Source of the DNA: Apus apus
Taxonomy: Eukaryota > Chordata > Aves > Apodiformes > Apodidae
Direction: 5' to 3'
Length of the DNA stretch: 64,000 bases
Assembly: GCF_020740795.1 (NCBI RefSeq)
Contig: NC_067296.1
Location: 5,681,001-5,745,000, forward strand
Both the position numbers and the translations under genes were made by a program. Of this stretch, positions 1 through 64,000 are shown one piece after another (the stretch's first letter is position 1; each line of letters starts with the position of its first letter). The notes under the pieces were generated by a model. The model was not told where the DNA came from. It ran no database searches and saw only the letters and a list, made by a program, of their open reading frames with translations.

Positions 1-3000
1 GTCCAGGCTGTTCAGATCCGTGGAGACAGAGGACGTGGAAGAAATGCGGGACTTGCTCTCAGCTGCGTCGGGCACTTGCAGGGTGATTTCCTCTGGGCAC
101 TGGCTGGCATCTGCCCCTGGAGGAGACACCGGTAAGAGAAGGAAGAAAAAAGGCTTCTGGAGGTTCTTCATCCCCGGGGCTTCATGGAAAACCCTCCCAA
201 CACTTATCCCTGGGCAGGCTGGGCTTGCCTGGCCCCTCCCAGCAGCTCCCCATGCGGCTGCCGTGGCCGTTTCCCTCCTCAAACCCCCGGCTTGGCTCTG
301 GGCAGGGCTGCACATTCCTTCCCCGTTTTTGGCAGTGGAACCTCTTCCGTCTGGTGTGAAGCCCGGCTGGGAGCCGTGCTGTGTGAGGCTGTCAGCCCCA
401 GCAGGCCAGGAGGTGTTTGGCTTGGCCTCTATGAATCACTACAGCGTGTGTGTGTGTGTGTGGGGAGGAAGGTGCTGGCACCCTGGGCTTCCCCTGCAGG
501 ACCCAAGCCTTGCTGCCTGGGGTCTGGCTGGGAGGTGGAGGGGTTCTGCAGCCTTCCCACTTGGCATGGTGAGCTCTGCAGCATGGTGGGGACCTGGCAA
601 ATCATGACAAGACACAAGACTGCTCCAGAGGAGCTTCAGGACAAGAGAATTCAACCCTCGGACTCTGGGAAGTGCCTGAGTTTCCTTGTTTTCTGCAGTA
701 TAAGGTAGGGTCTGTACCTCTGGGTGGAGGATGGATACTGATGTAGACCAGCCTAGAGTGATGTTCCTCCAGCCTCTCAGATCCCAGCACCAGATATCTC
801 TGTGTGTGTGTGTATCTGCACACAGGGTGGCCAGAGCTGAGGAACAAGCTGGTGTGGGCACTGGGGCCAGGAAGGGCTCCCAGCCTGGCCCGCAAAAGGC
901 TTGGACTGCACATACCTGGCAGGGGCCCAGCAACACTGCTCTCCTCTGTCCCACAGCCAAGAAACACATCCACAGTGTCCTGGTCTGACAGGTCCATCAT
1001 GTCCATCTGCTCCAGCATGTCCACGTTGACCTCCATGGAGGAAATGCTGCCTAAGGGGGCTGCAGAGACCAGTGACAAGGTGAGTGCTAGTGCCAGGGAA
1101 AGGACACCGTGAACCATGTGCAGGCAGGACCCCCAGGAGGGGCCAGCCTTGCTGTGGGGAACAGAATTCCACTGGGAGTCGCCCAGGAAAGCCACATTGC
1201 CTTAAAACACCACTCTGGAATCCCTGGCTGCCTCACTGCCATCCTTTATCCCTGCCCCAAACTGCTGCTCAGAGGAGCCTGTCTGAAGGCAGTGACTACT
1301 CAGGGCGCCAGCCTGGGTACCCATGTGCAGGGACTTCAGCTGCATGGTGTGAGTAATGCACAGCCCGGCCACAGGCAGCATGTGTGGTCCTGTCTCAGGG
1401 CAGGACATGTGTGTCCCCAGCTGCTGGCAGACTGGGGATGTCCCCCTCCTCTCAAACACTCGTGTTGTGGCTCCCTGAAACACCCATGCTGGTGGCTGCA
1501 GCACTTACGTCTCCGGTGCTCTATCTGCAGATGAGACAAAGGGAAGAAGAAATCCATGTCGTGCTGGAAAACCTCCTCAAAGAACTTCTGCCGGTCCCGG
1601 AGTTTCAGCTGCTGCTGCTGCTGCATCTGCTCTGCATCCAGGCTTCGTTGTGCCTGCTCCATGTCAGCTGGGGAGAGAGGTGAGGAAGGTCGGACCAGGC
1701 AGGGCTGTCCGAGCCCTTCTGCCCATCCCAGCTGATGCAGTGTGGCTGTGCTGGGGGGTAGGTGGTTCCCTTCTGCTCTGCTTTATTGATTTAGTCACCA
1801 TGAGTAGATGCTACAGGCTGGAACAGCAGCATCACCAGCACCTGCTGTGCCGGAGCCTCAGATCTCACTTCTGTGATGCAGAGCAGGCAGGAGCTGGGAG
1901 CTCATCTGCTGCCTTCACCACTCCTGAAGGGAATTATGGAGGGGGAAAGGGTGTTGTTATGAGGTTCCTTGCTACAAAACAGAATTATCTGTGAACACCA
2001 ACAAGCAGGGGAAACTCCCAGGGACAGGAACCGGCCTTAGTGCTCCAGGCTTTTTGGGCTGAGGGATGCATAAGGAATAAAAGGCATTAGCAACCCTGTC
2101 ACCCCTGCATCCGCACCCCTGCTGCTGTCACTATAAATACAGCCGCACCCACGCTCGCAGGCTCCTCTGCTCACATCCCCCGCCTGCACAGCCAGCTTGG
2201 CTTCTGCCTGCACAAACATTTTCATTCCTGTAATTCCTCCAGCAGTTCAATGCTGGTGCCCGTGTCCCTGGCTCACACAGAAAGGAGTGATGGGAGCCCT
2301 CAGGCTGTTGCTGAGGGAGGTTGTTGCTGAAGGAGCTTGTTGCTGCATCCCTGGCCCTGGTACCTCCCTTTCAGGGACTACCTGCAGTGCCAGGACCCAA
2401 ATAGCATGGAGGGGCCATGGCTGGTGGCCCTGGCTGTTCCCAGGCTGGTGTTTGACCTAAGCCATTCCAGATTTCCTCTCTGCTGCTTTTGGCCCAGCCG
2501 GTACAAGGAAAATGTGATTACTGGAGCACGCGGTAACCAAGGAAACCAAACAAATATCCTCTGCTCTGCCTGAGTACAGCCCAAACCCTCCACTCCTCTG
2601 GGCTGGGGAGGAGGGAACAAAGGGAGCAGCATCCCCACCCTGTCTGGCAGGAGTGGGGGCGAGGGCAGCAGCAGGGCAGGCTGTCAGCAAGATGTAGTGG
2701 CATAGGACCCAAATGGGAGAGAGGCAGCGGGCCTGGTGAAATGTCCTGGAGATCAAGGTCACATCTTCCTGAGAACCCTTCCAGGGCTCCCTTGCACCCT
2801 GTTTCTGGGGCATCCTTCAGCTAAACCCCCTTGTCTGCAGGTGCCTGCCTGGGAGGCTGGGTTGTGCCTGCAGCACAGCACAGGGGATGCAGCGTGACTC
2901 AGGGTCAGTCACCAAGCAGTTTGTGGAAGAGGCTCTGGTCCTCTTCTGGCTGCTCAGCATCTTCCTGTGGTGCCTGGGGCGTTGAATCTGACTGCCTGAA

Positions 3001-6000
3001 GGGGTCTTTGCCTTGGTATGTCTGACCTAAGCACTGGGTGCCTGCTCTGGTACAGAGGCTTGATGAGCTGTGCAGCACCCTGGGGTGGTGGACACACCAT
3101 GCTGGAGAAGGGTTCCTCATGAGGCTCACCAGAGGCTACCCCAGTGCTGCTGGGGTAAGGCAAAAATCTCCTGCCTCCCCTGTGCTATCTGAAAAAGAGA
3201 ATGGAGCCAGGGACAAAGAGGGAGTACTGATTACATAGCTGGTTCCCTTCAGTAGCTGGAGCCAGCCCTGTCCTGTCTGTCCCAGGCACAGCTCTGCCTG
3301 CCAGCCCAGCTCTGCCAAATCCATGGCAAACTGCTGCAGATCAGCACACCAAGGAGAGCCCGTGGGGCTCCCACCGTGGGGAGGCTGGGCTCAGGGCAGA
3401 GGCTGAGCTGGCTCCCAGATTTAGGGCAACAGACCAGCTCTCCATGTGGCATCTTACCCAGTGTGGAGGTAAGGGGGAGGGTCTCTACATCCTCCTGCAG
3501 TGCAAATACAAACCAAAATGCTAAGTGGGTGTTGTCCCCAGTGCCGTGAGTGCTGCTGATCCCTGCCATTAGTGCTCGCACTGCCCACCTCTCCTCGGCA
3601 TGTGGCTGATACTCGAGATAAGGGTGCTCGGGGCGAGCAGGGAGCGGGTGGCAGCATTCCTGTGGGCGCGGGGGTTTCTCTTGCGGGGGAAATTAGCAGG
3701 ACCTGTTTATGAACTTGTTTTTGAGCCCTCTCCGGGGCGCTGGGCACGAGCACTGAGCTCCCATTATGTAAGGAACGCCGGCAGCAGGAGATGATGGCAG
3801 CTGGGCTGTGCTTGGCCCTGCCTGACCCGTGACCGCGGTGGGAGTCGGGGATGGAGCCTGGAGCCTTTCCCCCCTCTGGGGGCTCTTCCGGGCCCGGGGG
3901 GCGGCGGGGGAGGGGGGGGAGCGAACAGCCCTGCTAGTGTAGCTGCTCCCCAGCAACCCTGGCTGGGAAAAGAAAGGAGCACGGCGTTCCCTGCCGCGGC
4001 CCTTCCCGTGTGACGGCCGGTCACCCTCCCCGGCTGTCAGTCGCCGGGATTGTCTCACCCGGCTGGCATGTTCCCACCGCGGGACACGTTCGCACACACA
4101 ATGCGGCCCCTGTGCACGGCGGGGGATCTGTCGGTACCTGCTGGTGGCCTGGCTTTTGTGGCTATTGTCATGGTTATTACTAGAGCCCGCTCGGCCGAGG
4201 GGCCGGAGGTTTATCTGCATGCAGAGCCAGGCTCTTCCCCGCTGGCTGAACCGCCCAGCGCGGCTGCGGTGGCACCGGGAGCCCCGCTGCCTTCAGATCC
4301 TTCCGGCGCTCATGGGTTATTAGCCAGCGCAGCTCCGAGAGGAACCAGGGCCAAACGCTGGCAAGGAGGTTGGGAAGGCAGGGCAGGATCGTCCCTGGGA
4401 GATGCAGGCAGGGATCTACCTCCTTGTCTGCTCCCAGGCAGCTGCTCACAGGGTGGGCTGTGGGAGAGGATGCCAGCCCTGCTGGTCCCCTCTGCCCTGC
4501 ACACCAAGGAGGTGACCCTGCCATGGTGTGGGCTCACAGGCATCACAGTGGTGGAGAAAGGCTAGGGAGGGCTGGCTGTGAAGGAAACCACTGTGAGCTC
4601 TCTCATCCATACCCTCAGCAAATTGGGCTGGGAGAGGTGCAATTCCTGGGGTGCAGTAGCATGGGGCAAGGGCCAGGCAGGGACTGAAGGTGCTGGAAGC
4701 ACCAGCTTAGGGTGCTCTCGGACCCAGTGTCTGGGCCAGGAGCTGCACATGGTTCAATTATCTGGCTGTGTTCCCACTGGGAGGGGAGGTGGTTTTCATT
4801 CCTCCTTGGCCCCTGGGATCCTGGTACAACCCCCACTCCACGGCAATGAGTAGAAGGGGTGTATTCAGGGATGGGAGAGGGCTTGTTAGTGGAGGCACAA
4901 GGCCAAGAGACAGCCTTTTCTTGAGGTCATGGCTCTGTAATACCTTACAGAGACTTTGAGGGATTGAAAGAAGGTCCAGAAAAGCAGTCTGGGCTGTGGA
5001 AAGGGACTGGGAATGATGGAGAGTTGAACAGAGTTGATGCAAAGTGTCACTCCAAACATGGGCCAGTTCCCTGATGAAGGAAAGAGCTAGGGCAGGTTGC
5101 CCTTCTCCCTGTACTTTTCCCCCAGCCTGATCCCCTGACCTCGCTCTTCCAGAGAGACTTGGGACCTCCCCCAGCTGCTTGGCTTGCCACACTGCACCTT
5201 GTGCTCCGGCTCCCTGTGTGTGGTGCTGCGAGGAAAGTGAGTGGGGGGAAGATGCAGCTTCTCAGCTGCCACTGCATCTTCTGGGAGGCCCTGCAAAGAT
5301 CACAAGAATTTCCCTATCACCCTGCCCTAGCAAAACCCCCCTGGGACAAAGGTAAATCCCAAGGGCTTTTGGCTCCTTTAGCCTTGGGAGAAGCAGCTGG
5401 CAGGGAGAGTTAGGGATGCCCTGGAGAACTGTGCAGGGTCAGGCCATGCAGCGAGGGGATGCCCGGACACGCCGGCTGCCTGAGCGTTAATTCCCTGCAT
5501 GGTCTTCTCTCGATTGGCACGTCTGACCTCGTGTTGCAGCACAGCAAAAAATAACCGTGGCCCCAGTGAGAGGAAACGCACCCGGCGAGTGCGAGGGAGG
5601 CAGCGGTTTTGGCAGAGCCTCTAGCTGGGAAAAGCGGCGCGGGGGGAGAACTAGAGAGGGAGGACACGGCACCTCGTAACCCCTGCCTGTGCCGCAGCTT
5701 CATCGCCTGCACTCCTCCGAGCAATCTCCAAATCCCTTGTGTCTCGGCACTAAAAATATCCCTGCCTCCCAGAGCTCCTTCCCCAGCGAGGCTGTGTCAC
5801 AAGACCCTGCTATTTGCGGGGCCCTGCTTCGATTCCTGCAGACTGGAGCGTGAGGACAAGAAAGCCGGGAGGGCAGCGCGGTGCCCGAGGAGCAGCGCGG
5901 TGGCCCCGGGCACGGCTCCGTGCCAGCCTGTCCCTCTGCAGACCCGCTGTCACCCCGGCCACCACTCACTGATGTGTTTGTTTTGCTTAGCCTCCTCTTC

Positions 6001-6499
6001 CCCTAAAGCCCGCAGGTGCGGGGGGGGATCAGATCCTCCGGGGGGGATTCGGGGCTCTGAGGGATAGTGATGCCACTGCACAACCATCCCGTGGCCCAAC
6101 AGGTCCTCGAGCGCAGCCACTTCCCAGGCAGGTGCCCCCCTCATTCCCGAGCATCCCCATCTCGGGCACGGAGCTTCCCGGGCAGCCCGGGGAGCGGTGC
6201 CAACGCAGCAGGTTGGTGCAGCGGGAGGCGGGGGGGGGGCAAACCGGGGGTGTCCGGGGCTGGGGGGTGGGAGGGGACCTGGGGGCTCGGGAGTAGCGGA
6301 GGGGGGAGAGGTCATGGCTGCTTTGCAAGGGACATCGGGCGAGTGTTGCGAGGGGACGGGGGGGATACAAAGGGGATGCGGACAAGCCCAGCTCTGCCCG
6401 CCCGGCGCGGTGCCCCGTTCCACACCCTCCCCTTCACCCCCCCCACCGGCACTTACCGGGCAGCCGCCGGCTGCGGCTCTGCGCCCCGGGCCCGGACAT
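1..6499 (-). CDS. DBNDD2: Dysbindin domain-containing protein 2 (casein kinase 1 binding protein), 3' end cut by window edge
   Basis: Four coding segments join in phase on the minus strand. They are 6499-6457 (first exon, donor GTAAGT), 1667-1509 (donor GTAAGT), 1059-916 (donor GTATGT) and 116-1, which continues off the left edge. The conserved core start is the Met at 1662. From there 138 residues are readable, and human DBNDD2 has about 161, so roughly 25 acidic C-terminal residues lie outside. Diagnostic stretches are [12 protein letters not shown] (residues 21-32), FPLSHLQIE (40-48), [13 protein letters not shown] (53-65) and the Ser-rich [17 protein letters not shown] near the edge. These align with the human protein across the dysbindin domain. 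Known family role: cytoplasmic protein that binds and restrains casein kinase 1. The upstream exon adds about 15 residues ([14 protein letters not shown], then Ala-Asp) if used, and an in-frame Met at 6682 could extend it further. Core exons are near certain. The 5' exon is inferred from its donor, its phase and the CpG island. Confidence 0.93.
446..462. repeat. GT dinucleotide microsatellite
   Basis: About eight GT units lie in the last DBNDD2 intron (117-915). A second short TG run is at 801-813 in the same intron. Both look like ordinary microsatellites. Confidence 0.9.
3590..4350. promoter_or_regulatory. CpG-rich island inside DBNDD2 intron 1
   Basis: The segment is dense in CG dinucleotides and G/C runs, unlike its flanks. 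It has no recognisable conserved coding exon other than the weak alternative DBNDD2 exon at 4138-4171. It is most simply an alternative promoter of DBNDD2 or an intronic regulatory island. Transcription from it is inference only. Confidence 0.45.
4138..4171 (-). other. DBNDD2: Candidate alternative first coding exon of DBNDD2
   Basis: On the minus strand an ATG at 4171 opens [11 protein letters not shown] and reaches a possible donor (CAG then GTACCG) after 4138. Joining it to the acceptor before 1667 keeps the reading frame, giving Ala-Asp-Met at the junction. The donor is weak compared with GTAAGT after 6457. The exon sits inside a separate GC-rich island, so it may mark a second promoter of the gene. 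It could also be coincidence. Confidence 0.25.
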
Positions 6500-7060
6500 G
6501 CGGCTGCTGCGATCAGCTGCGACGGGACGGGCCGGGCCGGGGCCGGGGCGGCCGGGCTCACCCCCCCGCCGCCCGCCGCTCGCCCATGCTGCGCTGCGGG
6601 GCGGTGCTCGGCTCTGCGCGGGGCGGTGCCAGCGCGCCCAGCCCCGCGGCATCGCGGCGGGGGACACCGGCCGCTGCCCCACGGCGGGGGTACCGAGCAG
6701 CGCTGCCCCCCGGGGGGGGTCCCCGGCCCCTCGGAGAGCAGGAGGGGCCGTGCGCGGTATACTCCGTCCTCACGGAGGGTTTCTGCATTCCCGGGACCAG
6801 CAGAGACCCCGTGCAAGGTCCCTGGTCCCCAAGGACGGTCCCTGCGGAGGGTCTCCCCCTCCACAGCAGCCCCAGGCAGAGCTCCGTGCCCCGCCGGGCC
6901 TGGCCGCTGCTGCCCTGCTGGGGCCGGAGCTTTGCCTCGCAGGGCAGGGGTGGGCAGGGGGGCTGTGCCTGGGCGGAGGGCACAGTTACATGCTTGTTTT
7001 TTTGTGTGCGTCTGTTTTTCTTCTGTAAATTCGGTTCGCCCCATCCCGCGGGAGAGACGC
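6200..7060 (-). promoter_or_regulatory. DBNDD2: CpG island, probable DBNDD2 promoter and first exon
   Basis: This is a very GC- and CpG-rich block surrounding the minus-strand exon that ends at 6457 with a consensus GTAAGT donor. Long open frames on both strands here (up to about 400 codons) are the normal result of high GC and match no family I know. No TATA box was noticed, as is usual for a CpG-island promoter. Confidence 0.6.
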
Positions 7061-10000
7061 CAGCAGGCTGTGCGGGTGGGCCGCGGGCTCCGGCCCCAGC
7101 TCATCCCATGCCTCCTGAGACCCTCATCCCCCAGCAGATCCCACTCCGGGCTGTTTGATCCCACGTTCAGCCCTGCGCATCGGCGCTGCTCCTTGGCAGA
7201 GCAGCGGCTTTGGCCTCCCGCCCCCTTCCTGTGTCTCAGCAGGGTGAGTCAGTGCCTCGCCGTGCCCAGCGCCGGCTCTGCCCTCAGCCCGGTCACTGCC
7301 CAGCGGGACGGGACCGGACCGGACGGGGGGAGCATCCACTCTGCCCTTTTCTCTGGCTGAAAGGGAGTTTCCAATGTCTGTGGCCTGTCCCGCCTGCCCC
7401 ATTTTTAGTGTGTTTGTCTCACTGTCTGGGTGATTAAAAGATAACTGGGTATTGTTTGTATCCCAGCTGTTTTGGCTACTGTTGCTTTGCTGTTCCCCCT
7501 TCCCTTGCCTCCTGGGAGCTCTTGTTGCCAAAAAACAGCTTTGTGGTGGGGACCAGTGCCTGCACCCCTGCACTTGCCTGTAGCTGCTGGCTTCAGCTCG
7601 CACTCAGGACAGTGGTTACAAAGAATAAGCTTTGCCCACGTGAAAGTTTAGCTGTGTCCAACAAGTGCTCTGAGCCCTGCCTGATGTTTTCCAACCTAAG
7701 CAAGGGATGCCGGCGCTGTGGCTACACCCTGGAGGGCTGGGTGGGCAGGCTGGTGTAGCAGAAGTGGGGGCTTGTAGTGTCCAAGGAGCTGCAGGAGAAA
7801 AATCTCTGCTGGGTACCTGCGTGCTCTGGCTTGCTCACAGCTTCCTGTCGTCTGGTGTAGCCATCAGGCAGCATCAGCCTTTGGCCACTGTCCCTGCTGA
7901 CCCCTGTCCTGCACTGCCAGGGAGGAGGCGAGGAGGCAGGGCCGGGGAATTAGCTCAGGTCTCTGCTATGTGACACGTCTGTGTGGGTTGGCACTGGTTC
8001 CCACTGCGAGGCGCAGAGCCTGTTCCTGTGCACACGAGTCCCCCGGAGCACCCCAGGTTCCCTGGGGCTTTTCTGCAGCCTGAGCCCCTGCTGCGGGGAC
8101 AGCACGTGTGGCTGCTGCCCGTGCAGAGTGACATGGACCCTCTGCTGTGGCCCCTCCATCCTGCTTTGCTGCGGGGGGGTTGGAAAAGCAGTGATATCAT
8201 CGGCACTGAGCCTGACTCATCCCAGCTCTCCAGCACAAGCCGTGCTGCTCAGCGGGGCACCCATTTTATTCCAATTAAACCAAGGCAGGCAACCGAGCTC
8301 TATCCACATCATGATTTTTTTCTTTGCTCGTGGCCAAGCATGTCTGCTCCTGGCCAAAAGGTGAGAAGGGATGGAGGTGATGCCGAAGTCAGTAAAGAGC
8401 CTCCACTTATGGTGAGGATCCCTAAGAAAAACCCTTGCCAGATACCTGCAGGTGGCAGCCACCACAGCATCCCTGCCTCCCCTGTGCCTCCAGCCTTGGC
8501 AGATGGCACCTTCTTGTGTCTACAGCCCTCGCTCTAACAAAGAATGCCCAGGTCCTTTGGAGGTGTCCCCTGGGGATCCGGGTCACCAGCTCAGCCCAGG
8601 TAGGAATGATGCCTCTTCTCCTCTCTGTGACACAGAGCTCAGCTCCCACCAAACATCCCCAGGGGAGCCAGCATCAAAGTGTGCCCATCATCAGGAGAAA
8701 ATGTAACATGGCTTGTTCCTGCCCTTCCCTTCTCAGGTTTCTCCCATCTATTAGAGGTTTGGGAAGTGAGTCAGGGAGCTGCAAGGATGGAGCTGGGGAA
8801 GAGTCGGCTGTGACGGGAAAGGTGAACCAGCACCAGGCAGGTGAATCACTCGTTGGTGAAAATAGATTTTATTCTCCAGGAGGCAGGCGTGGAAGGGGCT
8901 GGGAGTGAGCTGAGGCTTGACTCAATCAGTAAATTGTGGAGTCAAGGGAAGAGCGAGGCAAGGCTGCTTTCCCAGTAAACGAGGTGATACATTGCAAGGG
9001 AGCAGCCTGCAGCAGGCAAAGCTCCAGCAGCCGGCGGTACTGCGGCAGCCTTAAAAGGGGAGATTTTAGTCTGGGACAGTGGGGAGGCAGAAAAACTGTA
9101 AACACCCTCAAAGGGACATGGCTGCTGAGAAACAAGCATCTCGGCAGGGCTGGGGAGGTGAGGCGAGGGAGCCGGGCTGGCTGGGGTCCACAGCACTGCT
9201 CTGTGCCAGGAGCCTGTCAGCTCCTTGCCCATGTCCTGCCCTGAGGGAGGGGAGCCCAGTCCTGCCACTTGCAATCCCTTCGCGGTGCCAGTGGAGGCTC
9301 CTGCCAAGCCCTGGGGGTGTGGTGTCCCCACAGGGAGTGTCGTGTCCCCACATCCTCAGGCTCCAGACCATGCAGATGTCCCCGATGGCCAGCCATGGCA
9401 CAGGAGCTGGCGGAGCTGTGAGGTGCAGGCAGCAGGATACCCAGCCCCAGGCAAGAGGCATTCCTGGGGGACCTCAGCAGACACCTGAGCAGAGGGATAA
9501 ATCTCACATCAGGCTGAGGCAGGGGCAGCCCCCCAGTCGTGTGCTCTCACCTGCTCAGCTGCAATTTGAGCAGGCTGGCTCCTTCCCAGCCACGTCAGCA
9601 GCCATGCTCAGCTACAGAGCATTTGCCTCCAGTAAACATGCCAGTCCTAACGAGCACCACAACTCCTTGTTATCCTCCTAAATCAAGAGAGGTGAACAAG
9701 GCCACACAGCATGTCAGTGTCAGAGCTGGGGTTTACCTGGCCCAGCCCTCTGGGGCCACTCTCTGCTGAAGGGATTAGGCCAGTCTGGCTTTGAGAAATG
9801 GCACTGAACTGGCCATCAGGAGGCCAGACAGGGGGCCAAGGTGCAGTTTCACACTTGCTGTGCACCCCAGGAAATCTCCTGCCTGCAGCTCCCCCACCTC
9901 TGCTGCCAGCCCCCTGCGTGCTGCCTTCTGAGTGATGTCCAGGCCCCAGTGTGCAGGTAACTTCTGGCACTGTGATAGTTTTGGGGAGTGTCCTCGAGGT

Positions 10001-10600
10001 CAGAGGTGCTCCAGCTCCTTCTGCAGGCAGCCACAGTACCTGGAGGCTGCCCACAGCCCAGTGGTGCCCCCTCAGCTGTGCCTGCTGTCCTGTCAGTGTC
10101 CCTCACATGCCCTGGCAGGGTGGGTCTTCCCTGTGGCTGCCAGATCCCCAAAAGAGCTGCTGGCTTTTCACACAGAGGGGTCCTCCTGACAGAGGTCACA
10201 GCACTGGGCACCAGCAGGGCTCATGGGCTGCTGGACAGCAGTGTCCCCAACAGCAAAGCTGTCACCAGCAATGAGCGAGCTCTGATATGACAGACCCCCT
10301 GCAGTGATACCATCCAAGCAGCAAGGAACCCTTCTGCTCCCTTCCTGCTGGAGGAAAAGAAAAGGGACTCCTTGGGCAAGACCCAGGATCAGGCTGCAGG
10401 GATGCACAGTCCCCGTATTTCCCTGAAGGCCATGGCAGCCTTGGGAATGGCAGATGCCAGGATCAAGGGAGAAGGTTTGGTAAATGCAGGTGTTGCAAAC
10501 TTTGAACCTACAGACACTCAGGGCTTTGGGGTGCAGGGTGTGAGGGGCCGTGGGTGCTGACGGAGACTCCCGAGGGGATGCGATGCTGTGGGGTCCAGAG
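7061..10600. other. Intergenic region between DBNDD2 and the neuritin-like gene
   Basis: The two genes diverge from this interval. I found no open frame with recognisable protein similarity, no tRNA-like structure and no interspersed repeat. The sequence is moderately GC-rich unique DNA. Confidence 0.6.
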
Positions 10601-10619
10601 GTGCAGGAATCAGGGAGCA

Positions 10620-11100
10620 GCGATGGGGCCGGGGGCGTAGGGGGCAAGGGCCGGGGTGGTGGGCACGGGGCTGCCCCGGGTGCTCATTAGCCGCGGCCCC
10701 GCCTCCTGCTTAATTAGCCGCGGCCAAAGCCGCTCATTAGCGGCCGCCGGGGCTGGGCGCCCTCCCCGCGGAGGCGGGCGGGGAGCTCTGCCGGCCATGG
10801 GAGCACCGGCACCGACAGCAGCACCGACAGCAGCACCGACAGCAGCACCGACAGCAGCACCGGCACCGACAGCAGCAGCAGCGGGGCTGGAGCCGGAGCC
10901 CGGTGGAGCCGCGGCGGGATGGGGCACGGGCGGGGCACAGCCATGCTGCTCCTCGCCTTGGGTAAGGCTGCCCGGGCGGGGGTCAGGCTGGGGGTGCCCG
11001 GGCGGGCGGTTTGGGGGTACCCGGGCTGTGGAGGAGCCTCTTCCCAGGCGGCCCCTGGGGTGTCCAGGCAGGGGGATGCGGGGTCCCCTCCCTCCTCGCC
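10620..11100 (+). promoter_or_regulatory. GC-rich promoter region of the neuritin-like gene with three ATTAGC-type motifs
   Basis: A CpG-rich block spans the first coding exon. Upstream of it are three related elements: CATTAGCCGCGGCC at 10685-10698, AATTAGCCGCGGCC at 10712-10725 and CATTAGCGGCCGCC at 10735-10748. Each has an ATTA core of the kind bound by homeodomain proteins, fused to a GC-rich tail. No TATA box was seen. The transcription start is not fixed by sequence alone. Confidence 0.5.
10809..10874 (+). repeat. 12-bp minisatellite in the 5' leader of the neuritin-like gene
   Basis: Five copies of GCACCGACAGCA, with one extra half unit (GCACCG) before the last copy, lie 45-110 bp upstream of the chosen start codon. 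An out-of-frame ATG at 10798 in a strong context (GCCATGGGAG) opens a reading frame through the array with a Pro-Thr-Ala-Ala repeat. It would act as an upstream open reading frame if the leader begins before it. Confidence 0.85.
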
Positions 11101-14100
11101 GGGTCGGTGCCGTGCCTCTCTCCCTGGGGGTCCAGGCTGTCGGTGCTGAGCTGGCCGTGCCCCCCGCCTGCCCCTGCCCTGGGGGTGATGGGTGAGGGTG
11201 AGGGGGGCACCCCAACACCTCTGCATCGGCTCCCTGCCCTGGCAGAGCGGCACTTTTGGGCTCTCTGCAAACGCAGGCAGGGCAGGGGACGCCGTGTGTG
11301 CCCTGTGGGGAAGGGGCAGCTCACCCTGCCCGGGTGGCACTGGCTCTGCAGCAGCCCAGGTCACCCCGGGAGCGAGGTGCAGGGCCCCATCGCCTCAGCA
11401 GGTCTGGGTGCTCACGCCGACTCCCCCTCGGTGTCTGGCAGGGCACCTGGCTGGGCTGCTGGCATCAGGCACCACCTGCACCGACATCTACCAAGGCTTC
11501 TCAGACTGCGTCCTCAAGCTGGGGAAGAACATGGCCACATATGAGGATGGGGAGGGCATCGAGCTGCAGGAGCTGCACCGAGTCTGTGGGTGAGTACAGC
11601 CCCACTCCAGGACCCCCTGCCTGTCCTACCCCACGGGGGACAGTCCCTGGAGGTGGGTGGGTTGAGGGGGTTACCTGTGGTGCATGGGCAGCCTGGCTGT
11701 TTGGTATTGACCCTGTGCCAGGTGTTGCTGGCTGAACTCTTCTCTCTCCTGCCCTCCTGGATCCTGTGGGTGTGTGCATACACACACGTGCTCCCCACCT
11801 TGGTTGCATTTCAGACAGACCTGGTGAGCTCCCTGCATCCATCCATCCATCCCTCTGCTGCATGGCTCTGCTTGGAGTTTGCATCCCCTGTGTTTTAGCC
11901 ATAACTTCAGCCTCCAAAACTTGTCCTGTGACTCTCTGCATCCCTGGAGTAGGGCTGGTGGGACCTCACCCCTTTTGCCCTGCAAAAAAGGCTTCCATGG
12001 ACACCTGTGCTTCAGACAGTGACTTGCATGTGGCCAAGGTGTCCCAAGGTCCAGTCCTGCTGGAAGCAGCCTGCACCTGGCCTTGAGCTGGATCCTGCTG
12101 CCCAGACCGAACCCTCTCCCTCCTTCCCTGCTGAGACACTTTGTCCTTTGGGCTTGAATTACTCCCACCCCTGTTTTTTGGGGTTTTTTGTGTGAGTTTG
12201 TAGCAACTGCCCCAAGATGATGGTGTTGAGAGGACATGAACTTTAGGGGAACTGAAGTAGTAGTGAAAGAGCTGGGTAACAAGGGGTGGTGTTGGGCAGG
12301 TTTGGGGAAAGACCTGCTTAAAAAGCAAATGAACAAAAGCAGAGAGGTGGAGGGGCAGGTGAAGGGTGGAAATAAGATGTGTGCAAAAATAAATGGAGGC
12401 AGCTCTGTGTCCCCAGCAGTGAGCTGTGGGCAATGAAAAGGAGGAAATGCAGACAGAAATGAAGGGAAAATCAGAGTACCTTGGGGTGGTGGAAACCTGC
12501 CAGGGCAAGGAGGGCTGAGTGCCCTGTGGGTCAGGATTTCCAAGATGCTGAAAACCACCTCAAGGGCTGGGAGGGGAAGACCTTGCCCTTACTGGTGGAG
12601 TGGAGGCTCTGGGACCTGCTCTGTGGTGCCAGCACAGCTGGTTGACATCTGGCAGGGCTGGGAGACAGCCAGAACAAGGAGCTGGTGCTGCTGCTGAGGC
12701 AAGTAGAGGGTCCCCAACCTTCTTGCCTGCCCCAGCTGAAATACCTAACTTTGATTGTTGCCAGAAGTGGAAAACACTTCAGCAAAACTCTTCTGTTCAA
12801 AAAGAATGGAAAACTACCCACCCCCATTTATATAAAAAAATGTGTTGTCCATTCATTTCCCTGGCAGCAAACACAGCTGGGAGGCTGGCTGGGTGACCTG
12901 CTCTGTCCTCCCCTTCTCCAGGCAACAGCCTAGCTCAGGATGACAGTCCTCTGGGATGTGGCTGAAGGCTGGGATGAAGTGGGAACTGCTGTGCTGGGGG
13001 CTCTAATAGATACTTTTTTTTTTTTTTAACGTGGCATCTTGGTGTTAGAAAGCAACTGAGCATGTGCTGTGGTTGACTGTTGAGGGAGTGATTCCTCTGC
13101 TGAAACTCACGTGAAATGTGTGAGATGAGGCTTTCTACAGGCTCCAGGGCACTGATCATCACAGGTCCTGGGATTTTCCCAGCTGACAGGGCTGGGGCTC
13201 TGCACTGTCTGAGACATGCCAGCTTCTCCTGCCCATCCTGGTGCATGGTCAGCTGCGTTTGCTGTGGCTGGAGGAAAATGTTGAAGATGTCCCAGCATCC
13301 TGACAGAAAATACTTCTGAATAGTTGGCCTTTAACCCTCAGCCTTTTCCTCTGCTGTCTGCATTGCTGGTGCTGTGGTGTCCTCTTTGGGAGTGTGGGTG
13401 AGGGACAGACAGAGCTGGGGCCAGCATGGGGCTGGTGGCATCTTGGCCCCATGTGTGGTGCTGCCCTGGAGGTGGCCTGGGCAAGTCACTTGACAGTGTC
13501 CTGCCTGGTTGGAGCAGATGGAGGCTGTGAAGGGTGAAACACTGGGAATTGCCATCCTGGCTGAAAGCAGAAGCAGGCAGGAGCTGTCATCCCCCTCACC
13601 TTCCCCCAGCCATCTTCTGCCTGAAGACATGGGCCAGGTTTAGCTACTGCTGCAGCTCTGGGGCAAGCACAGGAGGTTACTTGTGTTGGCACCAGCTTTT
13701 CTCATTATCTGGGGACATTTATTCTGCCAGAATGACTCGGTTTAATGAACTCCCTCACAGCTGGCCTTCTGACGTAAGCACTGGCAGGAAAAGTAAGTAA
13801 AGCAGAGTGCCTGGGTTCATGTATCTGCACAAGGTGTAGTCTCCAGGACACTTGGACAAAAAAACCCAGCTGTCCCCTTCCCATGCCCAGGGTCCCCACT
13901 CAGCTGCCTGGGCTGCATCTCCTTCCTGAGGGATGGCACATGTGCCTGCTGTCCTGGTGGGATGTGGGAGGTGGCAGAGAAATTGCTCCTGTCCTCTAGG
14001 CAAATGCACTACAGGGTCATCCCATGTGGTGCTGGACTGGTGGGGTGATGTTCCCTGCACCCCTTCTGGGAGAATTTCCTGGGGCTGTGGTTTTCAGCTC

Positions 14101-15090
14101 TGTGTCTGCTGGGATTTTTCTAGATCTGGAAAAAATCAAAACAAAAAAAAACAAACAAAAAATCCCACAAAAAAAACCCCACAACAAAACAAAAACACCC
14201 CCCCAAAAAAATCCCAAACCCCAAGCTGCCATGCCCAGGGGAGGCAGCCAGGGGGTCTTGAGCAAGCAGCTCCTGGCTTGTTACCACAGGACCATGGGTT
14301 ATCTTTCCTTGTCATTTTGGTTTTCCCTGCTTCTCCCCAAGAGCCTTTTTCCACTGAATGGCTGCTGCTTATTCAGGGTAATACCCAAAATATAAATGGA
14401 GATGTGACTAACCAGAACATGCTGAATAACTTCTCCTGCCCATACCTTAGTTATAAAGCTGTGACCATCTGTGGGAGTTGTTGTCCTTCTCCTTGCTTTG
14501 TGCTTGTGTTTTGCCCTTGACTCAGCTTGGAAGAAGCTGTGAATGAAAGAGGCTGGGCCTTTGTTCCCAGCTGGTTTTAAATACTTGGGGTGCTTGGTGC
14601 CAAAAGGGAGCACTTGTTGATGGAAGATAATGGATTTTATTGACTTCTGGAGGAAGGAAGAAAGAAAAAAGTCGTGGAATATTTTCAGTGTGTTTTGATG
14701 TTTGGAGTTTTAGCAGAGATGCTCTGGGAGATGATGGAGGGGATGACAAAACACAAGAGGTTGCTGCTGCTGGAAGGATGGGCTGGGGCAGCAAAGGCTC
14801 GGCCCAGCTCCTTGGTGCTGTGCTGCTGCAAAGGGCCTGATGGTGTGTGTTTCCCTGCCTGCAGGTACTGGGATGAGTTCCACACGTGTGCCCTGACAGT
14901 GCTCTGGGAGTGCCAGAAAGAAGCAGTGGCCATCTGGGAGATGCTGAGACTGGAATCTCGAAAGATCAAATTTCCAGGCAGCTTGTTCGACCTCTGCAGC
15001 CCCAGCACGGCCCAGAGCTTTGCCTGGACCCACGTTCCCAACGTTTCCACCCTTGGTATCCCCCTCGTCATCACTTGGCTGAATTTATAA
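10919..15090 (+). CDS. Neuritin-family secreted protein, probably GPI-anchored (third family member)
   Basis: Three exons, 10919-10961, 11442-11589 and 14865-15090, join in phase (GTAAGG and GTGAGT donors, CAG acceptors) to give 138 residues. Neuritin (NRN1) has 142. Residues 1 to about 24 form a signal peptide (core MLLLALGHLAGLLA). The mature part has six cysteines (27, 37, 63, 72, 80, 108), matching the neuritin spacing, with family motifs IYQGFSDCVLKLG, YWDEFHTCA and GSLFDLC. A sequon NVS lies at 123-125, and a short hydrophobic tail (LGIPLVITWLNL) fits a GPI signal. Known family role: neuritins are GPI-linked or secreted neurotrophic factors that promote neurite growth and synapse maturation. 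IYQGF resembles NRN1L and FSDC resembles NRN1. The position beside DBNDD2 and SYS1 matches neither human gene. An in-frame Met at 10943 is an alternative start. The family call is firm. The exact paralogue name is not, so no symbol is given. Confidence 0.9.
14130..14215. repeat. A-rich low-complexity tract
   Basis: The tract is made of A runs broken by C or CCC, inside intron 2 of the neuritin-like gene. It has no flanking duplication or tRNA-derived head, so it is simple sequence rather than a recognised SINE. Confidence 0.7.
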
Positions 15091-15872
15091 ACTGCAGCTG
15101 TGGAAGGATGGCACAGAGGTGGTGGCAGCAGCAGCAGCGTGTGTCGGGGCATCCTAATGAGCATTTTTCCAAATGGGAAATCCTCTGAGGAATGCACTGT
15201 GCTCAGTGAACACTCGGCTCCCTCCTGCACCTGGGAGATGCAGAAGAGCTTGGCAGCTTCTCCTGGGTTTTGCTGCTTCTTTGTCATTTGGGATAACACC
15301 TGTCCCCTTCTGCCTCAAGGCACCAAGCTGGCTGACTGCAGAGTTTGGGAACTTGTAGATATGGGGCAGAGGATTTGGGGAGGAATTGAGAAATTGGTTG
15401 AGAACACTGGATTCTTTTGCACTCTTCTGTGGCTCCTGGAAGGAAACCTGTTTGCTTTGCTGACTCTTTCCATCAGATCAACTCTCCAGATTTTTTTATT
15501 TGGGCACTGAAAACGAGATGGGCATTTCTGCCACTGGTATTTGTGAGGTGCAGGGGACAGTGTCTGGCCTCTCAAAGGAGTCCCTACAGCTCTGTACTGG
15601 CCTTTTTTCTTTGAGGACATGTTGAAACCCCTGCTGGGGAATAATCACGGGTGTATGAGCTCTTCTCCTGCACATATCTGAATTCCCAAGTAACTCTTGT
15701 GTTATGTGTAAATCCCTTTTTTTTAAGAAAATAGAGGTGAGGGAAATATCTGGGGGGAGAGGGAGTGTCAAGCTAGCTGGACAGAAAGTATTTATAGCAA
15801 CTCCTTTGCTGCAAAGCTTTCCCCAAGGAACCTGCAAGCAGCTCTGTGGGTGGCAGTGTGTAATTCCAGAGC

Positions 15873-15878
15873 ATTAAA
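15873..15878 (+). terminator. Polyadenylation signal ATTAAA, neuritin-like gene
   Basis: ATTAAA occurs 783 bases after the stop codon and is followed by GT/T-rich sequence, giving a 3' UTR of about 0.8 kb. A canonical AATAAA at 16904-16909 is a possible distal alternative. Choice between them needs transcript data. Confidence 0.45.
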
Positions 15879-15899
15879 GTTTGTTTAGAGCCTACAGCG

Positions 15900-18800
15900 T
15901 GGCAGCAGTTATTTTGTCCTGGCTCTTGTTTGGCAGCACAGACTCTTCTTGTCTCCTTTGCAGCTCAGGGCACTGTCAGTTTCTCAGCTTCAGTACAAGC
16001 ACAAGTGTTTGCAACAGAGAGGTTCTTGCAAGTAATTTCTGGCTATGTTGGAAAAAATGGGCAGTAGCAGGCAGTTCTGTGGTTTAGGAAGGCTGGTGAA
16101 GCAGTGCCCTGCCTGACTGAGTAGGGTTGTAGGAGTCAGACCCTCAGCATGGGTCTGTAACCTGTTCCTGGGAGGGTCTCGGGGCAGTTCCTCAGTAAGA
16201 GGAAGCACGGACAGTCCCACTGGGACTCTCTGCTGCTTCCAGTGTGCTCCCCACGTGGTGCTGCCTCTCTGGAATGGGGAAGTAGCTGGTCTTCATGGTC
16301 TGAACTAGGACTCAAGAGCTGGATGTGATGGGGAACTCCATGTTCTAATTATGGGACTTGGATGTTTCGTGGCATGTGAAATTTCCACATTGAACTATCA
16401 GGGAATTTCAGCCTGGCTTCCCTAGACGTGTCACACACATGTCACTTGGGCTGTTTTCATAGATTGTTTGGCCCCTTCCCACTGGCTTTGTGGTCAGCAG
16501 GAGCAGGCACTGCTGACAGTGAAGGCTAGTCCTGTGCAGAGCTCCTCATGGTCCTCAGGAATGTTGAAGGAAGCCCTGGCACTGGTGCTCCAAGGGCTGC
16601 CTGGCACGGGGGCAGGCACAGCTCTAGATACCACCAGCAGTAAATGGACCAGGAGGTTCTGAAACTGTCCCCAAAGCTGAACATGTCCTTGGAAGTGTGA
16701 GCAGCAGCTCTGGGGCCCTGATAGCCCTGGAGATCCCAATGGATGCATTACAGGCCTGTGGGCAAGCTTCTCCTACAGCAAAAGATCTTTTCACCAACAG
16801 TGGTGTTGGGGTTTTTTAACTGCTCTCCTCTGGCATTCCTGTGTTCTTCCTCTTACCTTCCCCATCACTTAACACTCTGCTCCTGCAGCAGCAGGAGAAT
16901 ATGAATAAATTGAGCCAAATTCCAAGATATAACTTGGGGAAGAGCAGCTGGTGTACAGACCTTCAGTGAGAGGCACCTGGGCTTTCTGCAGGCAACAGAG
17001 TTGTTCCTTGTGAATTGGGTACCTCAGACACAGAACCTTAAGGTAAGTAATGGAGAAAGGGTAAACCCAGAGCACTGCAGAACCTGGAGTGAACCACTCT
17101 GCTGCTTTGGATTTCATTCTTATTCTGCTCCCACAGCAGTGTATGCTGTTTGATCCTATTCCCCTCTCCCCTGTAAGCCCTTCTGCCTGTGGTTTGTAGC
17201 TGGGGACACCTGAAGCAGGTGGGTATCATGTACAACCAGGGCTGGAGTCCTTTGGATCCAAATCCTGTACCTGCTCTTTGTTTAGAAAGTGTTTCTAGCA
17301 TGCAAATAAGCACAGCTCCCCCAAAATCCCACACCCCTCTTTGCTTCTCTTTGGCTTTAGCAACTTTTTCTGTTCAAATTTTCTAGTTTTAAACAGCTTT
17401 GGGGAAGGGGAATGTAAAAGCCTCAGCAGAGATCTCCAAGAAGTCTTCTTTTTCAGCACCATGGATGCACACAGCTAGCTGACACTGCCACTGTCTCCAA
17501 GAAGAGCAGGTGTTGGGGCAAATCTTCCCTGGAAGCAAATCCCTCAACTATTGCACAGAAAAACCAAGGATTCATTAAGAAACAAAGACCATCTGCCATA
17601 GTTCTGGTACAGAGCAGCAGATTTATTTATTATTTTTTTTTAAAGCCAAAGGTGCTCCTGAATCTGACTGAAAGCTCATGAGTGGAAAATTAGGTCTCAC
17701 AGTATGGGAGTGATAAGTTTCAGAGGTTCCCTCCTCAGTATCTCGTTTTTTAGCAGAATTTCCCCCATGGCTAGGACAGTTACAGTAGATTTCCTTCATT
17801 TAAAAAAAAAAAAGGGCAATGTACAAATTTAGCTCTCAAAGGCAAAGTCAGCAGACTCTCAGAAAGCATTTCTAGTCCAGCAGGCTTCGTGCTGATGCAG
17901 TGCAGCTCCTTGGATGTCCCACAACAGTTAAACCCCAACACCATTGTTGGTGAAAAGATCTTTTGCTGTAGAAGCTTGCCCACAGGCCTGTCATGCATCC
18001 ATTGGGATGTGTTAAATCCAGTTGTCCAGGATTCTTCCCATGGCCTCCTCCTAGTGCCTCCAGACACCCCACCCCCAGCTGGGGAGGATGCTGCAGCAGT
18101 TACAACAGAGCTCAGGAAGGCAGGAGGTAAGTGCCCCTCGGTCCAAAGTTTTCATCCCTCTTCTCCCAGGGGAACAGGGAGCACCTCTTTCCTTCTGTCT
18201 CACGGCACCTCTGGGATCAGCTGCCATTCTCCTTTAAGAAATGGGAGGGATGTGGCTTTCCCTCTGCTCTCCCACCTTCCCTCATCAGCCTTCTGGTTCC
18301 TGCTCGCCCTAAGGCTGCTCCTGGAGAACACAGGAGTTCACACGGAGCTCTGGGGTGATGTGAAACCTGCGAGCCTTCCCTGCGCAGGACTGGGATGTTC
18401 TTGCTCAATAACAGCAACAAAAAGCAGGAGGAGAGGGCGAAATGACCTCGAGAGTCCCAAGACAGGGCTGACACCAAGCCCGTTTGTCAGCCCCGAGGCA
18501 GAGCGTGGCTCTGAGCCTGATCCCAGCTCGTTTCTAAAGGAGATACTGGCACCTACTGGAAGACCAGTTTATATCTGGGCTGGAGGAAAGGCCAAGTATC
18601 CTTATACATGAGGAACGAGCAGATTTTGAGAAGGGATGAATTTGTTTGCTGACTGAGGAGTGGAGCTGGAGGGGAAGGCCTAGGAAGTGACCTCTGGGTG
18701 GCCCTCCAGCAACCCTTGGCTCCTGCCCAGAAAAAAACCCCCTTGTGTAAACTCTTCCCTCTGGAAGGGCTCCTGTTCTAACCCTGTCCTTCAAGGGGCA

Positions 18801-19780
18801 TGGCCAGGAAGAGCTCCTGGCAAAACCTCAGACTATTAAGAGGTTCTGCCTAAATACATGTAGCCAGCAACCCTCCTCTGTGGCAGAGCTGCCATGTGTT
18901 TAGCCCACCAGGATGTTCTGCCTCCACTTAAAGAGTGTTTGAATAGGAGAGCAGGAAATGAAATGCAGCTCCCCCAGTGACAGAAGAGCAGCTTCAAAGA
19001 GTTTATCAGTGTCTGCATCTCCAGTCATCCCAGCACTTGCCAACAAACTGAATTACCAAATGATTTAATGCAAATTATCACTTAGAAATATTAACACACA
19101 AAGGGAAGTTACTGCACCAAGATGCTACACAGGAAAAAAAAAATAATCTCTCTTTAGAACTTGCTCTGCCTTCCCTTGGGGTGGCACAAAGTAGTCATCC
19201 TCAGTGGAAACCAGGCCACAGGTCCCCTTCCTTGGGCTGCAGGATCTGGGAGAACCACCTGGCTCTGGCCTCAGCAGCAAGGTGTTGTCCCTGCCTGCTC
19301 ACAGGTGATGTTTATTTGAAGTGCCTCTCAATAAAAGAACATCCTCTTATCTTGAGGAACAAGCAGCAGCCTCTCATGCCACTGAGTATCACCTCTCCCA
19401 GACCCGATCTGTCACTAGGCTTCTGAAGGCTGATGGGAAAACCCAGACAAGTGGGAAGAGCAGCATGGCTCCAGGACACCCTGGCAGGCTTTCCCAGGTC
19501 AGCTCCAACCTCAGGCTGGACACGTGGAGACCCTGGATTGCTGACTCTCCCTCTGAAGAGAGGATTATGCTGCCTGACTTCCCCAGCCAGCACTCACTGC
19601 TGCCTCCGCTTCAGAGCAGAGGTATGAAATATTTATTGTAGGGAATTGTGTCCTGGACAGTGGGCAACTTGCAGCCACGTGTTCTCCTCTGGCTGAATCC
19701 TCCTGTTGCCATGATACAGGCACTCATGGTATTTCCTGAAGTGCTCAGCTTCCCAGGAGAACCATAACACACTCACAGCA
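15900..19780. other. Intergenic interval between the convergent neuritin-like gene and SYS1
   Basis: No conserved exon was recognised on either strand. Short A and T runs (for example near 17630 and 17800) and a perfect octamer ATGCAAAT at 19068-19075 in an AT-rich patch are the only marks. A 240-codon plus-strand open frame at 17889-18611 shows no family resemblance. Confidence 0.5.
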
Positions 19781-19790
19781 ACATCATCTT

Positions 19791-19796
19791 TTTATT
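19791..19796 (-). terminator. SYS1: Polyadenylation signal AATAAA, SYS1
   Basis: On the minus strand AATAAA lies about 0.6 kb after the SYS1 stop codon, a plausible 3' end. Further minus-strand AATAAA copies occur near 19631 and 19309, so a longer 3' UTR is possible. Confidence 0.5.
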
Positions 19797-20401
19797 ATTA
19801 TAAAAGATTTCTTCAGCAAACTGCTGACATCTCTATGTATTAAACATGGAAACAGCAAACAAACCCATCTAACATTACAGGTTATTTAGGATCCCAGCTG
19901 GTGATTCAGGTAAGTACAACTATTTTCTTTCTCCCCATCCATTCACTTGCTTGACTTTTTCTTCCAAGCAAAGCCCAAACAAACAAGTTACAGATGAGAA
20001 GCAGCAGCTCCCAGCCCCACTGCTCACTCTGCTGCTCTTCTCCTGCAAGAAGAGCTGACCACTGCATCACCCACACAGGGGAGTTTTGCTCAATTCCAGA
20101 TGCTCCTCACACATCACACTTTGCTGCCTGGCTTTTCACAGTCTCATGAGTGAAGAGTTTAAGAGCACCCACTCCAAACAGTCATATTAAATGCTTTGTA
20201 TTAACAAAATAAACATCTGCTCCTCCCCTCTTGCTGGCTGATGCCAGAGGAGACACTCACACTCATGCAGTCACCAAGGTCAGGAAAAAAAAACAGTCTG
20301 GACAGACCTGCTGTGCTTCTTCAGTGATGATTCTCAGGCGTATCAGATGCATTTGTGCAGGAAACAATGACAAAATGCAGCATGTTGTTGCCAGAGTGAG
20401 T

Positions 20402-21794
20402 CTATACGTTGGATTTGGGGGCAGAATTGAGGGGGATTTCCCTGAGTTCTATCCTCATGCAGAGGTACTCCCCGATGGCAGCCATCAGTGCTGTGCAGAC
20501 AATGTGCACCAGCCACCACGTCAGGGTGGAGGGGAAGTGGGAGTTGTAAATCCAGCAGCCCAGGAGGTGGAAGAAGTGAACTGTGACTGTGAAATCCAGG
20601 CACTGCTTTCCTCGCCGGATGAAGTACAGCAAAGCCAGGGCACTGCCAAGAAGAAAGGGATTAGTAAACAAGCCCTGCTGTGCCCATGGGAGATGGGGAT
20701 GCAGTGAAGAGCTACCAGCTGTTGCTGCTAATGATTTAGCTGCTTTAGAACTTCACTGTTTTAAGGATAGGTTGTTTCTGACCTTGCTCCCAGCTGCTTA
20801 CAGATTTCTAATCACCTGATGGCAGGGAAATGAGCTTTTAGTTTAAAAATTCCTGCCCTGCTGCTCTGTACAAACCTCCCCCCAGTAACCTTCGCCTAGT
20901 GGCCAAACACATTTTTGCTTACAGATCAATGTTTGCAGAGATCCATTCATTTTAACCTTCAGTAAAATCTCTCACAGAAGCAAATCCCATCCCCAGCTGG
21001 GAAACTGAGGCAGTGAAGTGAAACGACTTCTCCAGGCTCTCAGAAAAGCCAAGAGTCAGCAGTTCCCAGCTGCCTTCTGCAGACATGCTCAGTCAGGCAT
21101 AGGGCTCTGGGGAGAGGTTTGGAGAGAGGCAGCCGGTCCTGCCGAGTCCTTTGAAGTGTTCCATGTTCGGGAAGAAGCAGCCACAGGTGCTGCAGCCAGC
21201 TGCTGACTTACCAGGTGAGTGCGTTGAGGATGAAGGCCATCATGGAGAGCCTCCCCGGCAGGGTCGAGAAGCCTAAAATCTGCAGGGGATCGTTAGCAGG
21301 AAACCACAGCACCGAGCCCAGCCCAACCAGCACCCAACCCGCTCCCCTGGCCCCGGCTGCACCTGGGCCTGTGTCCGTCCCGAGGGGTACCCCCCAACAG
21401 CTTGGGGGGGGTGTGTTTATCCTGGGGGTGCCTGCAGCACAGGGGGGCTGTCTCTAACCCCGGGGGGGGGTCTGTAACCCCGGGTCTGTCTCTAACCCTG
21501 GGCCTGTCTCTAACCCTGGGCCTGTCTCTAACCCTGGGCCTGTCCCCCCCCCTCAGGACAAGGCCCCCCCCCCCCCCCAGGCCCACAGGCCTCTTCGCCC
21601 AGGGCCGGCCTCCCGGGGCCCCGCGCCCTCACCTCGTCGCTGAAGACCTGGTGAAGGGAGGGCCCGGCGCTGCCCAGGGTGCCGAGCAGGGCGAGCCAGA
21701 GCCCGAGGGAGCTGTAGTAGCCGGCCTGCAGCAGCACCATCTGCGCCAGGATCAGCGCCGGGTCCCACACGTAGCTGCGGAACTGCGCCGCCAT
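20402..21794 (-). CDS. SYS1: SYS1 Golgi trafficking protein
   Basis: Three exons on the minus strand, 21794-21633, 21279-21212 and 20642-20402, join in phase to 156 residues, the same length as human SYS1. Donors are GTGAGG and GTAAGT and acceptors are CAG. Nearly every stretch matches: AAQFRSYVWDP at the N-terminus, LYFIRRGKQCLDFTVTVHFF around 82-101, GEYLCM at 134-139 and the C-terminal EIPLNSAPKSNV. Four hydrophobic segments are visible at about 13-38, 66-86, 93-110 and 115-136. Known role: an integral Golgi membrane protein that recruits acetylated ARFRP1 (yeast Arl3p) to the trans-Golgi and so supports golgin loading and endosome-to-Golgi traffic. The start is fixed by length and homology. 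It is divergent from SDC4, with about 5 kb between start codons. Nothing appears broken. Confidence 0.97.
21448..21538. repeat. 18-bp minisatellite with telomere-like core in SYS1 intron 1
   Basis: Three consecutive 18-bp units of the form CCTGTCTCTAACCCTGGG (first base varying) fill 21485-21538, preceded by two diverged units from 21448. Each unit carries CTAACCC, the telomere hexamer register, but once per unit, so this is not a true interstitial telomere. Confidence 0.85.
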
Positions 21795-22030
21795 CGCCCC
21801 GCGCGCCGCCCGCCGCCGCCGCGCGGCGCCCCCTGGCGCGCCGGAGGACCCAGGTTGCCCGGGGATGTTCGGGGCTGCGGGGGCTGCGGGGGCTGCGGGG
21901 GCTGCGGGGGCTGCTGCCCTGCCCTGCCCTGCCCTGCCCTGCCCTGCTGCCCTGCCCTGCCCTGCTGCCCTGCCCTGCCCTGCTGCCCTGCCCTGCCCTG
22001 CCCTGCCCTGCCCTGCCCCGCGCAGCTCCA
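21560..22030 (-). promoter_or_regulatory. SYS1: SYS1 CpG-rich promoter region
   Basis: GC- and CpG-rich DNA covers the first SYS1 exon and the 200 bp upstream of its ATG. No TATA box was noticed. The upstream flank consists largely of short tandem repeats (21871-22017), so the core promoter must lie within or right beside them. Confidence 0.6.
21871..22017. repeat. Two adjoining short tandem arrays upstream of SYS1
   Basis: About five copies of the 9-mer GGGGCTGCG at 21871-21911 are followed by an array of CCCTG pentamers with interspersed CTG insertions to 22017. The arrays start about 75 bp upstream of the SYS1 start codon. The G-rich strand of each could form quadruplex-like structures. 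Length variation between individuals is likely. Confidence 0.9.
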
Positions 22031-25000
22031 GGCCGGCAGGATGTTGTTCTGAGCCCTGCTGTGTCCTGGCAGCACCTCTCCCTTCCAGGCCTGGCCGTGG
22101 GGTAGGGCTTGGCATCTTCTGGAAGGTTTATTTTTTGGTACATGGGGGGGTTTCTTCCTCCGAATCCAGGTGCCAGGGTCCCTCCTGGCTGCTGGAGCTC
22201 GCCGAGTGGTCTCAATAAGCTTGTCCTGCTTGCTTGGCTTCAGCTGTGGAAACTGCCACTAGCTGAACCCTAAGGCCGTGTGGGAAAAGGAACCATTTTG
22301 GAGAGAAGTTCTTCGCTGGAAAAAAGGAGGGGAGACACCCCTGGTGTCTGGTGGACAAGGGGGTTGCCACAGAGCTCTTGTCACCTGGAAAAGAGAGGAG
22401 GAGGGGGAGAAACGGGGCCCCAGCTTTTATGGGAGGGGGTAGGCTCACTCGTGGGTGTGGAATATTTCTGCCCATCAAACCCAGAGTGTCATCTCTGACT
22501 TTTGTGACGTGTTTTCCATGTCCCCATATTGGAAGTTCCCTGTGCAGTTGTGTTTCCCCTTCCTCCTGCTGTGGATGTCACTGTGCTGGGGCAGGTTTGG
22601 CACACTTTTCTTCCTGGACCTGCTGCCCTTAGAAAGGATTGTGCCAGGGCAGGGGTGGTGCTTGGTGGCCGTGGACCACAGCTGCCAAGCTCTGACTTGG
22701 ACCTTCTCTCTGCAGAAGTTTACCTGCCTTCCCCGGGGCAGGAATGACCACGGGAAAATCCCAGCCCTGTCAGAGCTCTCAGCTACCAGCACATTGCTGA
22801 GAATACATTGCAAGACTCAACACTTCCTCTGTTAGCTCTTAGTAGAAATTGGTTTCCTTTCCTGAACTCTGCTGTTCTTTCCTCTCTCAGACACGCAAGC
22901 CACGACTTAGCTATTAATTTTCACTACCCTTTTTCCTAGGCCTCACTTTCCTTTGCCATTAAGATGTTGGTTGGTTAGTCATCTGAAAACTCCAAGCTGG
23001 TGTGAGGTAGGACTGGTGGTGTAATTGCTGGGTGTCCTTCCACAGCCAAAGCCATTAGCAGCAGTAGGTCTGATTTATCCAGTAGTCCCTGGGATCACAA
23101 GATACCAGCTGGTGTTTTGGGAGGTGCTGACTTGAATTCTTTCCAGATCCAAGTCTCCTCCCTGCTCGGTTGCTGCCCCGGAGTTGAAGGCCTGACATGG
23201 CAGCAGTCACGTCCCTGGTGTGAGCTGAGGCTCCCTCCCACCTTGGCAGCAGCAGAGGCACAGGTTTGTGCCATGGCACAAAGGTATTAGTGCTGCAGCC
23301 TGGTTTGTGAATTGCTTCCCTGGCTGCCTTGGAGATGGGATGTCCCATGGTCACCTCTGTTGGTGTGTGCCCCTGGATTCAGCTCTCCCGCCTCTCCCCG
23401 CTGCTCCAGCTTTGGGGACTCTGTCCTTCTCCTGAAAGAGAGTTGGTTCTCCCTGTGAGGAGCCTTGCCTCATAGCCCTGCTCTGTGGGACGGGCTTGAT
23501 GTGGAGCTGGGGAGCAGACATTTTTGGGGAAATAAGTGGCATTTTCAGTTTTATTTTTCTTCCTCTTTTAATTCAAACTAAAGTCGGAGGTGGCTGCAGG
23601 GGAGAGACATGTAAGGGGGAAAAAAGATGTTTAAACACAGAGATGGTGCTTCCTAGGGTGCCAAAGTAGGTGCTGCTTGCCTGGCTTCTGGTGAGTATGT
23701 CCTTTTTTAACCAGCTGACCGTTCTGTGTGACACCTACATGTCATGAAGCACAGCAGGTGGGAGAAGAAGTGGCGATGTGCCCAGGACATAGCAGATGCC
23801 CTGAGAATGTACCCAGATCACATGCAACTGTGGTGGTCACTTCTTTAGCAGGAGTGTAGAATAAGAATGTCCTATTTAGTCAGGGTTTTTTCCATATGAA
23901 GTGGCTGTATACGATGGTGTTGTTTTTCCTTCTCAGGAATCATTCCCTGGAACAGGAAGGTATTTATTTAGGTGATCCATATTTTACCAGCTGGTGTACA
24001 AAGGGTGGTGCTGTCTGAATGAACCTTTGCTGGCATTCATTTCCCTCTTACTAGGCAGGTAGGATCTGTGCTAAGGTGACCTTTGCTAAAGGGACAGTAA
24101 GACTAAGATTATACATTTTGAGAATAACTCTGTGTTAAGTAGCTCAAAATATGGGAGGGGCTCCTCTTCCCTCTATTCATACCTGCAGGTGTGTTTCTCC
24201 AAAGAGCTCACCATACTAAACAGACTTGGGGAGTTGAGATCTTTCTGAAACTCTGCTTAAAGTTTCTTTATGCTGGAGAATCCTGCTCTAAGCTCGTTTT
24301 CCTTGAAGAACTGTGTTAGAGACTCTCTTTTCCATGATCCACAGTTGTCTGAAGGGCTCTGTGTGTGTTCTTCTGAAGATCACCTAGACATTTATTTATG
24401 TATCATGTAAAAATGTGATTTCACCCTCCAAATGAATTGTATTTGGACACTCCTTTCTACTTCCAGCACGTTTGTGTCACGTATTGGGAACTGGCAGATG
24501 TTTATTTTCAATGCAAGAGTTAGGTAACTGCTGTTGAGCACTGGGTTAGGAACAATGGTGGCCAGCCTACCTGATTTCTCTGCCAACTGTAATTCTTAAA
24601 TGGAGAAGGGAACTGACACACCTTGAATGTGGGAACTCAGCACCCAGAACAAAAGTGGGGCTCAACATGTGTTTTGTATTCCTTCTGCTTCTCTCACTTG
24701 TAGTGAGGTTTCAGGTGCGTTTCAGTTCTGCATTTTTGTCACTGGGCCTGTTTGTCCTGTCACCCTTGGTGAGTGTCAAATACCCACATTGCTTTTGCAT
24801 TACTCCAGAGAGAGAAAAATGTCAGAATGGATATTTGAAGGGCAAAATGAAGCAGCTTATTTTATGTCATGGGTTTACAGAGCCATATTATGATTGTTGT
24901 GGCTGCCTTTCATCTGAATTCTCTTGAGCTACAGTCACAGGAAGTTTGTTTGTGTGTGAAGAAGGTGTCTCTACACAATGCACGTAGAAAATGGCATTGG

Positions 25001-26340
25001 TAGAGTCACGTAAGTGTCTTTTCAAGGTTGGAAAATACATTAGGGTCGAGTTTAACTTTCTCTTCTGTTCTCAGAAGCCCAAGATTTGTATCAGTTTGCT
25101 TGAAGGATTGTGTGTGCAGGTGTGACTTTGAGGGACCACAAGTGTGGTGCCTGGGCCAGGTAGGCAGACTGGCTGGCTCCTCTCCTTTCTGCCAAAGCAG
25201 AACTTCCCTAGGAGGGAAAATGGTGTCCTGTGCTGTGAAGAGGGTGAGTGTTGAGGGGAATGACAACCAGGAGGAGTATGTGTATTGTGCTTGTTTGAAG
25301 AGGAAGTTATCAGGCAAGTCAGCAGTGTTTGTAGCCACAATACAGCAAGATGGTTTTGAAAATGCCTTTGTGGTGGCTGCTTTATCTGGAAGGAGGTGTA
25401 GAGGGGTCGTGGCCACAGGCACACAAGTACAAGGTGCTGTTTAGAGGGTTAGGGAGGAGTGGAGTGCTTCTGGCCACCTTGTGCTGCTGAGGCCATCTCC
25501 TTGCTGGCAGATGTTGTCATGGCTTGGACCTGTCTTAGCACATTTGACCCAGCCCATGTGTTCTTGTTCCTCTCCATCTTCTGCTGCCCACCTCTGCTTG
25601 GTGTCCTGAGCTGGAGACTCACCAGAGCTGGACTCCCTGGCTGCTCCAGGAGTGACTTTCATCAGCTCCTCTGTGTGATGAGGTGAGGGTAACAAGGATG
25701 GGCAGAAACCCAGCCCACAGCTCGGATCCCTCCGTCACGTCCTCGGTGGCCTTGGATGCTGAGCTGAACTTGAGGGTTAGCAACACATGGCTGTCCTAAG
25801 CAGAGGACCATGTGCTGCAGCAAACTCCACCACAGCCTCCTCTAGGCTTGGTCCTACCCTCTCCTGGATGTATCCTGTCTTCAGATCCTATTTGATTTTC
25901 TCAAACTCCTGCTTAGTGTCCTTGTCACTTCACGGGAAGCCAGCCCCGCAGCCAGCCCAGCACGGTGCTGCCAGGAGGCTCTCAAGAGTTTGCCACCATA
26001 CCTGGCAGCTGGGATCATGCCACAACATGCTTTGCAGTCTGTGTGTTGCTTCCCTGTGAAAGGGAATCTCTTATTCTCTACAAACGAGAGCCCAAGTGCA
26101 GACTGATGTGACCGCAGCGTGAAGGAGGGACTGATGCAGGTGTGGTAGTTCAGGTGCACCTCGGGCTGCTCAGGGGCTGAATTAGGGCAAATTCTCATCA
26201 TCAGGCAAAGTTATTAACGAGAGAAGAAAAAAAATGAAATAGTTAAACTCTGCTGTAGGGGTTTTATTTTCCCTTCGTTACCAGTGTGGGGTTTTTTTGC
26301 ACTTGCCACTTCCAGGGAGAAGAGAGGAGCCGGTTCACTT
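22031..26340. other. Intergenic interval between divergent SYS1 and SDC4
   Basis: No conserved coding exon or RNA gene was recognised. The middle part (about 23500-25050) is clearly more AT-rich than the flanks. The interval probably holds regulatory DNA for the two divergent genes, but no specific element can be claimed. Confidence 0.5.
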
Positions 26341-26362
26341 TCTGTCTCTGACGACAGCCCCG

Positions 26363-26370
26363 TGATGTCA
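26363..26370. promoter_or_regulatory. CRE/ATF-like element upstream of SDC4
   Basis: TGATGTCA, a one-base variant of the CRE palindrome, lies about 450 bp upstream of the SDC4 TATA box. Binding is untested and a single 8-mer can occur by chance. Confidence 0.3.
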
Positions 26371-26468
26371 CACCCCGCTGATGGCCGCAGCGATGACAGG
26401 CTCCTTCTGGGCTTTCTGTGAATGTGAGACTAGTGGAATGCTGCGAAAGCGGATTCTGCCTACCTGCT

Positions 26469-26607
26469 TCCCACCCCCCCGTTCCCTTTCCTCCCCCTTT
26501 CCATCCTCCCCCCTTTTTCCTCTTTCACTTTCCCCCTCTCCCTTTCCCCTCCCTTTTCTCTCTCCCCCTTCCCTCTTTCCCACCCCCTCCTTGCCTCTCC
26601 CCCCCCG
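26469..26607 (+). repeat. Polypyrimidine tract upstream of SDC4
   Basis: About 140 bases on the plus strand are almost entirely C and T, with only a few scattered purines. Tracts of this kind can form triplex (H-DNA) structures. It ends about 205 bp before the SDC4 TATA box. Confidence 0.85.
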
Positions 26608-26781
26608 TACCCAGCGGCTCCAGGGGGGGGTTCCCAGCCGTGCACCCGCACAGCCGGCCCTGCTCCCCCCCCCGCAGGGTTCTGCAGCACCTCCGAACCC
26701 CCGGAGCCAAACCCGCAGTGTCCCCATCTCCCCGTCGCGGCCCCCCCCAGCCCGGGTGCGGTGCCGGGGGTGTGCGGGGCG

Positions 26782-26822
26782 GGGGCTTTCCCGGCGGGGC
26801 GGGGCGGGGGCGGCTCTATAAG
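26782..26822 (+). promoter_or_regulatory. SDC4: SDC4 core promoter: kappa-B site, GC boxes and TATA box
   Basis: GGGGCTTTCC at 26782-26791 is a perfect match to the NF-kappa-B consensus GGGRNNYYCC. GC boxes (GGGGCGGGG) follow at about 26797-26811, then TATAAG at 26817-26822. The SDC4 ATG is 71 bp after the TATA box, so transcription probably begins near 26845-26850. SDC4 induction by NF-kappa-B is established in mammals, so the site has a plausible role. Confidence 0.65.
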
Positions 26823-26892
26823 GGCCTCGGCGGGGCGGACGGAGCCCGTTCCGCCACCGGCCCCGCACGGCCCCGCACCGTCCCGCCCGGCC

Positions 26893-29800
26893 ATGCCGCT
26901 GCCCCGCGCCCCGCTCCGCGCCGCTCTCCTGCTCGGCCTCCTCCTCCTCCTCCTCCGAGCCGCTGCCGCCGAGTCGGTGAGTCCCGCCGGGCCAGGGGAA
27001 AAGGGGGTTCTCCCCGGGCTGGGGAAAGAAGGTCCCGATGCTCCCGGGGTCGAGCCGGCAGCTCCCTGTGCTGGTCACCGGCCCGAGAGCTAATGCCAGC
27101 CGGGCTCTGCTGCTGCGGGAAATCGGGGGGGAAAAATGGGTTAATAGCAAGAAGGCAGTTCCTGTTCCCTCCTCCGGTTCCCTTGCCTCCTTCCCGGCTT
27201 GCGTGCTGCTTCCTCTGATGCCAAAGCAGCCTTGTCCTGTCCCCCCCCCTCCCCGGGCTGTCCCCCCCCCCCCCCCGGGCTGTCCCCCCCCGTTGTGCCG
27301 CTCCTCACGCGTCCGCTTCTCCCCTCTCTGCGCTGCTGACCCCTCGCCTTGCTCCTCTCTACTCGGGCCCGGTGGAACCGGAGCAGTAGAGGGTACAAGG
27401 GTACGTGAGAGAAAGGAGTTACAGCTCTCCAGCTCGGCTTTGATCTCCAGCGGCTGGTTGTGGACTTCAGCCCTTTAATCCCTCCTTTATCGGGAGGGTT
27501 AGATACGCGCAGCGCCTGGGCAGGCGTTCCCTTCTTACCTGAGCTTGGTTGTGCTGGTCCCTGGGGGTTCTGTGTGTTTCAAACCTTCCTCGCTTCCCTT
27601 CACGTGGCAGCGAAAAGCTGCCTTACCGTGGGAGCTTTAAGAATCTCTTAAATATATCATGAGGTGGAACTGTTTGGCTGCTTCAAGGCTGGGCACAGGT
27701 GGGATCTTTGTGGTGAAGCAGAGATTTTTGGGATTCTGCGTTCCCTGCTGTTTGGTTTTGTCTTCCGTTTTACTGATGGGGCAGTCAGGGCAGATTCCTC
27801 TGCTCGTCTGAAAGAATTGCGGAGATTAAGGTAACTGCAGGAGATTCTCCGAACTCGTTCTAATCATCTGCAGTGCTTTGTCATGGATTGAAGGGTGGGT
27901 GGGCTGATCAGGACTGATAAGGCTCTGCTGCTCGGTTGCTCCCTGATAGGGGCACAGCGTTTGGGGGGCTGCGGGTTGTAGAGTAGAAAACTCCCACAGA
28001 AAGCATCCGCAGGAATTGTCAGCCCCTCTCTGCTAAGACCAAGCAGCCCAAATCCACTCGGATCTGGTGTCTTTATCCCTGCTGTTAAGCACGTGAATCG
28101 GTCGCTTGAGAACTGGCCCGAACTAGTAGCACAAACCTTTGGGGCAGACAGCATCTGGAAGTTGCATTGACCATGTTTGGTATGAAATGCAACTTGGTGT
28201 CCCTGGGGAATCGAGTGGTCTGCAAGCATCGGATTTCTGCAAAGACAACCAGTTTTGCACAGATGTATTCTGTAAATCCTTGTGTAGAGCTTGGATGGAG
28301 TATTGGCCTGTATCTTTTAAGTTACTAAGATGGGGTGTATGCTTGAGAAGTAACGCTGGCTTACTATAAAGCCTTATCCAAACAAATTGTTTGGGTTACG
28401 GGCTGCTGGGGAGGAGACCGAGATGACACAGTGTTTGGGAGAGTTCTGCTGGCGCTCCTCCTGTATTATTTTGTGTTAATAGCACTGCCAAAACGTGCAG
28501 GGCTGCACAGCGTGTGGCTCTTACTTCTCCCATGCAGGCAGGGTGAAGACAGGTAGCTCTTTCTTAACAAGAAGGGGATTGTGTTTCTTCTGCTTATGTA
28601 AGAGCATGGCTTTTGAGTGATTCGGTGCTTGAATATTTCCCCAGCCTGTACAAACAGAAATGCCTTGGCTCCTTTCCCCTTGCATGGCTTTCCAGTGGAG
28701 ATGGGATTTCTCCGTGTGAAGCAATTTTGGATGTGTAAGAGGGTGGGGAATATTGCTGAAGTGCTGGAGTGTGACGTTGGTGCTTGGGCTGTGGGTGGGT
28801 TGTGTTACAACAGCACAGCAACCACTTGTGAGAACATTGGCTTGTTCCTGTGGGGTGGGGGCAGGTTTAAGCTGAAGCCCAACATCTCCCTTTAATTCCC
28901 TGCCCCCTCTGGTCAAGTGCTTAAGAAACCAAAGGCCATGTGGGCAGGGTGCGAGGAAGGGGTTCCTGCAGAAGATGCTTGAGGATCCTAGAGCTGGGGA
29001 TGGCAGAGAGCCACCAGTGCAGCCAAGACATAGGAACAGTGGAGGACTTGCTCTGCCTTACTTGGGCAGAGTAGCATCCTTGAGCTCTCTCTGCACTTTT
29101 AGCATCTAAAAGTGCCCCTGGCAGCACAGGGCGGGCAGCAAGAGGTATTCATTACCCTGGAGCAGAGGGGTCTGCCAGCAGCCTGGCTTGGGCTGCTCCT
29201 ACCTGTGTCTGAGCTGAACGAGTACTCTGAGCACCCTGAGCTCAGCAGGGCCAGAGCTCTGCTAATGCTTGTTGCAGCTGTCCTACCCTTCTGCTTTGAA
29301 ATATGCACAAAAAGTCTCAGTGCAGCACCACATCATGTTTGTGCATCCCTAGCAGTGTAGACAAGCAGAAATCCAACCCAGAAGCTGCTGGCAGAGGGTT
29401 GTCTAGGGAGAGGGAGGGGAGGCTTCGTGCTGTTTGTGGGCTCTGTTTGCTAGTTTGAAGCAATCATGCTTGGAGGCCTCCTGATTGGCAAAGCTGGTGT
29501 CTTGTTGATGATAGCTGTGTTTGGAAAGTAGTGCAGCATTATTAATGTTAAAACCGGTTTGGCTTGTCCTGCTGCCATTGATCCCCGAGGCCTGTTCTTT
29601 CTGCTCTTTGCCCAGTTTCTCATCTGTCCCTCCCAATCAAATCAAGGCATTGCTATCTGCACGTTTTACTTTGTTTTTTACCTCCTGACTGGGAAAACTC
29701 ACGGGGCAGCTGAACGTGTGAAGCAAATTCTTGCTTTGCTTCAGCCTCCTTGAAACACAGAGCAGCAAAATGACAGTCTAAGGTGATGCCCCTTAGTCCT

Positions 29801-32800
29801 GAAGGGAAGGAGCCCGGGACTTCTGGTAGCTGAACCTAGAGCTGTCTGTTGGGTTGAAAAGGAAGAAATAGCCTGTTTAGCACCTGGGACCTTGCTGAAC
29901 AGCATGCACAAGTCATGGGGTGGGCGCTCGGGGATGCACAGTTCCTCTGCAAAACAGCACCTTCTCCAGACTGGATGTGGAGGTGCCTGCATGGGTGGCA
30001 GCAATCACCCCTGCAGCGCTTGGGGCGCAGACAGGGAGACTGTGCTGCTGCCCAGTTCTCTTCTGTCCTAAGTGCCTGCCAGCTCCCATGCTGGAGAGCA
30101 CTTTTTTTGTGTGGCTCAGAGTTTTCCAAACAGCTTACGCAAGAGGCGCGTCGGGGCTGAACTTGGTACTTTTCAAACTCATGATACCAGAGACTCATTC
30201 ACTCTCGGAAGTTAATGCTGTTGGCCAATGTGATTGCCCTCTTTCCTGCCCCTCCTGTTGTGTCCCAAGGCCTTGGCACTTTGAGGTCCTGCAAAGGCCT
30301 TTATCCAGTCCAACAACAGTGAAAAATACTTTTTCTATGTGTCTCACCCTCTGCCCTCACCTCCAAGCCTCTGTTAGTGGCTCTGCTGTTGTCTGGAGCT
30401 GTTTAAATGGTTAGGGTGGAGAGGCCATTTGCTGCTCTCAAATGCCTCAAGTGGAGCCTAATGTGACCTTGCCATGGTTTTCCTGTGGCTGCTTTACTGC
30501 TTGCTGGATGCACTTATGTCTCACTTCCACTACAGAGCTGGAAGTTGCTAACTTGACTTTCAGAGTGATGATGGAGAGGGGGCCTCTGGCTGGCTGCTCA
30601 GCATGCAGACTTCAGCACAACTCCTGCAGCTACTTTTCCCTCCCCTCTGACTCCTGGTTATGGTAAATGCTCTGTTGAAAACATGCTGGCTGCTCAAATC
30701 CACTTGGCTGTAAGTTAACAATAGGTTGTATTGCAGATGGGTTAAGTTGTTCTCCCTCAAATGGATGGGTTGATGGGCTTTATCTTTAAAACCAACTTTA
30801 AAAAAAAAAAAAATCAGTTATAGTAACTGTACCAGTGAGGGAGGCATGATAACTGTGATTGTACAGTCTGAAGCTGACTCTTAAGATTACTTAAGTTATT
30901 GTGGCTCACAGATCCTGCAGAACTCCCCAGCTGTCACTTTGGCTAGACTAAAAGGAGCATCCATCCTTCAAAACACTTCCTTGCTCTTGAGTTAACATCT
31001 CTCCTCTTCAGCCTGCTCTCAGATCCTTGCAGCTGCCTTCTCCCTCTCCACTCAGTACAGTTCCTTCGTGCCCTGTAACCACAGCAAGGCTGTGCTGCTG
31101 TTGCAGCCTCCAACTAGATGCTAATGTAGTTGAAGCACTACAAAACCAGTGGGGACAAACACTGCACACGCCGACCTCCAGGCTGCTGTTGTGGAGCATG
31201 TGTGGCTGTTTGTTTGAGACTCGGTGGAATGCAAATACTTCAGATTAAGGATTCAAATGATTTCCACTAGAATGAGACTCTTGTGATGAGACTGGGCTTG
31301 GTGGCCCTGAATAGACAGGGCAGCCTAGTTAAAGAGTTTAACTTGTCATAAGCTACTGCTCTGAGGGGCTATAGAAGATCCTGCATTAATGAGCTGTTAG
31401 AACTGCACTCCTAAATTAGTTCAGACTTCTATTTTTTTTCTATTTTTTTTTTTTTTGTCATTAAGCATGTGTCTGAATGGTTGTCCAGTGAATGCTGCTG
31501 CCTCTGACCAGCTCTGCCATGTATGCGAGCAGCCCTGACTCCCAACAGTCATGCTCTGACTCAGGATTTCTGGCACTTGCCTTGGCCTCACAGCTCCAGG
31601 AGACTCTGCTGTCACCCTCTGAGTAACAGCCCTGGCCCCTTACCCAGAGCAATGACTCAGACTTCCGAGGTACTCAGCACCCTTACAGGGAAAGAAAAGG
31701 GGTGACAAGCAAAACCAGAGCTGCTTTGCAGATGGTCTGTGCTGCCCTTGGCACCGAGTTCCTTCACTGCTGCCTCTCCTCAGATCTGCCTGGGGTTGTG
31801 GCCGTCGTGGGCAAACAACTGTCGGGCTCTGACATCTGATTGCTGCCAGTAGCTGTGTCGGCAAAGGCAAATCAGAAAATGGCCTTGTGAGCAGCCACTG
31901 ACTTGCTCTGGCAGCCTGGTGGTTGTTGTGGTACAGCTGAGAGTTGCATAGGGGAGAGAGGAGGGCAGCAGTATTGGATCTGAAATAACTGAGAGCTTTC
32001 AAAGCAAGCTAAAGGAGCAGGAAGTCTCAGAAGAGGGGGTTAAACACTTCATCCTCAGTCTGGAGAAAATGTCAGTGTAGGAGGGGAAAAACATGCAAGA
32101 CGTAGCTGCGTCCCTCTCGATTTCTGAAGGCTGGCTGGCTTCAAAAACACACTTGTAAAAGTGTTATTTGTGCTGGAAATACGTGCCCTTGCCAGTTTTA
32201 TCCTTAAATCCTTTGAGACTGAGACTCTGCTTATAAAATACCAAATGGCTCTTGTTACACAAATTATTAGGATAGCTTAAAAATCAAAGCAGTAAATTAA
32301 AATCTCAGAGAGACATTCCTTGGGGCGGGAAGGAGACAGGGAGACCTGTAGCCCTGTTACCCAAGCAGCTAGTGACATGTCAAGCAAAAACAGGATTTCT
32401 TTTTGCTTAAGCAAATTGCATTCTGTCAGGGAAAGCAAAGTCTGCCATGGGAAGGATTTCTTTCTTCTGATGTCGCTCTGCCTGAGCTGCTGAAGGGGAA
32501 GAGGTGTCTCCACTACAGTTCAGCTAAAACTGTGCTGCTGTCTGCTGTAAAACTTGAAGTCAGAGCGCTGTGGCCTTGCCCTGTTTACTTTGCTGGGAGG
32601 CTCACCCTTCCTCCTGTCCTCTAGCTGCCGTTACAGTCAAACTACAGCAATAAAAAAGAAGTGTTAATGTGCATTAAGGACCACAAGTGCCTGCCTTGGA
32701 CTTGCACCAAAGCAGCCCCCCCCCCACAGCACACTAGCCAGAAATCTCTGTGTGAAAGGTGAGGTGATGGAGGGGAACGTGGCTAGAAGGAGGGTGCCTG

Positions 32801-35800
32801 GTGGGATGGGGTGCTTGGCCTGGAGGGGAGGTAGGACCCGTGGGTGGAGGGACTCATCCTGGCCAGCCTGGTGCTGGGAGGGGGGCAAATGCTGCTTTAA
32901 TGGGCTAGTGTCCTCCTTTAAAAACACAGGCGTTTCTAGCAGTCTCTCCCCCGAATGGAAATACAGGCCTTCCTGATGTCAGGAGCTTTTGCTTGGAAGA
33001 CTCTGTTCCCCAGCAAGATAAATATTTATTGCAAATCCACAGCGTGCAGTGGAGCAGACTCTGGAGCCAGGATCTTGCATGAGACTGTTTATGTGCGGGC
33101 TGTTCTTGGCGCTAATTCCAAATTTCCCGAGGCTGAGTTTGAGGAGCTGGTCCTGCGCGTTGGTTACTAAATGACTTGTTAGTCCAGCCAAGCACAGGCT
33201 TTGCAGAGCCAGGGAAGGAGCAACCAAAACAAGAGCTGGGTCCCTCTGCTCCTGGCTGTGACTGTGTGGGTGCAGACATGTGGTCAGGGAGTGCTGGAAA
33301 AGTGCTGCCAGCTGCTCACCCCTGGCTCAGAGAGGGGAGGGAGCCTGAGTGGGAGTCCAGAGCTCTCTGAGAGAAGACAATTCTGCTGGGAGTGACAGAT
33401 TTCCCAAAGTACAGCTGCGTTATCCCCAATAGTGTGTGCTGTGTCTGTTGCTCTCTGGGACCAAGCCAAGGCAACCTCTGCACAAGTGGGGAATGTCTCT
33501 GTTAAAAAAAAAAAACACCAGTGAAAAAAAAAAACCACCCCTCACACACCAAAACCCCAGTCTCTGCTGCTGTAGCTAACCAGGAGAGAAATCCCTGCTG
33601 CTGAAATGTTTGTTTGTATAAATGCTTACACGGGTACAGCCCGATAGTGGAGTGGCATGGACACTCCATCTCAAGTGCTTTCATGCTGATAACATCCTCT
33701 GCTACAGTTGTTTGGTTTGGTTTGGTTTGTGTTGTTGTGTTGTTTTTTTTTTTTGCTGGTAGCTTTGCCAACAGAGCAAAACCCGAAATAGCATAAACTG
33801 TGCTGGCAGAGCTCAGCTGCCTGGGCTAAGCTTAAATCTTTGGGCTACTACTTCTGATTAGATAAAAATGGCTTGTGGGAGGGGAAGCATTTGCAGGGCA
33901 CAGCATTGGGAGTCCTGACTGTACAAACAAGCTGAGATTAGCTGCGTGGTGAGCCAACTAGGAAGGGACCCTTTGAAGTTGGTTGTCTGCCTGGCTTGAT
34001 TTTGCTAACACTTTGGCATGAGGAAGCATAAAGATCCCAAAAAACGCACATCACGTGTTTCTTGCCAAGTGGAAATTCTGCTTGTTTGCATGTCCAGGGA
34101 AATATTGGGGTGTAGCTGTATTCTAGGAAAGGGCAATGAGGAACCACCTCTTCCTGACATGAGGGGGAAATGTGACATAGGAAATATCCCTAGCTTGAAG
34201 AATCGGCATGAAAAGTTATCCCTGATGGAAAAGCTGCCTTGCTGAGGTCTTTATATCCTTTTCTTTCTTCCACAGACAGGGCACAGAGTTTCTGTTTCTT
34301 CCACTGAGCCTCCCTGGTACAGAGTAAGGCAACTCTGAGCGTGCCATGAGCTGGAAAAACTGAATTCTTTTTTTAACCTTGAATAGATTTCTCTAGTTTC
34401 TGACCTGAGTGCTAGGCAGTGAAGTGTATGAAATGCCTATAAGCAGCTTAGCAGGGTTAGTAAATTACGTAAAAATACAATCTGGTTATCAACTAGGTGT
34501 GTATCACTGCCCATGACCAGGAGAGCCTTTCAGGAGTGTGAAATGGCTCTGCTAAGTTGTTTTCCTCCTGAGTCACATGAGAGCTCCTGTTTTTCCCTCC
34601 TGTAGTTTTCCTCTGAACCTTATCTTTATTTGCTTCAGGGTAAGAGATTGACACAGAGCCATCTGCAACTGCCTGCTGAGCTTTATCTCCTCTGGCTGGA
34701 TGGGGGAGCAAACATCTCCTTCCCCTCAGTCTCTGTAGGTCTCTGGATCAGTGATTTGGGGCAGTTATTTTGCCACCGCTGCAGTGAACAGATCCCAGTG
34801 TGTGCCTGCCTGGCAAAGGACTCAGCCTTTATGGCTTTGCTCTTGGTTGATAATCAGGCAAGAGCAGTTAAACAAGAATTCATTCCTTTGTAATCTCTCT
34901 GTCCTCCTGCTTGCTACTATGGCATGGCCTGATCGGCAGGCGTGTACAGTGGGCTGCAGGGAGCAGGCTGTGTGAGCAAACACACCTGAGTGAAAAAGTA
35001 GCTGAGGTCTGACTTTGTGAGTGCAGGGAAGCCTGTTTTCTGCAAGCAGAGCCTGGGAGGGTTCATCCCTGCTGCAGAGGAGGCACCCGTGACAGCGAGT
35101 GGCTTTCCAGAGCACAGGATTAGGGTGTGATTGTCGCAGGGATTATGTTTCTGCTGCTGCGTGAGCCCCCAGGAGAGCTGCTTGTGGTGGTAGCTTAAAG
35201 AATCAGGGAGTGGGGATGAGTGAGGAGTGACCCAGGCTGAGGCTGTGGTAGTGCTGGACAAGTGTCCCTGCCAAGTTCAGCACACAGGACTGGTTATGTG
35301 GCTGCAGAGACACATGGAGTGGGGATGCTTCTCTTAAGTCACCCTGAACGAGTGATGCATATACCAGCTGAACAGTTTGTCAGCCTGCATGTTGCTCTTG
35401 CTTGGCCTCATTAAGCAAGACTCTACTCCTTGCCTTTTTCTTTCTGAGCACAATTTAAAAATAATATAAATGCCCCTCTTTGGTAAGAAGTACAAGTGCA
35501 AGGGGTAGTGTGCAACAACTGATCCTGGGGTAGTGGAGATGTAGTGTGCTAGCTCCTGCTGCCAGCCAGGGGCTGCCTGCAAGCCCTGACCTGTGCTTCT
35601 GTCTCTGGTTCCCCCTTAGTCCTCAGAGATGCTTTGGGTTTACCTTTGCTGCTTGCTGTGATTAGGAGTGCATCTGTACAGTGGCTGTTGGAGAGGAGAG
35701 GGGCAAGGCTGGCTTTGCCCAGAGTCACTCTACTTGTCGTCCTGCTCCAGGACTGCTTGAAAAGTGTTGAGCAAAAGCACAGTTTAGCCATGTCTGAAAG

Positions 35801-38800
35801 TCTCGGGGTGACTGAGTCTCTCAGGGTGAGCCTGTCATGCAACTAAACACGCATGTACCTGGATGGGAGCTGTTTAACTTCTGTCCTTTGGTACAGAAGC
35901 CAGGATGGGCCATGTGAGCTGTAAATTACGTGGGACAAACTGACCAGGAACAAGAGATAAAATGGTACCCTCCACACATGGGCAGAAGTGAAGGTTTGGA
36001 CGCTTTGCTTGAGCTTTAAAACCCTCCTGGTTCTTGTGCTCCTGGAAGAGCTGGGTGGAAGTGAACTGTATGGAAATCCCCTCTCTCAGGCTTGGTGGTT
36101 TACAGAGTTTGCATCCTTGCACTGGAAAGGCCCAGTTGGATTCGCTGCTCTTTGGTTCATGATGCAGGGCAGCAGGAGGGCCAGGATGATCTCTTAATAA
36201 CCAGGCTCCAAGGCTGGGCCATGCAGGCATCTGCTAGTATCATCTGGGAGCCCTTTCTTGTTCAGCTGATCTAGAAGTGCATGGTGATGCTGTGAGGTGA
36301 CATCTGTCCGTGACAGCACAGGTCTGGGAAAGGTATCTTGTGTGATATTGTTTGCTGAAATGAAATGAGATTATTTGTATGACTGTCCCCTAGTAGAGAC
36401 CACCTGAGAAGAGCCCCAGGAACAGCTTACACTGATCTGTCCCTGCGGGCTGCAGAGAGTTAACAGATCTGCACCTCTGTCCCCTCTTCTGCCACCTCCC
36501 AGGCTGGCCCAGCTCCAGGTGCTTTTGTCTAGGAAAGGCTGACTTTCACCTTGCTCCTGTTTACTCCTAGGCTTGTGTGCACAGTGCTGGGGAGGGAGAT
36601 GCAGGAGCAAGCTGGGTTATAAACTTGATAAAGAGCTCCTTGCGCTTTGGATCCCCAAGTCCCTGCAGGCCTGACTCCCTTTGCAGCTTGCTGGCTGCGA
36701 CCCTTCAAAGAAGCTTTTAATGAGCTCTGGTGTGTTTGATCAGAGACAAGAGCCAACTGTAAAAGCTGGTTCTGTGTCTGGAAACCTTAGTCTCTGCCCC
36801 AAAACACCATTTGGAGTTTTGTTTTGGTTTTTTGTTTTGTTTTGTTTTTTTTTAAAGGATTTGCAAAGGTTGTGGTGAGGATGTGTGGGCTGGGGCAGGG
36901 GAGCTGCCTAGGTTTGTTATTTCCCAGAACTAACCAGCAGCTGGGGAAATTCACACACTTGGACAGAAACTTTGCTTGCTGCCTCAAAAAATAGATGTTC
37001 TTGCTTTGAGATGGGGCTGTAAGCAAAGGCCTCAGGAGCATGAAATGGAGTGGGGTGAGCTGGGGATGGAGCACAGCAGGGCTGCAGGTCCTTGCCTGGG
37101 TGCCAGGGCTGTAATTCCTGTGCCTGGCTTCATCCAGTAGTGCAGCCTGTCTCTGGCTCAAACACGAGACCTTTGTGTCCAGCTCTTCCAGGAATGACAC
37201 TCATAGTACACGTGCCTGATGTGCTGGTTGGCTGGCAGGGAATACACTTATTTTTTGCCACTGGCAGGCAAGAAAAGCTTCTGCTTCCCAGCATGTTGAT
37301 AAATCCCCCTTGGTGCTTAGTGGGGATAAAAGCTGCTTAACACAAGGAAGAAATCCTGGAGCTAGACTCCTACAGAAAAGGTTGATTTCTGTACAGACAT
37401 CTCTCCGAGAGAGGAGCATATTAATAGCAGGGCTTGACTTCAGCTGCGAGGTGGGGCTGTGCAGCCACCCAGTCCAACTGTTCCAGCAAGTTCCTGGCCC
37501 AGTTCCAGAGCTGGGACAACAGGTGGTGGGAAGCAGGCTCCGAGCAGTGCTGGTGCCCTTCTCCAGCTGGCAGTTGCAGAAGGTGTTAAGCTGAATGTGG
37601 CCAGAGATGACTTGGCAAAGGCTGACTTAACGGGGCAGTCTCCTGGCTCTTTTTCTCTTGGCTGCAGCCTGCCAGCTGAGATGAAGCATGGACACCTTTC
37701 ACGCTGCCTCTTCACCTGGTAGTAGGGAGGACTGAATCCTCTTGGAAAGGGCTGCATTTTTTTTTAGCAGTTCTCCAGAGAGCTCTTTATTGTGGCACTT
37801 GGGAAGTTTGCAGCCCTTGCTGTTAAGTCTGTGAAAGTGCCTGTGTGCCCTCACAGGTGTGTATGTGAGGAATGTGCCTGCTCCAGACCTGCCCTTCCAG
37901 CGCAGCACTCCAGCCTTAACTCTTCCTGGGCTGCCCATGCCCCAGCTCCCAGGAGGAGCCTGCTCCCTGGGAGAGCATGTCTTGAAACCTGGAGGGTAAA
38001 TAGGGAGATGCCCAGCAGCCCTCTTAACCTCCCTGGCAGATGAATTTGTAAACTGAGACTCACTGCCCGCACAAAAAGTTTCCCGTACGGTCCGAGAAGC
38101 TCTTGTGGCTTCCAGGAACTTCCCTGTCCTTGCTTAAGACGATGATGAAGAGTGAGTTCAAGGAACACTCCCCTATAATCTTATTTACGCTTGTGAGTCA
38201 GTAATTTCCTTGTTATGTCCTTTGGCTTGTAAACACTGCCTGTCCTGATTTAAATAGGTTTTTCTGATAGCCAAACCTGGTGCGTTCCACAGCGTGCAGT
38301 AATGGCCGTGGCAGCCTGCCACTTCATGGCTCAGGGCTGTGCTGATCTGATAAAGCCAGCCTGCTGTCCAGCCACTGGGTGCCCTGGCCGTGGGTTTTCT
38401 TGAGCCGCCCTCATTAGGGCATGAGCTGGCTGTGATTCATAAGGAAGGACCGTGTGAGCTGGCTCGGGGTGCGGCTGCGTGCCGGGCTCTGGCCAGCGCC
38501 GATCTTGGCGCAGCAGCCGGGATGTTGGGCTCTGCAGCAAAGGTGCTTCCCAGCCCCGGCTCTGGAGCTCAGGCAGATGGGAATGGGGCTCTTCCTGCCC
38601 CTTGATGAAATAGCCAGAAGCTCTCGTGGGAACAGCATCTGCGTGCTGGCAGCAGTTTCCGCTGCAGGTTGGGCTTTGGCTGCCTGTCACGTATCTTGAA
38701 ATGAATTTGCCTTGGAGCAAGTGATCCATAATGTTAGGAATGCCTGGTTCCAGGCCGGGAGGGGTATTTCTCCCCAGGTGCCCTTCCTCCTCAGCTCCCT

Positions 38801-41800
38801 TCCCATCACCTATTACCAGGCTCTGGCAGAGCAGGGGCAGGGGTCTGGGAGGAGAGCTGGCCTCAGCACTTCATGCCCTCTGGGCTGTTGGTTTGGTTAT
38901 CCTCCAGCAGAGGTGCTGGGGAAACCAAAAGACGCCTCAATAAGCTGATGAAAAGCACATCTAGTAGCCGCTGCTCCTTATGCAAAACGAGAAACATCTG
39001 GTCCTGACCACAAGACCTTGTTTGTGGCAAAACCAGTATGCTTAATGGGCAGGGAAGTCTGGGCTGGAAGCAGGTCTGGGGCTGTGGGCAGAGGAAGCTG
39101 ACGCATGGCTTGTGGCTGCTGGGTGGCCTTGGCTTGTAATCAATAGCGGATGTGATTTGTCACTTGGTGTCACCTGGGGCTGCAGGATGGGCCAGATGTG
39201 GCCAGGTGAGCAGGAGGGCTGATCCCAGCCCCTGGAGCTGCAAAACCCCTTACTTCATACTCAGGGTCTCACTACTGCCTTGTTGAAGCAGCAAGTGCTG
39301 GGGCTCAGGTGGTGCCACCCAGCTCCACCTGTCCCTGGGTGTCTCTGCTCCTCACCTCCCGTGGTGCTGTAGCTCATGGTAAACCTGTATGTTAAGAAGA
39401 GCTGTCTGATGTGCAGGACTGCTCTCCTGGGTAGTTAAGCCTTCAGGACTTGAGCCCAAGTTCTAGGAGACGCACAAGGAACATGTTCCCAACCTTTCTA
39501 TGGGGACAGCATGAAAATGTTGGTAGGTTTAGCCCCTGATTCTGGGACCCATCCATTTGCATTGTGCATCTTACTCTAGGGAAAGGGGTCGAGTTCCCTC
39601 CCATGGTGATGACTTCATGGCTGTGGTGGCATCTGGAGCTGCTGGAATCTGTGGGCTGGTGTTGAGCAACCTGAGCTCATATCTGAGGTACCCTCAGCGG
39701 GGCTGGCCCCAGGGCTCTGGGGTGAGGAGAAATTGTTCTGGGGAAATTGCATAACCGTGGTGAGGGCAGGAAGTTTGGGCTTGTGGCTCCTTGGAGGTCC
39801 AAGTGCAAATGAGCTCCAGTGTGTAAGCTGCTGCTGTGGCCAAGCAGCTGATTCTGTGGGAAGCTCTCCCGTGTCTGTAGCTGCAGTCATCTGGCCATAA
39901 GATTGTGGACTTCATTTTACAGACTTGTTTGTTTATGTGTGTTTTAACAGGTGAGGCAGGGGAAGCTGTTCCTTCAGGCAAGTCATCATTGATAGCAAGT
40001 GCTCTTGAACGTCACACTATATTGCACTGCAATTCAGCTGAACTGACAGACCAGTTCTTAACCCCTGGGTTTGTTCCCAGTACAAGCAGCAACCAGCTGC
40101 CTTGGTGTGAGGCTTTGGTGCTAGGTGAAATACTTATAGGTGCCAGGCTTTTTTCTCTGGGAATAGCAAGTTCTTCCAAATCCCCCCTTATCGCAAACTG
40201 GAGGTATTGCTTTTCCAAATGCTTTTGCTACAAACTCCTGACTAGAGAGTCCTGTTGTGTTATTTTCACCCTGTGGGTTCAAGTGAACCTCCTGAATCTA
40301 CACTCAGGAAATTCCCCTCCCAGGCTGGTTTTTCTGTTCTGAGAAATTCTAGGGGAATTCAGCTATTTTCAGACTGATTAATATAATGCTTTTGGTGGAG
40401 AGGAAGTTCAGCATTTAATGTTCTGATGGAAGTGATGTGCTCAGCCCAGGCTCTGAACTCCTGACCTTTTGCAAAGTGCTTCTGAGGAGATGCCTGACAC
40501 CACTTCTCTGACCCCATTTGCAGGTGAGAGAAACCGAGACCATGGATGCCCGATGGCTTGGCTATCCTGCCTCTGGAGACTTGCCAGATGATGAAGACAT
40601 TGGTGAATTCAGGCCTCACTCAACTACTGATGGGTTAGACATAGATGAGGCATCTGGGTCTGGAGGTAAGCAGGGAAGGGGGCAAATGGGTCTCCCTTAG
40701 CTGATGCTTTGAAATGTCTTCCAGTACCAGCCCATGAGTGATGGGCTAAGTGCACAACCAGAGTTCCAGAGGGAACTACAGTGTCAGGTGGAGATGAGAA
40801 ATTGTAGTCACTTACAGATGAGAACAGTGAAAGTGGTTGTACCGTGATGATGAATCGCTCAGGGGTGACAGATGGAAGGCCAGCCAAGCTGGTCTTACTG
40901 CAAGTGAAAAGGCACAGCACTGGCTGGATCTCTTTCCTCTCAAACTCCTAAGAATGTCTGAGAAACTTAAAAAATATCCATTTTTAAAGCAGTGTCTTAA
41001 AAGGCTTAAAGTTAGTGTCTCAGCTGAGACCAAACAAGGTAAAGGAGTAACTGGTGTTCAGGTGAACTCTGTGACGTGCACAGCTCCCTGCCCAAACCAG
41101 TTTCTGTAGCTCCATGTCCCCTTTCTGTGAACATTTGTTCTCTAAAAGGCAAAGAACAAGTGCTGAAATCGGTGCCCGACGTGTTTGGGCAGATCTGGTG
41201 AGTGGAGGATTGGTGAACTCTGCTTTAGGGATGGGTGGTGAGAGCCTTGCCCTCCCCCATTGGCATCAGCTTAGCAAGCTGTGGCAGACCTGCTCAGCAG
41301 GGCAGCTCCTGATAATCTGCAGCAGGGGCCAAGGGATCCAGCTGAAGATCCCTTCCCTTGGAGAGGTGTTGATCTCAGGATTGCATCTCCTGGTCTTGTG
41401 CAATCAAAGCCCTTAAGTGGCAGAAGTACTAGGAGATAAGAGGGAATTGTAGTCAGCAGAGAGCAAGACTCCTACTTGGTCTGCAGTAGCTGGTATTGCT
41501 GGAAGTGTCTGAATTCTGGGAAAATGGCATGTAATGAGAGGGAAATTTTAGTGTCCTCTTCTCTAATTTTATTTATTTCCTCCCTCTCTTTGCAGACTAC
41601 CCAGACTCTGAAGAAACCATATATCTGACCACCATGGATACTCCTGTGGTAAGTATTGCCTCTGCATGTTTTAAGCAGTGTGTAGCTACTCTGGGCTGTC
41701 TGTGAAGCTTTCTGAATACCCTTCCCCCTGCAAGACGTGGCATCAAGATCAGTCTACCTGCAGAGCAGTGTGCTCATAATGCACCAAGCAAACTCTTTTC

Positions 41801-43378
41801 TTCCCTGCACACCCTCCTGCTTTCAGTTGCAGGCAGGCTGGGTGCTGCTTACTGATGGGTGTGGTTTGTCTGTATTCTGTAGATATCTGACAACTATATC
41901 CCTGGAGATACTGAGAGAAAGATAGAAGGTGAGAAGAAAAACACAATGCTGGACAATGAAATCATTCCAGACAAAGCTGTACCTGTCGAAGAGAACCTGT
42001 CCAACAAGATCTCCATGGCAAGCACAGCCAACAGCAGCATCTTCGAAAGAACAGAAGTCCTTACAGGTAATAATCCACCTTGTCCTGATCAATCATTAAT
42101 ACTGTAAGACAAAATGGCTTCTATTGTTTCCTGTTTCTCTGGGGAGTGGTTCCACTGCTGACAAGGGGAGGGAGATGCAGTCAGTACCTCTGTGACTACC
42201 TGTAGCAGGGTCACTTCTGCCTTCTAGTCCTTAAACAGCCGAAGTTTACTAGGGTAAACATGTTGGTTTTGAGCCTGCCAGCTGGCTCTTGCCTTAAGTG
42301 CCACCCAAATCATGTGGCAGCTGCTCTGCACCCAGTTTCTACATCAACAAGAGGTGTATCTGGCCATAAATCAATGACATCATGGATTTTCATATAAAAT
42401 GCAGCTGTTTTTCCTTCTAACCTCACCCCAAGTCCTGCTTTTTCTGAGCCTTGCCAGGAACAAAACAACCTCTCTCAGGGCTTTGAACACCCAGTCAACT
42501 GTTTCAATTTAAGTATCTCTGTCAAGAGTAAAACCAAGCAATTGACTCCCCCTCAGCATGTGGGACAGGTCTGTCCCTAGGAAAGCTTCATCAGACACTT
42601 GTGTCAATGGTCTGAGTGCAAACCTTGGCACCTCTTCCCAATCTGCAGCCATCTTCCCAGCTGGAGGAGTGGATTGCAAAGCTACCCCACAAATGAGTTG
42701 ATGCAGTGCAATGAGTAGGTGTCACAGCAAAGGATAAGCTCCACTGAAGTCTTGTGGCCACCCTTGGTGTGAGGGGAGAGAAGATCGTGGTGGTTTTTTG
42801 TGGGTTTGTGGTTTTTGGTTGTTGGAAGGAGGTGGTGGTGCCAGTGGGTTGTTGCTGCTGTTTAATGGAAATAGAGTCCCCAGACTGTGCTCACACTGTG
42901 CGTTGTGGTGGGGCTTTTTTTGGGGTCAGTTCTTTGGTTTCATCTCCACGCAGGGAGGATGACTTTTTGTCAATGTGTTTTTCTCGCACTACACTGGAAG
43001 ATGAACACAAACTGATTAATGTGGAACGTGTGATCATTCCCTAGTTGAAAAGCAATTTCTGGCCTTTCCCAACAACATCTGTCACTGAAGTTGCCAGCAG
43101 ACGGTGACTCTGGAGGCAGGTCTGGGGGCTGGTGCTCCTGGAGGAGATTGTGAGATGTAGCTGATGGTTTGGAGTTGTCCAGGAGTTGAGACTTATTCTG
43201 TGCTCTTTTTTTTGTTATCTCCCCAGCTCTCATTGCAGGAGGGGCAGTGGGCCTCCTGTTTGCTGTCTTCCTCATCCTCCTCTTAGTCTATCGCATGAAG
43301 AAGAAGGACGAGGGCAGTTACGACCTTGGGAAGAAACCCATCTACAAGAAAGCCCCTACAAACGAGTTCTATGCTTAA
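26893..43378 (+). CDS. SDC4: Syndecan-4, transmembrane heparan sulfate proteoglycan
   Basis: Five exons join in phase to 204 residues: 26893-26976, 40524-40665, 41596-41648, 41883-42066 and 43227-43378. Residues 1 to about 25 are a Leu-rich signal peptide. The ectodomain has three Ser-Gly glycosaminoglycan sites (Ser45, Ser72, Ser74) among acidic residues, a cell-binding region rich in Lys, and one sequon (NSS). The transmembrane helix runs from about 155 to 176 and carries a GxxxG dimer motif (Gly159, Gly163). The cytoplasmic tail keeps C1 ([12 protein letters not shown]), the variable LGKKPIYKK that binds PIP2 and PKC-alpha, and the C-terminal EFYA PDZ ligand. Known role: focal-adhesion co-receptor with integrins and growth-factor receptor partner. 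Cytoplasmic and membrane parts are as in chicken. The ectodomain around 77-93 differs, arguing for a bird other than chicken. Intron 1 is 13.5 kb and the gene is intact. Confidence 0.98.
27235..27300 (+). repeat. C-rich tandem tract in SDC4 intron 1
   Basis: Long C runs are separated by GGGCTGT, repeated about three times, within the CpG island that extends from the promoter into intron 1. It is simple sequence and prone to length change. Confidence 0.75.
27420..40523 (+). other. SDC4 intron 1, body
   Basis: This long intron has no recognisable conserved exon in either direction. It contains poly-T and poly-A runs (near 31433-31456, 33505-33535, 36826-36855) and no identifiable interspersed repeat. 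It probably holds enhancers, but I can point to none with confidence. Confidence 0.6.
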
Positions 43379-45830
43379 AGCTCAGCAGCACCTTGTGCCC
43401 ATCAAGGGACAAACAGACTGCATGGAAACACTGTGCCCTCAGATGAGATGTGCTGAACAAATGCTCTTTTTGGATTGAATTTCAAAGCGACTTCGAGAAA
43501 AAACAAAACTTCCTCCGTGACCCTTCCCTTCCCACTAACAAGGGCCCAAAGAAATACAAAGAGTCTGAAAAAAACCAACCCAACAAAACAACACCTCAGT
43601 GTATTTTATTTTTTGTCTAAAGCTAGTGTAAAGAAAGTATAAAGATGCCAATTTTTCTGCTTGGTTTTAGAGTATATAAACATAAAACAGACTGTATGGA
43701 AGCAAGCACCATGTGTTTGTCTCCAGTGTGCTGTGCTCAGATGGGCTGCTTCTATAGAAGGTGGCTTTTTTTCTTACCAACCTTGCTAATAGATGTCTTG
43801 CAGCAGGCTGTCCATGTGAAGCATTTCTGTGGAGAACTATTTATGAATCTCTTACACTACAGATAAGGTTGCCTTATCAGGGAGTAAAAAGCCCCATAGG
43901 GGCTCAGAATCCCTGAGTGCCATAAAGGGCCTTTGGGAATGTTTTTGCCAGGAGACTTCCTGTCTATTCCTGTTGGCCCCAGGCAAGGGTCATTAGTCCC
44001 TGAGATCAGGACAGCCAGTTTAGTTTGGCAGTAACAACACCCTTTCCTTGCCTTCAGTCCCTTACCTTTTTTTAAGGATTGCTTGTAGGATTTTTTTTTT
44101 ATATAACAGAATTTTAAAGAAAATAGCCTAATGTTTATATAAAGTTTGTAGAAATTGTTTTGAAATAATAAAACCAGAATATCTACTTTTTTAATTTCCT
44201 CAGATTTATTTTTTCAATCCCTTTGTGTTTCCTTTGGCCAGGCATTTCTGTAGAGCTGTTGTTTTATATGATTTATATTCTGAACTGAAGCAGAGTTAGC
44301 TACAGTGTGTTACAGGTTTCTTCTAGTTCTCTAGCAGCTACTGTAGAGGGCAAAGATATTTATGGTTTTCCCATAACTTTTTTAGGATTTGATTTATTTT
44401 TTTTTTAAAGTAGAATTATTTATAGTTTGTGAAATGGCTGCTCTTCTCATTTGGTAACTTTTATCCTTTTTATGTAAAACACTAATATAATGAGTCTCCA
44501 TGAAAACTATTTAAGCTTTATTCTGTGAATTTTAATTATAAATTCAAGGCAATAACTTCTAGGATTAATCTGTATGCAAAATTGGATTCTTAATGATTGA
44601 AGCAGGGAAAAGATGAGTATTTCTAGCTTGTAATATATTATAATCAGTCCTATAGAGCTATATTTTATAACTTCTACTGGTAAATAGACAGTTCCAGGTG
44701 AAAAGGCTGGAGTTAATTCTTCAGCAGCCTTACTGTGTGTAGGAAGCTTGGTCTGGTTTGTGCTGCTGTCTAGAGGATGCCCAGTTGTCCCAGTGGCTCA
44801 TGCTGGAAAGAGCAGCTGGGGGCAGCTGGAGCCCTGTCCCTATGCCTGGAGGCAGGCTGAGGGTGGGGATGTGCTGGGTTTGATCCTCTGCCTTGGAGCA
44901 GAGGTTCCCATTTGGGGTTGCTCTTTGGAGCAAGGGCTGGGAGCTCACAGAATGGAGAAAATACCTGGGTTTTAGGGGATGGCTGAGTTGCAGAGTCCCT
45001 TGCAGTACTGTGCTGAGTCCCTGTCTCGTGGAAGGCTGGATTTGGGAGCTGGAAGGCTGGATTTGGGAGCTCGAAAGCTGCCTCGGTGGCATCTCCCAGC
45101 TGGGAGCACTTGAGTTTTTTGTAGGCAGCCAGTTCTGAACCTGCTGCAGTGGGTCTTGCTATACCATGTACATAGCTCCTACCTCTACTGAGAGTTAGAC
45201 CAATTCCCCCAGTGCTCCCAGGGCAAAGGGTGAGGTGTGTGTCCCTGCTTCTGCTTCAGGAAGGTGCTCCAGAGCTGCTTTGTGCAAGTCGTGTCCTCCC
45301 ACAGCTCTTGGAACCTGATGTGGTGTAAGACAAAATCTGAGTGTGGCTCCCCAGACTGAGCAGGTTGTGAGGGCTGTTTAGAAATCTTGACCCCTGAAGC
45401 CTCCTTCCTGAGCCTGTGTTGCAGGCTTGAGGCCAAACTCACAGACAAATTCAGCTTCATCTGGTGGCAGCTGCTTCTCGGAGCAGGGCAGGCGAAGTGG
45501 GGATCACAGGGGAGCTGTGTTGGGACATGGGTGGGAGAGGACATTCCCCCAGCCTCCTCCTCCAGGTTGACTCACTGGCTTGGTCCCAGTACAAGTGTGT
45601 TTGGGGAAACTGCAGGCTCTGGGAGGCTCTAAAAACTGCACAGAGTTCACTGCAGGCTGGGAAGGAGGGAGGATTTTACTGCCTATGGACAGCACTACCA
45701 GGAAGGCAGGAGCAATGTCTGCTTCTCTGGGTGTTTAGGTTCTCTTGTGTAATTGCTCTTGAGGATTTTCCACTGTTAATGATTTTTTTTTTTTTTTTTT
45801 CCCCCCTCAAATAAACTGGTACTTTCTAAA
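43379..45830 (+). other. SDC4: SDC4 3' untranslated region with two polyadenylation signals
   Basis: After the stop codon the sequence becomes AT-rich with repeated ATTTA pentamers, typical of a regulated 3' UTR. AATAAA occurs at 44167-44172 (short form, 0.8 kb) and at 45810-45815 just after a 20-base T run (long form, 2.4 kb). The 21-base sequence at 45030-45050 is repeated directly at 45051-45071. The distal end is inferred from the signal and the GT/T-rich sequence after it. Confidence 0.6.
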
Positions 45831-47480
45831 GTTGGCTTTTTGGACTGTTTCTAATCTGCAGTTACTTTTGGGAGGTGGATAACAGGGTGCTCATGTTTGT
45901 TTAACTTCTTGGTTTACCAAAGGGGGAGGTTTACCAAAGGGGCCTGGCTTGGTGGTGGCCTGCAGCTCAAAGAGGCTTTGTCAGCAGCTCCCAAGATGTC
46001 TCCAGTGTCTGACCCACAACTGACTTCTGCAGGAGCAGCATCAGTTGGTTTCTGGGGCTACTGAAGCTCCTCCAGCAAGTAAAGCAGATGCAGCGTGGCA
46101 CAGTGAGGTGAGTCCATCCCTTCTCTGGTGATCAGTTTTGTGATGGCCCTTTGAGAGGGCTGTCCCCGTGCAGCTGGAAGGGACAGAGGGAGGTTGAGAT
46201 GGGCTTGTGTGTGCCCCCTGATGACAGCAGCACCTTCCTGTGCCCTAAAATATTGGGAAGGAATGTGCCGAGTCTTGCTTGACTGAGTTTCAAGCCAGCC
46301 CTGTTTAACTGTTGAGAGTCTTCAAGTGAGGACAGAGCTGTTCCAGCTTCCCTGGGATCAGCTGCTCTGTGAGCAAGTCCACAGATGACTTGATATCATT
46401 TTGGACTAAAACAGCTCTCTCAAGTAAGACCTGGAGGAAGCTGCTGCTTCTCCAAGCCCCTCTGCTCTCACAGCTTGCTACTCTCAAGGGATGGGACCCA
46501 ACACAGTCTCCCTGGGCATGTAAGGGAGGGTGGGCTGTGTGGGGAGCAGGGCTGCTGGCTGGGGAAACTGCTGAGTCTCCTAAGTGCTCTATTTAAATGG
46601 ATTAGCATCTTTGAGAAAATCTAATTCCCTTCTCCTTGGTGGGAACTCCTGCTCCAGGTGGTTAGGATTAGCAGGGATGGAAGAAACAAATTGGGACTAG
46701 TACACAGGCTCCCTTGGGATGAGGGAGTGGCTAACACTTGCTCTGCACCTTGCTGTTGCCTGGGCCATCACTGGTGTGCTCTTGAAAGTCCTCTGAGAAC
46801 CTGCTGTGGATACCAAGGAGAAGCCATGAGCTCACAGGGCTGATCTTTGCTCCATGGGAGCTGCTGTTTGTCAGTAACCGGGTGACGTCCAGCTGTGATC
46901 CTCATGTTCTTCTGCCTCATGTGGCTGTGACAGGTTCTTGGACTTGCTCCTTGGAACAGCGTGTGTTTTGTCTTGTTCTTTTTTCCTCCCCCCCCCCCGC
47001 TTTTTCTCCTGGGCTTCATCTCTCAGTTGCAAGAATCCTGTGTACTTTCCAAAACCACCTTCAACGTAGAAGCGCCTTGTTTTGCAGAGCAATCTGGACG
47101 GGTACCCTGCAAATCCCTGGAGCACAGGCCTGGCTGCCTGCCCGTGCTTGCAGAGCCACAGCTCCTGGGATGGACTTGTCACTGTTCCCTCTGTTCTGCC
47201 TTTCTGCCCTCCCTGCCCATACCCGGTGGTAACCGACAGGTGACTCTGTGGATTTTGCTCTTCAGCTCCGATCCCAGACCTGTCACTTGGTTTTTCCTCC
47301 TCGTGGTGCTCTGCTCTGCTTTTAAAACCAAAACCCCGAGGACCTGCTTCACCTGGCTTGAAAACAGCTGGAACCCTCCTGGGTAGGGATGTGTTGGAGT
47401 GGCTGTGGGCAGGAGGGCTCGGGAAGGAGTGGAGGAGCTGGAAGGTGAAGTGTAACCTTGCTGATGCCCTTCACGGCTTC
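45831..47480. other. Intergenic, downstream of SDC4
   Basis: No coding or RNA gene was recognised. A small direct duplication of GGTTTACCAAAGGGG occurs at about 45911-45942. The rest looks like unique sequence. Confidence 0.5.
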
Positions 47481-47483
47481 CGT

Positions 47484-48470
47484 GGGGGGGGGGGGGGGGC
47501 TTTGAGGTGGGGTTCATGGGTGTTTGGGTCCCTTGTTTTTCAGGGAGAGCCTTGGGGCGGGTGCTGTGCCAGCAGAGAGGTGTCAAAACCGGCCGTGAGG
47601 CTGGTGTGCGGTTGTGTTGGTGACTGCTGTGCCTTTCTGGACCCTTGGAGACGTGCTTCCCACCAGCATCCTGCTGGGCATCTTGGCTCGCCGGGACTGC
47701 GGGTGGGGAGCAGGAGAAGTCCAAGGGATGGGGGTCCCGGTACAGCCCTCCCCCTGCTCACGGGAGCTGGGGGGCTCCCGTGGGAGTCCCTGGGCTTCCC
47801 GGGGCTGTGCGGGAGGGGACGGGAGGGCTGCGGGTCGCTGCGGTGCCCACGCAGGATAACGAGGAGCACCCCGGGAATGATCAGGAGATCCCAGGGCTGC
47901 GGAGGCAGCGCTGCTCGAGCTTCTGGCCGGTTTTCCTGTGTGTGACACCCCCCCCCCCCCCCCCCTTTCCCAAACCCTGCCCCGGGACCCCCGTGGGACC
48001 CTCCCCGCTCTCCCGGTGTTTGCTGCCACCTCCCGGGCGGACCCTCCCGCCGCACCGGGACCCCCGCGCCCGCCGCTCCCCGCCGGGTTTTGGGGAGGAA
48101 TGGGGGGGCCGGGGACTCCCCGCTGATTCCCGGCTGCACGGCCGGGGCACCCGGCTGGAATTCCTCAGCAAGCAGCCATCCCAGCGGGAATGGGAATCCC
48201 GGTACGAGCGCTGATAGGAGCTCCAGCTGGCGGAGAGGTGTGTGCCCCCTTCCCTGTCCTCCCCTTTCCCACCCGGTTTTTTAAACCTTTTTTTCTTTTT
48301 CCTCTTTTTTTTTCCCTTTTCCTGCTCTCCCCTTCCACCCCCCCCCCCCCCTTTTTTTTTTCTTGTTTTTCTTTTCTTTCTTTACTTTTTCTTTTTGCTT
48401 ACCACTTTAATTTAATTGTTTTATTTGTTTTATTTGTTTAATATTTTTATTTTTAATTTTTTGTCTCTTT
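47484..48470. other. Orphan CpG-rich island bounded by homopolymer runs
   Basis: The block has a 16-base G run (47484-47499), CpG-dense sequence from about 47680 to 48230 including an 18-base C run (47948-47965), then a T/C-rich tract to 48470. It lies in the gap between the convergent SDC4 and RBPJL genes, about 2 kb from the nearest known 3' end. No conserved protein is encoded. It could be a promoter of a noncoding transcript or a GC-rich structural element. Confidence 0.5.
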
Positions 48471-51400
48471 CCTCAGTGCATTGCAAGAGCCTCAGTGCAG
48501 CTAAAGGCCCTGAGCCCTCGGCAGGAATGGGCAGGAGGGAGTGAAACAAGCTTCTCACCTGAAGATGTGACCAGTTCCTGAATCCTCAGGTGAGATCAAG
48601 TGCTTCCCTGGATGCTCTCCAGCCCAGGTCTGTGCTCCTTACAGGGATGATTCTGAGGAAGTGTCACTGAGGCATTAGCTGTGTCACTTCTCATCCCAGG
48701 CATTGCAGCCAAATCCCATGGGCAGCTTCCTAGAGATGCCCTGAGCTCTGAAAGGCCTCCTGGACCCTTTTAAGGCAAAAAGCATTTTAAGAGCCTTTGT
48801 GGGGTTTTGCTCTGTGGGGGAGCAGCAAGAGCTGGACACCCCAGTGGGTGGAAGACAGTGACCCATAGTGACTGGTTACCTGAGGAGGGGGGTTGCAGCA
48901 GGACCCCGGGGGGACAGGGGACCCCCAGGGTGGAGGAGATGCTGATGCTGAGCACGGGCTGATCTGGTCCTCCCTGTGTGTGTGTGGGCTGCGTGTTTCA
49001 GGAGCTCAGGGCAGCAGCCCTGGAAGTCCCCCTGAGCTGTGGTTGGTGAGCAAGGCTGGGAAAGGCTGAGTGTCCCTGACAGCACCCACCTTTCCCCCCA
49101 TGTGAGGATCTGCTTTGGTCTGTGTCTGGAGATGTCCCTGCCTTGCTCTGCAGCCCACACAGGGAGGGTCCCCTGGCTCACCAGCACCCCCTCCTCTTGC
49201 CCCATGAGGATGGGCTCTTCCCCTCTCCCTTTCCCCAGCAGAGCAAGTGAATCACAGATTCCTTGTCCCCCCATGGAAACCAGAAGGGGCAGGGATTTCT
49301 CTTGCCATCCAAAAATATTGGTGGCTTGGGAAAAGTGTGAGTGGGAAAATCTGTAATGAGGCCTTTCCCTGGGAACAGATTAAGCTTAATAACATGGGGT
49401 CACTGTGGGGAAGGTGCATCTGATGGATGTAGCGAGACGAGGCAGAGCTTGATGGTGGGGAACAGGCCCCAGCAGAGCAGCTTCTCTCTATCTGGTGTGA
49501 TCTCAAGGCTGTCCTGTTCAGAGAGGGGCTTGGGGGTGCCAGCCAGCCTGCTTCATGGAGGAACCCATGGGGTTCTGGGAGAAACCAGCATGTTCCTGGA
49601 GGAACCACCATGGGGGTCCTGCTGGGCTGAGGGGGCAGTGTGTGCTGGCAGTCCTGGTGGATCCCACAGGCCCCTCCTTATGGTCCTGGCATGGGACCAG
49701 CACACTGCAATGAGCCACTGCATTTGCAGCTCCCCAAGCCATGTCCCCAGAGCCACTGGCAAGCCCAGACCTGTGAGGGCTGTGCCCAGCATCACAGAGG
49801 GTGTGGTGGAGCCAGCCTGGCGCCCAGCAGCACCCCCAGCCTCGGGGCAAGGATGGGGTGTTGGTGGCTCCATGTGGAGCCCAAACTCGTGGGGATCTCC
49901 AGGGCAGCCTCCCCATCCATGGTTGGCCATGGGAAGCTGAGCTAGGTGGGGCCTTCCTGAGCCCTGTGGGTGCATCTCCATTCAGCTGCAGGGATGGAAA
50001 GGTCCCCTAGAACTGGTGGCCCCTTGTCCTGGGTGCTCACTGGCATGGCCAGTACAGGCAGATGTGAAGGGTGCTGAGTCTGTCAGCAGCTGGTCTCTGT
50101 GTGTCCTCAGCCCAGGTGGAGCTCGTGCAGGATCTGGCCATAAAAGCGACCGAGGTCGTTGGGATCATTGCAGGTTTGCTTTGCAAGTCCATTGTTTGTG
50201 AAGGTGATCCAAAAACCTCATCATCCCATTGAGCCTTTCCTGGGGCTACCAGGAGGATGATGGCCAGGGCCCCTTCATGCACACCTCCTTGCAGAAGGCT
50301 CAGGAAGAAGCAGAGCCAAATTTTGAAGGCAACCTGCTGGGAGCAGCATGAGGAGCAGGCTGGTGTGCTATCACCTGCCACTGCCCTGGTGAGCAGCTGT
50401 AGCACCAATGAACCAGCTCATTGCTGGAAACCAGTTTGCTACAGCTGCAAGTCCATTGCTGCTCTGCATCCCGAGGGTGGGAGCAGGCATGAGGCAGGGC
50501 AAGGGCTGGGTGTCCCCAGACCTCCAGCAGGGATGGACACAAGTGTGGATGTCCCCATGGCTCTACCCAGCCAAGCTGGTGTGAAGACCCGGGGTGCTGG
50601 GGGTGCCTACCAGCCCAGCAAGCACCCAAAGCTGCAGTGACCCGCCCCCCCAGGGCAGATGGGGATGCTCCCAGTGCTCACCCCTGGGCACTGCCTTTGC
50701 TGCCACAGCATCTCCCTGCCAGCCCCGGGCAGGAGGGAGGCCTGGGACATTTTGCCCAGTGTTGACAACATGGAAGGAAAAGACCTTGTTTTTAATCACG
50801 GGCTGATTATTTTGGGGAAGCAGGGGGTGCAGGAGGTGGGCTGGCAGCCCCAGGCACACAGGAGGGAACAATGGGGCCACTGTGCAGCTGAACACCCCAG
50901 CTCCTGTCAGAAAGGTCCAGCGAGGGGTTTTCAGCACGTTTCTATTCCCCTGCTCAGGTATAATTACACGGGGGAACAAAGAGCCCTTCAAACCTGCCTG
51001 CTCCCCCTGGCACAGACTGGGGGGGGAGCTGCATGCAGGCAGTGTGTGAGGGAACAGTGACCATGCACACCAGCAAAGGCAGCCCCATGGGGCTGGTGAC
51101 ACTGGGCAGCAGCATGGGGACAAACCCTGGGTATGTTCCCAGCTCCCCTGAGAGCCATGGCAGGGGTTGGGGGGGTCCTCTCCTGAAGCCACACTCTAGT
51201 TGTGCTCCCCAAGGCAGAAAGCAAAGAGCAAATCTCGCCCTGCTTCTCAGCTCTGCCCCTGCTCATGTTAACATGGCCGTGAGCTGGAGAGGGTTTAATC
51301 AAGTGCCTTTTCTTCTGTCCCTGAGGTACCTCAGCCCACGTGTGGGAGCCCCTGCCAGTGCCCTTGGGACCTGATTTGCACTGGGCTGAGCTGAGCTCAC

Positions 51401-53200
51401 ACATCAAAGCTGGAGCAGTTCACTCCCTCTGCCTTTTTTTTTTTCCAGCCCGTGTCTGCAGCTCAGCCCACACTGGCAGTGCTGGCTGGGGGGACCCATG
51501 TCCAGCTCTGACCCTGCACCCCTAACCCAGCCACCAAACCCTGGCTGCAGCCCCTGGGCAGGGGTTCAGCCCTGCATCCCAGTGGGATGCTGCTGGCCCC
51601 TGGGCTCAGTCCTTCCCTGGACTGCAGGGAGTCTGGAGCTTGCCAGGAGTGAGCTTATTTTCAACTTGTTTTTCTTGTTTTAAGGAAAAGAAAAAAAACA
51701 ACCCCAACAAACACCAACCCTAAAAAAGGAAACGGTTTTCTACAGGCTTTTTAGCTGCACGGGCAGGACTGAGCACCTGGAGCTGTGGGCACAGAAGTGT
51801 GGTGATCTCTGTCCCTGAACAGCCCATCTGAGGGCAGGGGCTAATAATACCCACTCCTGGCATTGCTGGTGACACAGGCACCCATGGGTGTCTCCAGCTC
51901 ACTTCATCCTTAATGCAATTTGTGGTTTTCTTTTTAGAGTCTGACCAGTGCAGCCACGTCCCCATGTGCTTGGAGTCTCTTGAACAGGTAATTGTAATTC
52001 CTCAGTGACCCAACTCAGCTTATTTTGGCCCCTGCATAGTTTTACATCCTGCTGCCCAGCTGGGTTATTTATAGCTCTGTCAGAAAAAGGACACAGTCAG
52101 CACAGGTTTTCTGGGCACTGCCCAAACCTACAGCCCCATAGGCAGAGCTGGGGCTAGGAATGCTCCTGGAGGGATGCTTGGGGTGATGGGACCCCCACAG
52201 GGTCTGCAGGTAGGGCTGGGACCAGTGCAGGGGATTGGTAGGAAGGGGGATTTTTTATATATATATATATATATATTTGGCTCATGATGCAGTAACTGGC
52301 TCCTTGGTTCATTTTGTTGGCTGAGCCCCACTTGTGCACTGCATCAGCCCTGGGCATCAGCCCCAGTGGCATCTTTCTGCACCTTTCCCCTGGCTGGGGG
52401 GCAGAGCAGCAGCCCCGTATCCCTGGGAGATATTTACAGTAAGCAGCAAGGGCCACAGGCCCTCTGGACTATCTGGAGGCTCTGCCTGGGGGTGTGGGAC
52501 AGGGACAGCCCTAGGCAAAGGTTTAGAGCTGGAGGGGACAGGCTGCTCTTGCCCCACTTGCCCCATGTCTCTGGCTGCAGCAGCTGGTCCTGATGCCGGG
52601 TCACACACAGCCCTGTGCTGCTCTGCCGGGGACAGGCAGGGACCTGGGAGAGCTGCCACCACACCCGTGTTGGGGAGGTGACAAGGCTGCAGCAAGAGGG
52701 ACCTGCCCTGGGCTGCCCTTCCCGTGGCAAACAGCTCACTGGATCACTGTGCTAGGGAAGAGCATCCAGCCCAGGCACTGAGCTGCACCAGCACGGGACA
52801 GTCCTGTTCCTTACAGCCCCCCCAGCAGCTTCCCCTTCTGATCACCTCTCATGCTCTGGGGGTGAACCTCACCCCACCCCCCCCACCCCCCCCGTTTTAA
52901 CTGGAATTTTCCTGGCCTTTCTGCAGCTGTGGTTGCAAATTGCCCTACAGGCAATCCAGCCTGCTGGCTGCCTTGGTGGCAGGAACGGCGTTGGCAGGCT
53001 GGGTTTGGGCTGGGGGAGCAGGGAAAGGACATTCCCCACACCCCCTGTGTGCCACGGCTGCTCCCCAGAAACTACTCGACCAACCCCTCAGGAAACCTGT
53101 TGTAAGGCTTGGGGCAAAGTGCAACGCGATGGCTGCTGAGAAAAACAAACAAACAGCCAAACCCTCTGAGGTGGGCAGAAAATGTCCCCCGGGGATGCCC
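48471..53200. other. Intergenic region between convergent SDC4 and RBPJL
   Basis: Several overlapping open frames of 100-200 codons exist on both strands. None resembles a known family or has a consistent exon structure. I found no RNA genes and no interspersed repeats. A TA microsatellite lies at 52256-52275. Confidence 0.5.
52256..52275. repeat. TA dinucleotide microsatellite
   Basis: About ten TA units preceded by a short T run, in intergenic DNA. Confidence 0.9.
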
Positions 53201-54010
53201 AGGTGATGCCTGGGTGATGCCCGGCTCCGGGGCTGGCCGCAGCCTCCGGGCGGTGTGATGAGCGTGGCAGTGCTCAGCGGGCTGGGCTCACTAGATGGCA
53301 GCAACAGTTCTGCACAGCCCAGGAGGCCGAAACCAGGCGCCGTGTTCCTCTGGGAGGAACGAGCCAGGATTTTATTTTTTTTTTCCTGATGTTTTTGAAG
53401 GTGCGTTCGCCCCCGGGACCTCCGAGGAGGTCCTTGGTGTGGTGGGAGGACTCCTCGTGGGAGCGGGAGATCCCTGGTGCCTTCAAGCCTTGCCATCCCA
53501 CGGCCACGCACAGCGTGAGTTACCCTGAGCGCCCCTAAAGCACTGGAATGCTTTTCCTAAATCCCCAGCTCTTGGGAGCGTGGGATGGGAAGGGTTTTTT
53601 TTCCCCCATGCTTCGTTTTATCCCCGTGTTTCTGGCTGCCTTGGGGACGCGGGGAGGGGGGGGGGGAAAGCTTCGTGCACGAGTCGGGAGCACAGAAAGG
53701 AGCTGCTGGGTGGGCTCCCCCAGGCAGCAGAGCTGCTCCCCCAGGCAGCAGAGCTGCTCCCCCAGGCAGCAGAGCTGCTCCCCCAGGCAGCAGAGCTGCT
53801 CCCCGGAGCTGGTGGGGTGGTCGGTGTGTTTCCCTGCCACGCGCTGGGCTGTTGCGGGATCCAGCAGGGGTCGGCACAGCCGGCTCGGGAGCGGGAACAT
53901 CCCGCTGGATCCTGGCGCCTGGCCCGGGGTGTTCGTGCTAATCAGGGGTTACGCAAATCAATCCGATGCTGCCACCAGCATCCCCGCCACGGCGCGGAGC
54001 GTGTGTTCCC
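53200..54010. other. Second orphan GC/CpG-rich segment
   Basis: CpG density rises across about 0.8 kb, well outside any recognised gene and 2 kb beyond the RBPJL 3' end. It includes a 21-bp minisatellite. It may be an unannotated promoter or simply GC-rich repeat-prone DNA. Confidence 0.4.
53715..53798. repeat. 21-bp minisatellite, four exact copies
   Basis: The unit starts CTCCCCCAGGCAGC and ends AGAGCTG. Four contiguous copies are identical, then the pattern decays. The unit length is a multiple of three, so all frames stay open through it and produce repetitive peptides. Those are artefacts, not evidence of a gene. Confidence 0.95.
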
Positions 54011-54169
54011 CGGGGCAGGGAAGTGCCTCCTCCAGGAGCTGCAAAGTTCCTCGTTGCCATTTGCGGGACCTGCTGTGAAGAGCAGATGAAAAGCAGCCGG
54101 TGGCTGGTCGGGGGAAGGCAGGAGCCCCCCAAACCCCCCCAGCCCGCCTGCAGCCACCTCTCCCCTTTC

Positions 54170-56000
54170 CCCATGTGGCTTGAATTACTGTGGCTGTTTG
54201 CTTAATCCATCGGGCTTCAAGAATGAGCCACTTGGTTCTTTCCCGGCCTCTCCAGCAAAGCACTGCACCATAAACACAACAAGGCAGGCTTGTTCCAAGC
54301 CCTTGAAGTCAACAAGCAACACTCGTCCTGCCCTCTGGGACGGGGCAGCTGCTAAACATAGCCAAGGGCTCTTTCCATTCATAAAATGTGAATTATGCTC
54401 TGGTCTCTGAGGGAGGGTTGAGCAGCCTGTGGGCTCCAGACACCCCTGCACGGGATGCAGCCAGAAGCTGAAAGGCTTGGCCCCATCATTTCACTGTCCT
54501 CCAGCCCTTCCCTGAGGTGATGGGGGAGGAAATGCTTTTGGGGAGATATGAGGGATCCCCCTGCTCAGGTTGGTTGATGGTTTTTCTTGCAATTCATCCT
54601 CAGTTCCACTGGGGCCAGGGTGGGTTTGCTGGGGAGGTGAGCATAAGGCATGGTAAGTGTGTGCTGATGGGGTAGCCCCCGTGGCTGCCACACAGGGAAA
54701 GCCCCTGCTGCCCCCAGCACTTGCATGAGATGCTTGAGCATTTGCCAGGAACAGGAGCATCAAGATCTTGCACCATCTGCACCTAATGAGTGCCCTGGGA
54801 CTTGCTTCCTTTTGAAACCCCTTGTGGACCTTGGTGTGGTTACCCTTCCTTTGTCCTCCAGCCCTTTCCTCTACCACCCCTTGGCTGTTGGCATGTGCTG
54901 TAACATTCTCCCTGAGCTTTTCCTCCAGCAGCTGCAGCTCCAGATGCACAGAGATGTGTCTGCCAACAGCTTTTTGTGATGTTCCTGTTTCGGGGAATGA
55001 GGAACCTCAGCTCCTGGTGGAATTCAGGAAGATGCTGCTCCCAGGGTAAGGACCCCGGAGACCCAAGTTCTGGTGTTTCCATGGGAGTGGGGCTGTGCAG
55101 GTGCTGCTGGGGGAGTGCAGGGCCAGCTGTCCCCTGCAGCCCTGCATTCAGTGTTCAGAGCTGCAGCGTGGCAGAGGGTGCACCTGGTGAGGCCAAGGAC
55201 AGCTAGGGCTGTCAATCTGGGCAGCATCAGCATCTGGAATGCACTGGGATGGCACAAACCTGCAGGTGAGCTGGGTGATGAGCCAGGGATGCCTGTGTCA
55301 CAGTCAGGTGCTCCTGGGTTGCTGTGGGTCATAGGGCACCACGTGTCCCCTGCTCCCCTGCCTGCTGGGGGTTAAACACTGCTGCAGGTTTGATCATTGG
55401 GTTGTTTCAAAACCCAGCTCAGAAGTGCCAAACCAGCAGGTTTCCAGGCACATCGTGGGCCTTTTGATGCCATGGAGATCTGAAGACTAAATAAAGCTGT
55501 GAGACCCACCTACTCTGCATAAGGCTTGGGTCCAGCTCTGAGAAACCTGCTGCTTTTTATGGCATCTTCAGATCAGTAGCTTCCTGCTGATGCCAGCACT
55601 GAAATTCCTGTATATGTGTGTTTGTGTATAAAACAAGGGAGCTCAGCAGAGCGAGCCACGCTAGCTAGGAAGGAGCTGGGTTTCACACTGAAGTGTTTTT
55701 TTCTCTCTCTTTCCCTTTTTCTTTTGAAATAACCCCATTTGGGCCTCTAATAAAAACCCCAAACATCTGGCATCAAGTATTCAGCTGCTGGAAATCAGCT
55801 CCTTGTTACTGAAAAAGCACAGAAGTGATGCAGGGATTCCTGGTATGGATCAATAACACTTCAGGAGACGTTCGTGCATCATCCCTGTCTCTCCTGGCCT
55901 TTGCATAGATGGACTGAGGACATCAAGGGAGCTGTGATGCTCTGTGCCAGCACGGGAGGTAAATGGTGAAGGCTGGTAAAGAAGCAATTGAATCAGTGAA
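54170..56000. other. Intergenic, downstream of RBPJL
   Basis: No coding gene was recognised. Plus-strand AATAAA at 55490-55495 and a TATAAAA string at 55627-55633 are present but cannot be tied to any exon. Confidence 0.45.
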
Positions 56001-56017
56001 GAGTCCTTCAAGCTTGA

Positions 56018-56023
56018 TTTATT
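56018..56023 (-). terminator. RBPJL: Polyadenylation signal AATAAA, RBPJL
   Basis: On the minus strand AATAAA lies 211 bases after the RBPJL stop codon, giving a short 3' UTR of about 0.2 kb. Confidence 0.65.
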
Positions 56024-56233
56024 GACACTCTTGTCTTGAGATCTCAGCAGGGTGAGATGCTGCTGTGAGGGAGAGACAAGTCAGCGACGCACAGTGACGT
56101 GGTGGTTGGATGCCTGGGGAGGTCCCTTGGCAGGACCACCCCAAGCCCTGGATGGGGACCCTTGGCAGGGCCCAGGGCTGCTCCCCTTCCCTGGGGGCTG
56201 GCAGTGAGGCTGAGCCTCTGCTCACCCAGCTCG

Positions 56234-64000
<7,767 letters not shown>

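What the first reader, a model, noticed from the sequence alone, without database searches (positions are those of the whole stretch)
10919..15090. An intact third neuritin-family gene between DBNDD2 and SYS1
The three-exon gene encodes all six neuritin cysteines, a signal peptide and a probable GPI tail. It sits where human has TP53TG5, whereas human NRN1 (6p25) and NRN1L (16q22) lie elsewhere. DBNDD2 on 20q and its paralogue DBNDD1 on 16q belong to a known 16q/20q paralogy. A neuritin gene here is therefore best explained as the 20q partner of NRN1L, kept in this lineage and lost or overlooked in placental mammals. It may be a little-described neurotrophic or synaptic ligand.
Basis: partly seen in the sequence, partly recalled or inferred. 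Interest (0 to 1): 0.75.

Follow-up and report, generated by a model that had tools for sequence, protein, structure and literature searches.

The report
Third neuritin gene in a swift
A swift carries an intact third gene for a neuritin-type nerve-growth signal; the gene appears to be old, is shared with other birds and reptiles and probably with bony fishes, goes under misleading names in databases, and seems to be missing in mammals.

Summary
Window 10919-15090(+) encodes an intact three-exon, 138-residue neuritin with six cysteines (Pfam NRN1 E=5.6e-39), between DBNDD2 and SYS1. It contains the Apus apus RefSeq 'neuritin-like' protein in full, so the window is a common swift or very near. 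The gene is already annotated in many sauropsids, but under mixed names; chicken and guineafowl records call it 'TP53-target gene 5', though they match only neuritin. In trees it forms a sauropsid group apart from NRN1 and mammalian NRN1L; a bird-only or sauropsid-only duplication of NRN1 is rejected. A coho salmon gene list puts 'nrn1b' beside sys1; an Atlantic salmon list puts NRN1LA among 16q-type genes. Best reading: three ancestral neuritin loci, the 20q-type one lost in mammals. Not shown: union with the fish genes (90/62), nearest sister, whether swifts have NRN1L, GPI anchoring, function. What is new is recognising the paralogue and its misnaming, not an unannotated gene.

The parts
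10919..10961 (+). Neuritin exon 1 (start codon, signal peptide start); phase-1 intron follows
11442..11589 (+). Neuritin exon 2 (Cys27, Cys37, Cys63)
   Evidence: Pfam
14865..15090 (+). Neuritin exon 3 (Cys72, Cys80, Cys108, hydrophobic tail, stop TAA 15088-15090)
   Evidence: Pfam
15873..15878 (+). only A(A/T)TAAA candidate poly(A) signal between 15091 and 16500 (consensus match only)
10802..10882 (+). tandem repeat region in the probable 5' leader (12-base unit, 4.5 copies at 10809-10862), with an upstream out-of-frame ATG at 10797
   Evidence: frame worked out from the sequence
953..1608 (-). flank: DBNDD2 (two exon matches, 953-1057 and 1510-1608)
20405..21785 (-). flank: SYS1 (three exon matches, 20405-20650, 21214-21282, 21600-21785)

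Best explanation
This is the third neuritin gene of bony vertebrates, at an ancestral 20q-type locus beside SYS1. It most likely arose with NRN1 (6p) and NRN1L (16q) in the early vertebrate genome duplications. It was kept in birds, crocodilians, turtles and lizards and, as 'nrn1b', in teleosts, and was lost in the mammalian lineage, where TP53TG5 now fills the slot. Mechanism (inferred from NRN1, not shown here): the product enters the secretory pathway, folds as a small helical domain held by three disulphides, is probably fixed to the outer membrane by a GPI anchor and can be released, and acts on neighbouring cells as a growth, survival or synapse-maturation signal.
For: Intact gene and family. 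Spread: 46 bird, 2 crocodilian, 4 turtle and 1 lizard named rows of 66 hits, plus 3 fish and 10 unnamed (hand count). Tree of 58 rows that I chose: third 95/87, NRN1 96/93, NRN1L 100/100, fish 100/100. NRN1 there includes salamanders, platypus, marsupials, turtles, tuatara and birds, so the split from NRN1 is at least tetrapod-old; bird-only duplication is worse by 116 lnL units, p=7.5e-5, sauropsid-only by 37.6, p=3.6e-5. Protein models of both genes with other first exons join 11 residues before Cys1, where the window's intron 1 lies. Emu has both NRN1 (P0238) and the third gene (P0018); so does the genus Gopherus, in two different species. Coho salmon chr1:33,174,438-33,714,143 lists nrn1b next to sys1, with elmo2, tbc1d20, trib3, rbck1 and arfgap1 (PMC8102513 Table 2 passage). 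An Atlantic salmon list has NRN1LA amid RANBP10, NUTF2, EDC4, PSKH1 (PMC6786245 passage).
Against: Union of third and fish is not significant: 90/62, 97/39 on a 95-residue cut from Cys1; AU does not reject fish+NRN1 (p 0.285; 0.47 on the cut) or fish+NRN1L (p 0.391; 0.435). The third group itself is 84/90 on the cut and 90/92 with two fish rows only. No invertebrate outgroup and no non-mammalian NRN1L entered the tree, so root and nearest sister are open. The coho stretch is mixed: by recall 6 of its 20 listed genes are human chromosome 20, about 8 are 12q13, and ssr1 is at human 6p24 near NRN1, which would also suit nrn1b being of NRN1 type. No salmonid sequence was read; percomorph rows are tied to coho nrn1b by name only. 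Whether the swift has NRN1 and NRN1L could not be checked (genome search did not complete). Mammalian absence rests on cut listings (120 of 266, 120 of 364). Function, expression and GPI attachment were not tested.
Confidence: 0.78

Rival explanations
1. It is the sauropsid orthologue of mammalian NRN1L, and one of the two has moved; there were only two ancestral neuritin genes.
For: No named non-mammalian NRN1L was recognised among the listed hits (all but cut at 120); by commonest residue, third and NRN1L share 4 core states not found in fish or NRN1; an unrooted tree of single-origin groups cannot exclude it.
Against: Salmon lists show an nrn1l gene among 16q-type genes and an nrn1b gene beside sys1, two separate loci; third is less like NRN1L (42-43% mean core identity) than like fish (55-56%) or NRN1 (49%), though NRN1L is on a long branch.
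Confidence: 0.1
2. Recent bird or sauropsid duplicate of NRN1.
For: Same family and shared intron 1 position.
Against: Rejected at bird level (p 7.5e-5) and sauropsid level (p 3.6e-5); 49-52% mean core identity to bird NRN1.
Confidence: 0.01
3. The gene is the bird TP53TG5, as chicken and guineafowl RefSeq names say.
For: Same slot between SYS1 and DBNDD2 (PMC3426482 Fig. 4 legend, passages); chicken P0024 (isoform X3) and guineafowl P0025 (isoform X2) carry the name.
Against: P0025 matches Pfam NRN1 only, and P0024 NRN1 plus a sub-threshold DUF19 match; human TP53TG5 (letters from memory) finds none of 258 fetched neuritins at E<=10 and nothing better than E=0.32 in the window. Other isoforms of the chicken gene were not seen.
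Confidence: 0.02
4. A decaying or non-functional copy.
For: It evolves faster than NRN1 (mean bird core identity 79% over seven rows, against 100% in three bird NRN1 rows); many automated models lack the signal exon.
Against: Six cysteines in the 95-residue cut in 17 of 19 third rows and seven in the other two; intact splice sites and frame in the window; a gene called TP53TG5 is measured in chicken and duck muscle, probably this one.
Confidence: 0.03

Closest known systems
NRN1 (neuritin, CPG15)
   Same: Six-cysteine NRN1 domain (PF15056), intron 1 at the same place 11 residues before Cys1, hydrophobic N-terminus and tail.
   Different: 49-52% mean core identity; separate group in the tree; faster evolving; tail less hydrophobic (KD 1.28 over the last 16 residues, against 2.06 in a curlew NRN1); locus between DBNDD2 and SYS1.
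NRN1L (CPG15-2)
   Same: Same domain and six cysteines; its locus (16q22, recalled) and DBNDD1 (16q24.3, PMC9510119 passage) mirror this gene and DBNDD2.
   Different: 42-43% mean core identity; gaps in 14 of 14 NRN1L rows at positions 46, 49 and 50 of P0001; longer tail after the domain (orangutan).
teleost nrn1b / 'neuritin-like' (percomorph rows such as P0082, P0089)
   Same: Closest non-sauropsid rows found (55-56% mean core identity); coho nrn1b listed next to sys1; 9 core columns where the commonest residue is shared by third and fish only.
   Different: Sequon at offset 24 from Cys1 in 12 of 12 fish rows; union with the sauropsid group lacks significant support.

Membership tests
Neuritin family (PF15056) | NRN1 domain above Pfam's gathering score | tested here: met
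   132.7 bits against 27, residues 27-113, profile 1-88 of 89
Neuritin family (PF15056) | six conserved cysteines | tested here: met
   Cys 27, 37, 63, 72, 80, 108; the six are invariant across the 57 rows of A3
Neuritin family (PF15056) | N-terminal signal peptide | tested here: inconclusive
   hydrophobic N-terminus, best 14-residue KD 2.14, curlew NRN1 2.15; no predictor or experiment
Neuritin family (PF15056) | C-terminal GPI attachment | tested here: inconclusive
   tail KD 1.28, weaker than curlew NRN1 2.06
Neuritin family (PF15056) | neurite-growth, survival or synapse activity | not testable with these tools
   needs protein and cells
NRN1L orthologue | locus between EDC4 and PSKH1 | tested here: not met
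   lies between DBNDD2 and SYS1; the EDC4-PSKH1 position of human NRN1L is recalled
NRN1L orthologue | groups with NRN1L in a rooted tree | tested here: inconclusive
   no outgroup; no non-mammalian NRN1L
NRN1 recent duplicate | nests with bird or sauropsid NRN1 | tested here: not met
   AU p 7.5e-5 and 3.6e-5
TP53TG5 | sequence similarity to mammalian TP53TG5 | tested here: not met
2R ohnologue set with NRN1 and NRN1L | member of a multi-gene paralogy block (DTNBP1/DBNDD1/DBNDD2 beside NRN1/NRN1L/third) | tested here: inconclusive
   DBNDD2 neighbour seen; DBNDD1 at 16q24.3, though the same passage reports doubt whether DBNDD1 and DBNDD2 are true dysbindin paralogues; the rest recalled; no block-wide statistic run

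The most novel reading that the evidence does not exclude
Mammalian TP53TG5 was built on the remains of the lost third neuritin gene: it sits in the same slot, and by recall in the same orientation, between SYS1 and DBNDD2, so it may have taken over the old gene's promoter or exons while the neuritin frame was lost.
Probability: 0.1. Interest if true: 0.7.

Novelty: new member of a known kind. Interest (0 to 1): 0.45.

Why it matters
A 2026 paper says that Fujino et al. [quoted passage not shown] In birds and reptiles, and probably in fish, the family has this further member. Studies of neuritin in chick, songbird or zebrafish that leave it out may miss redundancy. The gene hides under several names, one of them wrong: avian expression hits reported as 'TP53TG5' (chicken leg muscle, duck breast muscle) probably concern a secreted neuritin rather than a p53 target. 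The mammalian loss, if confirmed, gives a natural comparison for what the extra ligand does.
Full report
WHAT IS THERE. Three exons at 10919-10961, 11442-11589 and 14865-15090 on the + strand join into 417 nt that encode 138 residues and a TAA, with GT-AG introns and six cysteines. Pfam gives NRN1 (PF15056) at E=5.6e-39. The 130-residue Apus apus RefSeq 'neuritin-like' protein lies inside it letter for letter, so the window is the common swift or a very close relative. The RefSeq model starts at the second methionine; the longer start used here is seen in many other birds.

SURROUNDINGS. A syndecan-type C-terminus on + ends at 43378, and RBPJ-like motifs lie on - at 60532-60558 and 62160-62189; naming these SDC4 and RBPJL rests on recalled motifs and gene order. 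A 2012 paper's figure legend gives SYS1, TP53TG5 and DBNDD2 upstream of PIGT as conserved in mammals and chicken (PMC3426482, passages). So the neuritin sits in the slot that mammals give to TP53TG5.

ALREADY ANNOTATED, UNDER MIXED NAMES. Of 66 proteins found with the swift sequence, 53 are named sauropsid rows (46 birds, 2 crocodilians, 4 turtles, 1 lizard), 3 are fish and 10 are unnamed (counted by hand). More lizards and many percomorph fish came from a profile search, with 120 of 266 hits listed. The chicken row (isoform X3) and the guineafowl row (isoform X2) are called TP53-target gene 5. Both pass Pfam's cut-off for neuritin only; the chicken row also has a sub-threshold DUF19 match. 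Human TP53TG5 (letters from memory) finds none of 258 fetched neuritins at E<=10 and nothing better than E=0.32 in the window. The name therefore looks like a transfer by gene order. Other isoforms of the chicken gene were not seen.

AGE AND KINSHIP. In a tree of 58 rows (57 picked out of 258 fetched, plus the window), the sauropsid gene (19 rows), NRN1 (13), mammalian NRN1L (14) and percomorph fish (12) each form one group: 95/87, 96/93, 100/100 and 100/100. On a 95-residue cut from Cys1 the sauropsid group falls to 84/90, and with two fish rows only it is 90/92. A joint origin with bird NRN1 only, or with sauropsid NRN1 only, is rejected (p 7.5e-5; p 3.6e-5). As NRN1 here includes salamanders and mammals, the split is at least tetrapod-old. 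The fish rows join the sauropsid gene in the best tree at 90/62 (97/39 on the cut), but fish+NRN1 (p 0.285; 0.47) and fish+NRN1L (p 0.391; 0.435) are not rejected. Of 26 core columns where the commonest residue links two groups only, 9 link third and fish, 6 third and NRN1, 5 fish and NRN1, 4 third and NRN1L, 2 fish and NRN1L; columns linking NRN1 and NRN1L only were not counted. The program warns that the long NRN1 and NRN1L branches meet, so the order of the groups should not be read from the tree.

GENE ORDER IN FISH. Two salmon papers supply what the tree cannot. In coho salmon, a 0.54 Mb stretch of chromosome 1, annotated by NCBI, lists 20 genes with nrn1b next to sys1, and elmo2, tbc1d20, trib3, rbck1 and arfgap1 (PMC8102513, Table 2 passage and methods passages). 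By recall, sys1 and these five are human chromosome 20 genes. Against a clean reading: about eight others are 12q13 genes by recall, and ssr1 is at human 6p24, near NRN1. Whether the printed order is the order on the chromosome is not stated in the passages seen. In Atlantic salmon, a list merged from several regions, with names taken from zebrafish hits, runs RANBP10, NUTF2, EDC4, NRN1LA and soon after PSKH1 (PMC6786245, passages), the human 16q22 neighbourhood (recalled). Two percomorph rows bear the name 'Neuritin 1b' (P0082, P0089) and fall in the fish group; no salmonid sequence was read, so the tie to coho nrn1b is by name. Together these suggest that teleosts have a SYS1-linked neuritin and a 16q-type NRN1L at separate places, as three ancestral loci predict. 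Human NRN1 at 6p25 near DTNBP1 at 6p22 (recalled), DBNDD1 at 16q24.3 (PMC9510119, passage) and DBNDD2 beside the third gene suggest one duplicated block, though that same passage reports doubt about how close the dysbindin relatives are. On this view the gene is the partner of NRN1 as much as of NRN1L.

GENE STRUCTURE. Mammalian NRN1 protein models with other first exons join the common sequence 11 residues before the first cysteine. Bird models of the third gene with other first exons join at the same spot, and the window's intron 1 is there too, in phase 1. That the NRN1 joins are intron positions is inferred from proteins. Intron 2 of NRN1 was not examined.

LOSS IN MAMMALS. No named mammalian protein appeared among the 66 hits or the 120 listed. 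The third search listed mammalian NRN1 (including platypus and marsupials) and NRN1L, but I recognised no mammalian third gene among its best 120 of 364. The listings are cut, so loss is the likely reading and not a proof; the same holds for the absence of amphibian rows of the third gene.

FUNCTION. Inferred from NRN1: a GPI-anchored or released ligand that supports neurite growth and synapse maturation (reviews PMC6502786 and PMC12715718, passages). Nothing here shows it. The tail is less hydrophobic than that of a bird NRN1, so anchoring is less certain than the finding implies. A gene called TP53TG5 is among nine genes checked by qPCR in chicken leg muscle (PMC6221307, passage) and is in the top-ten down-regulated list for duck breast muscle E21 versus E27 (PMC10049352, passages). 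If the name is used there as in chicken RefSeq, these are expression hints for this gene. In duck, one protein record is named 'neuritin-like' (P0023), so the link is less sure there. A role at muscle or neuromuscular contacts is a guess I would put near one in three.

VERDICT. An ordinary member of a known family by sequence, and an interesting one by history: an old third neuritin, apparently dropped by mammals and hidden by poor names. The decisive whole-genome check (does the swift also have NRN1L?) could not be run, because the genome search did not complete in 23 tries.

Noticed in passing
P0024, P0025 (chicken, guineafowl): RefSeq calls the neuritin gene 'TP53-target gene 5 protein'; the name also entered print as a conserved chicken gene (PMC3426482, passages) and probably as muscle expression hits.
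   Followed up: partly
window 10797-10919: An upstream out-of-frame ATG and a GCACCGACAGCA tandem repeat (10809-10862, 4.5 copies, 100% matches) precede the start codon; possible translational control, untested.
   Followed up: no
bird and mammal neuritin models: Many automated models of both NRN1 and the third gene replace exon 1 by other N-termini; real alternative promoters or artefacts.
   Followed up: no
fish rows, offset 24 from Cys1: An N-glycosylation sequon sits there in 12 of 12 percomorph rows; it is not among the offsets listed for the other groups, of which at most six per group were printed.
   Followed up: no
window 21444-22000: GC-rich tandem repeats (18-base and 5-base units among others) lie between and upstream of the SYS1 exon matches.
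   Followed up: no
coho salmon chr1:33.17-33.71 Mb (PMC8102513): The stretch with nrn1b and sys1 also lists ssr1, a human 6p24 gene by recall; it may mean mixed ancestry of the block or different losses after duplication.
   Followed up: no
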